In this document: piece by piece, positions 1-64,000 of the stretch
How the letters are laid out: each line of letters starts with the position of its first letter
How positions within the stretch are numbered: the stretch's first letter is position 1
NCBI GenBank assembly: GCA_026003335.1
Contig: BPHB01000003.1
Coordinates: forward strand, 1 to 64,000
Origin: Chitinophagales bacterium
GTDB lineage: Bacteria; Bacteroidota; Bacteroidia; Chitinophagales; CAIOSU01
Length of the DNA stretch: 64,000 nucleotides
Reading direction: 5' to 3'
The notes under the pieces: generated by a model
What the model saw: only the letters and a program-made list of their open reading frames with translations
Databases searched by the model: none
What the model was told of the DNA's origin: nothing
Position numbers and translations under genes: made by a program

Positions 1-1483
1 GGTCGTATGTCCCACTTTAAATGTAAACGAGCCGGAGGGAGTAAAGTCATCACCGTCAGAGGCAACCACATACCAGGTATAGAGGGAATCCATTTTCAGC
101 AAAGAGAGGGCATCAAAGCTGATGGTGGTATCGGCCAGGGCAGCAATAGCAGTATCGAGCTGGTGACCATGGATAAAAAGGGTGTAGGCTACCGGGTCTG
201 CGTCAGCATCTGCGGAAGCACTCCAGATAAAGCGGATTGGCTGGCTTAGGTCCACCTGACTGCCGTTGTCCGGTGAAATCAACACAAAGACAGAGGGAGG
301 ATCTTCAACGGGATTGACGGTGATGGTAAAGCGTATTTCAGCGGAGCTGCCGTAGCTGTCAGAAGCGGTAATGGTTACATCAGCGATACCGTAGGCATTG
401 GGCTGAAAAGCGATGTCAAGATGATGAGTTGCATCAATGGATACGGAGGCGATGTGAGGTGCGGTATTGACAACGCCAAAGCTAAGCTGCGTACCCTCTT
501 CCACGTCATAGAACAGGGAGTTCAGATTCACATAATCATCAATGGGGGCAGTATCCTCATCTACCAGGATATCGGGTATCAGTGCTGTTGCAACGGGGAT
601 ATCGTTAACCGGATTGAGGTGGATGAAGACCGAGGCATTCGCAGCGGCATATAAAGCTCCATCATACCCATTCCATTGGAAAGTATCCTGTCCAAAGTAA
701 TCAGGGTGAGGGTAGTAGGTAAGGTACTGGATATCCAGGGTACTGAGTTGATCCATAGGCGCCACGGGATCAGAACCCAGCAGCAGCACGCCATGAGCCG
801 GCAAAGAGACAATCCTTATCATTTGGAGGGTATCGGCATCCACATCGCTGAATGCGGAGATGAAATCAGCGGCATGAAAGCCCACGGCCTTATCTTCCTG
901 GCCGGGCTTGTAGACATCGGTTACCACCGGGGCATCATTGACCGGCAATACGGTAACGGTAAACTGACGGCTGAAGGAGTTGTTCAGAGGCTGACCGTCC
1001 TCTACAGTTACGGTGATTACAGCAGTTCCGAAGGCATCGGCCAGAGGAGTGTAGCTGAGGATGGCGGAAGTATCCGGGCTGGAGTAGTTGACAGCGGGAT
1101 GAGGGATGAGAGCCGGATTATCAGAGACAGCCGTAATGGAGAGGTTTTGAGTTTCATAAGGACCAGCAGTGATGCCGCTGAGGAACACATACTGTGTGCC
1201 TGCATCTTCGGGGATGGAGGGGGGATTGCTGATGGGGTCAAATGCCGGGGCATCATTGACCGGATTGACCACTACATGGAAGCTGCGTGAAATGGTATTG
1301 TTGACCGGTTGGCCGTCATCTACGGTAACAGTAACGATGGCACTGCCGTAGCGATCGGCTGCCGGCATATAATACAACACAGCAGAGGAATCAGGGCTAT
1401 TATAGGAGACCGAAAGGTGGGTGAATAACCAGGCGCTATCTGCTACAGCGCTTACGGACAGGTGTTGGCTTTCACCCCATCCT
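1..1483 (-). pseudogene. Duplicated, out-of-frame C-terminal segment of the giant adhesin-like protein (partial)
   Basis: This copy encodes again, in a different frame, the last roughly 490 residues of the protein encoded at 1472-11389: the end of one cadherin-like repeat, three more such repeats, and a fibronectin-like final module. The frame stays open to the window edge. No start codon or promoter of its own is visible, so it should not be translated unless ribosomes change frame at the junction near 1484-1492. In an undamaged gene this segment would lead on to the true C-terminus, probably a T9SS sorting domain, beyond the left edge. It could instead be an assembly product of two strain variants. 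Confidence 0.7.
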
Positions 1484-2975
1484 AGTGATTCCGGTCGTAT
1501 GTCCCACTTTAAATGTAAACGAGCCGGAGGGAGTAAAGTCATCACCGTCAGAGGCAACCACATACCAGGTATAGAGGGAATCCATTTTCAGCAAAGAGAG
1601 GGCATCAAAGCTGATGGTGGTATCGGCCAGTGCAGCAATAGCAGTATCGAGCTGGTGACCATGGATAAAAAGGGTGTAGGCTACCGGGTCTGCGTCAGCA
1701 TCTGCGGAAGCACTCCAGATAAAGCGGATTGGCTGGCTTAGGTCCACCTGACTGCCGTTGTCCGGTGAAATCAACACAAAGACAGAGGGAGGATCTTCAA
1801 CGGGATTGACGGTGATGGTAAAGCGTATTTCAGCGGAGCTGCCGTAGCTGTCAGAAGCGGTAATGGTTACATCAGCGATACCGTAGGCATTGGGCTGAAA
1901 AGCGATGTCAAGATGATGAGTTGCATCAATGGATACGGAGGCGATGTGAGGTGCGGTATTGACAACGCCAAAGCTAAGCTGCGTACCCTCTTCCACGTCA
2001 TAGAACAGGGAGTTCAGATTCACATAATCATCAATGGGGGCAGTATCCTCATCTACCAGGATATCGGGTATCAGTGCTGTTGCAACGGGGATATCGTTAA
2101 CCGGATTGAGGTGGATGAAGACCGAGGCATTCGCAGCGGCATATAAAGCTCCATCATACCCATTCCATTGGAAAGTATCCTGTCCAAAGTAATCAGGGTG
2201 AGGGTAGTAGGTAAGGTACTGGATATCCAGGGTACTGAGTTGATCCATAGGCGCCACGGGATCAGAACCCAGCAGCAGCACGCCATGAGCCGGCAAAGAG
2301 ACAATCCTTATCATTTGGAGGGTATCGGCATCCACATCGCTGAATGCGGAGATGAAGTCAGCGGCATGAAAGCCCACGGCCTTATCTTCCTGGCCGGGCT
2401 TGTAGACATCGGTTACCACCGGGGCATCATTGACCGGCAATACGGTAACGGTAAACTGACGGCTGAAGGAGTTGTTCAGAGGCTGACCGTCCTCTACAGT
2501 TACGGTGATTACAGCAGTTCCGAAGGCATCGGCCAGAGGAGTGTAGCTGAGGATGGCGGAAGTATCCGGGCTGGAGTAGTTGACAGCGGGATGAGGGATG
2601 AGAGCCGGATTATCAGAGACAGCCGTAATGGAGAGGTTTTGAGTTTCATAAGGACCAGCAGTGATGCCGCTGAGGAACACATACTGTGTGCCTGCATCTT
2701 CGGGGATGGAGGGGGGATTGCTGATGGGGTCAAATGCCGGGGCATCATTGACCGGATTGACCACTACATGGAAGCTGCGTGAAATGGTATTGTTGACCGG
2801 TTGGCCGTCATCTACGGTAACAGTAACGATGGCACTGCCGTAGCGATCGGCTGCCGGCATAAAATACAACACAGCGGAGGAATCAGGGCTATTATAGGAG
2901 ACCGAAAGGTGGGTGAATAACCAGGCGCTATCTGCTACAGCGCTTACGGACAGGTGTTGGCTTTCACCCCATCCT
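1..2975. repeat. 1,492-bp tandem duplication in the 3' part of the giant surface-protein gene
   Basis: Positions 1-1483 match 1493-2975 at a constant offset of 1,492 bp. I see four substitutions between the copies: 139/1631, 865/2357, 1370/2862 and 1384/2876. Read on the minus strand, three are synonymous and one changes Phe to Tyr. Nine bases (1484-1492) separate the copies. Because 1,492 is not a multiple of three, the second copy met by the ribosome is out of frame. The left copy runs off the window, so its full extent is unknown. Confidence 0.95.
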
Positions 2976-5900
2976 GCGGAGATGCCGGTTAAGAGAATGC
3001 TTTGCATGCCGGCATCTTCGTCAATGGCAGGGGGGTCCGCAATGGCATCCAGAGTTGGCTGGTAATTGGTATCAATAACCGAGAAGGAAAAGGATGCAGA
3101 GTAGAGATTGTTCAGGTTTTGCCCGTCATCGGCCGTAATGGTAAAAGTCTGCGAGCCGGTAGCATTAAGCAGGGATGTGAAGGTGACCACGCCCTGCAGC
3201 GAATCAAAACTCAGATGAGCAAAGCTGATGGAGTTGGGCTGCAAGGAGTAGGATACCGTCTGAGAAGCTTCATCAGCCGGAACCGGGCCGGGTTGGACAA
3301 CGAAGTGGCGGGGCGCAGCGAAGTTTTTGGTAACAGTAATCTGATCCGGCAGAATAGTGAAGATAGGAGGATCATTGACCGGCAGGACTGTAAGGGTAAA
3401 GGTAGCAGCATAGATATTATTTTGAGGTTGGCCATCGTCAGCGATGATAGTAAACACCTGTGAGCCATGTGCATCGGGTATTGCAGTGATGGTGACCTGT
3501 CCGGAAGTACTGTCAAACGTAATGTTGGCAAAGGGTACGGAAGCAGGCGTGATGGAGTAGGTCACCGTCTGCGTAGCTTCATCAGCAGGCACGGGAGCAG
3601 GTGTCACCGTCACGATTTCGGTAGAAGTAAAATCTTCATCTACGGTAACATCTCCGCTGATACTGAATACGGGAGCATCATTTACCGGCAGAACAACTAC
3701 CGTAAAGCTGCGGCTGGTGGTGTTGTCAGAGGCCTGGCCATCATCTACGGTGATGGTAACAAGGGTACTACCCCATTGATTGGCGACCGGCTGATAATGA
3801 ACACTACCACTGGCAGAGGGATAGTTGTAACTTACATAAAGGGAAGCAAACAGTCCCGGGTTATCAGTAGTAACCATGATGTTCAGAGGTTGATTTTCAT
3901 TGCCGCCAGCCGAGATACCGGTAAGATTGATCCACTGAGGTCCGGCATCTTCAAATATGGCAACCGGGTCACGAATGGTATCCAGTGTAGGCGGGTCGTT
4001 GACGGGGTTGACCGTAAGGGTGAAGGTCTGTGTATAGAGATTATTCTGGCTTTGCCCGTCATTGGCCGTGAGGGTGAAGGTCTGCGAGCCGGAGGCATCG
4101 GGTAAGGACTGGATAACCACTTCACCGGTAATGGTATTAAACGATATATCAGCAAAGGTTACGCTGGAGGGCTGTATGGCATAGGTAACAATCTGCCCTG
4201 TCTCATCGGCAGGCACGGGAGCAGGGGTCACGGATACGATTTCGGTGGAAGTAAAATCTTCAGCTACGGTAACGTTTCCGCTGAGAGTAAACATGGGCGG
4301 ATCATTGACGGGGTTGACCGTAAGGGTGAAGGTCTGTACATAGAGATTATTCTGGCTTTGTCCGTCATCAGCCGTGATGGTAAATACCTGGGTGCCATTA
4401 GCGTCAGGAACAGCGGTGATGGTTACCTTACCGGTTGAGGGGTTAAAACTTACATTGGCAAAGTTTACCGAGGAGGGAGAGAGGGAGTAAATCACCGTTT
4501 GACCGGACTCGTCATCGGGCACCGGATTGGGAGTAACTGTTACAACTTGAGGCGCAACGAAGTCCTCGTCTACAATCACATTTCCACTAACGGTAAATAC
4601 AGGAGGGCTATTCACTGAACCCACACTCAATACAAAGGTCTGGCTATAGAGGTTATTTTCCGTCCCTCCGTCATTGGCTGTTATGGTGAATACGGCCACC
4701 CCCGACTGGTTGGGAACAGAGGTTACCGTCACAGTTCCGGTGGCCGGGTCAATGCTGACATTGGCAAAGCTAACGGAGGCAGGGGTCAGCGAATACATCA
4801 CTACCTGGTTTTGTTCATCAGCCGGTACGGGGAAAGGATATACTGTTACGGTTTCTACGGTAGAGAAATTTTCCATCAGATTTAAATCACCACTCACACT
4901 AAACGCTGGAGGATCATTGACCGGGTTTACAGTGAGAGTGAAGCTTTGTTGGAAAATATTATTATCTGATTCTCCATCATCGGCAATGACCACAAATGTC
5001 TGAGAACCCGAAGCATCAGGAACAGCTGTGATGAGTATTTCCCCGGTCTGGCTGTTGATGCTTACATGTGCAAAGGACACAGCCGCAGGAGAAATGCTGT
5101 ACGTTACCAACTGACCTGTTTCATCCAATGGCACCAGATTGGGTATAACGGATACAATGAGCGGGGTAAAGTCTTCATCTAGGGTCACATCTCCGCTGAG
5201 AGTAAACATGGGCGGGTCGTTGACGGGGTTGACCGTAAGGGTGAAGGTCTGTGTATAGAGATTATTCTGGCTTTGCCCGTCATTGGCCGTGATGGTGAAG
5301 GTCTGCGAGCCGGAGGCATCGGGAAGGGAGGTGATGGACACCTGACCGGTAGCAGGGTTGAAGGCGATGTTGGCAAAGGGCACAGATGCAGGCGCGATGG
5401 AGTAGGATACGACCTGGGAAGTTTCATCGGCAGGCACGGGAGCAGGGGTCACGGATACGATTTCGGTGGAAGTAAAATCTTCAGCTACGGTAACGTTTCC
5501 GCTGAGAGTAAACATGGGCGGATCGTTGACGGGGTTAACCGTAAGGGTGAAGGTCTGAGCATAGAGATTATTCTGGCTTTGCCCGTCATTGGCCGTGAGG
5601 GTGAAGGTCTGCGAGCCGGAGGCATTGGGAACGGAGGTGATGGACACCTGGCCGGTAGCAGGGTTGAAGGCGATGTTGGCAAAGGGCACGGATGCAGGCG
5701 TGATGGAGTAGGTAACCGTCTGCGTTGCTTCATCGGCAGGCACGGGAGCAGGGGTCACGGATACGATTTCGGTGGAAGTAAAATCTTCAGCTACGGTAAC
5801 GTTTCCGCTGAGAGTAAACATGGGCGGATCGTTGACGGGGTTAACCGTAAGGGTGAAGGTCTGAGCATAGAGATTATTCTGGCTTTGCCCGTCATTGGCC

Positions 5901-8900
5901 GTGAGGGTGAAGGTCTGCGAGCCGGAGGCATCGGGAAGGGAGGTGATGGACACCTGGCCGGTAGCAGGGTTGAAGGCGATGTTGGCAAAGGACACAGATG
6001 CAGGCGCGATGGAGTAGGATACGACCTGGGAAGTTTCATCGGCAGGCACGGGAGCAGGGGTCACGGATACGATTTCGGTGGAAGTAAAATCTTCAGCTAC
6101 GGTAACGTTTCCGCTGAGAGTAAACATGGGCGGGTCGTTGACGGGGTTGACCGTCACTTTAAACATACGGCTTGTAGTAAGTTCACCGTCACTTACTGTT
6201 ATAGTGATATTCGCAGTGCCATTAATATTTTGGGAAGGGGCAAAGTACAGTAAGCCAGAGGCATCCGGACTGCTATAGTTAATAATCAGATTAGGTATCA
6301 ACAAAGGGTTATCTGATGAGGCAGTAATAGTAATATTCTGTGTTTCGCCCAATCCGGCCGTAACACCATTAATGTGCACAGTTTGCATACCGGCATCTTC
6401 ATCAATAATCATATCAGCAATAGCATCAATTGTAGGCGGATAATTAATATCGTTTACAGTAAGAGTGAAAGTTTGGGAGTAGGTATTATTGCTGGATTGA
6501 CCATCGTTGGCGGTCACGGTAAATGTCTGTGATCCAAACATATTGGGTATAGATTTAATGCTTATAGTACCCGTATAAGGGTCAATCGAAACATTGGCGA
6601 AAGAAACAGATGGTGGAGAAAGAGAATAAGTGACGATCTGGTTCTGCTCATTTGCAGGTACGGGAGCGGGTATGGTAGTTACGGATATGGTTCCTGTAAA
6701 GTTTTTATTCACATTTACGTTACCGCTTAACGTAAACACGGGTGGGTCATTAATGGCAAGCACTTTCAGTTGAAAGGTTTTGGTTGCGATGTTATTTTCA
6801 GCCTGGCCATCATCGGCAATAATTGTAAATACTTGTAATCCATTTCCATTAGGAACCGAGGTAATGGTGACTTTTCCGGTAACAGGATTAATGGAAACAT
6901 TAGCAAATGAACAGGATGGAGGAGATAAGGAATAAGTTACAGTCTGCCATGCCTCATGAGGAAGAACTGGATCAGGAGTAACAGTAATATATTTAGTTAC
7001 GTTGAAATCTTCATTCAGTGTTAAGAAGACTGGACTTATCTTGAACGTAGGCGGTATGTTCGGCTGAATTGAAGCTTTTATTGCATTGACTTTTGCTTTA
7101 CCGATAATATCAATAAACTTGATATTCAATACACTGTCCTTTAAGTAAACATAAGCATCATAGACATAAGCGTTTTTGTAACCAACAGTGGCTATAATAT
7201 CGAAATTATCAAGCACCACACTGTCTTCTATAGTGACTTTAAATACGCGCTCGCCCGGATTAACTACCGTACCCACTTCAGCGAAATAAAGTGAAATCTT
7301 ATAAAACTTTCCGGGGGCAGCCTTCATATTATAACTAAAGGAAGTAGTGTATTGACTATTCAGACGTTCGGATTTGAAGAGATTATCATCATCGGTATTG
7401 AGTATATCACCGGTATTGTTGTAAAATTTTACGGAAGTATTGGATGGGGAAAAAAGGCGGTCAGATACAAAAACGTCTCCATTCACTGCGGTGTATTGGG
7501 AGCCTCCACAGTTGATGTTGAGCGCGTCCAGCAGTGCTCCTTCATCAATAATTCCATCACAATCGTTATCAAGTCCATCTAAAATTTCTGGGGCTCCGGG
7601 GTAGACTTTATTATTGTTATCATTACAGTCCTGATTATTCCAAATCCAACCCACTCCTGGCTTGCTTATGGACTGCATGCTGACGTTGGGATCGCCATAA
7701 TCATCTAAGTCTTTGTCACGGTACCACGTGTATGGTATAGTCGGGCATGGCTCCCAAGGCGATTGAGGAGGATTGGAGCCACACGCTTGCCAGTCGGTCC
7801 ATCTACTTGTCTGATATAATACGATCCTATCAATGGTGAAATACTCTACTCTCCCTGAAAGGTCCAGATAGTATATACCTGGGTCCTTAAATATTACATA
7901 AATATCCCAAAACGTAGAAGTAAGGCCCCAGGTATTGTAGGTCCAGGCATCCATAGTGTTCATATAGGCCTTCCACCATCCTGTTCCAGACTCACCCATG
8001 AAGGCTCCATTTTTTTCAAATATCGCGCCATGGTCAGGGAAACGAACCCATATATCGTTCCAGTGGTTGGGGTCGGGGCCTGGATGGCGGGAGCGTAGCC
8101 GAAAGCGGTATTTTCCTGGAGTGGTTATTTTAAACTCATAGCGCAATAAGCCATTACCTTTTTCAAAAAAGTAATTTGGTCCTTGCCAGGTGTAATATGC
8201 TGTTCCGGTGTAATTGGGTATAGATGTGCCTGGAGTCCAATAGCCTGTGGGTTTATGTGATTCCACTTCCATTACCAGGAGGCCGTTTTGCTCCACAAAA
8301 TAGCCACAGGGTGTTTCTGTTGATGAGCCTATGCCGTTAAGGGGAACATTAACCGGAGAGTTATTTCCTGTGTGTGTAACCGTCAGAGTTGCGGTTCTTG
8401 TTCCGGATGCTGTTGGGTTAAATGTAATAGTGAACGTTTTGGTGCCACCGGGAGCCAGGGTAGTGGCAGCTGTTCCATATGTATGAACGAAGTTGGATGC
8501 ATGGGGCCCGGTGATATTCACGCTGTTTATTGTTAGAGAAGCAGCTCCTGTATTGGTAAGGGCAACAGTAATTGGGACGGAATTGGAGTTAAGATCGGTT
8601 TCGGGAAAATTGACCGGCATGGGGACGACCGTAAGGACACCCTGAGTAACCGGAGCAGGAATTAGCTCAATGGCAGATACCTGTGCATTACCTGCGCTGG
8701 CAATAAAATCAATATTCATCATTTGGTCGGTCACCTGTATGGTAAAGGTTTGGATTAAGGCCCTATAAGGTCCTACTGAAGTATATAAGTCCAGTGCATT
8801 GATTTTTGTAGAGTTCTCAATTTTTACATAAAAGACATTCATCCCTCCCGTTGCGGCAGGGGATATTTCAGCAAAGTGTAATTTCACGGTATAGGTATTG

Positions 8901-11389
8901 CTTTGTACCGGAATAGCATAACTGAATGCGGTTCCTACCCGAGCAGTTTGATATAATGTGCCGTCCGTAGTTCCATTAATGGGTTGTGATGTGGAGGTTT
9001 TAATGGTTCCCGGTATGTTGAAATAGTCTTCAGAGAATACATCGCTGCTTGCTGCAGTATATTGTGGGCCTGCACAGTTAACTCTGATTGCAGGTTGTTG
9101 TGTTGTACCTGTTCCGGTTAGTCCAAAGCTGGTGTTGTCTCCATTTATCCCTGTATTAGAAACATACAGTGTGCCGTTGATATTACTGGTGGAATTAGGT
9201 CGGAAGGTCACGTCTATTTTTACAGAGTCTCCCGGATTGAGTATAAAAGGAGTAGGATAAGGGTAGTTCACAGTGAAATAGTTGGTGGAATTTTGCGCCA
9301 GGTGAATACTCTTGATGATCATTGCCTGAGTACCGCCAGAATTTTTTACAATTATGGTTTTGGTGGAAGTGGTACCGATAGGTACCTGACCAAAAGCGAT
9401 ATTGGCAGAAGGCAGTTGTGCAAGTGATCCCTTGACGTAAGCCGTACCGGTTGGTGTGGTCTGCCCGTAAGGATAATAAACCTCAATGGAGTTCAGGTCA
9501 GGGCTTTCACCGCGGTTGCCTGCACCCGCAGCGATGTAAATTGCATAGTTATTCACAATAGCTTGTGTGCCATGTCTACCGGTGTTCATGTCAGCCAACG
9601 CTCTCCATGACTTTGTTTTTACGTTGAATGCTTCATTAGTTCCAAGGGCGCCAGTTTGCAGGATGCTCTCTCCGCCAATTACGAAGATTTCATCTCCGAT
9701 CAGTCCAACACCTGCACCAGCTCTTGGTGTAGGGATATCGCATTCGGGTGATGGTAAAGTGCTCCAGGTTTGTTCAGCAATGTTATAAACATCAATTTCC
9801 TTTACCGTTTCGGCATAGGTGTTGCCACCAAACCCCGTTTTTCTACCACCAATACAATAAATTTTGCCATTGTGTACTACAGCCTGGAAGTGGTCACGTT
9901 CCCGTGGGGCATCTGGCAGAACAGTCCAGGTGTTAGTCTGCGGGTCATAGACATCAAGATAGTTAGTCCATCCAGCGTTGTGTCCGCTTTTAAGGCCACC
10001 AATGAAATATATTTTTTCATTATATACCACAGCTGCCGAAGCGCCTCTTCGCCTGGATTCGGGAATTAGTCTGCCTACATGCCAAAGGTTTGCACTAGGG
10101 TCATAGTAATACACATTTTCTGCCGGTATATCATTGGGGGTGTTTCCTGTAAAGGCACAACCAACATAAATTAATCCTCTGATCTGCACTGCTTGAAAGT
10201 GGTGCAGAGGAATAGGAGGCGTAGCATCGCGTACATCTCCTGATGTAGCCCAAGTTTTTGATACAAAATTGTAGTTTTCAGTTGGGAGACCGGTAGTGCC
10301 ATGTCCACCAAGCAAAAAGAAGCGGGTACCTACTTGCACAAACCCGCAGTCGTGTCTGGCGGCACAGGTGTTGGTAGTGGTAATAGTGTTCCACTGCCCG
10401 GGTCCTTCAATAGGACGCACAGCTATGTAGTCCCATGAAGCGGAAAAAGCTGTTGCCCCACGTGAAGTGGAAATAATTCCTACGGCAAGTACATTGGTGA
10501 GCCATGAAGAGGGGATTGCGATGGAGGGGCCGGCATTGGTAATAGGCCCGCCATTAATACTGTAAGCAGGCTGAACGGTATTGTTTGAACGGTTCACAGT
10601 GAGATATAGAGTTACGTGGCCTGAGCCGACAACAGAAGCCGTGTACATAGAAGATGTAACTGCTCCTGCTACTTCTTTGGTTACTTCAATACCTCCATTG
10701 CCTCCATTAGCTGCACAGGTAATTTTTAAGTAATTATCCTGATCCCCTGTGCCGATATACAGGCCCATTGACTGGAAATCTGATGGTGATACGTTTGCAA
10801 AGGGAGCCATCACACGAGTGCTCACTATAAAATTGAACGGGAATGCTCCGGTATTTACACCAAACTGGAAGGCATTCTTTTGTGAGTTTAATGAGCCTAA
10901 GACATCGCCCCCCGGAATATTGTTTACTGTGAATTTATTACTGGATCCGCTTATACTGATATCGGATGAGTTGTATAAGGTCATATAATCGTCAGAACCA
11001 TTTGTCATAAGACCGGTAAAGCCAGAATTACCAAAACCTCCATTTTCTACCGGATGTTGGAATGTGTAATGCACCGGTATTGTTGTTGTGGTGCCATTAT
11101 TTTTATCAAGAGCGAATTTATCCTGTGTGTCTGGGATACCATCATTATCATCGTCCGGATCAGGCAGATCGGATAGAAAGTCTCCATCAAAATCGCTTGG
11201 AAAGCTTAAAGAAGAGCATCTATCCGTACCGTTTAGTGTTTCATCCCCATTACTATAGCCATCATAATCATCATCCAGCACCATACTGTTGGGATCACCT
11301 GTACAGGTTTGCGCTTGGATCTCAGAGAAAAAAGGAATGCAGAAGAGTATTGATAAAAAGAGACCTGTTTTCTTGCTTACAGCTTTCAT
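1472..11389 (-). CDS. Giant secreted multidomain adhesin-like protein (3,305 aa, C-terminus altered by duplication)
   Basis: The start is the ATG at 11389, followed by a clear signal peptide (residues 1-26). Visible modules, with rough residue positions, are: Asp-rich thrombospondin-3-like calcium repeats (28-92); a concanavalin-like beta domain (95-325); a kelch propeller with repeated IYFIGG-type strands (330-640); a choice-of-anchor-D-like domain (660-755); a malectin-like domain (766-870); a second anchor-D-like domain (917-1020); a carbohydrate-binding-like domain (1026-1200); a MopE-type Asp/Asn-rich motif ending DGLDNDCDGIIDEG (1220-1287); a second malectin-like domain (1290-1437); then about 17 cadherin/Ig-like repeats of about 100 residues that begin NDPP or similar, and a fibronectin-like end module. 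The protein stops with GITRMG just past the duplication junction. It therefore lacks the T9SS sorting domain expected of such a protein. The likely role is surface adhesion or glycan binding, inferred from the domains only. Confidence 0.9.
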   Translation of the reverse strand: MKAVSKKTGLFLSILFCIPFFSEIQAQTCTGDPNSMVLDDDYDGYSNGDETLNGTDRCSSLSFPSDFDGDFLSDLPDPDDDNDGIPDTQDKFALDKNNGTTTTIPVHYTFQHPVENGGFGNSGFTGLMTNGSDDYMTLYNSSDISISGSSNKFTVNNIPGGDVLGSLNSQKNAFQFGVNTGAFPFNFIVSTRVMAPFANVSPSDFQSMGLYIGTGDQDNYLKITCAANGGNGGIEVTKEVAGAVTSSMYTASVVGSGHVTLYLTVNRSNNTVQPAYSINGGPITNAGPSIAIPSSWLTNVLAVGIISTSRGATAFSASWDYIAVRPIEGPGQWNTITTTNTCAARHDCGFVQVGTRFFLLGGHGTTGLPTENYNFVSKTWATSGDVRDATPPIPLHHFQAVQIRGLIYVGCAFTGNTPNDIPAENVYYYDPSANLWHVGRLIPESRRRGASAAVVYNEKIYFIGGLKSGHNAGWTNYLDVYDPQTNTWTVLPDAPRERDHFQAVVHNGKIYCIGGRKTGFGGNTYAETVKEIDVYNIAEQTWSTLPSPECDIPTPRAGAGVGLIGDEIFVIGGESILQTGALGTNEAFNVKTKSWRALADMNTGRHGTQAIVNNYAIYIAAGAGNRGESPDLNSIEVYYPYGQTTPTGTAYVKGSLAQLPSANIAFGQVPIGTTSTKTIIVKNSGGTQAMIIKSIHLAQNSTNYFTVNYPYPTPFILNPGDSVKIDVTFRPNSTSNINGTLYVSNTGINGDNTSFGLTGTGTTQQPAIRVNCAGPQYTAASSDVFSEDYFNIPGTIKTSTSQPINGTTDGTLYQTARVGTAFSYAIPVQSNTYTVKLHFAEISPAATGGMNVFYVKIENSTKINALDLYTSVGPYRALIQTFTIQVTDQMMNIDFIASAGNAQVSAIELIPAPVTQGVLTVVPMPVNFPETDLNSNSVPITVALTNTGAASLTINSVNITGPHASNFVHTYGTAATTLAPGGTKTFTITFNPTASGTRTATLTVTHTGNNSPVNVPLNGIGSSTETPCGYFVEQNGLLVMEVESHKPTGYWTPGTSIPNYTGTAYYTWQGPNYFFEKGNGLLRYEFKITTPGKYRFRLRSRHPGPDPNHWNDIWVRFPDHGAIFEKNGAFMGESGTGWWKAYMNTMDAWTYNTWGLTSTFWDIYVIFKDPGIYYLDLSGRVEYFTIDRIVLYQTSRWTDWQACGSNPPQSPWEPCPTIPYTWYRDKDLDDYGDPNVSMQSISKPGVGWIWNNQDCNDNNNKVYPGAPEILDGLDNDCDGIIDEGALLDALNINCGGSQYTAVNGDVFVSDRLFSPSNTSVKFYNNTGDILNTDDDNLFKSERLNSQYTTSFSYNMKAAPGKFYKISLYFAEVGTVVNPGERVFKVTIEDSVVLDNFDIIATVGYKNAYVYDAYVYLKDSVLNIKFIDIIGKAKVNAIKASIQPNIPPTFKISPVFLTLNEDFNVTKYITVTPDPVLPHEAWQTVTYSLSPPSCSFANVSINPVTGKVTITSVPNGNGLQVFTIIADDGQAENNIATKTFQLKVLAINDPPVFTLSGNVNVNKNFTGTISVTTIPAPVPANEQNQIVTYSLSPPSVSFANVSIDPYTGTISIKSIPNMFGSQTFTVTANDGQSSNNTYSQTFTLTVNDINYPPTIDAIADMIIDEDAGMQTVHINGVTAGLGETQNITITASSDNPLLIPNLIINYSSPDASGLLYFAPSQNINGTANITITVSDGELTTSRMFKVTVNPVNDPPMFTLSGNVTVAEDFTSTEIVSVTPAPVPADETSQVVSYSIAPASVSFANIAFNPATGQVSITSLPDASGSQTFTLTANDGQSQNNLYAQTFTLTVNPVNDPPMFTLSGNVTVAEDFTSTEIVSVTPAPVPADEATQTVTYSITPASVPFANIAFNPATGQVSITSVPNASGSQTFTLTANDGQSQNNLYAQTFTLTVNPVNDPPMFTLSGNVTVAEDFTSTEIVSVTPAPVPADETSQVVSYSIAPASVPFANIAFNPATGQVSITSLPDASGSQTFTITANDGQSQNNLYTQTFTLTVNPVNDPPMFTLSGDVTLDEDFTPLIVSVIPNLVPLDETGQLVTYSISPAAVSFAHVSINSQTGEILITAVPDASGSQTFVVIADDGESDNNIFQQSFTLTVNPVNDPPAFSVSGDLNLMENFSTVETVTVYPFPVPADEQNQVVMYSLTPASVSFANVSIDPATGTVTVTSVPNQSGVAVFTITANDGGTENNLYSQTFVLSVGSVNSPPVFTVSGNVIVDEDFVAPQVVTVTPNPVPDDESGQTVIYSLSPSSVNFANVSFNPSTGKVTITAVPDANGTQVFTITADDGQSQNNLYVQTFTLTVNPVNDPPMFTLSGNVTVAEDFTSTEIVSVTPAPVPADETGQIVTYAIQPSSVTFADISFNTITGEVVIQSLPDASGSQTFTLTANDGQSQNNLYTQTFTLTVNPVNDPPTLDTIRDPVAIFEDAGPQWINLTGISAGGNENQPLNIMVTTDNPGLFASLYVSYNYPSASGSVHYQPVANQWGSTLVTITVDDGQASDNTTSRSFTVVVLPVNDAPVFSISGDVTVDEDFTSTEIVTVTPAPVPADEATQTVTYSITPASVPFANITFDSTSGQVTITAIPDAHGSQVFTIIADDGQPQNNIYAATFTLTVLPVNDPPIFTILPDQITVTKNFAAPRHFVVQPGPVPADEASQTVSYSLQPNSISFAHLSFDSLQGVVTFTSLLNATGSQTFTITADDGQNLNNLYSASFSFSVIDTNYQPTLDAIADPPAIDEDAGMQSILLTGISAGWGESQHLSVSAVADSAWLFTHLSVSYNSPDSSAVLYFMPAADRYGSAIVTVTVDDGQPVNNTISRSFHVVVNPVNDAPAFDPISNPPSIPEDAGTQYVFLSGITAGPYETQNLSITAVSDNPALIPHPAVNYSSPDTSAILSYTPLADAFGTAVITVTVEDGQPLNNSFSRQFTVTVLPVNDAPVVTDVYKPGQEDKAVGFHAADFISAFSDVDADTLQMIRIVSLPAHGVLLLGSDPVAPMDQLSTLDIQYLTYYPHPDYFGQDTFQWNGYDGALYAAANASVFIHLNPVNDIPVATALIPDILVDEDTAPIDDYVNLNSLFYDVEEGTQLSFGVVNTAPHIASVSIDATHHLDIAFQPNAYGIADVTITASDSYGSSAEIRFTITVNPVEDPPSVFVLISPDNGSQVDLSQPIRFIWSASADADADPVAYTLFIHGHQLDTAIAALADTTISFDALSLLKMDSLYTWYVVASDGDDFTPSGSFTFKVGHTTGITRMG
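5206..6130 (-). repeat. Three near-identical 306-bp intragenic repeats (102-aa cadherin-like modules)
   Basis: Units starting near 5207, 5513 and 5819 repeat with a 306-bp period, and a fourth boundary lies at 6125. Each encodes one 102-residue module opening NDPPMFTLSG. Related but more diverged units lie on both sides (for example 3990-4300). The period is a multiple of three, so gain or loss of a unit would keep the frame. The high DNA identity points to recent expansion or gene conversion. Confidence 0.9.
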
Positions 11390-11846
11390 AGCTTTTTGTG
11401 TTAATTAAATGAAGTTGAATCCACAAACTCATTCTTCTCCATGGTTTCTAATTAAAGAGGAGAATGATAAATAATCCATAAATACTAGCAGGGAAAGACG
11501 ACCAACAGGAAAGTAAGGAAGCGCTACGAATATTACCCAATAGACATAACTACCTTTTCATTTAGGTGTCAGGTTTTTATGCTATGGCTATATTTTATCC
11601 TTTTGAACAAAGAACAGAGCAGGGGACATCAAAGAACAGAAAGAAACAGGGGCAGGTGCTTTGTATGCTCTGTTTCAATGTAATACTCGCTTGCGGTGAT
11701 TGCAACTAAATTTTATTTCTCATACGATAAACTATTTAGCGCTCAGGGTAGGATACAACCGGACGCCAAATTAATGCTTTATCGTTTAGGCTGAAAAAGA
11801 GATTGTATGAAATTTTCGGAAAAATGTGGAAAACCTTTTCGCCAGC
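11390..11846. other. 457-bp non-coding stretch between the giant gene and the DUF721 gene
   Basis: I see no credible coding region. It should hold the promoter of the giant gene, which is transcribed leftward from 11389, and the 3' end of the recF-DUF721 transcript. I found no convincing TAnnTTTG element on the minus strand and no strong terminator hairpin. Confidence 0.6.
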
Positions 11847-12137
11847 TTATTTCACAATTACCTCTTGAATAAGATTTTCCCCCGCATAGGCATTTACAAG
11901 TTCAATGATTTGATTCCGGCAAAAGGTAAGTTCATTTTTCAGGGCCGGGTTGTCCAGATAAATAAACAGCGTGGCATTGCGAATAAATAGTCTGCGGGTA
12001 TGCCTGGCAATCAATTTGCCGCTGATTTTTTCCCAGGCGGTGACAATTCGGGTTTCGGCAACCTTCCTTTTCAAATTCTGCAGGCTGAAGGCTTCATCTA
12101 TTGCCTGTCGGAGTGTTTTTTCATTCTGGCTTGACAT
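11847..12137 (-). CDS. DUF721 domain protein (DciA-like), 96 aa
   Basis: This small basic protein matches the DUF721 pattern: an N-terminal helix, then a central stretch with AWEKISGKLIARHT and a beta-strand segment reading LFIYLDNPALKNEL. DUF721 includes DciA, which helps load the replicative helicase in bacteria lacking DnaC. That role is known for some members only and is not shown here. The gene follows recF by 21 bp on the same strand, a common Bacteroidota arrangement, and the two are probably co-transcribed. The start is the ATG at 12137. Length is typical for the short Bacteroidota form. Confidence 0.88.
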   Translation of the reverse strand: MSSQNEKTLRQAIDEAFSLQNLKRKVAETRIVTAWEKISGKLIARHTRRLFIRNATLFIYLDNPALKNELTFCRNQIIELVNAYAGENLIQEVIVK

Positions 12138-12158
12138 GAAAGTGTATTTATCAGGCGG

Positions 12159-13253
12159 CTATGAAGTTACCGGAAAATTTTCTAAGTGCAATAAGGTTGC
12201 ATCATCCCGGCTGGTCAGCATTTTTCGCAGCAAATCATGGTCGGTGTCAGTGAGAAAAACCTGGCCGTAATTATCGGAAAAAAGGATATGCAGCAGGCGC
12301 CTGCTGCGTTGGGCATCCAGCTTGTCAAAAACATCATCCAGAATCAGCAGCGGCTTGATGCCCGTTTTTTGCCGGAGCCATTCATAAATACCCAGCTTCA
12401 GGGCAAGGAGGAAAGACTTTTGCTGTCCCTGAGAAGCAAATCTGCGAATGACATTATCGTCCATGCTAAATAGGAGATCATCACGATGGATGCCTGCCGT
12501 GGTGCGGCCTGATGCGCGATCTTTAGCAATGTTGGCGGCCAACAGAGCTTCTTGCGAAGTCTCTGAAAGGTCTGATGCATAGTGCAGGGTCATGGATTCA
12601 TGCTCGTCAGAGAGCAGGTTGCAGAGCTGCTGTAGGGGAGCACCAATTTCCATTACTGCCCGTTTGCGATGCTGATAGAGGTAAGTAGCCGGGCCAATAA
12701 TTTTTTCGTCATAGGTTTCCAGCAGGGAAGCGTTGAAGGAGCCACTTTCCGCAAAACTTTTCAACAGGGCATTACGCTGCAGCAGAAGGCGGTTATACTC
12801 CTGTAACTGTTGCAAGTAAAGCGGGTCGGTTTGAGATAATGCGATATCCAGCAGACGCCTGCGTTCCTCACTGCCACCATATATGAGCGTGGCATCGGTG
12901 GGAGCACTGAAGACAACCGGAAATGAGCCTATGTGGTCTGATAGTCTTTCATAGCGCTGGTCATCCAGATAAAAATCTTTGCGCTTGTCTTTTTCTACCC
13001 GACACTTAATGGTGTGTACCAGCTCTTTTTCTATCGTTGCTCTGAGAGCAAACCCGGAAGCCTGATGTCGGATATTTTGAAAATCAGTGGTGGCAAAATA
13101 GGATTTGGTCAGACACAGATAGTGGATAGCATCTACAAGGTTGGTTTTTCCGCAGCCATTTCTGCCTGTGATGGCAATCAGTCTTTTTTCAAAGGCAAAG
13201 GATGATTCTCCGTAGTTTCTAAAATTGTAAAGGTGAACGGAATGGACAAACAT
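12159..13253 (-). CDS. recF: DNA replication/repair protein RecF
   Basis: RecF is an SMC-like ATPase that helps load RecA at single-strand gaps on DNA, together with RecO and RecR. The 364-residue length is normal. The N-terminus has the family pattern LYNFRNY followed by the Walker A loop GRNGCGKTN (residues 30-38). The ABC signature FASQGQQKS lies near residue 271 and Walker B (LLILDDVFDKLD) near 300-312. The start is the ATG at 13253. It heads a short minus-strand unit with the DUF721 gene and diverges from the pyruvate dehydrogenase gene 86 bp away. A weak -7-like element (GAAAGTTA read on the plus strand) lies just upstream. Confidence 0.97.
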   Translation of the reverse strand: MFVHSVHLYNFRNYGESSFAFEKRLIAITGRNGCGKTNLVDAIHYLCLTKSYFATTDFQNIRHQASGFALRATIEKELVHTIKCRVEKDKRKDFYLDDQRYERLSDHIGSFPVVFSAPTDATLIYGGSEERRRLLDIALSQTDPLYLQQLQEYNRLLLQRNALLKSFAESGSFNASLLETYDEKIIGPATYLYQHRKRAVMEIGAPLQQLCNLLSDEHESMTLHYASDLSETSQEALLAANIAKDRASGRTTAGIHRDDLLFSMDDNVIRRFASQGQQKSFLLALKLGIYEWLRQKTGIKPLLILDDVFDKLDAQRSRRLLHILFSDNYGQVFLTDTDHDLLRKMLTSRDDATLLHLENFPVTS

Positions 13254-13339
13254 CGGCCGAAAGTTACGTTGAGCAGATAGTCGGCTAAGTTAAGCAGATA
13301 CTCTCGTCCTGATGCCGGAGTTTGGCAATCCTGTTAATC

Positions 13340-14380
13340 ATGGTTACTTTTGCCAGGAAAAATCCGCAATTGGCTGCTAAAACCTCTTCCAAAAGTAATA
13401 TCACCGAATCTTTGCTTAGGCAATGGCTGGAAATTATGCTGCTTATTCGCAGGTTTGAAGAGCGTGCAGGGGTGTTATACGGGCAGCAAAAGATACGCGG
13501 CTTTTTGCACCTGTATATCGGAGAAGAAGCCGTTGCGGCCGGCACGGTGACCGCCATTCGTAAAGAAGATCCTGTCATTACTGCGTATCGTGATCACGGA
13601 CTGGCGCTGGCCAAGGGAGTATCTGCGCGGGCCTGCATGGCTGAGCTTTTCGGGAAAAAGACCGGGTGTAGTAAGGGACGCGGGGGGAGCATGCATTTTT
13701 TTTCAAAGGAACATTACTTTTTCGGAGGTCATGCTATCGTAGGCGCTCATATTCCGCTGGGTGCAGGAATAGCATTTGCTGAAAAATATCGCGGTACAGA
13801 TAACGTATGTCTGTGTTTTTTCGGAGATGGTGCCGTAAGGCAGGGTGCCCTGCACGAAACCCTTAATATGGCTGAATTGTGGGAGCTGCCGGTGGTTTTC
13901 ATTTGTGAAAATAATCAATACGCAATGGGAACCTCCGTGTCGCGTTCTTCCCGGGTTAAGGATATCTACAAGCTCGGTGAGCCCTACGGAATGCCCAGCA
14001 GGCAGGTGGATGGTATGAGCTGCGAAGCGGTGTACAAAGCGGTAAGTGAGGCAGTGCAATACGCCCGTGAAGGAAAGGGCCCCAGTTTTCTGGAAGTGGT
14101 TACTTATCGCTATCGGGGCCATTCTATGTCCGACCCGGCCAAATACCGCACACGCGAAGAAGTAGAAGAATACAAAAAACATGACCCTATTGAACAGGTA
14201 AAACAACAGTTGCTGAAACGGAAATGGGCTTCGGAGGCAGACCTGCAAAAGATTGAGAAAGATATTATGCAGATTATTGACGATGCAGTGGAATTTGCCG
14301 AACAATCCCCTTTCCCCGATGCATCGGAACTGTATTTATACAATTATGTACAGGAGGATTATCCTTTTTTAACAGATTAA
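13340..14380 (+). CDS. pdhA: Pyruvate dehydrogenase E1 component subunit alpha
   Basis: This is the thiamine-diphosphate-dependent alpha subunit that decarboxylates pyruvate in the pyruvate dehydrogenase complex. The TPP-binding motif starts at GDG (about residue 162) and ends at ENNQY (about 190), with the conserved helix GALHETLNMAELWELP between. The phosphorylation-loop region carries YRYRGHSMSDPAKYR, typical of E1 alpha. I chose the ATG at 13340 (346 aa); an in-frame TTG lies 18 bp upstream but has no support. The beta subunit and E2 are not in this window, though an E3 (lpdA) is at 25.4 kb. A branched-chain 2-oxo acid E1 alpha is the main alternative. The next gene starts 12 bp downstream. 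Confidence 0.93.
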   Translation: MVTFARKNPQLAAKTSSKSNITESLLRQWLEIMLLIRRFEERAGVLYGQQKIRGFLHLYIGEEAVAAGTVTAIRKEDPVITAYRDHGLALAKGVSARACMAELFGKKTGCSKGRGGSMHFFSKEHYFFGGHAIVGAHIPLGAGIAFAEKYRGTDNVCLCFFGDGAVRQGALHETLNMAELWELPVVFICENNQYAMGTSVSRSSRVKDIYKLGEPYGMPSRQVDGMSCEAVYKAVSEAVQYAREGKGPSFLEVVTYRYRGHSMSDPAKYRTREEVEEYKKHDPIEQVKQQLLKRKWASEADLQKIEKDIMQIIDDAVEFAEQSPFPDASELYLYNYVQEDYPFLTD

Positions 14381-14392
14381 TTCCAAATCAAT

Positions 14393-15055
14393 ATGTCAAC
14401 TACCAGACAATCTGCTGAAAGAGAAGATTTATTTAGCCGGGCGGAGGCCTTTTATGAAAAACACCAGAAAGCCATTTCTATTGCTGGAGGAGCTTTGTTG
14501 GCCATAGTTATTATTATTATAGGCATAACCAACTTTTATCTGCCTGCACAGGAGAAAGAGGCCCAGGAACAGATTTTCAAAGCGCAACTCTACTTTGAAA
14601 AAGACTCTTTCAATCTGGCACTTAACGGAGACGCCAATTATAAGGGTTTCCTGAGAATAGCCACAGACTATGCATGGACTAAAACAGGCAAGCTTGCGCA
14701 TTACTATGCCGGGGTATGTTATCTGCGGCTGGGTGAATACGATAAAGCCATAGAGCATTTAAAAAAATTCAATACGTCTGAGCCGGTGGTGAAAGCCATG
14801 ACACTTGGCGCTCTTGGAGACGCCTATTCCGAAACGGGAGAAATGGAAAAGGCAATTAAGCATTATCGCAAAGCAGCTACTGTTGCCCGGAACGAGTTTA
14901 TCACTCCGTACTATCTTTTTAAGGCTGCTCTTGCTCTTAAAGCTTCCGGCCAGAAAGAAGAGGCCCGTAAATTGTTTGAAGAACTGAAATACAAATATCC
15001 TGATTCCAACGAGGGCCGTGAGGCCAGCCGCTATCTGGCTATGCTTCAAGGATGA
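14393..15055 (+). CDS. Membrane-anchored tetratricopeptide-repeat protein (YfgM-like)
   Basis: The 220-residue protein has a short cytoplasmic N-terminus, one membrane segment (about residues 26-50), and then TPR-type helix pairs such as LAHYYAGVCYLRLGEYDKAI and GDAYSETGEMEKAIKHYRKA. This layout resembles YfgM/PpiD-type periplasmic chaperone partners, but no catalytic motif is present and the true partner is unknown. It lies 12 bp after pdhA and 22 bp before ribH, so the three are probably one transcript. A TPR gene beside ribH and close to recF is a recurrent Bacteroidota arrangement. Confidence 0.85.
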   Translation: MSTTRQSAEREDLFSRAEAFYEKHQKAISIAGGALLAIVIIIIGITNFYLPAQEKEAQEQIFKAQLYFEKDSFNLALNGDANYKGFLRIATDYAWTKTGKLAHYYAGVCYLRLGEYDKAIEHLKKFNTSEPVVKAMTLGALGDAYSETGEMEKAIKHYRKAATVARNEFITPYYLFKAALALKASGQKEEARKLFEELKYKYPDSNEGREASRYLAMLQG

Positions 15056-15077
15056 TACTCAAGTGAATGATAAATAG

Positions 15078-15572
15078 GTGGCCACCCGTCTGAAAAACCT
15101 GTCGGATTTGGATGCAGCTCCGCTTCCTGAAGCCAGAGGCTGGAGAGTGGGGGTGGTAGTTGCGGATTATCATCGCCAAATTACCCGTCGCCTCCTGGAT
15201 GGCTGTATCCGCACTTTAATGCAATGCGGCATAAAAGAGAAAGACATCCGGGTGGTGTGGGTTCCGGGTGCTTTTGAGTTGCCGGCCGGAGCCCAGATGC
15301 TCGCGGGAGCTTCCAAGGTGGAAGCCATTGTCTGCCTGGGATGCGTCATTAAAGGTGAAACCAAACATGATGAGTATATTAACCAGGCAGTAGCCACCGG
15401 TATAACACAACTTTCCCTGGCATTGAAAAAGCCGGTGATATTTGGCCTTCTGACCACGCAGAATCTCCGGCAGGCCAAAGATAGGGCCGGGGGCCGGCAT
15501 GGCAACAAAGGAGTGGAGGCAGCTCTCACAGCAGTGAAAATGATTGCTCTGCATAGAAAATTGAAACGGTGA
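15078..15572 (+). CDS. ribH: 6,7-dimethyl-8-ribityllumazine synthase
   Basis: RibH condenses 5-amino-6-ribitylaminouracil with 3,4-dihydroxybutanone phosphate to make the riboflavin precursor, usually as an icosahedral or pentameric assembly in the cytosol. The 164-residue length fits. Family motifs are present: WVPGAFELPAGAQ (substrate binding, residues 61-73) and GETKHDEYI (93-101), in which His97 corresponds to the catalytic histidine. FGLLTTQN follows in the expected place. The start is the GTG at 15078, which gives the Bacteroidota-typical N-terminus MATRLKNLSD; no ATG is available in frame. No other rib genes are in the window. Confidence 0.96.
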   Translation: MATRLKNLSDLDAAPLPEARGWRVGVVVADYHRQITRRLLDGCIRTLMQCGIKEKDIRVVWVPGAFELPAGAQMLAGASKVEAIVCLGCVIKGETKHDEYINQAVATGITQLSLALKKPVIFGLLTTQNLRQAKDRAGGRHGNKGVEAALTAVKMIALHRKLKR

Positions 15573-15631
15573 CATAAGTATCTAGCGGAAGCTTAACAAA
15601 CTGCTCTTCCGCGGATAAAAAATTACATGCC

Positions 15632-16471
15632 ATGCGCCTGTATACCATTGACACGGGATTTTTTAAACTGGATGGCGGAGCCATGTTCGGAGTGGTACCG
15701 AAAACCATCTGGAATAAAATCAACCCTGCAGATGAAAAGAACCTGTGCACCTGGGCTATGCGCTGCCTGCTGATAGAAACCGGCTCTGCTCTGGTGCTGA
15801 TTGACTGCGGACTGGGCAATAAACAAAGCGAGAAATTTTTCAGCTACTACGAGCCACATGGAAACACCACGTTATTGGATTCTTTGTCCAGACATGGCTT
15901 TTCCCCGAATGATGTGACCGATGTGGTATTGACTCATTTGCATTTTGACCATTGCGGAGGAGCTATCAATAAAGAGGGAGAACGCTACGTTCCGGCATTT
16001 CCCAATGCAGTGTACTGGACCGATGAAGCACACTGGCAATGGGCACTCCATCCCAATGACAGGGAAAAAGCCTCTTTTCTCCGGGAAAATATTTTGCCCA
16101 TAGAGGCTAGCGGGCAGCTTCGCTTTTTAAAGCAGGGTAGTGACGTTTATCCGGGTTTTGATTATATACGCGTATTCGGACATACTGAGGCTATGATCAT
16201 TCCCTTGATTCGCTTTAAGGAAATCACCCTCGCATACATGGCTGACCTCATTCCTTCTGCCGGGCATATTCCGGTTCCCTACGTTATGGGCTATGATGTG
16301 CGACCGTTGATTACCATGCAGGAGAAAAAAGATTTTTTAAAAAAAGCTTATGAAAATAACTATGTGCTCTTTTTTGAGCATGACCCGCAAATAGAATGCT
16401 GCTCTCTTCAGCTGTCGGAAAAGGGAGTGCGCCTGAAACAGACCTTCACATTACAGGAAATCATAGGCTAG
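15632..16471 (+). CDS. Metallo-beta-lactamase-fold hydrolase
   Basis: This 279-residue protein carries the dinuclear metal site of the MBL superfamily: THLHFDH at residues 101-107, a further His in FGHTEA (about 184), an Asp in YMADL, and a late His in FFEHDPQ (about 250). The order and spacing suggest a complete hydrolase with two zinc ions. The subfamily resembles quorum-quenching-lactonase or glyoxalase-II-like enzymes that start with a variable N-terminal strand. The substrate cannot be told from sequence. There is no signal peptide, so it is probably cytosolic. The gene is 59 bp after ribH and could be on the same transcript or have its own promoter. Confidence 0.9.
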   Translation: MRLYTIDTGFFKLDGGAMFGVVPKTIWNKINPADEKNLCTWAMRCLLIETGSALVLIDCGLGNKQSEKFFSYYEPHGNTTLLDSLSRHGFSPNDVTDVVLTHLHFDHCGGAINKEGERYVPAFPNAVYWTDEAHWQWALHPNDREKASFLRENILPIEASGQLRFLKQGSDVYPGFDYIRVFGHTEAMIIPLIRFKEITLAYMADLIPSAGHIPVPYVMGYDVRPLITMQEKKDFLKKAYENNYVLFFEHDPQIECCSLQLSEKGVRLKQTFTLQEIIG

Positions 16472-16633
16472 CCGCCTATAAGAAATCGGCGGATAGGTTA
16501 TCTCTCCAAGGTGTGTTCCTCCAGTGGTTTTACAACCAGTAAACCTTAAATACAAAAACATATAAGCAACCTGGAAAACGTCCATTAAAAGCATTCAGTA
16601 CCATATTCTCTTTCTGGACACCGATTTTTCAAA

Positions 16634-17077
16634 ATGACAAACATAAGATGGAGGATATCTACATATCTATGTGATTATCAAGTATTTGATTTTGGGGCAT
16701 ACAGATTGCCGAACTACTGTCAACCGATGACTATACCTACCATGGGGAAAATTAAACATGTTTTTCACCTTAGAGGAATCATCCAAATGACCTTTGCTAT
16801 CCTACTGTTTCTCTCCCTTACAGCATATACCCCGTACCCTTCGGCAACTAAGCAAAACGGTAAGTGCGTGGAGCAGCTTCAAAACAACAAAATATATGAT
16901 GTGATTTACATCAGTTGTGCGGAGGGTGGGCCGTCTGTGCTTAGCCATTTTTGCTCTGATGATTTTTTTCCTGGCTATAGCATAGACTTTACAATTTCGG
17001 CTTGCATTTACGGCTTAAGCAACAACCGGTTTCATGTGGAGTGGATTGGCCGTGCACCCCCATCTTTGTTCGTCTGA
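16634..17077 (+). CDS. Possible small hypothetical protein
   Basis: An open frame of 147 codons lies in the 733-bp gap between the MBL gene and the repeat-protein gene. A start at the internal Met near the hydrophobic stretch MTFAILLFLSLTAY would give a short protein with a signal-like segment. I recognise no domain, the codon use looks unremarkable, and I see no ribosome-binding or promoter signal. It may be a lineage-specific exported protein or a chance frame. I see nothing else supported in 16472-17204. Confidence 0.2.
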   Translation: MTNIRWRISTYLCDYQVFDFGAYRLPNYCQPMTIPTMGKIKHVFHLRGIIQMTFAILLFLSLTAYTPYPSATKQNGKCVEQLQNNKIYDVIYISCAEGGPSVLSHFCSDDFFPGYSIDFTISACIYGLSNNRFHVEWIGRAPPSLFV

Positions 17078-17204
17078 TTTTTTAGAGGCAAGGAATGCCT
17101 TTATCCGGAATACACAGGTTTTCCGAATAAGAGCCGGGGAGTTCAGGATATAAAAATTCCGATTCTCATTGCAGTATTTATTTCAAAAATCAAAAACCTG
17201 ACAT

Positions 17205-18053
17205 ATGAAACGCTTAATAAGCTTAATGATTTTTGCAATGTTCTCACTCAACTGTGGGTTTGCTCAGCAATGCAGCCGTTTTGATATTACAGGGCTTGCT
17301 CATGGTACAGTAGTTAATAATCTCTTCCAGGCTAATGGAGTTACCATTCAGGCCATTCCGAATCCCGGGGGGACCAACAAGGCAGTTATCTACAACACCA
17401 ACGGCAACTGGACCGAAGACCCTGACCTGAATGTAGGCATAGGCAATATCATCATCATCAATGAAAACCCGAGTAACAATGATGGTGATGGCACCGGCCC
17501 GGACGATAACGCCACAGGAGGCACGTTAAGGTTTCTGTTTGCGCAATCAATTAAAGTAGTCTCCATTATAGCCGTGGATGTGGACAAACCGGGAGCTGTG
17601 ATAAAAGTTTATGATGCATTTAATCATGTAATCGCTCAGATACCTATTTCTGTGGGTGCAGATGCCTCTGTGCAAACCATTACCGTGAATGTTCCTGGCA
17701 CGCGCAAACTGGAAATCATATACAGGGATTCGGGGGGCTTCAGTTTAAATCTTTCTTGTCCGAATATCTGTGATGCCTTTGATATATCCGGTTTGGCACA
17801 TGGAACACATGTAGACAGCATGTTTATGTCAAGTGGAATAACCGTAGTAGCCATACCTAATCCGGGAGGCCGTCCGGATGCAGTTATCTACAACACCAAC
17901 GGCAACTGGACCGAAGACCCTGACCTGAATATAGGCATAGGCAATATCATCATCATCAATGAAAACCCGAATAACAATGACGGTGATGGCACCGGCCCCG
18001 ACGATAACGCCACAGGAGGCACGTTAAGGTTTCTGTTTGCCAGTCCGGTATAG
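17205..18053 (+). CDS. Secreted repeat protein, N-terminal part (truncated by duplication frameshift)
   Basis: This encodes a signal peptide (about residues 1-20, ending FAQ) and two copies of a roughly 180-residue beta-rich domain that begins FDITGLAHGT and contains the Asn/Asp-rich segment NNNDGDGTGPDDNATGG. That segment is rich in possible calcium ligands. I do not recognise the domain; it may be of the choice-of-anchor type. Translation ends at a TAG (18051-18053) created where a 113-bp tandem duplication shifts the frame. Without the extra 113 bp, the frame runs on to 18691 and finishes in a T9SS type A sorting domain. The original product was therefore probably a surface or secreted protein of about 457 residues. 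As it stands, this part lacks the sorting signal. Confidence 0.8.
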   Translation: MKRLISLMIFAMFSLNCGFAQQCSRFDITGLAHGTVVNNLFQANGVTIQAIPNPGGTNKAVIYNTNGNWTEDPDLNVGIGNIIIINENPSNNDGDGTGPDDNATGGTLRFLFAQSIKVVSIIAVDVDKPGAVIKVYDAFNHVIAQIPISVGADASVQTITVNVPGTRKLEIIYRDSGGFSLNLSCPNICDAFDISGLAHGTHVDSMFMSSGITVVAIPNPGGRPDAVIYNTNGNWTEDPDLNIGIGNIIIINENPNNNDGDGTGPDDNATGGTLRFLFASPV

Positions 18054-18163
18054 GCAATATCATCATCATCAATGAAAACCCGAATAACAATGATGGTGAT
18101 GGCACCGGCCCGGACGATAATGCCACAGGAGGCACGTTAAGGTTTCTGTTTGCCAGTCCGGTT
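17938..18163. repeat. 113-bp tandem duplication breaking the repeat-protein gene
   Basis: Positions 17938-18050 repeat directly at 18051-18163. The copies differ at three sites, all silent third codon positions (GAC/GAT, CCC/CCG, AAC/AAT). The period of 113 bp is not a multiple of three and so shifts the frame. A more distant relative of the same sequence lies near 17425-17540, in the first domain of the gene. Confidence 0.95.
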
Positions 18164-18691
18164 ACGATTGTATCATTCATTGCAGTGGATGTGGACAAGC
18201 CGGGAGCCGTGGCTATAGCATATGATGCAGCGAATAATGTAATTACATCAGTGAACATACCCGTGGGCGCTGATGCTTCTGTGCAAACCATTCCGGTGAA
18301 TGCTCCGGGCACACGCAGATTTGACCTCATCTATCGCGATTCGGGTGGATTCAGGCTCAATCTTGACTGCTCCACAAGCCAGAAACGCGAAAATTCCAGT
18401 GATCTGACGCTGGAGACTACAAATGCTCAACTACAGGTCAGGTCTTTACCCAATCCCTTTTCCTCTCAGGCTAATCTTCAGTTCAGTGTGACTGAAACCG
18501 TGCATGCCAGAGCTGAATTGTTGTCTGCTGATGGCAAAATCGTTCAGACTCTGTTTAATGGCATTGCCGCGGGAGGTCAGCAATATGACTTTAACCTATA
18601 CGCCAGTGATCTGACCGCCGGCATGTATATCTTCAGAGTTGTGACCGAAAAGGGTGACGTGCGGCACACACGCCTCATGCTGGTGAAGTAA
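18054..18691 (+). pseudogene. C-terminal part of the secreted repeat protein with T9SS sorting domain (frame-disrupted)
   Basis: The frame continues from 18053 to 18691. It encodes the end of the second repeat domain (VDVDKPGAV, YRDSGGFRLNLDC) and then a T9SS type A sorting domain with the typical features: SLPNPFSSQANLQFSV, DGKIVQTLFNG, LTAGMYIFRVVTEKG and a short basic end VRHTRLMLVK. The sorting domain directs export and cell-surface attachment through the type IX system. An internal ATG at 18185 could start translation, but it would leave no signal peptide, so this part cannot be exported alone. A clear terminator follows. Confidence 0.8.
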
Positions 18692-18716
18692 TGCTGAAGT
18701 TGCTGGTGTAAAAAGG

Positions 18717-18744
18717 GCTGCTCCTTCACAAGAGCAGCTTTTTT
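18717..18744 (+). terminator. Rho-independent terminator after the repeat-protein gene
   Basis: A 7-bp stem, GCTGCTC (18717-18723) with GAGCAGC (18732-18738), is followed directly by six T residues. It lies 25 bp after the stop codon of the T9SS sorting-domain segment. Confidence 0.85.
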
Positions 18745-18891
18745 ATTTCACCCCACCTGAGTGAAAGGCAAACCCGCAAAAAAAAGAAGTGCACATTTCA
18801 TGTGCGGATACGCAGAATTTCAAATCTTTTGAGGAAAAGCGGGCACCACGCTTTTCTCTATCGCGGCCCTAATCCTAATAGAAGAGTACTG

Positions 18892-18928
18892 AAAAAGAAA
18901 GAGGCTATTCCGAAGAATAGCCTCTTTC
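18892..18928 (-). terminator. Terminator of the initiator tRNA gene
   Basis: A perfect 14-bp stem pairs 18897-18910 with 18915-18928. Read on the minus strand, the loop is TTCG and the hairpin is followed by TTTTT. It sits immediately downstream of the tRNA and has the classic intrinsic terminator form. Confidence 0.85.
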
Positions 18929-18931
18929 TCT

Positions 18932-19007
<76 letters not shown>

Positions 19008-19108
19008 ATGTCAATAAAAAACATATTGATTAGCCTCCTGTGCAGGAGGCGGGTTGCAAAGTTACATTAAATACATGGCTCCGGCAAGGGCAGAAAAAAC
19101 ATTACCTG

Positions 19109-19522
19109 TTAAAAACGCTCCAGCTGGGAGAAAAAGAAATTACTTTCCCGCTCGGCATTTTCATCAGAGTCTGAGCCATGAATAGCATTGGCTTCAATAC
19201 TCTTGGCAAAAAGGTTTCTGATGGTACCTTTTTCAGCCTTGACCGGGTCAGTGGCTCCTATGAGCTTTCTGAAGTCTTCTACTGCATTTTCTTTTTCCAG
19301 AATGGCAGCAACAATGGGACCGGATGACATATAGGTAATCAGATCATTATAAAAGGGACGCTCCCTGTGTATTTCATAAAATCGCCCGGCCTCCTCACGC
19401 GTGAGCCGTGTAAACTTCATTGCGGTAATACGAAAGCCCGCTTCGTTGATCTTTGCCAGTATGGGGCCGATGTAATTATTGGCCACTGCGTCCGGCTTGA
19501 TCATCGTAAAGGTTTTATTCAT
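19109..19522 (-). CDS. ndk: Nucleoside diphosphate kinase
   Basis: Ndk transfers a phosphate from ATP to other nucleoside diphosphates through a phospho-histidine. The 137-residue length from the ATG at 19522 fits the family; longer in-frame extensions lack support. Motifs seen are [13 protein letters not shown] at the N-terminus, [16 protein letters not shown] in the middle, and the active-site region [15 protein letters not shown] near the end, where the His of HGSD is the phosphorylated residue. It is divergent from nrnA, with a promoter-like sequence 33 bp upstream of the start. Confidence 0.97.
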
Positions 19523-19554
19523 AAGGACGGAAGTTTGGTTTTTAAATGAGTGGG

Positions 19555-19587
19555 CAAAGTTATTCAATAAAAGTGCATTGCAGCAAC
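19555..19587 (-). promoter_or_regulatory. Probable Bacteroidota-type promoter of ndk
   Basis: On the minus strand a -7 element TAACTTTG (19562-19555) matches TAnnTTTG exactly. A GTTG (19587-19584), one base off the TTTG -33 element, lies 21 bp upstream. The expected transcript start is about 25 bp before the ndk ATG. Confidence 0.55.
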
Positions 19588-19594
19588 AGAGTGG

Positions 19595-19602
19595 TATCTT
19601 TG
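19595..19602 (+). promoter_or_regulatory. Possible -7 promoter element of nrnA
   Basis: TATCTTTG matches the TAnnTTTG element and lies 31 bp upstream of the nrnA ATG, a sensible distance. No good -33 TTTG is visible at the usual spacing, so support is moderate. Confidence 0.4.
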
Positions 19603-19632
19603 GAGCCATTTTAGTTTTTTAATTCTGTTTAC

Positions 19633-20643
19633 ATGCCTGATACCAATCCGCTGTCCCTGACACGTCAGCTGACTGCCGCTCGTAAGGTGGTCATCACTAC
19701 ACATGCCAATCCTGATGGTGATGCGATGGGTTCAAGCCTGGCCATGTTTCATTATCTGAAGAAAAAAGGATGTGTTCCGGCAGTTATCGTCCCTACTTCC
19801 TATCCTGATTTTCTTGCGTGGCTGCCGGGTAATGAGCAGGTGCTTGTGTATCAGAATGGGGGCGGCAAAGCAGATCAGCTGATAGCGGAAGCCGAAATCA
19901 TCGTTTGCCTGGATTTTAATGCGCTTTCACGCACGGGTGATATGGAGAATGCCCTTCGTTCGGCTTCAGCACTGAAGGCGGTAATTGACCACCATATCAG
20001 TCCGGATACTTTCCCTGATTTTCTGATCTCCGATGTTGCCAAAAGCTCTACGGCTGAAATTGTCTATGATTTCATAACGGTTTGCGGAGACGAAGGACTT
20101 ATTGATAAGGAAATCGCAGAGTGCCTCTTCACAGGTATCCTTACCGATACGGGAGGTTTTCAGTTTCCGACTACTACGGCTGCGGTGCATCGCAAGGCAG
20201 CTTTTCTCATTGAGTGCGGAGCGGATAATCATGCTATTTACGAAAGAGTGTTTAACACCTTTTCCGAAATGCGCCTGCGTCTCTTCGGGTATTGCATAGA
20301 AAGAATGAAATTGTTTAAAGACCTCAAAACTGCGCTTATTGTACTAAGCCGCAATGAATTGCAGCGCTTTGCTGTCAGGCAGGGCGATACCGAGGGGCTG
20401 GTAAATTTTCCTATGAAGATGCAGGAGATTAATCTGTCCGTGCTTATTGTGGATCGCACCGAGCGGATAAAGTTGTCGTTCAGGTCAAGAGGAACTTTTG
20501 ACGTTAACCAGTTTGCCCGCGAGCATTTCAACGGAGGAGGTCATCGCAACGCAGCCGGAGGATATTCCTTTGAAAGTCTGGAAAAAGTGGTTCAAAAGTT
20601 TGAAAGCATTCTCCCGCAGTATCGGGAGGCGCTTCAGTATTGA
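19633..20643 (+). CDS. nrnA: DHH-family bifunctional oligoribonuclease/PAP phosphatase
   Basis: NrnA-type enzymes degrade very short RNA oligonucleotides and dephosphorylate 3'-phosphoadenosine 5'-phosphate; some also act on linear dinucleotides. The DHH metal site is complete: THANPDGDAMGS (His24, Asp28, Asp30), LDFNALSRTGD near residue 94, and DHHISPD near 119. The DHHA1 substrate domain ends with the glycine-rich motif FNGGGHRNAAGG. The length of 336 residues is typical. The enzyme is cytosolic. A link to cyclic-di-AMP turnover is possible because cdaA lies 0.6 kb downstream, but this is inference. The product could also be annotated as a c-di-AMP-hydrolysing DHH phosphodiesterase. Confidence 0.93.
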   Translation: MPDTNPLSLTRQLTAARKVVITTHANPDGDAMGSSLAMFHYLKKKGCVPAVIVPTSYPDFLAWLPGNEQVLVYQNGGGKADQLIAEAEIIVCLDFNALSRTGDMENALRSASALKAVIDHHISPDTFPDFLISDVAKSSTAEIVYDFITVCGDEGLIDKEIAECLFTGILTDTGGFQFPTTTAAVHRKAAFLIECGADNHAIYERVFNTFSEMRLRLFGYCIERMKLFKDLKTALIVLSRNELQRFAVRQGDTEGLVNFPMKMQEINLSVLIVDRTERIKLSFRSRGTFDVNQFAREHFNGGGHRNAAGGYSFESLEKVVQKFESILPQYREALQY

Positions 20644-20708
20644 AGGGAAACAGACTTAAAAAACCCAACCGGATTTGTAAATTTGCCTTCTTTTTCTTTT
20701 TTAGGAAT

Positions 20709-21272
20709 ATGTTCAGGTACCGTTTTTCTGTTTTCGTACTACTGTTATATGCCGCAGGTCTGTTTTATGCCTGTCAGCCCCCGGAAGAAAAATCTCTTGA
20801 GCAGATAAAAGAAGCGGAGGCTGCTTTATTCGGTGATGGCAGCAGTTTTACATTTGATGAGTCAGCAGCAATAAGACTCATTCAAGCCTATTCTGCTTTT
20901 GTACAGGAACATCCCAAGAGCAAAAAAGCTCCGGAAATGCTGCTGAAGGCTGCCGATTTGTACCGGTCAATGCAGCAACCCCAGAACGCTCTGAAGTTGT
21001 ATCAAGAAATAGAATCATCTTACCCCGAATTTGAAAAAATACCCCAGATTATTTTTCTGGAGGGGTTTACGTATGAAAATGAACTCAATGATCTGAATGC
21101 AGCTCGGGAGCGCTACGAAACTTTTCTGCAAAAATATCCCAACCATGAACTTGCCGATGATGTAGAATTTTCTCTGAAAAACCTGGGTAAGTCACCTGAA
21201 GATATCATCCGCAGCTTTGAGCAGGCTGATTCAACGGTGCAACAACTGTATCCGGACACTACACTGCAGTGA
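20709..21272 (+). CDS. TPR-containing lipoprotein (BamD/YbgF-like)
   Basis: The ATG at 20709 opens a 187-residue protein with a lipoprotein signal ending LFYAC (Cys22 as lipid site). The mature part contains TPR-like helices: IQAYSAFVQEHPKSKKAPEM, a DLYRSMQQPQNALKLYQEIE unit, and a YETFLQKYPNHELADDVEF unit. This is the layout of BamD or YbgF-type outer-membrane assembly factors, but the gene is shorter than BamD and no partner gene is near. Its exact role is not clear. Its stop is 1 bp from the stop of the convergent cdaA. Confidence 0.8.
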   Translation: MFRYRFSVFVLLLYAAGLFYACQPPEEKSLEQIKEAEAALFGDGSSFTFDESAAIRLIQAYSAFVQEHPKSKKAPEMLLKAADLYRSMQQPQNALKLYQEIESSYPEFEKIPQIIFLEGFTYENELNDLNAARERYETFLQKYPNHELADDVEFSLKNLGKSPEDIIRSFEQADSTVQQLYPDTTLQ

Positions 21273-21273
21273 T

Positions 21274-22071
21274 TCAGCTTTCAAAGAAGCGAAAAAGAAT
21301 GCCTTCCAGTTCGGGAATGCTTACGTTTTGATACAGCTCTCCGTTTCGGGCATAGGCGATCTCACCTGTTTCTTCAGAGACTACCACGGCCAGTGCATCG
21401 CTGTGTTCGGTAATGCCAACAGTCGCACGGTGACGCAGCCCCAGTCGGGAGGGCAGGTCGGGATTATCAGAAACCGGCAACACGCAGCCGGCTGCAATAA
21501 TTCTGGAATCGGCAATAATTACAGCACCGTCATGCAGGGGGCTGTTTTTTTCAAAAATGCTCTCCAGCAGTTTTGCGGATATGTAACCGTCAATGGCCAC
21601 ACCGGTGTTTGCATAAAATTGCAGCCGCGAAGTGGTAGATATTACGAGGATAGCACCTGTCCTGGATTTTTGAAAGTCGGTAATAGCTGTAAGGATCTCC
21701 TGTAGCTGGTAATCAAATACAGGTTTGCGTTTGTCTTTACCCAACAGTGTTTTCAGGTAGTTATTATATCGGCTGAAACGGCTGCTACGTCCCAGAAACA
21801 GCAAAAACTTCCGCACTTCAGGCTGAAAAACGATCAGCAGGGCAATGACGCCCACTTCTATAAAATTACCTATGATGCCTCCCAGCAGCTCCATATCCAG
21901 CATGCGCACAATAAACCACATCATATATACCAGCAGCATGCCCATGAAAATGTTAAAGGCAATGCTTCCGCGCAGAAGCTTATACACCTGATACAGCAGA
22001 ATGGCTACCAGCAATACATCCAGGATGTCAAAAAAACTGAAGTCCAGAAATCCTATTTTGAAGCCAAACAT
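21274..22071 (-). CDS. cdaA: Diadenylate cyclase CdaA (c-di-AMP synthase)
   Basis: CdaA makes the second messenger cyclic di-AMP from two ATP molecules at the inner membrane; in other bacteria this controls osmotic balance and cell-wall homeostasis. Three N-terminal membrane segments (about residues 10-90) precede the DisA_N catalytic domain, which carries the DGA motif (LHDGAVIIA) and the RHR motif (GLRHRATVG). I chose the ATG at 22071 (265 aa); a TTG at 22080 would add three residues. The gene follows folP by 9 bp on the same strand, a pairing common in Bacteroidota. No regulator such as CdaR is adjacent. Confidence 0.95.
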   Translation of the reverse strand: MFGFKIGFLDFSFFDILDVLLVAILLYQVYKLLRGSIAFNIFMGMLLVYMMWFIVRMLDMELLGGIIGNFIEVGVIALLIVFQPEVRKFLLFLGRSSRFSRYNNYLKTLLGKDKRKPVFDYQLQEILTAITDFQKSRTGAILVISTTSRLQFYANTGVAIDGYISAKLLESIFEKNSPLHDGAVIIADSRIIAAGCVLPVSDNPDLPSRLGLRHRATVGITEHSDALAVVVSEETGEIAYARNGELYQNVSIPELEGILFRFFES

Positions 22072-22080
22072 TGTGGTCAA

Positions 22081-22959
22081 TCAGTAACCCGCAGGTTTAG
22101 ATACGCAATGATACAGTTTAATTAGTTCAACTGTCTGCCGCGCCTCCGCCACATCATGCACACGCAGCAGATCGGCACCATTGAGCAGGGCAATGGCATG
22201 CAGGGCAGTAGTGCCATTAAGCGCTTCGGCAGGAGATAACTTCAGAGGTCTGCATATCATGGACTTTCTGGATATACCGACCATCAACGGCAGGCCAAAA
22301 ATGCGGAAGTGAGAAAAATTTTTCAGCAATGTATAATTGTGCTCCACGCTTTTTCCGAAGCCAAATCCCGGGTCAAGAATAATATCCTGCACACCAGCCT
22401 TGCTTAGAAGAGAAAGTTTTTCCGTAAAAAAATCACTAATCTCTGCAGTTACATCCTCATAATGCGGTTGTTGCTGCATAGTGGCAGGTGTGCCCTTCAT
22501 GTGCATGAGAATATAAGGGATTTTGAGCCGCGCAACCGTTTCAATCATGTCAGGGTCAAGTGCTCCGGCTGAGATGTCATTGATCATGTCAGCTCCTTCG
22601 TTCACGGCAACTTCAGCCACGGCTGCCCGAAAAGTATCAACGGAAATAATGGCATCCGGAAAGGCTTTCCGAAGCTCACGCAAAGCGGGTATTACCCTTG
22701 CCATTTCCTCCTGCGGCTCAACCAGCGGAGCTCCGGGGCGGGATGAAACGCCTCCTGCATCCAGGATGTCAGCCCCTTCTTCCAGCATGCGGGCTGCATG
22801 TTGCACCACGTCACGCATCCGGACAAACCGCCCTCCGTCATAAAAAGAATCGGGAGTCAGGTTTAAAATACCCATAATCCGTGGGGTGGTGAAATCCAGT
22901 ATGCGTCCGTTGCAGTTCAGGGTTAATTTTTTGCAAAAAGGATTATTTTTAGCAGCCAT
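22081..22959 (-). CDS. folP: Dihydropteroate synthase
   Basis: FolP joins p-aminobenzoate to the pterin pyrophosphate in folate synthesis and is the sulfonamide target. The 292-residue protein has the pterin/PABA signature GILNLTPDSFYDGG (residues 30-43), ILDAGGVSSRPGA, the DMINDISAG strand, and LDPGFGFGKS. The start is the ATG at 22959. It is the first gene of a two-gene unit with cdaA. A -7-like TACCTTTG lies on the minus strand at 23036-23029, but without a clear -33 element. Confidence 0.97.
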   Translation of the reverse strand: MAAKNNPFCKKLTLNCNGRILDFTTPRIMGILNLTPDSFYDGGRFVRMRDVVQHAARMLEEGADILDAGGVSSRPGAPLVEPQEEMARVIPALRELRKAFPDAIISVDTFRAAVAEVAVNEGADMINDISAGALDPDMIETVARLKIPYILMHMKGTPATMQQQPHYEDVTAEISDFFTEKLSLLSKAGVQDIILDPGFGFGKSVEHNYTLLKNFSHFRIFGLPLMVGISRKSMICRPLKLSPAEALNGTTALHAIALLNGADLLRVHDVAEARQTVELIKLYHCVSKPAGY

Positions 22960-23061
22960 GGTAGAGGTGTGGCAGGATATCTTTTTTCGGGAAATTAAAA
23001 TTAGAGTTATTCAGCCAGCTGTGGCGAACAAAGGTACAGTGAGCTTAAAAACGTATTTTTT

Positions 23062-24348
23062 ATGACTTTAACTCTTACTCAGGTATTCTTGAGTATTGCG
23101 GCAGCAGCAGTGGTGCTTACTGCACTGCGGTGGTCTGTCAAAAAGCCACAAAGTTTACTGGTGTTGCTGATACAGCATTTTATTGGTCTTTTTTTCATTT
23201 TTTCAGGCTTTGTGAAGGCTATTGATCCGCTGGGTACATCATACAAGATTGAGGAATACTTCGTGGAATTTGGAGTGGATTTTCTGGTAGCTTATTCGCT
23301 GCCTTTTTCGGTTTTTACTATTGTTCTGGAAATAGTGCTGGGAGTTACCCTCCTGATAGGCTTTTTGAAAGATACAACCGCAGCCTTGTTGCTGGCACTC
23401 ATTGTGTTTTTTACTGTTCTTACTGGCTTTACTTATTTGTCAGGTTATGAAATAGGTAAATGGTATAATCCTTCCACCTGGGTATTTAATGAACTGAATA
23501 TGAAAGTTACCGATTGCGGATGCTTCGGTGACTTTCTGAAAATCAAACCCTATCATTCGTTTCTGAAAGACGTCTTTCTAACCGTGCTGATTGTGTTTTT
23601 ATTTATTCAGCGAAAAAAAATAGATGAGTTGTTTTCACCGGTTACCAGAGGGGTTGTAACAGCAGTGGCCGTGGTAGGTTTTACGCTTTTCTGTTTCCGC
23701 AACTTTGCCTGGAATCTGCCGCTGTTTGACTTCCGTCCTTACAAAGTCGGCAATTATCTCCCTGATCTGATGAAAGAAATTCCTGATAAAGTGGAGTATA
23801 TATGGGTATATCAGGATAAAAACAGCGGTGCGGTACAGGAGTTTTCAGATGCTGAGTTCATGCAGGTGAGTTCGCAACCGGGATTCAAAGACAAATACCA
23901 GTTTGTTGATCGCAAGGTGGGCAAGGTTTTGCAGAAGGGCGTTCCAGCCAAAATCAATAATTTCCAGATTATCAATGAGCACAATGAAGATGTCTCAGAA
24001 GATATTTTATACTATCCGGATTACCAGATGTTGGTGATAGCCTATGATCTTGAGCACACGAAAGAAAAAGCTTTTCAGGAAAAACTAAATCCGCTGGCAT
24101 CTGAGGCGCAAAAGGCAGGCATACCGTTTTTTGTGGTTACAGCTGCCTCTTCCGGGCAGATTGCTGCATTCAGGGAGAAAAACGGGATAAGTTATCCTGT
24201 TTATACTGCTGATCCTGTTTTTCTGAAAACCATCATTCGCTCCAACCCGGGACTGGTGCTGCTGAAAGAGGGCACAGTGATGGGCAAATGGCACCATCGG
24301 CACATTCCTTCTTATGATGAGCTGAACAGAAATTTTCTCAAAAGGTGA
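23062..24348 (+). CDS. BT_3928-type DoxX-family membrane protein
   Basis: This 428-residue protein has several membrane helices in the first 220 residues: IGLFFIFSGFVKAIDPLGTS is the DoxX-like opening, and the Cys-rich loop VTDCGCFGDFLKI is characteristic of this Bacteroidota family. The C-terminal half is soluble and resembles a degenerate thioredoxin-like domain, ending with GTVMGKWHHRHIP. The family is uncharacterised, though DoxX relatives take part in quinone or thiol redox reactions. It diverges from folP, a conserved Bacteroidota neighbourhood. Its stop codon overlaps the start of the permease gene by 4 bp, so the two are translationally coupled. Confidence 0.85.
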   Translation: MTLTLTQVFLSIAAAAVVLTALRWSVKKPQSLLVLLIQHFIGLFFIFSGFVKAIDPLGTSYKIEEYFVEFGVDFLVAYSLPFSVFTIVLEIVLGVTLLIGFLKDTTAALLLALIVFFTVLTGFTYLSGYEIGKWYNPSTWVFNELNMKVTDCGCFGDFLKIKPYHSFLKDVFLTVLIVFLFIQRKKIDELFSPVTRGVVTAVAVVGFTLFCFRNFAWNLPLFDFRPYKVGNYLPDLMKEIPDKVEYIWVYQDKNSGAVQEFSDAEFMQVSSQPGFKDKYQFVDRKVGKVLQKGVPAKINNFQIINEHNEDVSEDILYYPDYQMLVIAYDLEHTKEKAFQEKLNPLASEAQKAGIPFFVVTAASSGQIAAFREKNGISYPVYTADPVFLKTIIRSNPGLVLLKEGTVMGKWHHRHIPSYDELNRNFLKR

Positions 24349-25409
24349 CAGGCTATATTGTGAAAAGACTGGCCTATGGGCTGCTGGTGATAGCAGGTGT
24401 CATTCTGATTATCTTTTTTCTCTTCAATGTACTTCCGGTAAACTCAGCCAGGCTTACGCTGGGGCAGCGCGCAGATGTTTCTTCCGTAGAAGCTATTGAA
24501 AAAGAATTGGGGCTTAATCTGCCTTTACATAAGCGTTTGATTAAGTATGTCGGGGAGCTGTCTCCGCTATGGGTACACAGCCGTTCGGCCGGGGAGCAGG
24601 AGAAATTTGGATACATAACCCTGATACCTTTGGGCACGCAGGTCCTGGCACTGAAGATGCCCTATCTGGGACGCTCCTATCAGACCCGCAAGCTGGTTTC
24701 CCAAATTCTTGCCGAAAAAATACCACAGACGATTATCCTTGCGCTTGCCTCTATGTTGCTGGCTTCGATACTTGGTATCGCCATGGGTGTCTTTGCTGCC
24801 GTCCATCACAATAAGTTCTGGGATAATACACTAGTTACCCTTTCGGTATTTGGTATTTCACAACCGTCTTATTTTACCGGAATTGTGCTGGCTCTGTTGT
24901 TTGGCTACCTATGGCATGACTATACAGGATTGAACCATGTGGGGTCTTTATTTGAGCTAAACGATTTTGGCGATGAAGTAATAAACTGGAAAAACCTGAT
25001 CCTCCCGGCTATAGCCCTTGGGGTGCGGCCCGTGGCTATCATTACGCAACTTACCCGCAGTGCCATGCTGGATGTGTTGTCGCAGGATTATATCCGTACG
25101 GCCAGGGCAAAGGGCCTGGGGTTTTATACCGTAATTTTCAAGCATGCCTTGCGCAATGCCCTTAATCCGGTGGTTACTTCCATTTCTGGCTGGCTGGCAG
25201 CCCTGCTTGCCGGAGCATATTTTGTAGAAATTATTTTTGATTACAAAGGGCTGGGATATGAAACCGTAAAGGCTCTGCTCAACTTTGATTTTCCTGTGGT
25301 AATGGGTTCGGTGCTCTTCACTGCAATCACCTTTGTGGTGATTAATATGCTCACCGATGTAGTATATGCTTTTCTTGACCCCCGCATTTCCATAGCGGAG
25401 CGGAGTTAA
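24345..25409 (+). CDS. Oligopeptide/dipeptide-type ABC transporter permease (DppB-like)
   Basis: The 354-residue protein has the N-terminal helix of DppB/OppB permeases (KRLAYGLLVIAGVILIIFF), about six membrane segments, and the EAA loop that contacts the ATPase (RTARAKGLGFYTVIFKHALR). It would move short peptides or nickel across the inner membrane, but the substrate is unknown. The GTG start at 24345 lies inside the stop region of the previous gene (GTGA). An insert of about 60 residues, rich in charged residues, follows the first helix. No partner permease, ATPase or binding protein is in the window, so its partners must be encoded elsewhere. Confidence 0.9.
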   Translation: MTGYIVKRLAYGLLVIAGVILIIFFLFNVLPVNSARLTLGQRADVSSVEAIEKELGLNLPLHKRLIKYVGELSPLWVHSRSAGEQEKFGYITLIPLGTQVLALKMPYLGRSYQTRKLVSQILAEKIPQTIILALASMLLASILGIAMGVFAAVHHNKFWDNTLVTLSVFGISQPSYFTGIVLALLFGYLWHDYTGLNHVGSLFELNDFGDEVINWKNLILPAIALGVRPVAIITQLTRSAMLDVLSQDYIRTARAKGLGFYTVIFKHALRNALNPVVTSISGWLAALLAGAYFVEIIFDYKGLGYETVKALLNFDFPVVMGSVLFTAITFVVINMLTDVVYAFLDPRISIAERS

Positions 25410-25427
25410 TGTTGCGATCAACAAGTG

Positions 25428-26816
25428 TTATAGATGAATTACTTCTCCGTATGCTGCTGCTACGGCTTCCATTACCGCCTCTGACATAGTAGGGTGGGGG
25501 TGTACTGATTTGATGATTTCATGGCCTGTGGTTTCCAGCTTGCGGGCTACCACCACTTCGGCAATCATTTCAGTTACATTAGCCCCAATAAAATGTGCAC
25601 CCAGCCACTCGCCATAACGGGCGTCAAAGATTACTTTAACGAATCCTTCGCGCAGGCCGGCTGCCCGTGCCTTGCCCGATGCTGTAAAAGGAAACTTCCC
25701 CACTTTCACCTCGTACCCTTTTTCTTTGGCCTGGGCTTCGGTGTATCCTACTGAAGCAATTTCCGGCTGACAATAGGTACAGGAGGGCAAATTATTATAA
25801 TCCAGCGGCTGAGGATTCAGACCGGCAATTTTTTCCACACAGATAATGCCCTCAGCAGAGGCTACATGGGCCAGAGCCGGGCCTTGCACAATGTCTCCTA
25901 TAGCATAGATACCGGTGGCTGTGGTACGATAAAATGCATCTACCACAACTTTGCCCTTTTCTGTTTTCACCCCAGTTTCTTCCAGACCGATGCCTTCAAT
26001 GTTGGCTGAAATTCCGGCAGCGGAGAGCAGCACCTCACACATAACGGTTTGCTGTCCGTCAGGGGTTTTGATTTTCACCTCGCAGCCCTTTGTTGAGGTG
26101 GTGACACTTTCCACAGATGAGCCGGTGAGCACTTCAATACCCTGTTTTTTAAAACTGCGCAGCAGCTCCCGTGATACTTCTTCATCTTCTGCCGGTACAA
26201 TACGCGGCAAGAACTCTACAAGAGTTACCCGCGTGCCTATGCTGTTGTAAAAGTATGCAAACTCCACACCGATGGCACCGGCTCCTACTATCACCATGCT
26301 TTCGGGTTTTTTCTGCAGGCTCATGGCTTCCCGATATCCGATAATGCGCTTACCGTCCTGTGGGAGGTTGGGTAGCTCCTTTGACCGTGCTCCTGTAGCA
26401 AGAATGATGTGGCGGGCCGTATACTCGGTGGTTTTGCCGGCTGCATCGGTGACTGCGACCTTATTTCCCGCTTTGAGGCGACCGGTGCCGTTTATGACAT
26501 CAATTTTGTTTTTTTTCATCAGAAACTGTACCCCATTGCTCATGGCGGATGCAACCTCGCGGCTGCGTTTTATGATATTGCCGAAGTCAGCAGTTGCATC
26601 CTTTACATGAATACCATAATCTTCAGCGTGTTTCAGGTAGTCAAAAACCTGAGCGCTCTTCAGAAGCGCTTTTGTGGGGATACAGCCCCAGTTCAGACAT
26701 ATTCCGCCCAGCTCAGCACGCTCCACTACAGCGGTTTTCATTCCGAGCTGAGAGGCTCTGATTGCAGCCACATAACCTCCCGGCCCGGAACCGATAATGA
26801 GAATATCATACATCAT
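25428..26816 (-). CDS. lpdA: Dihydrolipoyl dehydrogenase (E3)
   Basis: This FAD enzyme reoxidises the lipoamide of 2-oxo acid dehydrogenase complexes and reduces NAD+. The 462-residue length fits. Seen in order: the FAD-binding GSGPGG near residue 9, the redox disulfide in GGICLNWGCIPTK (Cys40, Cys45), the NAD-binding VIVGAGAIGVEFA, the second FAD motif TGIYAIGDI, and the C-terminal active-site HPHPTMSE (from about residue 439). The start may be either of two adjacent ATGs (26816, 26813). It is convergent with the permease gene and is not next to E1 or E2 genes. It could serve the pdhA product or the glycine cleavage system. Confidence 0.97.
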   Translation of the reverse strand: MMYDILIIGSGPGGYVAAIRASQLGMKTAVVERAELGGICLNWGCIPTKALLKSAQVFDYLKHAEDYGIHVKDATADFGNIIKRSREVASAMSNGVQFLMKKNKIDVINGTGRLKAGNKVAVTDAAGKTTEYTARHIILATGARSKELPNLPQDGKRIIGYREAMSLQKKPESMVIVGAGAIGVEFAYFYNSIGTRVTLVEFLPRIVPAEDEEVSRELLRSFKKQGIEVLTGSSVESVTTSTKGCEVKIKTPDGQQTVMCEVLLSAAGISANIEGIGLEETGVKTEKGKVVVDAFYRTTATGIYAIGDIVQGPALAHVASAEGIICVEKIAGLNPQPLDYNNLPSCTYCQPEIASVGYTEAQAKEKGYEVKVGKFPFTASGKARAAGLREGFVKVIFDARYGEWLGAHFIGANVTEMIAEVVVARKLETTGHEIIKSVHPHPTMSEAVMEAVAAAYGEVIHL

Positions 26817-26901
26817 GTACAGAGTTTGTAGCCAAAAATAAAGAGTAAATGCCGATAGTGGGTCATCAGGGGCTTAAAATGTGCCGCAGCGGCATGCGCA
26901 C

Positions 26902-27591
26902 CTATTTGGTCATGTCATCAATATAAATACCCGGATAGCGAGAGGGGTCAAAGGTAAATTCCTCATCCGGCAGATTGGAAGTTTCTTCAATAGCGGTGAG
27001 CACGTAGGTATAGCGTGTGCCGTCTTTAGACAGGATTTCGGCTTTAAGAATTTGCTTTTTTTCCTTGTCTACTATCAGAAAAATCATTTTGTAGGGCGAT
27101 TCTTTGATATTCATCGGCAGCAGGTTAACTACTGCAGCCCGCCTGTCCATAAAGGTGGTTTCTCCGCCCAAACGGTAGAAAAAGTCTTTTTTATACAGCT
27201 CAAAGAACTTACTAGGACTCTCCACTTCCTCTTCCCCGGGCTCAAAGTAACTAATCTGCAGTTCATTGGGTTCTTTAAGATACACGTAGCGTTTGACATT
27301 GTCACAAATGATTGTCATTTCCTCGGTATCAATCTTATACTTATCCTTTTTCAGATAAACGGTGCCCTGAGATTTAATATAAGCCTGCTCTTCAGGGGTA
27401 TCTACCGAGAGAGAAAACTGAATTTTTACCGAGGGGGCAGCATGATACTTTTCATATACCGCATCCAGCAGCACCCGGGCGTTGGGGTCATTTTCTATTC
27501 TGCGTTCATTGGGTTGCGCATCCAGGAGCTGATGGGAAAGCAGCAGAATGGTAATAGGATAAAGGAGGCAAAAGGAAATGGCGTGATTCAT
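26902..27591 (-). CDS. LolA-like outer-membrane lipoprotein carrier protein
   Basis: The 229-residue protein has a signal peptide (about residues 1-25) and the LolA-type half-barrel fold pattern: SVKIQFSLSVDTPEE, GTVYLKKDKYKI, ICDNVKRYVYLKEPNE and a C-terminal DEEFTFDPSRYPG. LolA carries lipoproteins through the periplasm to the outer membrane. It starts with an ATG that overlaps the stop of ftsK by 4 bp (ATGA), so the two are coupled. ftsK next to lolA is a widespread bacterial arrangement. No LolB or LolCDE genes are present here. Confidence 0.88.
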   Translation of the reverse strand: MNHAISFCLLYPITILLLSHQLLDAQPNERRIENDPNARVLLDAVYEKYHAAPSVKIQFSLSVDTPEEQAYIKSQGTVYLKKDKYKIDTEEMTIICDNVKRYVYLKEPNELQISYFEPGEEEVESPSKFFELYKKDFFYRLGGETTFMDRRAAVVNLLPMNIKESPYKMIFLIVDKEKKQILKAEILSKDGTRYTYVLTAIEETSNLPDEEFTFDPSRYPGIYIDDMTK

Positions 27592-30008
27592 GAATTGGTT
27601 TTTTCCAGCTTTTTCTCCTGGGTCAAAAACCGTTCCAGCTCAGCGAGATCTTTGATTAAAACCTCACGTGGCTTACTCCCCTGATTGGGTCCCACAATGC
27701 CGCAGGCTTCCAACTGATCCATCACTCTGCCGGCCCGGTTGTAGCCTAAGTTAAGCCTTCTTTGTAACAATGAGGTAGAACCCTGCTGGGTGGATACGAT
27801 GAGGCGGGCGGCCTCTTCAAATTTTTCATCGCGGTCATTGGGGTCCAGTGAGCTTCCGGACGAGTCATCTTTATCATCAATATATTCGGGAAGGAGGAAG
27901 GCTTCCGGATAGCCGCGCTGAGAAGCAATGAAATTGACTACGTTTTCCACTTCCGGAGTATCTACAAACGCGCACTGCAGCCTCACCAGATCGCTGCCCG
28001 ATGCCAGTAGCATATCCCCTCGTCCGATGAGCTGGTCAGCGCCTCCCACGTCAATGATGGTGCGGGAATCCACTTTTGATGTTACCTTAAAGGCAATGCG
28101 GGCAGGGAAGTTGGCTTTGATGGTGCCGGTGATGATATTTACCGAAGGTCGCTGGGTGGCGATTATCAGGTGTATACCCACTGCACGGGCCTTTTGTGCC
28201 AAACGGGCGATGGGTGTCTCAATCTCCTTGCCGGCCGTCATAATCAGGTCGGCAAATTCGTCAATCACCAGCACAATATAGGGAAGAAATTTGTGTCCTT
28301 TTAAAGGATTGAGTCTGCGCGCAATGAACTTCGCATTGTATTCCTTGATGTTGCGGGCATTGCACTGTGTGAGCAGGCTGAAGCGCTCATCCATCTCTAT
28401 GCAAAGTGCGTTGAGTGTGTGGATGACCTTTTTCGTATCGGTGATGATTACTTCCTCAGAGTTTGGCAGACGGGCAAGAAAATGTTTTTCAATAGTTTTA
28501 AAAATGGAGAGCTCCACCATTTTAGGGTCCACAAGTACAAATTTGAGCTGCGAAGGATGTTTCTTGTATAGCAGGGATATTAATATAGCATTCAACCCCA
28601 CTGACTTACCTTGCCCGGTAGCCCCGGCCACCAGCAGATGAGGCATTTTGGCCAGATCCTCAATGATGATTTCATTAGCAATATTTTTCCCCAGAGCTAT
28701 GGGCAGATCATAGCGGGTGTTCTGAAATTTTTCCGATGCCAGCATGGAGCGCATGGAAACAATTTCTTTACGCACATTGGGCACTTCAATACCTATGGTA
28801 CCTTTGCCGGGTATAGGTGCAATGATGCGGATGCCCAGTGCAGCCAGGCTCAGAGCAATGTCATCCTCCAGATTTCTGATTTTGGAAATGCGCACGCCAG
28901 CGGCCGGAACAATTTCATAAAGTGTCACGGTAGGGCCTACCGTAGCCTTGATTTTTGATATTTCAATGGAGTAGTTCCTTAAGGTTTCTATGATTTGGTT
29001 TTTGTTCTTTTCCAGCTCCTCCTTGTCAATGGTTATTTTCTCGTCACCGTAAACCTTCAGCAGATCAAGCGGAGGATATCTGTAATCCGGCAAATCCAGA
29101 GTGGGATCGTAGTTTACTGTTTGATTTTCGGTGACAAACTCCTCCTCCTTCGTCACAGCAATATCCAGGGGCAACTCATCGTCTTCGTCTTGTTGCTTTG
29201 TACTGGAATGCGCTGATTCTTCTTCAGCAACATCCACCACCTCTAATTCAGGCTCCGGAGGAGATTCCTTTTCACCAGATTGCGGAGTAAATTGATCTTC
29301 CGTTAGGCTCTCCGCCAGGTCAGAGTCTTGTTGTTGGGCTGCTACATTCTCCGCAAGGATGGCCTCTTCCCATTTTTTGACTTCTGTTTCTTCCGCCACT
29401 TCGGGATGTCGTGCAAATCTGGCTTTGAGTGCAGCCGGAATATGGAAGCTGAAGTTGAAACGGATGATTAAAAAAGCCAAAAGTGTGAACAACAGGACAG
29501 AGAATGTCCCCAACCACCCGATGAGGTGGTGCAATCTTTCATTCAGGTAATTGCCGAAAGCACCGCTCCAGGGAAACTCTATGGACGTGTTTTGGAATAT
29601 GAAAGCAAAAAACAGGGGAAACCACAGCAAGGCAAGGAGACTGTATTTACATACGCTAAGGAGCGGCACATTGGGTCTGCGGGTTATCAACCGGATGCCG
29701 GCAAAGAAAATAATGGGTATGAAGACAAAAGAGGTAATGCCGAAAAGATCCTTAAAAAACCATTCGGCTGCTATGGCCCCGATGCGCCCTATTTGGTTGG
29801 CGGCATGCATATCGCGGGGCGATATTGCCTGATCGGTTTTCCAATTGAAAAGATAGGAAATAAAAGCTGCAGCAAGCAGTACTGCAATGAAAACCAGCGT
29901 AAGCCCGATGACTTTGGGTATGCGCTGATCGTTCCAGGCGGCACGGAGAGAGCCGATAAATCCTACCCCTTTTTTTTTCTGACTTTTATCCTTTTCGTTT
30001 TTTCCCAT
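27588..30008 (-). CDS. ftsK: DNA translocase FtsK
   Basis: FtsK pumps chromosome ends through the division septum. The 806-residue protein has four N-terminal membrane segments (about residues 30-180), a linker rich in Glu, Asp and Gln (about 200-300), and a RecA-like motor with the Walker A loop GATGQGKS (about 459-466), a Walker B ending VLVIDEFADL, and the conserved RGDMLLASGSDLVRLQ. A C-terminal winged-helix gamma domain (about 740-800), with NLGYNRAGRVMDQLE, would recognise KOPS-like sequences. The start is the ATG at 30008. It is the first gene of a unit with the lolA-like gene and diverges from pruA by 151 bp. Confidence 0.97.
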   Translation of the reverse strand: MGKNEKDKSQKKKGVGFIGSLRAAWNDQRIPKVIGLTLVFIAVLLAAAFISYLFNWKTDQAISPRDMHAANQIGRIGAIAAEWFFKDLFGITSFVFIPIIFFAGIRLITRRPNVPLLSVCKYSLLALLWFPLFFAFIFQNTSIEFPWSGAFGNYLNERLHHLIGWLGTFSVLLFTLLAFLIIRFNFSFHIPAALKARFARHPEVAEETEVKKWEEAILAENVAAQQQDSDLAESLTEDQFTPQSGEKESPPEPELEVVDVAEEESAHSSTKQQDEDDELPLDIAVTKEEEFVTENQTVNYDPTLDLPDYRYPPLDLLKVYGDEKITIDKEELEKNKNQIIETLRNYSIEISKIKATVGPTVTLYEIVPAAGVRISKIRNLEDDIALSLAALGIRIIAPIPGKGTIGIEVPNVRKEIVSMRSMLASEKFQNTRYDLPIALGKNIANEIIIEDLAKMPHLLVAGATGQGKSVGLNAILISLLYKKHPSQLKFVLVDPKMVELSIFKTIEKHFLARLPNSEEVIITDTKKVIHTLNALCIEMDERFSLLTQCNARNIKEYNAKFIARRLNPLKGHKFLPYIVLVIDEFADLIMTAGKEIETPIARLAQKARAVGIHLIIATQRPSVNIITGTIKANFPARIAFKVTSKVDSRTIIDVGGADQLIGRGDMLLASGSDLVRLQCAFVDTPEVENVVNFIASQRGYPEAFLLPEYIDDKDDSSGSSLDPNDRDEKFEEAARLIVSTQQGSTSLLQRRLNLGYNRAGRVMDQLEACGIVGPNQGSKPREVLIKDLAELERFLTQEKKLEKTNS

Positions 30009-30159
30009 TTCCGCTCATCTGCTTTAGAAACGAATAAAATTAGCGGATGAGCGTGCTGGTGCCTATGAATAATTTGAACATGCAGCGGGCGGTGTGTTCA
30101 TTATTCTGAAATAAGTATTTTAGCCGAACAGAAAGACTGACTGTTTAAAAAGCAAAGCT

Positions 30160-31785
30160 ATGTCACTTGCTGTTCGTACACCTCCGTCTATAAATGAAGC
30201 AGTGAAGGATTACGCTCCGGGCTCTTCGGAGCGTGTTGAGCTTAAAGATGCCTTAAAAAAGGCGCGGGCAAAGGTAGCCGAAATTCCGATGGTCATTGAC
30301 GGGAAACGGGTGAAAACCGCCCGGAAAATAAACATTTATCCTCCTCATGAGCGCAGGCATAAACTGGGCTTTTACTATCAGGGCAGCAAACAACATGTCA
30401 TTGCTGCCATTGATGCCGCACTGAAAGCCAGGCATGTTTGGGAACACACCCCCTGGGATCAGCGGGCTGCCATTTTTCTCAGGGCGGCCGACTTGCTCAC
30501 CACCAAATATCGGGCGGCAATGAATGCTGCTACCATGTTGGGTCAATCAAAGAATGTACATCAGGCTGAAATAGATGCTGTCTGTGAACTGGCTGATTTT
30601 TTTCGCTTTAATGTGCATTTCATGCAGCAGATATATGCCGAGCAGCCTTACTCTCCCCACGGGGTGCACAATAGCATGGATTACCGGCCGCTGGAGGGTT
30701 TTGTGCTGGCCATAACTCCTTTTAACTTTACATCCATTGCAGGCAACCTGCCCACTGCTCCGGCGTTGATGGGTAATACTGTGGTGTGGAAGCCGGCATC
30801 CACTCAAATCTATTCGGCAGCAGTGATTATGCAGATTCTTCAGGAGGCTGGCCTGCCAAAGGGCGTCATCAACATGATTTTTACCGAGGGCAAGGTGACC
30901 GGGGATGTCGCTTTAAGGCATCCGCAACTTGCAGGAGTGCATTTCACCGGCTCCACATCCACCTTTCAGCATATCTGGAAAACTATCGGGGCTCATGTGG
31001 CCGGTTATAAAGCCTATCCCCGTATAGTAGGGGAAACCGGAGGCAAGGATTTTGTTGTTGCCCATCCTTCAGCCGATGTACGGAGCCTCATTACGGCACT
31101 GGTGCGGGGAGCATTTGAATATCAGGGGCAAAAGTGCTCGGCAGCTTCACGCGCCTACATACCTTCGGGTTTGTGGAAACAGGTTTGCGAGGGCCTCGGG
31201 CAGGAACTTGCTACCATCCGTATAGGACCTCCTGAAGATTTTACCAATTTCATCAATGCCGTCATAGACGAGAAAGCCTTTGATAAAATCACATCCTATA
31301 TCGTCCGGGCTAAAAAAGATAAACAGGAATTTATTGCCGGAGGAGGATTCAGTAAGAAGGATGGTTATTTCATTGAGCCCACTGTCATCCGGACCAACAA
31401 CCCTCAATATGTGACCATGTGCGAAGAAATATTCGGACCGGTGCTAACCGTTTATGTGTATCCCGATAAAAAATATGCACAAACGCTGGAACTGGTGAAC
31501 CGCACTTCACCCTATGGTCTTACGGGGGCCATTTTTGCCCGCGACAGGAAGGCTATTGCACAGGCTTCACAAGTGTTACGTCACGCAGCCGGCAACTTTT
31601 ACATCAACGATAAGCCCACCGGTGCCGTAGTAGGTCAGCAACCTTTTGGCGGAAGCCGTGCCTCCGGCACGAATGATAAAGCCGGTTTTTACCTGAATCT
31701 GCTGCGTTGGACCTCGCCCCGCGCCATAAAGGAAAATAATTCCCCACCCACAGATTATCGCTATCCCTTTATGTCAGAGCCTTAA
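30160..31785 (+). CDS. pruA: L-glutamate gamma-semialdehyde dehydrogenase (delta-1-pyrroline-5-carboxylate dehydrogenase)
   Basis: This aldehyde dehydrogenase oxidises glutamate semialdehyde to glutamate in proline breakdown, with NAD+. The 541-residue length matches the single-domain type 1 enzyme of animals and Bacteroidota rather than bifunctional PutA. Glu292 in VGETGGKDF and the catalytic nucleophile Cys326 in GQKCSAASR are present. The substrate-loop regions ITPFNFTSIAGNLP and QQPFGGSRASGTNDK are also typical. The ATG at 30160 gives the usual N-terminus. A proline dehydrogenase gene is not in the window. It is followed 29 bp later by nhaA. Confidence 0.97.
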   Translation: MSLAVRTPPSINEAVKDYAPGSSERVELKDALKKARAKVAEIPMVIDGKRVKTARKINIYPPHERRHKLGFYYQGSKQHVIAAIDAALKARHVWEHTPWDQRAAIFLRAADLLTTKYRAAMNAATMLGQSKNVHQAEIDAVCELADFFRFNVHFMQQIYAEQPYSPHGVHNSMDYRPLEGFVLAITPFNFTSIAGNLPTAPALMGNTVVWKPASTQIYSAAVIMQILQEAGLPKGVINMIFTEGKVTGDVALRHPQLAGVHFTGSTSTFQHIWKTIGAHVAGYKAYPRIVGETGGKDFVVAHPSADVRSLITALVRGAFEYQGQKCSAASRAYIPSGLWKQVCEGLGQELATIRIGPPEDFTNFINAVIDEKAFDKITSYIVRAKKDKQEFIAGGGFSKKDGYFIEPTVIRTNNPQYVTMCEEIFGPVLTVYVYPDKKYAQTLELVNRTSPYGLTGAIFARDRKAIAQASQVLRHAAGNFYINDKPTGAVVGQQPFGGSRASGTNDKAGFYLNLLRWTSPRAIKENNSPPTDYRYPFMSEP

Positions 31786-31814
31786 GTATTTATTCACGAT
31801 AATGCATATCTACT

Positions 31815-33137
31815 TTGAAACAGACAAAAATTGATATTCTGCTGCAGCCGGTTAACCGGTTCATTCACCATGAAACATCGGGAGGAATTGCTCTTTTTGT
31901 CGCGGCCGTGGCGGCCATGGTCTGGGCAAATTCCCCGTGGGCACACTTTTATCATGCACTCTGGCATGTGCCTTTTCAGATAGGTTTCGGTGATTTTGTG
32001 ATTTCCAAAGATTTGCACCATTGGATTAATGACGGATTGATGGCTGTTTTCTTTTTTGTAGTAGGCCTGGAGCTCAAAAGGGAGTTTATAGGAGGAGAGC
32101 TGTCTTCCTTCAGCAAGGCACTGCTGCCGATGGCTGCTGCTTTGGGTGGAATGGTGGTGCCGGCAGCACTTTATGTTGCATGGAATCGGGAAGCACCTTT
32201 TATAAACGGTTGGGGCATTCCGATGGCTACGGACATAGCCTTTGCGCTAGGCATTCTGGCTTTGCTGGGTAGCCGTGTTCCCCTGTCGCTAAAGGTTTTT
32301 CTCACAGCCCTGGCTGTAGTTGATGACTTGGGTGCGGTGCTGGTGATAGCCTTTTTTTATACCTCCGAAGTATCGCTTGAAAACCTTGCCATTGGAGCAA
32401 CAGTAATGGCTTTGATGATGGGAGGCAACTGGCTGGGTATACGCAGCTCGCTTTTTTATGGCATACTGGGCATCGGAGGACTGTGGCTTGCTTTTCTGCT
32501 TTCCGGAGTACATGCCACCATTGCCGGAGTTCTCGCTGCTTTTACTATTCCTGCCAGCACAAAAATTGATAAAAACGCATACCTCTCCAGCATGGAAGGA
32601 TTTCTGGAGAAGTTCAGACGGGCCAAAACCGGGAAAAATGCACTGGCGTCTCAAGAGCAACTGGATGTGTTGGGAGACATTAAAAAATATACTGCAGCAG
32701 CCGAATCACCCTTGCAGCGGCTGGAAAACGGCATGCATGCCCTGGTAGCTTTCGTGGTGATGCCGGTTTTTGCCTTAGCTAATGCAGGCATTAGCCTTTC
32801 CGGTGACATGCTCTCGGCCTTTGGCAGCACTGTAACTCTTGGTATATTCCTAGGTCTTGTTGCTGGCAAATTTATAGGTATCGCAGGCATGACCCGCCTG
32901 GTGGTAGCCCTTAAGCTTGCTGCCCTTCCGCAAAATATAACATGGCGGCATATATATGGTGTTGCTCTGCTGGCTGGTGTCGGTTTTACCATGTCGCTCT
33001 TCATTACAGAACTGGCCTTTGTGGAACAGGACCTTATCGTTGAGGCCAAGCTAGGGATCATGTCGGCTTCTTCAGTGGCCGGTGTACTTGGTTATCTGCT
33101 TTTGCGCCTGAGTCCATCTGGAAATACCGATGCATGA
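31815..33137 (+). CDS. nhaA: Na+/H+ antiporter NhaA
   Basis: NhaA exports sodium in exchange for protons and protects against salt and alkaline stress. The 440-residue protein has about 12 membrane helices. The two ion-binding aspartates lie in VVDDLGAV (Asp170, Asp171). Other family segments are ANSPWAHFY, MAVFFFVVGLELKRE and MATDIAFALGIL. No ATG is available in frame; translation probably begins at the TTG at 31815, which gives the expected short leader before LLQPVNRFIHHE. A loop of roughly 50 polar residues (about 270-315) is a Bacteroidota-like insert. The gene may share a transcript with pruA. Confidence 0.95.
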   Translation: MKQTKIDILLQPVNRFIHHETSGGIALFVAAVAAMVWANSPWAHFYHALWHVPFQIGFGDFVISKDLHHWINDGLMAVFFFVVGLELKREFIGGELSSFSKALLPMAAALGGMVVPAALYVAWNREAPFINGWGIPMATDIAFALGILALLGSRVPLSLKVFLTALAVVDDLGAVLVIAFFYTSEVSLENLAIGATVMALMMGGNWLGIRSSLFYGILGIGGLWLAFLLSGVHATIAGVLAAFTIPASTKIDKNAYLSSMEGFLEKFRRAKTGKNALASQEQLDVLGDIKKYTAAAESPLQRLENGMHALVAFVVMPVFALANAGISLSGDMLSAFGSTVTLGIFLGLVAGKFIGIAGMTRLVVALKLAALPQNITWRHIYGVALLAGVGFTMSLFITELAFVEQDLIVEAKLGIMSASSVAGVLGYLLLRLSPSGNTDA

Positions 33138-33155
33138 ATATTGTATTAAGCTAAC

Positions 33156-33246
33156 CCGGAAACCTTTGTAAAGCTTTCCGGTAGCCTTCGGGAACTCTGC
33201 AGTTTGGAAAAGCCTTTTATTCTGTGTTGCCCTTCCTGCAAGGGCA
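33156..33246. other. Two hairpins between nhaA and the pirin gene
   Basis: An imperfect 12-bp inverted repeat spans 33156-33181 (CCGGAAA with TTTCCGG, plus an inner CTTT/AAAG). A second hairpin, TGCCCTT/AAGGGCA, spans 33228-33246. Neither is followed by a strong T tract, so they are weak terminators or transcript-end structures. A protein-binding role is possible but unsupported. Confidence 0.5.
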
Positions 33247-33280
33247 GTTTGTTGTATCCGGAATAAACAAATAATATACT

Positions 33281-34309
33281 ATGCAATCTGATGGAGTAAA
33301 GAATATCAGGCCGCTGGGTTTTCAGTGGGCAACATCTGATCCCTTTCTGTTTTGTGTGCACCATGAAGATTTTTATCCTGCAGGAAAAGAAAATATGGGA
33401 CCTGATCCTCAATTGCTTGCCGGCAGGCTGCTGGGGCAGGATTTCCAGCTCAGGGATGGATGGCGAATGTATCACGGCACTACCGTGCCCGGCTTTCCAT
33501 CTCACCCTCATTGTGGCTTTGAAACGGTGACCATTGTGAGAAACGGATACATTGACCACTCTGATTCCATGGGTGGCTATGGTCGTTTTGGCAAGGGAGA
33601 TGTGCAGTGGATGACGGCAGGCCGTGGGGTGCAGCATGCCGAAATGTTTCCTCTGCTGCATTCGGATAAAGGCAATCCGGTAGAACTCTTTCAGATATGG
33701 CTGAATCTGCCCGCGGCCGCCAAAAAGGCCCCACCCCATTATACCATGTTCTGGCGCGAAAGGATACCTGTTTACCGCCATCACGATTCCTATGGGCGGG
33801 AAACAGTTGCCGATATCATTGCCGGACAACTGTATGGACGCCAGGCGCCCTCGCCCCCTCCGGATTCGTGGGCTGCTGACCCTGCACACGCTGTAGGCAT
33901 TTGGCACATGCTGATGGAACCGGGTGCGGAATTTACTTTGCCACCGGCTGCAGCCGGTGTTAACCGCTCGTTGTATTTCTACAAAGGAAAATCCTTGCAG
34001 ATAAACGGACATGCTGTGGAGGCATACCATGCCATAGATGCAGATGCCAGGTCCAGCTTAAAGCTTGTAAACGGAGATAAAACCGGCATGCTCCTGGTAT
34101 TGCAGGGGAAGCCTATCGGAGAGCCTGTAGTACAGCACGGGCCTTTTGTGACGACCACCTACGCGGAAATACATGAGGCCATTCGCAATTATCAGCGCAC
34201 GGGTTTTGGAGGGTGGCCCTGGCCGGTCAATGATCCGGTGCATCCACGCCACCGGGGCCGCTTTGCACACTATTCTGATGGGAAGGAAGAAAATATTTCG
34301 CAGGAGTAA
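33281..34309 (+). CDS. Pirin family protein
   Basis: The 342-residue bicupin protein carries the pirin metal site: His75 and His77 in FPSHPHCGFE, then His119 and Glu121 in GRGVQHAEM. These bind iron in characterised pirins. Some pirins have quercetin dioxygenase activity and others act in redox signalling or bind pyruvate dehydrogenase; none of this can be assigned here. It is longer than the typical 230-300 residues because of extra C-terminal sequence ending GRFAHYSDGKEEN. There is no signal peptide. The start is the ATG at 33281. Confidence 0.92.
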   Translation: MQSDGVKNIRPLGFQWATSDPFLFCVHHEDFYPAGKENMGPDPQLLAGRLLGQDFQLRDGWRMYHGTTVPGFPSHPHCGFETVTIVRNGYIDHSDSMGGYGRFGKGDVQWMTAGRGVQHAEMFPLLHSDKGNPVELFQIWLNLPAAAKKAPPHYTMFWRERIPVYRHHDSYGRETVADIIAGQLYGRQAPSPPPDSWAADPAHAVGIWHMLMEPGAEFTLPPAAAGVNRSLYFYKGKSLQINGHAVEAYHAIDADARSSLKLVNGDKTGMLLVLQGKPIGEPVVQHGPFVTTTYAEIHEAIRNYQRTGFGGWPWPVNDPVHPRHRGRFAHYSDGKEENISQE

Positions 34310-34336
34310 TAATTCAGGTAGTTAATAATTAAGTAA

Positions 34337-35449
34337 TCAGAAAGAAGAAGGCTTCATGGCAGCTATCCATTCGGAGATGAGTTGCACGCCTTCTTCGTGT
34401 ACCATTTTGCGCCCCAGTTCGGGCATCATCACTCCCGGGTCAGTAGACTGCATCCGGTAGAGAAGGATAGACTCCTGCGGCTTGCCGGGTACAATATCGT
34501 AAAGGAGATTACCTGAGCCACGTCCTGCTGCTACGGGCGCCTTATAGATACCAAGACTGGAAGGGTTAGTTTCATGAATATCCAGCAGCAATCCGGAAGT
34601 ATTTGCAGGCCCCTCCTTGCTATGGCAGTGCGCACAGTTGATGTCCAGATAGGCACGCGCACGAGACTCCAGACTGCTGCCTTCGGGGTGGTTCCAGTCG
34701 GGCACGGTCGGACACTGCGAAAGGTCGTCCGGCAGCTGATCCAGTATGCCGGCATTACGCCAGCGAAGGAGTTGATTCATTATTCCGTCAGAGTAGGCGA
34801 AGTTTTTATTCAGTTGCCGGGCTGAAGGACCAATGGGTATGAGGCGTGATGCTTTTACATGGCATCCTTTGCACTGATTCACGTTCGGAATGCTGTACTG
34901 CAGCGTTTTTTGCTTCCCGTCAGTATGTATCCAGGAAATCTCTTTTCGTCCACCGGCAACTTCCAGATAGGCCTCTGTTTGTTCTTCATTCCAGATATAA
35001 GGCAATGCTTTCCATCCACTGGACTCATGGATGAGCAGGCGTGTTTCAATGATTTTTCGTCCTTTGGTTTCGTCTCTGAAATCATTCGGATAGAGGAAAT
35101 TTTTTATTAGAATAGTTCCTTCCGGAAATTCAAACACGCTTTTGTCGTTGTAAATGGCTTTTTTACCTTCCGGCATTTTCACAAAACGTGCTTTGAGGGC
35201 ATAGTCAGAAAACAGGGGCATGTTAAGGTCATAAGGCAAAACGCCCTCGGCTGGGATGAGGTCAGCCAGACGACCTTGGAAAAGACCATAATCAGATAGT
35301 TTCTCCAGCCCCCAGTGGCCTGTTAATGTGCTACCGCTTTGTTGCACAGGTATAGAGTCTTTGGGTCTGTTATCCGAGCAGCTGTAGTGCACCGCGAAAA
35401 CACCCATCAACAAAGGTATCAGCAATATGAAAGGGCGCCATAATCTCAT
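34337..35449 (-). CDS. Diheme c-type cytochrome of the SO2930 (HNE_0200) family
   Basis: The 370-residue protein has an N-terminal hydrophobic signal with a possible lipobox ending HYSC, and two heme-attachment motifs: CKGCH (from about residue 193) and CAHCH (from about 272). The long N-terminal region before the hemes is shared by the SO2930-type family. That family has been described as co-occurring with parallel beta-helix proteins of the SO2946 type, and one is encoded just upstream here. It is probably periplasmic or anchored to the outer membrane as an electron-transfer protein. Substrate and partners are unknown. I chose the ATG at 35449 over an upstream GTG. Confidence 0.85.
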   Translation of the reverse strand: MRLWRPFILLIPLLMGVFAVHYSCSDNRPKDSIPVQQSGSTLTGHWGLEKLSDYGLFQGRLADLIPAEGVLPYDLNMPLFSDYALKARFVKMPEGKKAIYNDKSVFEFPEGTILIKNFLYPNDFRDETKGRKIIETRLLIHESSGWKALPYIWNEEQTEAYLEVAGGRKEISWIHTDGKQKTLQYSIPNVNQCKGCHVKASRLIPIGPSARQLNKNFAYSDGIMNQLLRWRNAGILDQLPDDLSQCPTVPDWNHPEGSSLESRARAYLDINCAHCHSKEGPANTSGLLLDIHETNPSSLGIYKAPVAAGRGSGNLLYDIVPGKPQESILLYRMQSTDPGVMMPELGRKMVHEEGVQLISEWIAAMKPSSF

Positions 35450-35647
35450 ACAATCCACAGTGGAGAAATAAAAACAAGTATGCTTTCAAAGTTATTGAAA
35501 ACACAGATAAGATACATTGCATTCCTGCTATATCGGCTTGCAGGCAGGCTATTTGAGGGAGCAGCCGAAATGCAGGCAATTTCGGTAATACATCTTTGTC
35601 TTCAACAACCGGTAACAACTATTAGAAAGCTCCAGTTTCGTGAGGTC

Positions 35648-36862
35648 TCAGAGAGGCAGTGCTACGGGCTGCAGTTTGGGGTGCTCGCAGTCAAAGGGGG
35701 CTGGGTTGGTGCTGATATTTTTGAAACCGTTACCGGCATCCACGTTGGCAAAAGTGCCGTTGCTGTTGTTGCGTATGCAGATGCGGTATTGCTCAAGGTA
35801 GTTACCGTCAGGTCCGGTTGCTGAGGGATCTTTTATTCCATCATAAATAATTGCAGGTCTTTTTAACGGAAAGCGCAGCCAGAGAAGTCGGCCTAAATCA
35901 TAAGATAAGGCCGGCAGCCTGTACCAGGCATTTTTGTACTCATTGTTGTAGATGAAAACCTTTTTGGGATAGGGATCAAAGTTGGCATCGTTGTGTTTCT
36001 TTTTTACCAGCAGGTAGCTTACTATGGCCGTGCCTATGGTTTTATTGTCATGGACTTTATTGTCAAAAATCTCTACGTTGTCAGTGGCTAGCACCATAAT
36101 GCCGGTGCCGGGTGGCACTTCGTGCACGATGTTGCCTTCAGGTGCAAAGTTGCGGTAATTGTTTTTTCTGACCGTGTTGTTGAAAACCCGAACTCCGTTG
36201 CCGCTTTGTGTGAGTTCAGGCATATCAAAAATCAGAATGCCTCCCGTATTATGATGAGACAGGTTGTTATACACATCGGCACGCAGGCAGTTTTCAATTT
36301 CAATACCTGCTACGTTGTGGAAAGCTTCACATGCTCTCACGATGACATCGCGCGATTGCCCTACGTAAATGCCGGCATCTGAAGCGCCTATGGCAATACA
36401 GTTTTCTATCAGCACACTATCACAATCAACCGGATAAAAGGCGTAAGAGCCATTTGTTTTTTTAGGTTTACCGGTCCATTCGGCCTTTACATTTCTGATG
36501 ACAAGGTTTTTGGTCTTTTGAATTTTAATACAATCGCCTTTAGTATCCTGAATTGTAAAATCATAAAGCCTCAGGTTTTCGCAGTTTGTAATTTTTAATC
36601 CCTCGGAACCTTCCTGCTGGTTTTTGAAAGAAAGCACAGTTTTATCCATTCCTGCTCCCCGTATGACCAGAGATTTTTTGCCATCCAGAGAAAGACTTCC
36701 GGAGAATTTAAAATATCCTTCAGGAAGGTGCAGCGTATCGCCATCGGCAGCAAGGATAAGTTGAGTCTGGAGTTGTTTTTCAATATCCTGATAGGTGATC
36801 TGCTGAGAAGTGCATGCTGCGAGAGCAACTAAAATCAGAACGAAAGCAAAATATCGGTGCAT
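35648..36862 (-). CDS. Parallel beta-helix lipoprotein of the SO2946 family
   Basis: The 404-residue protein starts at the ATG at 36862 and has a lipoprotein signal ending LAAC (Cys17). Most of the rest is right-handed parallel beta-helix sequence, with repeated short strands such as NLRLYDFTIQDT, NLVIRNVKAEW, SVLIENCIAIGASDAGIYVG and GVRVFNNTVRKNN. Such folds bind or cleave polysaccharides, and related proteins include carbohydrate lyases and epimerases, but I see no assignable catalytic site. It is 198 bp upstream of the diheme cytochrome on the same strand. The two families tend to co-occur, which suggests a joint function. Confidence 0.82.
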   Translation of the reverse strand: MHRYFAFVLILVALAACTSQQITYQDIEKQLQTQLILAADGDTLHLPEGYFKFSGSLSLDGKKSLVIRGAGMDKTVLSFKNQQEGSEGLKITNCENLRLYDFTIQDTKGDCIKIQKTKNLVIRNVKAEWTGKPKKTNGSYAFYPVDCDSVLIENCIAIGASDAGIYVGQSRDVIVRACEAFHNVAGIEIENCLRADVYNNLSHHNTGGILIFDMPELTQSGNGVRVFNNTVRKNNYRNFAPEGNIVHEVPPGTGIMVLATDNVEIFDNKVHDNKTIGTAIVSYLLVKKKHNDANFDPYPKKVFIYNNEYKNAWYRLPALSYDLGRLLWLRFPLKRPAIIYDGIKDPSATGPDGNYLEQYRICIRNNSNGTFANVDAGNGFKNISTNPAPFDCEHPKLQPVALPL

Positions 36863-37003
36863 GCTGGATATAGTTTGCGGCAATGATAATGAAAAATGGC
36901 CTTACGGGCTACGACAAATCCGGAGTGGCGAACATTTCTGGAGATTTTTCGTATCAGGATTTGACCCAATTAACCAAGATAAACCTGGAACCCTGATAGA
37001 ACT

Positions 37004-40000
37004 ATGCGAATATCTCACTTCACAGCATGTAGCCTGGTTGTTCTGACCAGTTGTATTCTGTTTTGCGGACAGCACAACGTTTTTGGAGCCACTATTTTTT
37101 CAGCTGGCAGTGGAAGCTTTTCCAGTGGCAGCACCTGGGTAGGGGGGGTAGTGCCGGGACCTTCTGACAGCGCTGTGATTCTTACCGGCCATAGTGTAAC
37201 GTCCAGCAGTAATGTGGAAGTGGGCAGCATAGCCCTTTATTGTGACGTGGACGGGGAAATGGCGCTGCTGGATATCACTTCAGGAAGTACCCTTACGGTG
37301 TATAATTATCTGAGAATATACAGTAACGCGGCTAACAGTTTTGAATTTCCTGATTGTCAGCTCAGGGTTCGGGCTACCCTGGTAATCGGTAAAGATCTTA
37401 TTCTGCAAACTACACCCGGCACGGACCCGGCACTGGCTATTGTCAAAATGATTTATTCAGGAGGCGAGATCAGATTGGGCGGCAATGTGGTTCAGGAAGG
37501 CGGGGGCGGAAAAATAGATGCCCGCGATGTAGTGGCAACCACTTTCAGGCTGAACGGTTCTTCTCCTCAAACGCTTTCCAGCAGTGCCTCGCTGGAGTAT
37601 CATCATATTATTATTGAAAACACCAGCAGCGAGGGCGTCACGCTTAGCGGAAATATCACTGCATCCAATGTATTTGGAAGCATAACCATCAGCAGCGGAA
37701 AGTTTAACAATGGCGGATATTCCATTAGCGGATATAACTCCTCGCGAAATTTCACGGTAAAAAACGGTGCGGAGTTTGTCATATCGGGGACAGCCGGTCT
37801 GCCTGCTGTTTTTTCCCATGTGTTTGAGTCGGGTTGCACTATCCGTTATGCCGGAGGTGGTCAGACTGTGGGTGTACCCAACAACGGCCAGAGCTACCAT
37901 AACCTTATCCTGGAAGGCAGCGGTACCAAACTGCTTGGCGGAAACATTGATGTAAATGGCAATATAACTCTGGGAGCGTGCACACTGGATACAAAGGAGG
38001 CATTTAATTATGGCATTACTGTTGCCGGCAGCTGGACAACCAATGGAGGCACTTTTGTTCAGCGGGAGGGGGTAGTCACCTTTGACGGGAACAACTCATC
38101 CATACAGACAGCTTCTTATTTCAGCGGACCGGTCTATGTGCCTTCAGGTGCCACTCTTTATACCAACGGGAATTTGCGTTTGACCGAAACCGGAGCGCTC
38201 ATGCATGGTAGCGGCACGTCTGGCGGGGGGGGCACCGTGACGGGAGCTATTACCCTTTCCAAATCATGCCACACTGGTTTATGGAACTATAATTTTCTGT
38301 CTTCACCTGTGGAGGCGGCCACCATAAATCCTTTTGGCATTGCAAAATATTACTATGACCCGTCCAACGCAACCGATACCTCTTATGCGGGTATGCAGGA
38401 AGGATGGATTGAAGCCTCCGGCACAATGACCCCCGGAAAAGGTTATGCGGTGGCCACGGCAGGTACGGTTAGCTTCACAGGCACGGCCAATGATGCGCCT
38501 ACCGGTTCACCGATTGAAGTGGTTGTCAAGAAAAATGTAGGTGTATCTAATGACATAGGATACAATCTGGTGGGGAATCCGTTTCCCTGTGGACTGGATG
38601 CCAGCGCCTTCATGGCGGTAAATGGTCCAAATGGCAATAACGTCATCACCGGAGCTATTTATCTGTGGGATGATGATCAGTCTGGAACCAGCGGATTTTC
38701 TTCAGCCGATTATGCAGTGTGGACCGATGCAGGTGCAGTCAGCGGGCCCAACAGCTCCAAGACATTTGACGGAATCATAGCGTCCGGTCAGGGCTTTTTC
38801 GTAGAAAAAATTGCCGATGGTGTTTCCACTATTGAGTTTCGCAATAGCATGCGCACGGCCGGAAACGGAGTGTTTTTCAAACGCATGCCGGCAGAGAGGG
38901 TTTGGCTCAGCATCACCAGCCCTCAGGATGTATATAATGAAGTATTGATAGCTTTTCTGGATGATGCTACAGATAGTGTAGACCTGCAGTATGATGCCCG
39001 AAAAGTAAAGGGCAATCCCCATCTTGCTTTTTACAGCAAGATTGATTCCGGAGATTACGCTATTCAGGCACTACCCAAACTGACCAATGACCGCACGGTA
39101 AGACTGGGTATTGATGCTGCCGTAGCAGGCAACTATGTGCTATCCCTGCGGATGGTAGAAAATCTGGACGAATCGGTGGTGGTTCTTCTGGAAGATACGG
39201 AAACCGGCACCTTTCATAATCTGCGCAAAGAGCCTGCATATACATTCACCTTGCTTCCGGGTACCGATATCCAGCGCTTTAAGGTGCATTTCAATCCACC
39301 GGTTATGGTGCGGGCAAAAGGTGGTGACTGTGCAGGTACACCCAGCATAGTGGAAATGGAACAAGTGGGCAGCTATACTTGGCGCTATGAAATCATCAAC
39401 GAGGGCGATGTGGTAGTAGATTCAGGTTCATCCTGGAATGGCAGCCGCATGCTCATCGGGCTATCTTCCGGACAATATACCATTCACCTCACGGATAGCT
39501 TTGGCTACTCGGTAGAAAAAGAATTTTCCCTCTCCAATGACCCTGTGGTGACGGCTGATTTTATTCTTTCTGATTCGGTAGCATTTGCCGGTCAACCTAT
39601 ATACTTTTTTGATTATTCCCGCGGTGCTGCAGAACAGGTTTGGGATTTCGGGGATGGGAGTGCTCTTGATAGCACACCCTATCCTGTTCATACCTATGCC
39701 ATACCGGGCACCTACAAGGTAACCTTTGCCGCATTCAATGCGGTGTGCAGCGATACACTTTTCAGGTTCATTACAATTCGTGAAAAAGCCACAGGCATTG
39801 CTGGTAATGCTGGTTCCATTCTGCCGGAAGTTTATGCCGCACGGGATAATCTCATAGTCCATTTCCCACAGCCTATGCTGCATCTGGCTTATATCCAGGT
39901 ATATAATCTGCTCGGGCAAACTTTATTGAGCCAATATGTTCTGGCGAACGGTCAGTATCGTTTCTCCGTAAAAGGATGTCACTATTGCCTGGTAAGGGTT

Positions 40001-40048
40001 ACGGTAGACGGAAAAACTGCAGACAAGAAAATTCTTCTCACCAGATAA
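37004..40048 (+). CDS. T9SS-exported beta-helix surface protein with PKD domain
   Basis: The 1,014-residue protein has a signal peptide (about residues 1-29) and a long beta-helix or beta-solenoid region of repeated short strands (about 30-430). A Gly/Asn-rich region with AGMQEGWIEASGTM and GYNLVGNPFPCGL follows (typical of long Bacteroidota cargo). A PKD domain (about 859-925) reads VWDFGDGS and TYAIPGTYKVTF. The last 80 residues end like a T9SS type A sorting domain (VYNLLGQTLLSQY, ADKKILLTR). It would be exported and anchored at the surface. Residues 30-190 are clearly homologous to the next gene's product, so this is a tandem paralogue pair. No enzyme motif is seen. Confidence 0.82.
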   Translation: MRISHFTACSLVVLTSCILFCGQHNVFGATIFSAGSGSFSSGSTWVGGVVPGPSDSAVILTGHSVTSSSNVEVGSIALYCDVDGEMALLDITSGSTLTVYNYLRIYSNAANSFEFPDCQLRVRATLVIGKDLILQTTPGTDPALAIVKMIYSGGEIRLGGNVVQEGGGGKIDARDVVATTFRLNGSSPQTLSSSASLEYHHIIIENTSSEGVTLSGNITASNVFGSITISSGKFNNGGYSISGYNSSRNFTVKNGAEFVISGTAGLPAVFSHVFESGCTIRYAGGGQTVGVPNNGQSYHNLILEGSGTKLLGGNIDVNGNITLGACTLDTKEAFNYGITVAGSWTTNGGTFVQREGVVTFDGNNSSIQTASYFSGPVYVPSGATLYTNGNLRLTETGALMHGSGTSGGGGTVTGAITLSKSCHTGLWNYNFLSSPVEAATINPFGIAKYYYDPSNATDTSYAGMQEGWIEASGTMTPGKGYAVATAGTVSFTGTANDAPTGSPIEVVVKKNVGVSNDIGYNLVGNPFPCGLDASAFMAVNGPNGNNVITGAIYLWDDDQSGTSGFSSADYAVWTDAGAVSGPNSSKTFDGIIASGQGFFVEKIADGVSTIEFRNSMRTAGNGVFFKRMPAERVWLSITSPQDVYNEVLIAFLDDATDSVDLQYDARKVKGNPHLAFYSKIDSGDYAIQALPKLTNDRTVRLGIDAAVAGNYVLSLRMVENLDESVVVLLEDTETGTFHNLRKEPAYTFTLLPGTDIQRFKVHFNPPVMVRAKGGDCAGTPSIVEMEQVGSYTWRYEIINEGDVVVDSGSSWNGSRMLIGLSSGQYTIHLTDSFGYSVEKEFSLSNDPVVTADFILSDSVAFAGQPIYFFDYSRGAAEQVWDFGDGSALDSTPYPVHTYAIPGTYKVTFAAFNAVCSDTLFRFITIREKATGIAGNAGSILPEVYAARDNLIVHFPQPMLHLAYIQVYNLLGQTLLSQYVLANGQYRFSVKGCHYCLVRVTVDGKTADKKILLTR

Positions 40049-40065
40049 GTTAAATGTGAAGTGAT

Positions 40066-42444
40066 ATGAACAGGGAAATTGCATTTCGATTGAAATATGT
40101 GTCGGCCAGGATGGCAACTTTTATTTCACTTTTGGCCGCATTTACAGCTTTCGGCCTGAAAGCGGATGCCGCCACGGTGTATGCCATAGCTAACGGAAAT
40201 TTTAACAGCGGCCTCACATGGAGCACGGGCGTTCCTCCTTCCAATACAGACAGCGTGGTTATTGACGATGATTATAAAGTAACTGTTACAGCCGATGATA
40301 CCGTTGGCAGCATTTGCGTTTATGCCAACACTTCGGGTTCTATCTCCAGACTGATTATTAATACGGGAGTCACTCTTGTGGTGAATGAGTATTTTCGGGT
40401 ACACAGTGACGGGATTGACCCCTTTGATGATCCAACCTGTCAGGTTCAGGTGCGTGGCACCCTTTCAGTGGGTAAAGATCTTATTTTGCAAACCTATGAT
40501 GACGTAGCAACTGACCCGTCTCTGGCGGTAATAAAAATGATTTATGCAAACGGCAACCTCCTGCTTTACCGGAATATCATCAATGTAGGCGCAGGAGGTC
40601 AGATTGACGCTTCTTCAGTCAATGCCTCCACAACGAAGTTTCTTGGTTCTACGAGCACTACCCTTACGGTAACTTCCAATTTTAAGTTTCACCATATTGT
40701 GGTGGATAAAAGCAGCGGAGCCACGCTCACGCTTGGAGGGGGACTGAATACGGCCAACTTTTTTGGAAATCTGACACTCCAGAATGGCAAATTTGATAAT
40801 GGAGGTTACTCCATCAACGGCACCTCCGGCAAAAGTTTTACCCAGCAGTCCGGCACTACCTTTATACTGAGCGGATCTTCTTCTTTACCTGCTAATCTGA
40901 ATTATGTAATCAATAGCGGATCCACCATTCAGTTTTCGGGAACCAACACCATAGGCTCACCCAGCGGTGATGATTATGAAAACCTTACCATCAGCGGTAC
41001 CGGCACAAAAACACTGGGGACAAATATCACTATCAACGGTAATCTGAATCTTGCAGGTGGCACCCTGGATGCCAATAATACCCTGAACTATGGCATTACC
41101 ATTAAAGGCAATTGGGTCAATTCAGGGGGCACTTTTCAGCCCCGAGCAGGCACAGTTACCTTCAGTGGATCTTCCGATCAGACGATAACCTCCAACGGCA
41201 ACAGTTTTTACAATATAACAATCAACAATACCGGCACACAGGTTTCCCTCAATGATAATTTGACGGTTTCCAATGTGCTTACGCTGACAGATGGAGTAAT
41301 CACGACCGGTTCCTATAGAGTGATATTGACTTCCACCTCTGCGGCTGCGGTAACTGGTCAGTCTTCTGCTAGTTTCATAAATGGTAATCTGAGAAGATAC
41401 ATAGCTTCCAATACAGCAACATACGCCTTTCCGGTGGGCAATGGCACGGCTTCCACCAATTATTTCAGAGTCGATGTGATCAACAATAACCTCACAGGTC
41501 TCAGTTATATTGATGCGCGTTTCAAGCCCCTTACCCGCCATGATGACGACAGCCTCAATGTGTCTGATACATGGTCTGGTGGTTCACTGACCTACAACAC
41601 CGTGAACAATGCCGGAATCTGGGAACTGGAGCCCAATGCTACACCTACCGGAGGCTCATACAACATTCGCCTGTACACGGAAAATATGTCCGGATTGACC
41701 GATAATCTGTTCGGACCTTTGAAACGCCCCTTAAACAGTTACACTTCCGGCTGGACAACCGGTGGCGGTTCTCTGAGCAACAATAATGGAGACGGGCGTC
41801 TCGTATCCCACGGCTATGCACTGCGTTCAGGATTAACTTCCTTTTCTGAATTTGGTGTAGGCGGGGGTAGTCAGAGCGGCAGCGGACTACCTATTGAGCT
41901 GGTGAGTTTCACGGCCGTACCGCACGGTAAAGTCGTCAAAATAAAATGGGTGACCGCATCGGAGATAAATAACGACTTTTTCACTGTAGAGCGCTCCGCA
42001 AATGCAATCACTTTTGAAACGCTTAATACCTTCAGTGGGGCAGGTAATAGCAGTGTGACCAATGCATACGAAATGACCGACTACCATCCCTTACCAGGTA
42101 TATCTTACTATCGTCTGAAGCAAACTGATTTTGACGGCACATACACCTACTCCAGGGTTGTTTCCGTACACTTTGAGGAAGAGGCCTCCATGGTGTCGGT
42201 TTTCCCCAACCCTGTGCGCGAGAACAAATTCTTTATCAAACTGGAAAACATTCCCGATGCGGCTGATGTGGCACATATACACATCATTGACCTCAACGGG
42301 AAACCCGCCTATTCGGCTACCTTTGATCTGTTTCATTCCGGAGTTAGGCAGATTGAACTGCCGGCTAACCTGCCCCGGGGCATGTATTTCCTTGAGCTGA
42401 CCGGTGTACAAGGTCTTGGAAAGCAGAAACTGCTGGTGTACTAG
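40066..42444 (+). CDS. T9SS-exported beta-helix surface protein
   Basis: The 792-residue protein begins with a signal peptide ending KADA (about residue 35); an internal Met at residue 16 is an alternative start. The N-terminal domain shares with the previous gene product the segments VGKDLILQT and VIKMIYANG or equivalents, and the solenoid strands that follow read like a right-handed beta-helix. A fibronectin-like segment (about 622-700; WVTASEINNDFFTVERS) precedes a T9SS type A sorting domain (SVFPNPVRENKFFIKL, LPRGMYFLELTG). It starts 17 bp after the previous stop, so the two are probably co-transcribed. Function is unknown; a surface or matrix role is inferred. Confidence 0.82.
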   Translation: MNREIAFRLKYVSARMATFISLLAAFTAFGLKADAATVYAIANGNFNSGLTWSTGVPPSNTDSVVIDDDYKVTVTADDTVGSICVYANTSGSISRLIINTGVTLVVNEYFRVHSDGIDPFDDPTCQVQVRGTLSVGKDLILQTYDDVATDPSLAVIKMIYANGNLLLYRNIINVGAGGQIDASSVNASTTKFLGSTSTTLTVTSNFKFHHIVVDKSSGATLTLGGGLNTANFFGNLTLQNGKFDNGGYSINGTSGKSFTQQSGTTFILSGSSSLPANLNYVINSGSTIQFSGTNTIGSPSGDDYENLTISGTGTKTLGTNITINGNLNLAGGTLDANNTLNYGITIKGNWVNSGGTFQPRAGTVTFSGSSDQTITSNGNSFYNITINNTGTQVSLNDNLTVSNVLTLTDGVITTGSYRVILTSTSAAAVTGQSSASFINGNLRRYIASNTATYAFPVGNGTASTNYFRVDVINNNLTGLSYIDARFKPLTRHDDDSLNVSDTWSGGSLTYNTVNNAGIWELEPNATPTGGSYNIRLYTENMSGLTDNLFGPLKRPLNSYTSGWTTGGGSLSNNNGDGRLVSHGYALRSGLTSFSEFGVGGGSQSGSGLPIELVSFTAVPHGKVVKIKWVTASEINNDFFTVERSANAITFETLNTFSGAGNSSVTNAYEMTDYHPLPGISYYRLKQTDFDGTYTYSRVVSVHFEEEASMVSVFPNPVRENKFFIKLENIPDAADVAHIHIIDLNGKPAYSATFDLFHSGVRQIELPANLPRGMYFLELTGVQGLGKQKLLVY

Positions 42445-42608
42445 CCTTTTAACCTCACTCTTTTAGCGAAATAATCCCTAAGTCTGGCTGCCGGAGCGCA
42501 GAAAAAGGGCTTTTCTCACGGCTTCAGGTTTGGTGCTGTCCGTTAGGGCTAAACATTTCCACATCTTCTCCACAAAAAATATTTTTTAAGAAAAAAATCG
42601 GCTTTGAT

Positions 42609-42639
42609 ATTGATTTTTCGGATAGAAAAAATATTTTTG
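42609..42639 (+). promoter_or_regulatory. Probable promoter of the type II glutamine synthetase gene
   Basis: TATTTTTG (42632-42639) matches the TAnnTTTG -7 element. An ATTG (42609-42612), one base off TTTG, lies 19 bp upstream. Transcription would begin about 45 bp before the ATG at 42691. The surrounding DNA is very A/T-rich. Confidence 0.5.
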
Positions 42640-42690
42640 TTGCGATTTTTTAAAAAAATCAATCAAAAAACTCAAAAAAAATTAAAAATT

Positions 42691-43707
42691 ATGGCGAAAG
42701 TAAAACTGGAGTATGTCTGGCTGGACGGGTACAAACCCGAACCCAACCTCCGCAGCAAAACCAAAATTCTAGACCTTCCGGACTTCAAAGGGGAACTCAG
42801 CCGGGTGCCTGAATGGTCCTTTGATGGCAGCTCAACCCGTCAGGCTGAGGGGCATTCGTCTGATTGCCTGTTGAAACCGGTGGCCACTTATTATGATGCC
42901 GGCAGGGAAAATGCCTGGCTGGTTATGTGCGAAGTGCTGAATCCTGATGGCACTCCACATGCGTCCAATACCCGTGCAGCTTTTGAGGACAATGAAGATT
43001 TCTGGTTTGGTTTTGAACAGGAATACACTCTGGTAGGCGAAAATCGCAGACCTCTGGGTTTCCCGCAAAATGGATTTCCTGCTCCGCAGGGCATGTACTA
43101 CTGCTCGGTGGGACATATGAACGTTACAGGCAGGGAAATCGTGGAGGAGCATCTGGATCTGTGCCTCAAAGCCGGTTTGAACATCACTGGTATCAATGCT
43201 GAGGTGATGCTGGGCCAATGGGAGTTTCAGTGCTTCGGCAAAGGCAAACGGGCATGTGATGACCTCTGGATTGCCCGTTATCTGCTACACCGGGTTTCTG
43301 AAAAGCATGGGGTTTATGTAGAGTTTTTCCCCAAGCCAGTCAAAGGCGACTGGAACGGCTCGGGCATGCACTGCAACTTCTCCTTCAGTGAACTGCGCGA
43401 GGTGGGCGGAGAACAACTGGTGAAAGATCTGATGAAGGAATTTGAAAAATATCATAAAGAGCACATTGCAGTGTACGGTTCGTCCAACGACTTACGCCTT
43501 ACCGGGCTGCACGAAACCCAGCATATTGAAAAGTTCAGCTATGGCGTCAGCGACAGAGGAGCATCTATCCGCATTCCTATCTCTATGACACTGAACAACT
43601 GGAAGGGTTATCTGGAAGACCGCAGACCAGCCTCCAATGCTGACCCTTATCAGGTAGCTGCACGGATAATGAAAACGGTGAACTCCCTGTTTAAGGTGAA
43701 GGTATAA
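42691..43707 (+). CDS. glnA: Glutamine synthetase, type II (eukaryote-like)
   Basis: This enzyme makes glutamine from glutamate and ammonia with ATP. The 338-residue length and the opening YVWLDGYKPEPNLRSKTKI are those of the short, octameric/decameric-type GSII. Active-site segments are WSFDGSSTRQAEGHSSD, FGFEQEYTLV, NGSGMHCNFS and DRGASIRIP. I chose the ATG at 42691 (preceded by an A-rich leader) over an upstream in-frame TTG that would add an unlikely basic extension. A strong terminator follows, so it is monocistronic. A second, unrelated-type glutamine synthetase is encoded next to it. Confidence 0.95.
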   Translation: MAKVKLEYVWLDGYKPEPNLRSKTKILDLPDFKGELSRVPEWSFDGSSTRQAEGHSSDCLLKPVATYYDAGRENAWLVMCEVLNPDGTPHASNTRAAFEDNEDFWFGFEQEYTLVGENRRPLGFPQNGFPAPQGMYYCSVGHMNVTGREIVEEHLDLCLKAGLNITGINAEVMLGQWEFQCFGKGKRACDDLWIARYLLHRVSEKHGVYVEFFPKPVKGDWNGSGMHCNFSFSELREVGGEQLVKDLMKEFEKYHKEHIAVYGSSNDLRLTGLHETQHIEKFSYGVSDRGASIRIPISMTLNNWKGYLEDRRPASNADPYQVAARIMKTVNSLFKVKV

Positions 43708-43740
43708 TCAGAGGCATTTCTTTATCCGGCATAAGAAAGG

Positions 43741-43776
43741 AAAAGAGCCATAACCGGATTCCGGTTATGGCTCTTT
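43741..43776 (+). terminator. Terminator after the type II glutamine synthetase gene
   Basis: A long stem pairs the region from 43741-43757 with 43761-43776 (GAGCCATAACCGG against CCGGTTATGGCTC) with a 3-base loop. It ends in a run of five T residues. Confidence 0.88.
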
Positions 43777-43828
43777 TTGTTCAGGCGTCTTTTTATATTC
43801 GCTGACTGATCATCTTTAAAACATCTGC

Positions 43829-46012
43829 ATGGATAACTTTCGTTTTCAGGCTCTTGCCATGGCTATGAGCCGACAAAAAATAAGGGTAGAGACGGTCGGG
43901 CAGCGCATTTCGGAATATTTCGGGTGCAATGTTTTCAATGAGGAGGCAATGAGAAAATTTCTCTCAGCCGAAGCCTACCTAAGCATACGCAACTCTATTG
44001 AAACCGGCAGCAAAATTGAACGCAGTATTGCCGATCAGGTGGCCGCTTCCATGCAGGCATGGGCTATCAGCAAGGGGGCAACCCATTTTACCCATTGGTT
44101 TCAGCCGCTGACAGGCTCTACAGCCGAAAAGCATGATACGTTTTTCATGCTCACCGGCAGCAAAGGTATTGAGAGCTTCAGTGGCGATGCCTTGGTGCAG
44201 CAGGAATCAGATGCGTCCAGTTTTCCCAGCGGGGGCATACGCTCCACCTTTGAAGCCCGGGGCTACACGGCCTGGGACCCCTCCTCTCCGGCCTTTATTA
44301 TGGAAATTGACAGCGGTAAAACCCTTTGTATCCCTACCATCTTCGTCTCCTATAATGGTGAAGCACTGGACTATAAAGCTCCTCTGCTAAAGTCTATCCA
44401 TATGCTCTCTTCGGCTGCCCTGAACGTGTGTCACTATTTTGACAAGCACGTCAACCGGGTGTATCCTACTCTGGGATGGGAGCAGGAATATTTTCTGTTA
44501 GATGAGGCGCTTTTTTATGCACGCCCTGACCTGCTGGCTACCGGTCGTACCCTCATTGGTCATGCCTCTGCACGTGGCCATCAGCTTGACTTTCATTATT
44601 TCGGGTCTATTCCTGAGCGTATCTATGCCTGCATGCTGGAGCTGGAGTATGAATCCTTTAAACTGGGCATCCCACTGAAAACCCGGCATAATGAAGTGGC
44701 ACCCGGCCAGTTTGAATGTGCTCCGATATTTGAAGAAATGAATTTGTCAGTAGATCATAATCAACTATTCATGGACTTGCTTGAGCGCATTGCCATACGC
44801 CATAAACTGCGGGTGTTGCTCCATGAAAAACCGTTTATGGGCATCAACGGCTCCGGGAAACACTGCAACTGGTCGCTGGCTACCGATACCGGAAGAAACC
44901 TGCTCGCTCCAGGCACTACACCCCGCAAAAACCTCCTTTTTCTCACCTTTTTCATTAACATTATCAAAGCCGTTCATGAATATGCCGATCTGCTGATGGC
45001 TTCCTGCGCTTCAGCCGGAAACGAGTATCGTCTGGGGTCCAACGAAGCCCCACCGCCCATTATATCTGTTTTTATAGGTTCTCATCTTACCCGTGTGCTG
45101 GATGAGATTGAAGAGCGTGTGCATAAAGGAGCCATTGATGAAGGTACAGATATCCGTATGGAGATACATAAAATGATTCCTGATCTGATGAAAGACAACA
45201 CAGATCGCAACCGCACCTCCCCTTTTGCTTTTACCGGAAATAAGTTTGAACTCCGCATTGCGGGCGCCTCCACAAACTGTGCGCTCCCCATGACCGTGTT
45301 AAACACTATCGTAGGCAATCAGTTGCGCCTCTTTAAGGAAGAAGTAGATTCTTTGCGTGAAGAAACCGAAGAGAAAAAAGATGCCGCTATTCTGCAGGTG
45401 CTGAAGCGCTACATTGATGAATCAAAAAAGGTGCTTTTTGAAGGCGATAATTACAGTGAGGAATGGAAAGAGGAAGCCAAAAAAAGGGGATTATCCAATC
45501 TGGCCACAGCTCCGGAAGCGCTGGATATGCTCGCCTCAAAAAAGTACCGTGCGGTTTTTACGGCCAATGAAGTGCTTTCGGTGAAGGAGTTAAACGCGCG
45601 TTATGATATTTTGCTGGAACAATACAACCAACGCTTCCAAACCGAATCCCGGATACTGGAAGACATCATTCTGAATCAGGTTTTGCCCGCTGCCCTGCAA
45701 TATCAAAAGCGCATGGCCGAAACCTTGCTTTCCCTCCAACAACTGGGCATGAAACGGGAGGCTGAAAGTCAGCAAGCCCTTTTTACCAAGCTTTCAGAAC
45801 ATATCATGGCGTTGAAGGAGGAAACCATTCAAATGGCAGAGGAAGCGAAATCCCTGGATGCTCTTTCTCCACGTGAACGGGCAGAGGCATATTCCCGCAG
45901 GATTCGCTCCCGGTTTGAAAAAATAAGACATCATGCAGACCGCCTGGAACTGCTGGTGGATGATGCACTCTGGCCACTGCCCAAATATCGTGAGTTGTTA
46001 TTTATACGCTGA
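43829..46012 (+). CDS. glnN: Glutamine synthetase, type III
   Basis: GSIII is the large (about 725-residue) glutamine synthetase typical of Bacteroidota and cyanobacteria, functioning as a dodecamer of double-ring form. The 727-residue product shows the GSIII N-terminal region (GATHFTHWFQPLTGSTAEKH), the catalytic core (GWEQEYFLLDE, RHNEVAPGQFECAP, GINGSGKHCNWS) and a long helical C-terminus. It starts at the ATG at 43829, 52 bp after the terminator of the type II gene. It may therefore have a separate promoter, which I did not find. Two different glutamine synthetases allow a division of labour by nitrogen status; this is inference. Confidence 0.96.
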   Translation: MDNFRFQALAMAMSRQKIRVETVGQRISEYFGCNVFNEEAMRKFLSAEAYLSIRNSIETGSKIERSIADQVAASMQAWAISKGATHFTHWFQPLTGSTAEKHDTFFMLTGSKGIESFSGDALVQQESDASSFPSGGIRSTFEARGYTAWDPSSPAFIMEIDSGKTLCIPTIFVSYNGEALDYKAPLLKSIHMLSSAALNVCHYFDKHVNRVYPTLGWEQEYFLLDEALFYARPDLLATGRTLIGHASARGHQLDFHYFGSIPERIYACMLELEYESFKLGIPLKTRHNEVAPGQFECAPIFEEMNLSVDHNQLFMDLLERIAIRHKLRVLLHEKPFMGINGSGKHCNWSLATDTGRNLLAPGTTPRKNLLFLTFFINIIKAVHEYADLLMASCASAGNEYRLGSNEAPPPIISVFIGSHLTRVLDEIEERVHKGAIDEGTDIRMEIHKMIPDLMKDNTDRNRTSPFAFTGNKFELRIAGASTNCALPMTVLNTIVGNQLRLFKEEVDSLREETEEKKDAAILQVLKRYIDESKKVLFEGDNYSEEWKEEAKKRGLSNLATAPEALDMLASKKYRAVFTANEVLSVKELNARYDILLEQYNQRFQTESRILEDIILNQVLPAALQYQKRMAETLLSLQQLGMKREAESQQALFTKLSEHIMALKEETIQMAEEAKSLDALSPRERAEAYSRRIRSRFEKIRHHADRLELLVDDALWPLPKYRELLFIR

Positions 46013-46111
46013 AACAAAGCGTACGTATCTGATACCCATACAACCTGAATGCCTCGTACTACTTTTCATAACTTTAAGCACTTGCATATTAAAATTTACG
46101 TTCAAGGAGTG

Positions 46112-48148
46112 ATGAAAATTTTCCCATGGTTGCTTGCCTGCTTATATGCTGTGCTTCTGCTTGCAGGGTGTTCTTCGGCTCAAAAGTTAAAAGACGGGGA
46201 GATGGCCTTTCGTCAGAAGAGCTATGCCCTGGCAGCCAACTTGTTTAAAACCGAATTTGAAAAAGAAGACGACCCGAAAATCAAGGGCAGAAAAGCCTAT
46301 ATGGCAGCTGAAAGCTATCGGCTCAGCAATCAAACTCAGCAGGCGGAAAAATGGTATGCAGAGGCTCTGCGCCTGGAATATCCCGACCCTCAGCTAAAAC
46401 TCCATTATGGCCTTGTACTTATGGCAAATGAAAAGTATAATCAGGCCATTACTGTATTCAGCGAGTATGCCCGCGATGACCCGTTCAACAAGCAAAAAGC
46501 CAATGAGCTGATACGGGCGTGCCGCGAAGCGGCAAAATGGATTACAGCAAAACATAATATGACAATTACATCTCTAGGTATAAACACCCCCGCTAACGAA
46601 TTTGCACCGGTATTTTACCGGAATAAAGACCTACTGTTTACTTCGGATCGTTATGATGCTTCCGGCTCGGATATTTACGGTTGGACCGGAGAAAAATATA
46701 CCGACATCTTCATCGCCAAACGCGAACCTAACGGGGAATACCGTACCCTCGCGCCTTTTGATGCAAAAATCAATTCCGGCTTTCATGACGGCACGCCAGC
46801 CATCAATGCAGATTTCACCATACTCTATTTTACCCGCTGCGGCTCGCAGGGCAAAAAGGATGATTACTGCCGGATTTATGAAACGGTCTTTGACGGAGTT
46901 TACTGGAGCGACCCCATTCCCGTGCCTTTTTTCGGAGATACCGTCAACACCGGAACACCCTGGCTCTCCCCCGGTGCCGACACCATGATATTTGCTGCCG
47001 ATGTGCCGGCTGCCGGATATGGCGGTAAAGATTTATACATTTCCTATTATCAGGATGGCCAATGGACCGCTCCCCTCAACCTAGGGGGTGAAATCAACAC
47101 CGCTGGCAACGAATTATTCCCATATGTAGATAGTGAGGGAACTCTCTACTTTTCGTCTGACGGGCACCCAGGTATGGGCGGTCTGGATATCTTTCAGGCA
47201 CGAAGGGAAGGCGGGATATGGAAGAATCCTGTGAATGTGAAAACTCCCCTGAATTCGGGAGCAGATGATTTCGGAATCATCTTTGAAAAAATAAAACCCC
47301 GTGATGACAACGATCCGGTGCGCATGTCAGGCTATTTTTCCTCTCCGCGCCCGGGTGGAAGCGGAGGAGACGATATCTATCACTTTATTTTGGCTAATGA
47401 AAACATCTTCAAACTGGAAGGTATTGTGCTGGAGAAAATATATGAAAACCCTCTGGACCCTAACAGTAAAGTCATTGATTTTGAACCCCTGCCGGGAGTG
47501 GCGGTAACCCTTAAAAAGTATGAAGGGGGTCTCAAAGTCATCGATAGCCTCAATGCAGATAAATTTGGAAAGTTTGAATTTGAACTGGAACCCCGATCGC
47601 GTTACAAAGTAGTGGGAGAAAAGCCCGGCTATTTCACCCAATCGGAAGACGTGTCCACCATCGGATTGCGCGACATGGAGAACATACTCATCACCATCAA
47701 GGTGCGCTTGCTGATGCAACGCATTTATGAGGAGAAGGAAATCGTTCTGCCCAATATTTATTATGATTACGATAAAACCACCTTGCGGGAAGAATCCAAG
47801 ACGGTGCTGGATACACTGGCTAAATTGCTGATGGAGAATCCCGATATTATCGTGGAGCTGGGTTCACATACCGACTCCCGTGGTAGCGACCAGTATAACA
47901 TGGTTTTGTCACAGGGCAGGGCCGAATCTGTAGTACGCTATCTGATTGAAAAAGGCATTGATCCCAGGAGACTACGTGCCCGTGGTTATGGCGAAACCCG
48001 TTTGATTAATCACTGTGCAAACGGAGTGGAATGCACCGAAGAGGAGCATCAACTCAACAGGCGCACCACCTTTAAAGTGCTCTCTGAAAAGCTGGTTATT
48101 GAATCAGTCACCCCGGACAGCATACCGGTTGATCCCCGAAGGAAATAA
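46112..48148 (+). CDS. PorE-like OmpA-family lipoprotein (T9SS component candidate)
   Basis: The 678-residue product begins at the ATG at 46112 with a lipoprotein signal (LLAGC, Cys20). It then has TPR-type helices (about 25-140), a PD40/WD40-like beta-propeller (about 155-420) with repeats such as LLFTSDRYDASGSDIYG and LYFSSDGHPGMGGLDIF, a carboxypeptidase-regulatory-like domain (about 433-530), and an OmpA C-terminal peptidoglycan-binding domain (about 560-670; ELGSHTDSRGSDQYN). This TPR-propeller-CRD-OmpA order is that of PorE of the type IX system, which anchors the machine to peptidoglycan. Other Bacteroidota proteins share the layout, so the role is likely but not certain. Confidence 0.8.
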   Translation: MKIFPWLLACLYAVLLLAGCSSAQKLKDGEMAFRQKSYALAANLFKTEFEKEDDPKIKGRKAYMAAESYRLSNQTQQAEKWYAEALRLEYPDPQLKLHYGLVLMANEKYNQAITVFSEYARDDPFNKQKANELIRACREAAKWITAKHNMTITSLGINTPANEFAPVFYRNKDLLFTSDRYDASGSDIYGWTGEKYTDIFIAKREPNGEYRTLAPFDAKINSGFHDGTPAINADFTILYFTRCGSQGKKDDYCRIYETVFDGVYWSDPIPVPFFGDTVNTGTPWLSPGADTMIFAADVPAAGYGGKDLYISYYQDGQWTAPLNLGGEINTAGNELFPYVDSEGTLYFSSDGHPGMGGLDIFQARREGGIWKNPVNVKTPLNSGADDFGIIFEKIKPRDDNDPVRMSGYFSSPRPGGSGGDDIYHFILANENIFKLEGIVLEKIYENPLDPNSKVIDFEPLPGVAVTLKKYEGGLKVIDSLNADKFGKFEFELEPRSRYKVVGEKPGYFTQSEDVSTIGLRDMENILITIKVRLLMQRIYEEKEIVLPNIYYDYDKTTLREESKTVLDTLAKLLMENPDIIVELGSHTDSRGSDQYNMVLSQGRAESVVRYLIEKGIDPRRLRARGYGETRLINHCANGVECTEEEHQLNRRTTFKVLSEKLVIESVTPDSIPVDPRRK

Positions 48149-48198
48149 ACGGCTTGGGTGTCTTTAGCCGATAGTGCGCCCCAGGGGATATCTCCCGT

Positions 48199-49110
48199 TT
48201 ATGATTTTTCAATCAGCTTCCAGCGTATTTCATTAAGGCGGGATTTGAAACGTTCCCACCAGCCGCTAACCTCCACCTCCATATTCGGAAGAATAAATAC
48301 AGCCGGATTGAGCGCCCAACGCAGCAGCTTTTTATGCATGGGAAGAGCGGCATAGGGCAGCTTTTCAGGGGAGAGCAGCGGGCGCAGCTGACGGTAAATC
48401 TTTCTGAACTCCTGTTGGTTGTATTGATGATATTCTTTATCAGTAAGAGGCATCACCTCCAGCCCGATATGCATGGTCAGGTGTTTATCCGTAAAGAGAT
48501 GACAGCGTTCGCAAAAAGCAAAAAGATTATAGGCCAGTGTGGCCTCCACAAACGGAACCCCGATACAAACGTTTCCGAGAATAAGACGTGGGAACAGGTT
48601 GCGCCTGAAAACGAAGCAATCAAAACCGGGGTGGGGCCGCCCAAGCTCTGAAAACATCAAAGGAATTTGTTCAACGGAGTGATATCTGCGTGATACCCGC
48701 CTGCGGTTGATAATCATGCCATCCAAACCTTCCCGGATAAAAGCTTTTATGGCCAGATAAAACTGCGGCAGCAAGGCAATGTCTGCATTGGTATATATCA
48801 GATAATCAGCCTCTGTATGATCATAAAGGGTTTGCAGCACATCACAGATGAGTGGATATTTTTTCTTTCGCGAGAAATCGCTTTTTACATCCAGTACCGA
48901 ACGTTTCAGGTCGGGCAAGCGGGTAAAGAAATCCGGAATGATAGCGTGGTCTTCCGGATATTGAGTAGTGTAAAGTGTAACGCGCACCTGCTCCTGTGCA
49001 AATGCACGTGCCAGCCGCATCGTCTCAAAGGTAATGGGTTGTGCCTTGAACAAATCCGAATCGGGCGGGGCGTTTACCGGGTTGATGATGTGTGCGATGG
49101 ATAAAGACAT
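48199..49110 (-). CDS. Probable glycosyltransferase (unassigned family)
   Basis: The 303-residue cytosolic protein has the GT-A-like segment YLIYTNADIALLPQFY (nucleotide-sugar/metal region), an N-terminal strand reading IAHIINPVNAP, and no signal or membrane helix. I cannot place it in a numbered family with confidence. It is the last of four minus-strand genes (UbiA, GT32-like, GT8-like, this) that overlap or lie within 8 bp of each other and are almost certainly one operon. The acceptor is unknown. The start is the ATG at 49110. Confidence 0.65.
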   Translation of the reverse strand: MSLSIAHIINPVNAPPDSDLFKAQPITFETMRLARAFAQEQVRVTLYTTQYPEDHAIIPDFFTRLPDLKRSVLDVKSDFSRKKKYPLICDVLQTLYDHTEADYLIYTNADIALLPQFYLAIKAFIREGLDGMIINRRRVSRRYHSVEQIPLMFSELGRPHPGFDCFVFRRNLFPRLILGNVCIGVPFVEATLAYNLFAFCERCHLFTDKHLTMHIGLEVMPLTDKEYHQYNQQEFRKIYRQLRPLLSPEKLPYAALPMHKKLLRWALNPAVFILPNMEVEVSGWWERFKSRLNEIRWKLIEKS

Positions 49111-49118
49111 AAAATGTT

Positions 49119-50024
49119 TTATAAGCCCAGATCTGTGGCCAGCTTCCAGAGCAGAAATTTGATCTTATCGGCAAGCGGCTCTTTTTTATACAGGTCCTGA
49201 CTGGTCAGTCCGGGCCTGAACTGTTTTAGTGTATCAATATAATGATTCAAATATGTACGTAGTAGCGGATCTTTACCGTCCAGGATTTCCCGGATGCAGA
49301 AATCATTGAAATGAATGAAAACAATCGGGTAGGTGTCGCTGATATATACAGCTCCATTGCGCATGCTGCGTGGGCATACTGTGCGATTCCAGGAGGCCAC
49401 ATTACATCCTTTGTGAGGCAGTATCAGTGTTTCGGGCTCCCTTACCGGTATAAGGTCCAGATATTTCTGGTCATCAAATAAGCCACGCATGGGATTTTTT
49501 TCGCAGCGGTAAAGACAGCAGGCTGCCCACCATGCCAGGCTGGAGAGCGCTTTGCGGCTGGCTGCCACGAAGCCTGCATTAAACAGTCCGACCCTGAAAT
49601 TGGCTTCCAGCCAATTTTGGTCTTTCTTCGGGTCGTGCGGATAATAGTGCGGAGTGAGCAGGAACGTATGTTTATCAAGCAGGTCAAACAGAAAACCGTA
49701 GTCGTTGTAAAAAAACAGATCGTTATCCAGATAAATCACTTTGTCAATAGCTTCCTGGCGCAGAAGATACTGCATAAATACCGGCTTCAATGACCAGCGC
49801 ATGCGGTCTTTATGCTTGCGATATTTTGCAAGAATAGCTGAAGCATCGGGTATGGTGAGCACATGTTCCGGTCTGTAGCAGCGAAGTTTTGTCTGCGCAG
49901 GGGGGGTGATGTCCATGCACAATACGTGGAGCTGAAAATCAGGATTTACGGCAGCAAGGGAAGCCTCCAGCGCCTGTACTTTATACAGGTGACTGCCAGT
50001 GGTAATGGTGCAAAAATGATTCAT
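49119..50024 (-). CDS. GT8-like nucleotide-sugar glycosyltransferase
   Basis: The 301-residue protein opens with MNHFCTITTGSHLYKVQAL, the beginning seen in GT8-type or related GT-A transferases, and carries the DxD-type metal motif in VIYLDNDLFFYNDY. An aromatic-rich region, LFNAGFVAASRKA, follows. It contains no membrane segment. The start is the ATG at 50024, overlapping the stop of the upstream GT32-like gene by 4 bp (ATGA), so the two are coupled. Sugar and acceptor are not predictable. Confidence 0.75.
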   Translation of the reverse strand: MNHFCTITTGSHLYKVQALEASLAAVNPDFQLHVLCMDITPPAQTKLRCYRPEHVLTIPDASAILAKYRKHKDRMRWSLKPVFMQYLLRQEAIDKVIYLDNDLFFYNDYGFLFDLLDKHTFLLTPHYYPHDPKKDQNWLEANFRVGLFNAGFVAASRKALSSLAWWAACCLYRCEKNPMRGLFDDQKYLDLIPVREPETLILPHKGCNVASWNRTVCPRSMRNGAVYISDTYPIVFIHFNDFCIREILDGKDPLLRTYLNHYIDTLKQFRPGLTSQDLYKKEPLADKIKFLLWKLATDLGL

Positions 50025-50887
50025 GTCTTCAGCAGGTTTTCATAAACCGGAATCCACACTGAATGGCGGAAGTTATGGGTGAACAAACGCCAGCGCGAGG
50101 AAGGCACTTCCAGCAGACCATACTGCTGCATCAGTTTGCCCAGCACACCGCCATAGCGCACATCGTTTTTATCTATTTTCCTGCTGCGCCATTCTTCGTT
50201 CATCCAGTGAATGACAAAATAGTGGGCCGGCACCGGCACATCGCGGCTGATGAGTTTTTTCAGGTCGCTCCACTTGTCTTCATTGCTGATAGGATTGAAG
50301 ATATATTCCTGGAGCTGATAATGGAATACATAGTGATTCAGGATTTCTATAGGCTTGTGCCAGTCGGTATTCTCTTCGGTTACTTCTTTTTTTGCCTGTT
50401 CGTAGCATGCCAGCATCAGGGCGCTGCCTTTCGGGCATTTCATCACATTGCCGACCATGGGCAATTCATGGTGCGGTCTGAAAAAGTAGGGTTCAGGGAA
50501 ATTCAGCGGCTTGAGGCAGGTGACGTCCATGTCTACCCACCAGCCCCCGTGCTCATACAGCAGCTTGTATCTGAAGATGTCCGAGAATCCTCCGTAGCTG
50601 CCTTTGCCGTGTCCGTATTTGTTGGCTTTCCGGTAACTGAAAACTTCTGCAGCGGGTATGATTGAGGTGGCATCTGCTAATTGCAATCCGTGTGAGGGGA
50701 GCGGTGTGGCAATGCGGTCATATACCCACAGGCGAAAGGTATGTCCCTGCGCGATAAATGATAGAATGGTCAACAGCTCAATGCGGGACAAACGGTTGCC
50801 GATCCATAGGCCATTGATGATTTTATTGTCGTCCAGAAGCGGGAGAGGAGCGGGTCGGGGTGTGCGCCTTTGTACGGTTGGACGCAC
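50021..50887 (-). CDS. GT32-like glycosyltransferase (capsular polysaccharide synthesis type)
   Basis: The 288-residue protein shows the GT32 pattern IINGLWIGNRLSRIELL followed by GHTFRLWVYDR, the donor/metal motif YEHGGWWVDMDVTCLKP, and FNPISNEDKWSD. This is the family of Och1-like mannosyl- and alpha-galactosyl transferases and capsule enzymes. Its start is the GTG at 50887, which is 8 bp after an AGGAG sequence. The first 39 codons therefore overlap the UbiA gene by 118 bp in another frame. A TGA lies seven codons upstream in this frame, ruling out a longer N-terminus. Such a long overlap is unusual and may reflect a small indel. Confidence 0.8.
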   Translation of the reverse strand: MRPTVQRRTPRPAPLPLLDDNKIINGLWIGNRLSRIELLTILSFIAQGHTFRLWVYDRIATPLPSHGLQLADATSIIPAAEVFSYRKANKYGHGKGSYGGFSDIFRYKLLYEHGGWWVDMDVTCLKPLNFPEPYFFRPHHELPMVGNVMKCPKGSALMLACYEQAKKEVTEENTDWHKPIEILNHYVFHYQLQEYIFNPISNEDKWSDLKKLISRDVPVPAHYFVIHWMNEEWRSRKIDKNDVRYGGVLGKLMQQYGLLEVPSSRWRLFTHNFRHSVWIPVYENLLKT

Positions 50888-52182
50888 GCAGCTGTCTCCT
50901 TTTCATCCTGAATGGCATGTATATCGCTTTTATGTGGCTGGGCGGGTGTCGGGCTGTCTGACTTTTTCACGTACAGCCTTCTTGCCGTGGCATCATCCTG
51001 TTTCAGCACGTACCTGCGATAGTAGTAGATGCTGTAGTTTACCGTGAGGCTTGCCAGAGAGTAAATAAAATACAGAAAGCGCAGAATACCATGATGCCAA
51101 AGATTTACAAGAATACCGTAATACAGCACGCCAACTATTAGTCGGTGGTAGAGAAAATGAATGAAAAAGCGATAAATTATTATCCTTACCAATAGTTGAT
51201 AATACACATATTTTATCATCAGCTGCATAACTATGCTGGCAAAGCTGCTGAACATCAGAAACTGAATGGGTAACAGCAGGCTAAACCAGCCTTGTTTAGC
51301 GGTCAGCAGCACCGTACTGAAAAACAACCACCAGCCTTCATAAAAATCGTTTACTCCGGTTTGGAGATTTTTTATCAGCGCCCTGCGAAAAAAATGAATG
51401 CCATAACGGTCGGTGGTAAACAATTTCAACATAATCACTACTGCTGCAGCAGCAATAAGCCAGTAAGCATGGAGACCGTGCAGCAGCAAAAGGATGAACA
51501 GGGGAATTTCAGCTGCCAGCAAACTATGATGCAAGGTGATGGCTGTTTTTATGCCAGCGAAGTTGGCAAAGTTGAATACGCCTGCCTTGTGGTCAGCCTT
51601 GCGGTCAGCGAGGTGATGGGAAATAATGTTACGCAGGCCCGCGGCAAGGGACCACAATACCAGCCATGGAATGAACGCTGCCAGGTGATTGACCGAAAAA
51701 CTCAGCAGCACTATTAGCGAGGGAATGACGAAAGCATACAGAGCGTCACTGATTAGTCCGGCAACGGGTAATTGCTTCAGCCGCAAGGGAGGGGCAGCAT
51801 AGGCGAAAAAAATACCTATTTCAGCTACCTGCAGCAGCAGATTGTAAGGATAGCCGGGAAGTATGGCTACAGTAGCCGTAGACAAGGCAAGCAACACAAC
51901 CAGCAGCAGGATAAACTGTGCGGCAGAGAGCCTCTGGCCGGGGACAGCTTTTCCTGCCCGCAGATCATCTTCGTAATCAAAGTAGTTGTTGATCAGATAA
52001 CCGGCAGAAGCCGTAACCATTACCCAGAACACCACAAGGGCAAGGCGGCTGAAAAATAAATCCGGCTGCGTACCGGCTGACAGACAAAGCCACGCGCTCA
52101 ACGCCATATACATTGGGAGCTTGGAACTCCACCACTGCCGCACTCGCATCCACCGGCCTAAATGGTTTGATAAAAAATGCAT
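50770..52182 (-). CDS. UbiA-family prenyltransferase with C-terminal extension
   Basis: The protein (470 residues from the ATG at 52182) has the two Asp-rich motifs of UbiA enzymes: NNYFDYEDDLRAG and DRKADHKAG, in a membrane protein with about 9 helices. UbiA enzymes attach a prenyl chain to an aromatic or sugar-phosphate acceptor, as in menaquinone, heme or decaprenyl-phosphoribose synthesis. The acceptor is unknown. The usual family length is about 290 residues; here a further 180 contain more hydrophobic segments (FLYFIYSLASLTV region), followed by a polar tail whose last 39 residues lie over the GT32-like gene. It is the first gene of a four-gene unit and diverges from the HTTM gene. Confidence 0.8.
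   Translation of the reverse strand: MHFLSNHLGRWMRVRQWWSSKLPMYMALSAWLCLSAGTQPDLFFSRLALVVFWVMVTASAGYLINNYFDYEDDLRAGKAVPGQRLSAAQFILLLVVLLALSTATVAILPGYPYNLLLQVAEIGIFFAYAAPPLRLKQLPVAGLISDALYAFVIPSLIVLLSFSVNHLAAFIPWLVLWSLAAGLRNIISHHLADRKADHKAGVFNFANFAGIKTAITLHHSLLAAEIPLFILLLLHGLHAYWLIAAAAVVIMLKLFTTDRYGIHFFRRALIKNLQTGVNDFYEGWWLFFSTVLLTAKQGWFSLLLPIQFLMFSSFASIVMQLMIKYVYYQLLVRIIIYRFFIHFLYHRLIVGVLYYGILVNLWHHGILRFLYFIYSLASLTVNYSIYYYRRYVLKQDDATARRLYVKKSDSPTPAQPHKSDIHAIQDEKETAACVQPYKGAHPDPLLSRFWTTIKSSMAYGSATVCPALSC
50896..50902 (-). promoter_or_regulatory. Shine-Dalgarno-like site deciding the GTG start of the GT32-like gene
   Basis: On the minus strand AAAGGAG lies 8 bp before the GTG at 50887, inside the UbiA reading frame. 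This is notable because Bacteroidota seldom use strong Shine-Dalgarno sites. It is the only evidence for initiation at this point. Confidence 0.5.
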
Positions 52183-52266
52183 ATCCCTGTCACGCAAAGC
52201 TGATGATAAATGTTTGAAGGGTCAAGCGGGATGACAGCCTTGCGATGTTGTACATTCGTTCGGTCA

Positions 52267-52284
52267 AAAATACTGTAGTATTTT
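52267..52284. promoter_or_regulatory. Candidate operator between UbiA and HTTM genes
   Basis: AAAATACT and AGTATTTT form an 8-bp inverted repeat with a 2-base centre, 31 bp upstream of the HTTM ATG. TACTGTA also occurs twice as a direct repeat (52271 and 52284). This could be a binding site in the 132-bp divergent promoter region. No regulator gene is nearby. Confidence 0.35.
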
Positions 52285-52314
52285 ACTGTAATTTATGTCA
52301 TCCAAACCACAAAG

Positions 52315-53898
52315 ATGAAGCAAATCACCTCTCAGCTTTTCAGGCCCGTGGATATTACTTTTCTGATTGTGTTGAGGGTAGCTTTTGGCCTCATTATGAT
52401 GTGGGAGGTTGAGCGGTATTTTGAAAAAGACTGGATCCGGGAACATTATATTGAGCCTGTTTTTCATTTTACCTATGAGGGCTTTCACTGGGTTAAGCCA
52501 TGGCCCGGTGACGGCATGATACTACATTTTTATGTACTTGCATTTCTGGGGCTGCTCCTGGTTATTGGACTGTTTTACCGGGTTGCAGCCGTATTCATGT
52601 TTCTGGCTTTTACCTATGTATTTCTTCTGGAGGTAGCTTATTATCTCAATCATTTTTATCTGGTTGTGCTCATCAGTTTTCTGCTCATTTTTTTACCGGC
52701 CCACAAAGCATGGTCTGTGGATGCTTTGCTATGGAAAAAATGCAAAACGGATATGATTCCCGCCTGGCCGCTGTGGCTCCTGAGGTTTCAAATCGGACTG
52801 GTGTATGTCTATGGGGCTTTGGCCAAAATGAATTATGATTGGCTCATTCTGGCTCAGCCCATGCATAGCTGGCTGGGCGAGAAAACCGACTTTCCGATTA
52901 TCGGGCGCTATTTCCATGCCCACTGGGTAGCCTACTTCATGTCCTGGAGCGGTATGCTCATTGACCTGTTTGCCCCGTTCCTCCTCTCGGTAAGAATAAC
53001 CCGCCCGTTTATGTATGCCGTCATTCTTGCGTTTCATTTCATGAATGACCGGCTGTTTTTCATCGGCATCTTTCCATGGTTTATGGTTTTGTATTCCACC
53101 GTATTTTTCCCGGCAGACTGGCCAAAGCGCCTGGTGCATGAGTTGCGCTACGGAACGAAAGCAAGACATTTGTTGCTCATAGCAGGCGGTGTTTTGCTGG
53201 CTTTGGTGCATCTGTATTTTCACCGGTCGTTTGAGATAGTGCCTTTTTTGGTGGCATTTGCCGCAGGTATGATTCTGGCGTGGACGGTAGTGGAGGCTTT
53301 TCTTTACCGCCCTGCTCCTGCAGAGGTTGCTCATACGCCTGCTCCGGTGGTGCATCCCCTCCTGAAACCAGTGATTGTTCTGCTGCTTGCTGTGTGGGTT
53401 GTTTTTCAGTCTGCTTTCCCGCTGCGGCATTATTTTATTCCCGGAGATGCAAGCTGGACTGAGGAGGGCCACCGCTTTGCCTGGCGGATGATGCTGCGCA
53501 TGAAATACGGACGCATAAAATTTTTTGCCTACGACCCGGAAACAGAAAGCAGCTTTGAACTCAATCAATACCTCACTCCCAGACAGGCCGATAAAATGTC
53601 CACCCGTCCGCATATGATCCACCAGTATGCGAAGTTTCTCAAAGAGGATTTGAAGAAACGCGATATAGAAGCTATGGGTATGAGAAAGGAACATATACAC
53701 CGCTATCAGATAAGAGTGGAAGCTTTTTCTAATCTCAACTGCAGGGTATTTATGCGCCTCATTGATCCGCAGGCGGATTTATCCAAAGTGACCTATTCTG
53801 ACTTTCGGCATAACTGGTGGGTCTTGTTGCAGGATGAAGCCTTAAGACAGTATAAGCCTGAGAAACATTGCGGGCTGAAGCAGGAGGAAAGTGAATAG
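52315..53898 (+). CDS. HTTM domain protein (vitamin K-dependent gamma-carboxylase-like)
   Basis: The 527-residue protein has an N-terminal region with about 8 membrane helices (residues 10-350, HTTM domain) and a C-terminal soluble part with the family segment SWTEEGHRFAWRMMLRMKYG. It resembles the vitamin K-dependent gamma-glutamyl carboxylase family. Bacterial members are mostly uncharacterised and carboxylation is not proven for them. It diverges from a UbiA prenyltransferase, an enzyme type that makes prenylated quinones such as vitamin K2, which makes a functional link thinkable. The start is the ATG at 52315; the stop lies 28 bp before the convergent GNAT gene. Confidence 0.82.
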   Translation: MKQITSQLFRPVDITFLIVLRVAFGLIMMWEVERYFEKDWIREHYIEPVFHFTYEGFHWVKPWPGDGMILHFYVLAFLGLLLVIGLFYRVAAVFMFLAFTYVFLLEVAYYLNHFYLVVLISFLLIFLPAHKAWSVDALLWKKCKTDMIPAWPLWLLRFQIGLVYVYGALAKMNYDWLILAQPMHSWLGEKTDFPIIGRYFHAHWVAYFMSWSGMLIDLFAPFLLSVRITRPFMYAVILAFHFMNDRLFFIGIFPWFMVLYSTVFFPADWPKRLVHELRYGTKARHLLLIAGGVLLALVHLYFHRSFEIVPFLVAFAAGMILAWTVVEAFLYRPAPAEVAHTPAPVVHPLLKPVIVLLLAVWVVFQSAFPLRHYFIPGDASWTEEGHRFAWRMMLRMKYGRIKFFAYDPETESSFELNQYLTPRQADKMSTRPHMIHQYAKFLKEDLKKRDIEAMGMRKEHIHRYQIRVEAFSNLNCRVFMRLIDPQADLSKVTYSDFRHNWWVLLQDEALRQYKPEKHCGLKQEESE

Positions 53899-53926
53899 CA
53901 TCAGGTGGTGGCGTTGCTTCCCATTT

Positions 53927-54985
53927 TTACCGCTTTACATGATGATGGCCATAGACGAGGGCAGCAAGCCGGCCATTGGAGCCGTAGAGTTTCATCACAA
54001 CCAGCAGTTCATCCCTGGTGGAGAGAGGTTGCTGCATTACCACGCGACAACGTCCTTCTGGAGCCTGTTGGGCTATCTGAATCAGATTAAAGGAAAGATT
54101 TTTCGCATGCGATAAATCAGATAATGCAGGCAGCATGAGCCGTATGCATTTCTGAAGAATAGCTTCGGCATTCCAGGGGGAAGGTCTGATGTATTGCATC
54201 AGAGGCTCCTTGGGGCTGTAAGAAAGCAATGGTGCTATATGAAAAACATTTTCCGTATCTACTCCGCGAAAGCCTACTTTCTCAAAAATCTTCTGCACTA
54301 TGGTGTTTTCATTTCTTGCTCCAAATAAAAAGTGCTTAAGTCCGTGTTGCAGGCAATACAATTTTATAAAGCGGAGCATATCATAGAAATATCCGCTTTG
54401 CTGATATTTTTTACAAATACCCCCAATGTGTGACTCCAGATTGCCGCTGACCTTGTTGAGGGCAAAAAAACCCACATATTCCCCGATTTCCTTGTCACGA
54501 ATGAATAAAATACAGTTGTTCGGGAAGTGCCTGAAATGATTGAACTTGCGGTAGAACTGAAACACGCATTCTATTTCTTTCTGCCTGGTAACGAGGCGTG
54601 TCAGCAGGGGTGAGCGGTAATAACCAATGGGATAGGCACCCCATGTATCCGTGAGCATGTGCTTCAACAGCCGGTCCTGGGTGCCGTCATAGGTTTCGTA
54701 TTCCAGATGCTTGTGCAGATATTCTCCCGGAGGAGGCGAATCAATAAGCGTTTTGTATCTGCGTATGCTCCCCGAAAAGGCGTAGGGCAAACCCATACGA
54801 CTTAGTTTCAGGGGAGCCATTTCATCAGTGGCAGACACCCGCAGCCGGCAAATGTCATATTCCTCCTGGAGAATTTGTTTGAATAATGTTTTCTCATCAA
54901 AGACGGTAGTGTTGCAGCGTCCGACTTTCATTTTCAGCACGCGGCTTTCTATTTCCGAGCATTCAAGTTGTGTTTCTGAGTGCAT
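53927..54985 (-). CDS. GNAT-family N-acetyltransferase (sugar-amine type, WecD-like)
   Basis: The 352-residue protein contains the segment LTDTWGAYPIGYYRSPLLTR near residue 112 and a GNAT core around VGFFALNKVSGNLESHIGG and FGARNENTIVQKIFEKVGF, the acetyl-CoA site and the last core strand/helix. WecD-like enzymes acetylate amino sugars used in surface polysaccharides or glycolipids. The large C-terminal segment after residue 270 is not part of the standard GNAT fold and I do not recognise it. The gene is 15 bp downstream of a GT2 gene on the same strand, so both may act on the same glycan. The start is the ATG at 54985. Confidence 0.72.
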   Translation of the reverse strand: MHSETQLECSEIESRVLKMKVGRCNTTVFDEKTLFKQILQEEYDICRLRVSATDEMAPLKLSRMGLPYAFSGSIRRYKTLIDSPPPGEYLHKHLEYETYDGTQDRLLKHMLTDTWGAYPIGYYRSPLLTRLVTRQKEIECVFQFYRKFNHFRHFPNNCILFIRDKEIGEYVGFFALNKVSGNLESHIGGICKKYQQSGYFYDMLRFIKLYCLQHGLKHFLFGARNENTIVQKIFEKVGFRGVDTENVFHIAPLLSYSPKEPLMQYIRPSPWNAEAILQKCIRLMLPALSDLSHAKNLSFNLIQIAQQAPEGRCRVVMQQPLSTRDELLVVMKLYGSNGRLAALVYGHHHVKR

Positions 54986-55000
54986 AGTGTAGCGAAAAAT

Positions 55001-55948
55001 TCAGACAGAACTTCCGTCATTAAGTCCGGATGTTTTGTCAATTACCCGGTAGGGTTCGGTACGGGTCAGTTTTCCATATATTCCCCAAACAAAGATTAAA
55101 ATTAGAATCAGCAAAATTGTTTGCATAGCTGCATGAAAAATCAGTGTACTCTTCCACGACAGAACGATAGTCAGCACCGAGAAGACCGCAATAAAAAAGA
55201 AAAACGCCAAGATGCTCTTGCCAGGAAAGGGATAATACTCCGGAGTGTAGCGCAGGAATATCCACAGCTTTTTCCGGAGCGGATGATTGGATGAACCATG
55301 ATATCGCGGATTGAAAGGCACCGGGGCATAGCCTACCAGCCTCGCGTCAAGAGTTTGTTTGATAAAAGCTTCAAAATGCAGTTTCGGCTCAAACGTTTCT
55401 CCGTGGAAAACCACCGTTCGCCTGAATATTTTGAAACTATCTGTAGGGTATTTGTGCCACAGGAAATTCACCGCCTTCTGGCTGAGGCGCGCTAACCGCG
55501 GGTAGCGGCTTTTCAGATGATACTTATCGGGAGCCATCCCGAAAATCAAATAAAAAGGTTCCGATGTGATTTTCCGGTACAGAATTTCAATTCCCGAGGG
55601 ATCATGCTCCAGGTCATCATCTATGGTTACTATGTATTGTCCGGTCGCATGTGCCATACCTGCCAGTGCGGCCATCCATTGTCCCGCATTTTTACCGAGC
55701 CTGATGCCATGCACCCGTGGATTTTGAGATGCCAGCTCCCGGATGGTTACCCAGGTGTTATCGGGGCTGCAGTCGTCCACGAAAATGATTTCATAGCTGA
55801 GCCCCACAAGCTTTTCCAATATATGCCGGAGGCGATTGAGCAACTCCGGCAACACCGGGGCACTTTTAAATGCCGGAACAATGACGGATAGGGTAGCGGG
55901 TTGCCTGCCGGTTGTCACGGTGAGCAAAGTATTTGTTTCTTTTCGCAA
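55001..55948 (-). CDS. GT2 family glycosyltransferase (dolichol-phosphate mannosyltransferase/ArnC type)
   Basis: The 315-residue protein has the GT2 core: SVIVPAFKSAPVLPELLNR, EIIFVDDCSPDNTW and YIVTIDDDLEHDP with the DDD/DxD metal site. Two C-terminal membrane helices (about 240-295) follow, as in ArnC/GtrB and DPM1-like enzymes that load a sugar onto a lipid phosphate. It would make a polyprenyl- or undecaprenyl-phosphate sugar donor for the polytopic transferases nearby. No ATG exists at the start; it is probably TTG at 55948 or GTG at 55918, so the N-terminus is uncertain. Confidence 0.85.
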   Translation of the reverse strand: MRKETNTLLTVTTGRQPATLSVIVPAFKSAPVLPELLNRLRHILEKLVGLSYEIIFVDDCSPDNTWVTIRELASQNPRVHGIRLGKNAGQWMAALAGMAHATGQYIVTIDDDLEHDPSGIEILYRKITSEPFYLIFGMAPDKYHLKSRYPRLARLSQKAVNFLWHKYPTDSFKIFRRTVVFHGETFEPKLHFEAFIKQTLDARLVGYAPVPFNPRYHGSSNHPLRKKLWIFLRYTPEYYPFPGKSILAFFFFIAVFSVLTIVLSWKSTLIFHAAMQTILLILILIFVWGIYGKLTRTEPYRVIDKTSGLNDGSSV

Positions 55949-56032
55949 AGAAAGATACTGGTTTATGATTTTTCTGTGGTTGTAAATTCTGCAAGGTGAT
56001 ATTGCTTTCTCCGCTTTAATTTTAGTTAAGGT

Positions 56033-56992
56033 ATGAAGTCAGCAATACACCAGTGGACAGAGGTATGGTCAGGTCGGGATGCTGTCAGGGAGCTGGCGAA
56101 GCTGTCTCCGCTGCGCAGTATGGCGGCCATAGCGCTGGAATGGGCGCTCTTGACCGGAGCCATTGCGCTGCATCGCCAGTTTCCGCATCCTGTTGTCTAT
56201 GCATTTGCCTTTGTTCTTATAGGCACCCGCATGTATGCACTCTACAGCCTGATGCACGATGGCATGCATTATCTGCTGCTGAAAAACAAGTTTTTCAATG
56301 ATCTTTGCACGCGCTTGTTTCTGGCGTGGCCTCTTTTCCTGTCATTGAGCCGCACGCGGGAGGCTCACCTTCGTCATCACCTACATCTTAAAACTGCCGA
56401 TGATCCGGAAATGGCACATCTGCAATACGATGAATTTAAATTTCCGAAAACGCGCAGGCAATGGCTCGCTATCTGGATGATGGATCTGACAGGAATAAAT
56501 TTCCTGCGCTATTTTATTGCTAAGAAGATACGTGCAGCACGCAAAGTCTTATCCGGCCGGAGTGTGCCGGGCATTATGCCCAAGCCCGTTAGCTATCATC
56601 AGGCGCTGAAGCTGGTGTATTACACAGTACTGGCCGCTGTGCTTATGTGGACGAATACGTTCATGGCTTTTGTCTTGTACTGGCTGCTCCCTTACATGAC
56701 CCTTTATCAGTTGCTCAATCGTATCAGGCTGAGTACGGAGCATTTTCACATTGCTTCCGAAGAGGTCTATCAGACCCGAACGGTGAAAAGCGGCTGGATT
56801 GAAAGAGCACTGATTTTCCCCCATAACATAAATTATCATGCTGAGCATCATCTTTTCCCTTATGTGCCTTTTTATCGGTTGCCGGCATTGCACCGTCTGT
56901 TGCAACAGCATTCAGCCGTAAGCAGGCGCATATATGTTACCGGAGGAATCAAAGGACTTTTGCAGGACCTTAATGTATCAGCTAAAAAATAG
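56033..56992 (+). CDS. Membrane fatty acid desaturase
   Basis: The 319-residue protein has the three histidine boxes of the membrane desaturase family: HDGMH (75-79), HLRHH (112-116) and NYHAEHH (267-273), with membrane helices between them. They bind a diiron site that introduces a double bond or hydroxyl group into an acyl chain. The exact position of attack is not predictable. It begins at the ATG at 56033 and ends 2 bp before the next gene (PhyH-like), so the two are coupled. It diverges from the GT2 gene. Confidence 0.88.
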   Translation: MKSAIHQWTEVWSGRDAVRELAKLSPLRSMAAIALEWALLTGAIALHRQFPHPVVYAFAFVLIGTRMYALYSLMHDGMHYLLLKNKFFNDLCTRLFLAWPLFLSLSRTREAHLRHHLHLKTADDPEMAHLQYDEFKFPKTRRQWLAIWMMDLTGINFLRYFIAKKIRAARKVLSGRSVPGIMPKPVSYHQALKLVYYTVLAAVLMWTNTFMAFVLYWLLPYMTLYQLLNRIRLSTEHFHIASEEVYQTRTVKSGWIERALIFPHNINYHAEHHLFPYVPFYRLPALHRLLQQHSAVSRRIYVTGGIKGLLQDLNVSAKK

Positions 56993-56994
56993 CT

Positions 56995-57783
56995 ATGGAT
57001 AAACACGGGTTTTTAACTCAGATTCAGCAGCAGGGCTATTATATCAGTCCCAGGCTTTTCAGCGACAGTTTTATCAACCGCCTGAAAGCCGAACTGGAAC
57101 GGGCTATTGCTGCGGAGGCTGCTTTTCATAAAACAACCCGTTACCGTGAATATGGTATGCTACTGGCCTGCCCTCTCTATGGTGGTGCATTTCTGGAGTT
57201 GTTGCATTACGATTCCCTCATAGAGCCCTTCAACTGGGCGCTGGGGGAAACGTGTATCATTTACGTGTACACTTCTTCCAGCATGCCCCCCAAAGGCACC
57301 AATTACTCCTCCCGCCTGCATGTAGACCGTCCCATGTTTATCCCGGGCTATCTGGAGTCGCTGGCCTGCCTGATACCTCTGGATGATTTCACCGAAGAGA
57401 ATGGAGCTACCTATTTTTTGCCGGGTTCTCATCTTACGGCTAATCCACCTGATGAAGAGTACTTCTATAAAAATGCCACTCGCCTGGTGACGGAAAGGGG
57501 TACGGTTTTTTATTTCAACCCACGGCTGTGGCATGCGGGTGGTTATAATCATACCCATCAATGGCGGCATGCAGTGGGCATGGCTATGGTGCGCCCCTAT
57601 CTGAAGCAACGCATAGATTTGCCGCGGGCCATGAAAGGAATGGACTTAAGCCATGTGCCTGATAAGGTGCTGCAGAAACTGGGTTTTTTTGCCCAGCCTC
57701 CCGCATCGCTGGAAGAATATTATGCCCCTCCGGATCAACGACCCTATCGCCAGCCTTCCGAGTGGGAGACCAACCTGCCTTAA
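56995..57783 (+). CDS. Phytanoyl-CoA dioxygenase-like Fe(II)/2-oxoglutarate enzyme
   Basis: The 262-residue protein carries the iron facial triad: His109 and Asp111 in LHVDRP and a distal His180 in LWHAGGYNH, with Arg197 or a nearby Arg possibly binding 2-oxoglutarate. PhyH-like enzymes hydroxylate acyl chains, amino acids or lipids. The start is the ATG at 56995, 2 bp after the desaturase stop, so both probably act on the same lipid. It is convergent, 5 bp apart, with the second desaturase gene. Confidence 0.83.
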   Translation: MDKHGFLTQIQQQGYYISPRLFSDSFINRLKAELERAIAAEAAFHKTTRYREYGMLLACPLYGGAFLELLHYDSLIEPFNWALGETCIIYVYTSSSMPPKGTNYSSRLHVDRPMFIPGYLESLACLIPLDDFTEENGATYFLPGSHLTANPPDEEYFYKNATRLVTERGTVFYFNPRLWHAGGYNHTHQWRHAVGMAMVRPYLKQRIDLPRAMKGMDLSHVPDKVLQKLGFFAQPPASLEEYYAPPDQRPYRQPSEWETNLP

Positions 57784-57788
57784 GACCG

Positions 57789-58922
57789 TCAGCGCGCCTG
57801 GTAGGAATGTTTGTTGGCTATCTCATTTACAATGTGCTTGCTGGTGTTGCCGGCCATTAGTCGCAGGTAGGCGTAATGATCATTCCACAGTTTCCGGAAT
57901 GTATTATACTCTTTGTAAGGATATCCGTATTTGCGGCACAGCTCCTTGACTATCGGAATGGCTTTGTACAGGTTTTCAACCGGAATGAATGGTATAAGAT
58001 GATGCTCAATCTGAATATGAAATCCTCCGGTGTACCACTGCCAGAAACGACTGTGGGGGCAGAAATTCGTGGTGTTGTGGCATACATAATAGCCAAAGTG
58101 ATTGGCATGTTGTGCCGGAATAGGCTCGGTAACCGACGGTACAAAATGATTAATAGCTGCACCTGCATAAATGCCAGCAAACAGGGCACACTGATACACC
58201 AGATAAAGCGCTGCGCACCATAACAACGACTGACCCAGCAAAGCAGGAAGCACGACATAATAAAATGCCGTCATCCCCAGCGATAGGAGCTGCTCTGAAT
58301 CTATGGGACGGTTATGTTTACTCCAGTAGCCGGAGCGAATGCCACCGATGGTGGTGATGATATTGGCATAAAACGGATAAAAAATCAAAGCCAGTCGGTG
58401 CTGCATTCGGTGTAGCGGCCGTACTGCAAGCAAACCGGAATACCGGATGAAGTCGGAAAAAGCAGCCACCTCATAGTCATAATGCGGGTCACCGATTTTT
58501 ATGTGATGGCTGTTGTGCTCAAAGCGAAGCGGATTTTTAATGATAAACGGCCACACCACAGGCCAGGCGAGTGTCAATAGAGCCTTGAAGAAAGCATGGC
58601 GCGGAAAGTTGCGATGAATAGCCTCATGAGCAACAAGCCCAAACAGGGATGTGCCTGCAGCCGCCTGGATGATGACCAGTACTACTGCGTATGCTTTTGG
58701 AAGGGAGCCGTAAAGAGCAGCCAGCGAGCAAGCAAAAAATGCAATCCATGTGGCCAGCCGGATATAGAAAAATGTATTTACGTACCAGGCCGGAGCCCGG
58801 TAAAGGTTGGCCTGATAGCACCGTTGCACCAGCTCTTCAAAAAAAGGTTCGTTAAAACAGTCATCCGGAATGCGCTCACTGTCCGTCAGCTCTCCTATTT
58901 TGAATCGCTGCAAATAGTGCAT
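57789..58922 (-). CDS. Fatty acid desaturase (front-end type), split from its cytochrome b5 domain
   Basis: The 377-residue protein has the boxes HEAIH (about 99-103), HNSHH (about 136-140) and QIEHH (about 304-308); the QIEHH form is typical of front-end (delta-6/delta-5-like) desaturases that carry a fused cytochrome b5. Its first residues, MHYLQRFKIGELTD, look like the closing helix and strand of a b5 domain rather than a desaturase start. The preceding b5 frame ends at a TGA that overlaps this ATG (TGATG). The gene was therefore probably one b5-desaturase fusion, now in two frames. It may still be made as two chains by termination-reinitiation. An upstream GTG (58925) is an alternative start. 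Confidence 0.85.
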   Translation of the reverse strand: MHYLQRFKIGELTDSERIPDDCFNEPFFEELVQRCYQANLYRAPAWYVNTFFYIRLATWIAFFACSLAALYGSLPKAYAVVLVIIQAAAGTSLFGLVAHEAIHRNFPRHAFFKALLTLAWPVVWPFIIKNPLRFEHNSHHIKIGDPHYDYEVAAFSDFIRYSGLLAVRPLHRMQHRLALIFYPFYANIITTIGGIRSGYWSKHNRPIDSEQLLSLGMTAFYYVVLPALLGQSLLWCAALYLVYQCALFAGIYAGAAINHFVPSVTEPIPAQHANHFGYYVCHNTTNFCPHSRFWQWYTGGFHIQIEHHLIPFIPVENLYKAIPIVKELCRKYGYPYKEYNTFRKLWNDHYAYLRLMAGNTSKHIVNEIANKHSYQAR

Positions 58923-59116
58923 CACGCCGCATGGGTGCCGTGTTTGGCAGTGAAGTAGCTGGTGGCGTCTTCACCTGCGCGCGAGTCTATGACCTCCCAG
59001 CCTCCCGGATGTCGCGCAATGAACTCTGTCAAATCATACACGCTGTTGCGAATGATTACCCAACAGTCATGGGGCTGGTTGTGTTGCAGAACCTCTGCTC
59101 TGGAATACTTTCTCAT
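58922..59116 (-). CDS. Cytochrome b5-type heme-binding domain (truncated)
   Basis: From the ATG at 59116 this encodes 64 residues with the b5 heme motif HPGG (His36) and the second heme ligand His59 in FTAKHG, preceded by AGEDATSYF. The protein ends five residues after His59. A complete b5 domain would need about 15 more residues, which appear to be encoded at the start of the desaturase frame. It would donate electrons to the desaturase. An upstream ATG in the same frame (59173) gives an unlikely hydrophobic leader. Confidence 0.8.
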   Translation of the reverse strand: MRKYSRAEVLQHNQPHDCWVIIRNSVYDLTEFIARHPGGWEVIDSRAGEDATSYFTAKHGTHAA

Positions 59117-59209
59117 TTCTGTCGGGTGATTTAAAAATAGCTGCAGCGAATATAATGGTGAAAAAATGAACAATAAATTATAGTGCTGCTGCCGGCAATG
59201 GTTTTAAAG

Positions 59210-59217
59210 TATCTTTG
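59210..59217 (+). promoter_or_regulatory. Possible -7 promoter element of the TPR membrane transferase gene
   Basis: TATCTTTG matches TAnnTTTG and lies 55 bp upstream of the ATG at 59273. No good TTTG is seen at -33, so this is a weak call. Confidence 0.35.
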
Positions 59218-59272
59218 AAGGGATGATGATTTTTTGTCCGGCTGCTGCTTACGGCCTGAAACCGAAATAGGG

Positions 59273-60943
59273 ATGACTGTTAACGTGCTGAAACGTTTTT
59301 CCAACGGCAAACAGCTCTACCTATGGGTTTTTCTGAGCCTGGCAGCTCTATGCTTTCTCGTTTACGGGGAGGCGTTGCATTATGGTTTTGTGAGCATGGA
59401 TGATGAATATTTTATTCTGAACAATCCGGACGTACAACGCGTCAATGCCGAATCCTTGCGCGCCATTTTTACCTCCTTCGGGCGCGACTATCATTATGTG
59501 CCTCTATTCTATCTGTATTTTGCTGTGGTAAACCATTTTTGGGGCCCCGACCCTTTTTATTTTCATCTTTTTTCCCTGCTATTTCATATCGCTAATGCCT
59601 TTTTGGTTTTTTACCTGTTAAGCATGCTGAGTGGTAAAAAATATATGGCGCTGTTTGCGGCTTTTCTGTTTGCCGTGCATCCCCTTCAGGTGGAGGCTGT
59701 ATGCTGGGTTGCAGCGGTGAAAACGCCCATATCTGCGAGTTTCTTTCTTTTAGGCGCTGCAGCCTATTATCATCATCGTATTCGCTATGATGAGGGTCGG
59801 GTTGCGCTGTTGAATATTTTTTCTGTATTATGCTTTGTGTTTTTTATTTGTGCTATGCTGGTCAAAACCACTGCCGTAACACTGCCGCTGTTGCTGCTGG
59901 CCATGGATTATGTGATGGCTCCGGTGCCATTCAGGAATGTGGGCGCTTTTCTGAAGAAGTACGTGCCAGGCAAACTTTTTTTCCTACCGGCTATTCTGGT
60001 GTTGTTTGTCGTAAATCAGGCGGCTGCCGCGGAAGCCCCTTTTACACTCAGCATTCCCTACAACTTCCTTGACCATGTGGCTATCATCGGCCACAATGTG
60101 TTTTTTTATATGCAAAAAAGCCTGCTTCCTATGCATTTGAGTCTGTACTATAATCCTCCTATGCAGGGAGGTCTTTTTCAAACGCTATACGGATTGAAAG
60201 CGCTCATAGGATATAGCGCTGCGGCTGTGTTTTTGTGGGGAGCATATAAAAACCGGCTGCTGTTTCTGGCAGCATCCTTTTTTTTTATACCCCTGTGTAT
60301 CATGCTTGATACCTCGCTGTTCATAAAAGACATCATCCTGCTCACGGCCGACCGGTATTATTATCTCTCAGCTGCAGGTTTTTTCTTTTTGGCAGGATGG
60401 GGTATGGATAAGATGGCGCATGCTTTAAAAAAAACAACCACTATGAGGGTATTCGGTCTGGCGGGCGCGGTTTCCCTGTATGCCTATTGCGCACACGAGC
60501 AGATAAGGGTCTGGAAGGATTCGCTTGCACTGATGGAAAATACCGTACGACATGAACCCAATCCCGAATTCCACATCCGGCTGGGGCGTGAATATCTTAT
60601 CCGCGGATATCACGACAAGGCTTACGAAAATTTTCAGGTGGGTTTCAGCCGGATGGATGCCAATGTGCGCAAGCGGGTGCACTACACCATGGGTCTTACT
60701 CCCGGCCGCATCGGACTCAACTACGGGCGTAAGGACATGCATCAGTGGGCTCAGCGCTACTTTGAGATGGAAGTAAAAATGCATCCTGATTCGGCAATCT
60801 GGTGGGCCAACCTGGGACAGGCTTACATCCAGCTGGGCGACACCGTTTCAGCCGACTCCTGTTTCCGGGAAGCTGTTAGAAAAGGATTTCATCCGGCTGA
60901 AGCTCTGCCTCACACATCACCTCCGATACATGCGCCTGAATAA
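59273..60943 (+). CDS. Polytopic sugar-transferase-like membrane protein with C-terminal TPR
   Basis: The protein (556 residues from the ATG at 59273) has about 11 membrane helices, starting LYLWVFLSLAALCFLVYGEA. An acidic motif in the first outer loop, SMDDEYFI, is where PMT-type and related GT-C transferases have their catalytic residues. The C-terminal quarter (about 440-545) is made of TPR helices (RLGREYLIRGYHDKAYENF, GQAYIQLGDTVSADSCF). This is the TMTC/PMT-like layout that transfers sugar from a polyprenyl-phosphate donor. The next gene starts before this stop (14-bp overlap), so the two are coupled. A decayed partial copy lies at 62838-63484. Confidence 0.75.
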   Translation: MTVNVLKRFSNGKQLYLWVFLSLAALCFLVYGEALHYGFVSMDDEYFILNNPDVQRVNAESLRAIFTSFGRDYHYVPLFYLYFAVVNHFWGPDPFYFHLFSLLFHIANAFLVFYLLSMLSGKKYMALFAAFLFAVHPLQVEAVCWVAAVKTPISASFFLLGAAAYYHHRIRYDEGRVALLNIFSVLCFVFFICAMLVKTTAVTLPLLLLAMDYVMAPVPFRNVGAFLKKYVPGKLFFLPAILVLFVVNQAAAAEAPFTLSIPYNFLDHVAIIGHNVFFYMQKSLLPMHLSLYYNPPMQGGLFQTLYGLKALIGYSAAAVFLWGAYKNRLLFLAASFFFIPLCIMLDTSLFIKDIILLTADRYYYLSAAGFFFLAGWGMDKMAHALKKTTTMRVFGLAGAVSLYAYCAHEQIRVWKDSLALMENTVRHEPNPEFHIRLGREYLIRGYHDKAYENFQVGFSRMDANVRKRVHYTMGLTPGRIGLNYGRKDMHQWAQRYFEMEVKMHPDSAIWWANLGQAYIQLGDTVSADSCFREAVRKGFHPAEALPHTSPPIHAPE

Positions 60944-61390
60944 ATACGTTTTTACTTTCATAATTCTCATCGCCTTATTTGTTTTTAAGCTGGCCGTGTT
61001 ATGCTGGTCGCTGAATAAAGGACTGGACATCACCGATGAAGGAGCCTACCTGCTGTGGTCTGAATACTATGAGCACTACCGCTTTGCATTGCATTATTAT
61101 GCAATCCTGTTGCGCAAGCTGGTTTTCTTCATAGAGCCGGGAGTGATCAACTACCGGTTGTTGCGCATAGGTACAGAGCTGCTTTCTCTTTTGCTGTTTG
61201 CAGCAGGTTTCTGGAAATGGAGCAGATGCGAAAGAAGTCTTTTTTATCGGAGTAATCTGCCGTTGGCATTTCTTTTTTTCGGAGGCGCATTGGGTACGTT
61301 TCTGAGCCTGTTCTCCAGAGCATTTTCCTATAACGATTTTACGAATTTAAATGTGGTAGGTGCCTTCGGGTTGATTTTGTTTTTTTTGGG
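60607..61390. repeat. Segmental duplication, left copy (right copy 63200-63920)
   Basis: The end of the TPR transferase gene and the beginning of the next transferase gene recur about 2.54 kb downstream. The offset is 2,541 bp at the second gene's start and 2,544 bp further on, because of one extra codon. A block of about 190 bp (61101-61300 against 63645-63840) is almost identical, whereas flanking parts (for example 61000-61100) are strongly diverged. This uneven identity suggests gene conversion or recombination. Confidence 0.85.
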
Positions 61391-62552
61391 GAAACGCACC
61401 GACCGTGGTTTGTCTGCAGCAGACTATTTCATACGTATAGGCATTGGCTTTTTTATCGGGCTTCAGTTTTTCGTCAAGTTCTCGGCAAGTTTGCTGCTGC
61501 TGAGTGTTTTCCTGCTGTTGTTGGTCTTTGCGTTTCGGGCAGGTTGGTATGCAAAAGGTGTAGCTTTTTTACAGATTATTGCCGGCATACTGCTGGCAGG
61601 ATTATGTTTTTTTCTTATCTACGGTCAGAACCCCAGCGCTTGGGTTGCAGATTTTCGGGGCGGATTGCAGGCTGTTGCCCTATTGGGATATAGCTGGAAT
61701 TATTATTTGTGGCTCTACCTGCAATATGACCTGATACACTTTCTGAAATTTTTTGCTCCGGCTTTCCTCACAACTCTCGCAGCATGGGGTGTGCTTTCTG
61801 TTTTAGGAAAAGGGAAATACCACTTCAGCCGTGATGGACAAATGACTGTCATATTTTTTTCCGCCATGCTTGCCTGGATAGTTACCCTCTACTTGCTGGA
61901 TTTTGTGGCTTATGATGATTTGGTTTACCGCAAAATGCATTTCAGTGTGCTGCATAGCGTGTATTTTTATCCGCTTGCTATTGTCTTGCTAAGCATACCC
62001 GCCTTGTCGGTGTTAATGAAAAACCCGGCTGATAAGAATCTGATTGCTGAAAACCTGATCATCATTGGTGCTGTTTTAATCGTGCCTTACGTAATTCTGC
62101 TGGGATCCAATACCAGTTTAGCAAAGGGCGTATATGCACACCTGATACCCTGGATGGTGCTGCTGTCGGCTCTGATATATTTTAATTTTAAAAAACTGAA
62201 TATGCAGTGGTTTCCACTTTGCCTCTTTGCTGCACTTATCGCTTTTAGTCAGTTTCATTTTATTGGTGGATATCTATTCAGATCTTACAGGGTGCTGGGC
62301 GGGTTAATGGACCAACGATATGCAAAACTGAAAAACACAAAAGAAGCTTTGTGGCTGGATGAAGCAACCTACCGCTTTATGCACGGCATTCAGCAGACCT
62401 TGCAAAGCAACGGATTTCGCAAAGACGATCCGATTATCGCACTGACGGACATGCCGGGAGTGGTGTATTTCATGGAAGGCTTCTCACCCGGCACACCCTG
62501 GTATTTTTCCGGAAGCGCAGCTGTTCGGTTCAATTGCTTTCACCTGCGTTAA
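60930..62552 (+). CDS. Polytopic sugar-transferase-like membrane protein, shortened by an in-frame stop
   Basis: The 540-residue product has about 11 membrane helices. Its first outer loop carries DITDEGAYLL, an acidic site like the catalytic Asp/Glu of GT-C transferases. The frame meets TAA at 62550, but the same frame stays open for 63 more codons to 62742. That tail, PFLLLNQRIEMENL then GPIGEVWNPFLKTNT, has the character of a natural C-terminus. The TAA therefore looks like a nonsense mutation (or sequencing error) that removes the tail. The start is the ATG at 60930, inside the end of the upstream gene. Function is inferred from topology and neighbours only. Confidence 0.75.
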   Translation: MRLNKYVFTFIILIALFVFKLAVLCWSLNKGLDITDEGAYLLWSEYYEHYRFALHYYAILLRKLVFFIEPGVINYRLLRIGTELLSLLLFAAGFWKWSRCERSLFYRSNLPLAFLFFGGALGTFLSLFSRAFSYNDFTNLNVVGAFGLILFFLGKRTDRGLSAADYFIRIGIGFFIGLQFFVKFSASLLLLSVFLLLLVFAFRAGWYAKGVAFLQIIAGILLAGLCFFLIYGQNPSAWVADFRGGLQAVALLGYSWNYYLWLYLQYDLIHFLKFFAPAFLTTLAAWGVLSVLGKGKYHFSRDGQMTVIFFSAMLAWIVTLYLLDFVAYDDLVYRKMHFSVLHSVYFYPLAIVLLSIPALSVLMKNPADKNLIAENLIIIGAVLIVPYVILLGSNTSLAKGVYAHLIPWMVLLSALIYFNFKKLNMQWFPLCLFAALIAFSQFHFIGGYLFRSYRVLGGLMDQRYAKLKNTKEALWLDEATYRFMHGIQQTLQSNGFRKDDPIIALTDMPGVVYFMEGFSPGTPWYFSGSAAVRFNCFHLR

Positions 62553-62744
62553 ATAAGTGACCAACCGGAACCCGCTCCTTTCCTGTTGCTTAATCAGCGT
62601 ATAGAAATGGAAAATTTATCATGTCTGCAGGAGGCTGTTGCCGGTTTCCCGGATGCATACGGCCCCATCGGTGAGGTATGGAATCCATTTTTGAAAACAA
62701 ACACCATCATTCTCGCTAAATTGCCGGACAACACTGCTGAATAA
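62553..62744 (+). pseudogene. In-frame tail beyond the stop of the membrane transferase gene
   Basis: 63 codons follow the TAA at 62550-62552 in the same frame and end with TAA at 62742-62744. The encoded tail is hydrophilic, with a pattern (FPDAYGPIGEVWNPF) consistent with the soluble C-terminus of the upstream protein. An ATG at 62607 could start a 45-residue peptide, but this is unlikely to be a gene of its own. The other sequence up to 62837 shows nothing I can support. Confidence 0.55.
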
Positions 62745-62837
62745 ACACACCCGCAAACAGCCGGCATCTCTGCATGGCGGATCTTTGCAATCTTTACAGA
62801 AACGGCTTACCGCTGCCCGTCCCTTGTTCTTGTGATG

Positions 62838-63484
62838 CGTATAGTTGGCTGCTTTTTCCGGCTGCACCGCATTTTTAATCTTCTGTGCCGCATGCTGAAT
62901 ATGGATATGTTCATAAAAGATGTTAGCACCGTACTATCCGACTGCTATTTTTATATACACCTCAACGGTTTGATTTTGTATGACAGTTGGTGTGCCGGAT
63001 GGAGTAAAGTAATGGAATTGAAAACATTTGCCAAGCTGCCGCGAACGGATGGTCTTTTATAAAGGTTTTTTTATTTTGCGCTTTTGTCAGATGCACAGAT
63101 CTGTTTGTGGAGAAAATTGCTGATGTTGTTTGAAAACACGTGCATGTGCAGTAAAACTCTATCCTCATGTTTCAATTATTTAGGTTATGCGTATGAATAA
63201 CCTGAGAATAGCACCACAAGGCTTACGAAAATTTTCAGGAGGGATTCAGCCGGATGGATGCCGATGTGCGTAAGAACTTGCATCAGCGGCCTCAGCGCTA
63301 CTTTAAGATGGAAGTAAAAATGCATCCTGATTCGGCAATCTGGTGGGCCAACCAGGAACAGGCTTTCATCCAGCCGGGCGACACTGTTTCAGCAGACTCC
63401 TGTTTCCGGGAAGCTGTTAGAAAAGGATTTCCTCCGGCTGAAGCTCCGCCTCACACATCACCTCTGATACATGCGCCTGAATAA
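62838..63484 (+). pseudogene. Decayed copy of the TPR sugar-transferase gene (59273-60943)
   Basis: The region 62838-63060 matches the sequence near 60250-60450 of the intact gene with many changes: the shared core FIKD is followed by VSTVLSD in place of IILLTAD, and ends in a stop. From 63210 the match to 60610-60943 is close, but about 63 bp are deleted (after 63265) and several frames are broken. The two blocks meet in a stretch (63063-63200) without recognisable homology. The last part retains LGDTVSADSCF-like TPR sequence and HTSP-IHAPE. No start or complete frame remains. Confidence 0.7.
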
Positions 63485-64000
63485 ATACATTCTTATTTTC
63501 ATTATTCTCATCGGCTTATTTGTTTTTAAGCTGGCCGTGTTGCTGTGGTTTCTGGATAATGGCATGGATATAACCGATGGGGGGACTTATATGCTTTGGT
63601 CTAAATATTATGATCAATACCAGTTTGAATTACACAGATATTATGCAATTCTGTTGCGCAAGCTGGTTTTCTTCATAGAGCCGGGAGTGATCAACTACCG
63701 GTTGTTGCGTATAGGTACAGAGCTGCTATCTCTTTTGCTGTTTGCAGCAGGTTTCTGGAAATGGAGCAGATGCGAAAGAAGTCTTTTTTATCGGAGTAAT
63801 CTGCCGTTGGCATTTCTTTTTTTCGGAGGCGCATTGGGTTCGTTTCTGAGCCTGTTCTCCAGAGTGTTTTCTTATAATGATTTTACGAATTTGAATGTCA
63901 CAGGTGCCTTTGGCTTGTTTCTCTGGTTTCTGGGGCAGCGTTCAGATCGCGGTTTTTCAGTAACTAACTATATTGTTCTTTCCGGAATTGGCTTCTTTAT
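63471..64000 (+). CDS. Second copy of the polytopic sugar-transferase-like membrane protein (partial, runs off the window)
   Basis: The ATG at 63471 opens a frame that continues to the window end (176 codons). It is a paralogue of the protein encoded from 60930: the N-terminus MRLNKY, the helix LFVFKLAVLLWF and the block KLVFFIEPGVINYRLL are shared. The acidic loop differs: DITDEGAYLL in the first copy is DITDGGTYML here, so the Glu of the presumed catalytic pair is replaced by Gly. If that residue is needed, this copy would be inactive or have another role. The preceding decayed gene (62838-63484) overlaps its start, as the intact pair does. Confidence 0.8.
   Translation, partial: MRLNKYILIFIILIGLFVFKLAVLLWFLDNGMDITDGGTYMLWSKYYDQYQFELHRYYAILLRKLVFFIEPGVINYRLLRIGTELLSLLLFAAGFWKWSRCERSLFYRSNLPLAFLFFGGALGSFLSLFSRVFSYNDFTNLNVTGAFGLFLWFLGQRSDRGFSVTNYIVLSGIGFF

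Follow-up and report, generated by a model that had tools for sequence, protein, structure and literature searches.

Genes at the Locus

The window, by which we mean the entire 64,000-nucleotide stretch of Chitinophagales DNA analyzed here (contig BPHB01000003.1), contains two abutting open reading frames on the same strand. The upstream frame codes for a cytochrome b5 domain that lacks its end, and the downstream frame codes for a membrane-bound desaturase (Table 1). The b5 frame starts at the ATG at 59116 and terminates at the TGA at 58924–58922. It matches the Pfam family Cyt-b5 (PF00173; 7.5e-21, 74.4 bits) over profile positions 2–59 of 74, with the match ending at position 59 or 60, and the last 14–15 positions of the profile are absent from this frame. 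Both heme-ligand histidines are kept. After the second of them, His 59, the frame holds only the residues GTHAA before the stop, which confirms the preliminary description, made from the sequence alone, of a frame that stops five residues past this ligand.

The desaturase frame comprises 378 residues if translation starts from the GTG at 58925, or 377 residues from the ATG at 58922, and reaches its stop at 57789. It begins with (V)MHYLQRFKIGELTD, matches the family FA_desaturase (PF00487; 5.2e-18, 66 bits) and contains all three desaturase histidine boxes intact (HEAIH, HNSHH, and QIEHH). A search of NCBIfam gave no match for either the b5 piece or the desaturase piece. The desaturase frame runs one nucleotide behind the b5 frame, and the TGATG overlap lies at the coordinates given for it earlier.

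Table 1. Features of the b5-desaturase locus, its neighbors, and the fused genes used for comparison
Feature	Position	Strand	Remarks
Truncated cytochrome b5 domain ORF	58922–59116	minus	64 aa; heme ligands H36 (HPGG) and H59
Junction GTGATG	58920–58925	minus	b5 stop TGA; frames overlap by 4 nt from the desaturase GTG, by 1 nt from its ATG
C-terminal end of b5 domain, MHYLQRFKIGEL, in the desaturase frame	58887–58922	minus	From alignment to fused relatives
Membrane fatty-acid-desaturase-type ORF	57789–58925	minus	PF00487; 46–55% to three relatives
PhyH-type oxygenase, convergent neighbor	56995–57783	plus	Conserved with G071
Second FA_desaturase-family protein, distantly GntB-like	56033–56992	plus	Conserved with G071
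Uncharacterized 352-aa protein, acetyltransferase-like by eye	53927–54985	minus	Conserved with G071 and G037
Fused relative in G105	L037:4001–5350		MAG ACE_NR_BACT5, Chitinophagales or Bacteroidetes
Fused relative in G037	L039:3983–5326		MAG ACE_NR_BACT7, Chitinophagales or Bacteroidetes
Fused relative in G071	L038:2–1180		MAG HKST-UBA57, Chitinophagales or Bacteroidetes

The missing part of the b5 domain can be located in the second frame. The segment MHYLQRFKIGEL at the N-terminus of the desaturase ORF aligns with the YQIGVL segment of one of the fused relatives, P0003. An alignment of P0003 with the solved cytochrome b5 structure 2ibj extends through query residue 88, beyond YQIGVL. Since MHYLQRFKIGEL aligns to a segment within this 2ibj-aligned region, the break interrupts the b5 domain itself and is not at the boundary of the two domains. 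The b5 piece covers profile positions 2–59/60 compared with 2–73 of 74 in the two full-length fused relatives, where the Cyt-b5 match ends at the residues aligned with FKIGEL. The earlier suggestion that the desaturase frame opens with the lost b5 tail is therefore borne out by the alignment. A structure model of P0003 is of low confidence, with a mean pLDDT of 64.4 and values of about 40 in the b5 region.

Fused Relatives

With the desaturase as the query, a search of 198 genomes from the same family and order returned three close relatives, in G071 (55% identity), G105 (46%), and G037 (49%), with all remaining matches at E values of 2.7e-22 or weaker. When P0003, a fused protein, served as the query against a second sample from the order (396 genomes), the same three relatives were recovered, and they appeared once more in a contig scan with an alignment as the query; the contig scan with a single protein as the query found no relatives. 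In a class-wide sample of 395 genomes the only match was the window's own genome, and the phages and viral contigs that were searched for b5-desaturase relatives yielded none.

In all three close relatives, the only ones in the genomes searched, the junction is read in one frame. The genes of G105 and G037 are single continuous frames of 450 and 447 residues, with b5 parts that are 52–54% identical to the b5 ORF described here. The contig of G071 ends inside the b5 domain, and its frame is unbroken from TTYFLAKHG via the linker into the desaturase, so that this third case speaks for the junction from TTYF on only. The desaturases of the three fused genes are orthologous to the one in the window; unlike here, their frame is continuous through the junction. 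The b5 domain and the desaturase form one polypeptide in the fused relatives P0003 and P0004, whereas in the window a TGA stands between the two frames. Homologues encoded as two genes were not found among the three close relatives. Two strong, abutting domain matches on the same strand and one nucleotide out of phase, taken together with three relatives in one frame, argue that the split is not a product of chance.

The length of the linker allows a count of what is missing. Measured from HG to the aromatic-K/Q-I-G motif, the linker is 12 residues long in G105 and 11 residues long in both G037 and G071. In the window, four residues in the b5 frame, six residues in the desaturase frame (counted from the ATG), and one codon that is one nucleotide short add up to 11. 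A deletion of one nucleotide in a fusion gene, one of the three origins put forward in the preliminary description, fits this comparison.

We also inspected more distant loci with crude patterns. At 26 distant desaturase loci (L007–L032) a b5 ORF was not seen by an HPGG pattern; two HPGG frames in L031 proved spurious. Among 29 b5 loci (L115–L143) scanned with a histidine pattern in the fetched stretches, a desaturase-like frame occurred in four, and all four were fused.

Origin of the Split

On the basis of these comparisons we think it probable that a fused b5-desaturase gene recently lost a single nucleotide, and that this loss most likely occurred truly in the cell. The explanation is most likely an ordinary one and not a new mechanism. 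The ancestral state would be a single gene for an N-terminal cytochrome b5 joined to a membrane di-iron desaturase of the predicted front-end type. Comparison with the relatives places the lost nucleotide downstream of the codon for the second heme-ligand histidine but before the b5 domain is complete, and the loss would be recent relative to the divergence from these relatives and most likely real. The resulting b5 chain would be devoid of the last helix and strand and would probably be poorly stable. A desaturase chain, if made, would depend on ribosomes that terminate at the TGA and reinitiate at the overlapping GTG or ATG. Such a chain might take electrons from the genome's other, free-standing Cyt-b5, an 84-aa frame outside the window (G000:C2:990637–990846) that is conceivable as an alternative electron donor in trans. 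Of the 396 genomes of the order, 51 contain members of the Cyt-b5 family, mostly as open frames of 76–120 residues.

To what extent the gene has changed since the split was estimated by a relative-rate comparison. With G105 as the outgroup, 38 residues are changed only here and 25 only in G071, or 33 only in G071 with G037 as the outgroup; at positions where both outgroups agree, 19 unique changes fall here and 16 in G071. These are few changes with little power, and they suggest no clear acceleration in the split gene relative to G071. The absence of acceleration, together with the intact ligands, would fit a recent event and would fit two functional chains equally well, as an old split selected as two chains would keep both pieces intact as well.

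A different reading is that the cell contains an intact fused gene and that the nucleotide is missing only in the record, owing to an error of consensus or assembly. The three relatives in one frame, the loss of exactly one nucleotide with the rest of the gene intact, and the fact that relaxed constraint is not seen in the split gene are all consistent with such an error. Yet the junction contains no homopolymer of at least four nucleotides, and no other split gene was found in this genome. When 864 kb of the genome were searched by tblastn with ORFs of relatives, a first run covered 62 places and a wider run 96 merged places over 99 kb, and both returned the b5-desaturase as the sole split, detected by two fused relatives as queries. 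The reverse comparison gave no splits in 64 places of G001. A single split in 96 places and the lack of a homopolymer indicate that the genome is not error-rich, and favor a real loss over a read error. We regard the error as unlikely, and a true recent mutation appears more likely from this sequence comparison.

The two pieces could also represent a coupled two-gene form that is translated by termination and reinitiation, as had been proposed from the TGATG overlap. Overlaps of 4 and 1 nt are standard coupling arrangements, and both types are described as termination-reinitiation sites in PMC6728339, where Bacteroidetes seemingly make no Shine–Dalgarno use at such overlaps. Overlaps of these types are found in 38 of 368 adjacent ORF pairs in this genome, three of them by TGATG (ORF pairs counted without a gene finder), and all ligand residues are kept in both pieces. 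On the other hand, none of the relatives found is split and the b5 domain is cut within the domain instead of at its border. Start-codon overlap is moreover common by chance. For 364 ORFs of at least 300 residues from 864 kb of the genome we inspected the stops in the frame opened by the loss of one nucleotide: 3,016 of these 10,613 +1-frame stops (28.4%) overlap an in-frame start as GTGA, ATGA, TTGA, or TGATG, and 458 (4.3%) do so as TGATG. At this rate, the neat overlap is a common byproduct of random loss and weak evidence for designed coupling. The locus resembles known reinitiation-coupled pairs (ATGA/TGATG) in its stop/start overlap of 4 or 1 nt and differs from them in that it divides a single ancestral protein into halves, with the boundary inside a domain.

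We consider a coupled two-gene form quite unlikely. What survives of the proposal is that reinitiation may follow from the split; a two-gene arrangement in its own right finds no counterpart among the relatives, and the overlap type is frequent by chance. Because overlapping ORFs are usual in this genome, reinitiation is plausible here without being an adaptation, and it is the likely route by which any desaturase chain is still made.

Still less probable is a natural split b5, in which coupled reinitiation would yield one chain with the heme-binding part and another with the helix and strand that close the b5 fold, and the N-terminus of the desaturase would complete the b5 domain and thereby recruit the electron donor. 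A functional split b5 is possible, and if the split were both real and functional, it would be a simple natural experiment on the ability of a fused b5 to act in trans.

Finally, programmed −1 frameshifting to join both frames into a fused protein, also considered in the preliminary description, is very improbable: the −1 frame, which encodes the desaturase, is open for about 15 codons 5′ of the b5 stop, and −1 reading at the b5 end would yield an 11-residue linker, but the b5 ORF contains no X XXY YYZ slippery heptamer in any of its registers, the RNA fold of 86 nt from the junction is unremarkable (z −0.89; 41 of 200 shuffled sequences reach the same stability), and the one-frame relatives require no shift.

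Bacterial b5-Desaturase Fusions

The fused bacterial family is more notable than the split. Like the proteins described here, the eukaryotic front-end desaturases (delta-4/5/6/8 fatty acid and sphingolipid desaturases) carry a b5 domain with HPGG before PF00487 and a third histidine box of the form QxEHH. This third box is a hallmark of b5-fused front-end desaturases, and the first box of the eukaryotic enzymes has the form HDxxH. The system in the window differs in that it is bacterial, is encoded in two frames, and contains HEAIH as the first box, where PMC3423564 gives HDASH as an example of the eukaryotic form. For the two biggest clusters of these desaturases, a 2016 survey reported b5 fusions from eukaryotes only, save for one cyanobacterial protein (PMC5037126). 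A search of open-license PMC papers by titles and the starts of abstracts found no literature on b5-desaturase fusions in Bacteroidetes.

A second, distant fused b5-desaturase was identified as an open frame of 465 residues in G745 and G682, which belong to another family (L119:400–1794 and L120). This fusion is 24% identical to P0003. N-terminal fusions of b5 and desaturase, as predicted from domain matches, are thus present in two different groups of Chitinophagales, and they add bacterial members to an architecture that the 2016 survey (PMC5037126) describes as eukaryotic with one cyanobacterial exception. The locus also calls for caution in annotation, as a gene caller will list a short b5 protein plus a separate desaturase in place of the single fused enzyme typical of the family.

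Gene Neighborhood

Four genes of the window, namely those at 53927, 56033, and 56995 and the desaturase gene, match one 3.7-kb contig of G071, the closest of the three relatives, in the same order, with identities of 51, 35, 50, and 55%, respectively. This block (53927–59116) is kept even though G071 belongs to a different family and the identities are 35–55%. In G037 (L035), too, the 352-aa protein is encoded close to the fused gene. The second FA_desaturase-family protein of the block gives a match below the cutoff, with 124 of 380 bits, to GntB, an L-arginine gamma-hydroxylase. The protein of the block may hydroxylate an amino acid or another small molecule, rather than a lipid.

Elsewhere in the window, a short ORF at 63254–63484 nearly repeats the C-terminus of the ORF at 59234–60943 (about 60700–60943; RYFKMEVKMHPDSAIWWANQ...HTSPLIHAPE), and this short ORF is a putative partial duplicate of that gene end.
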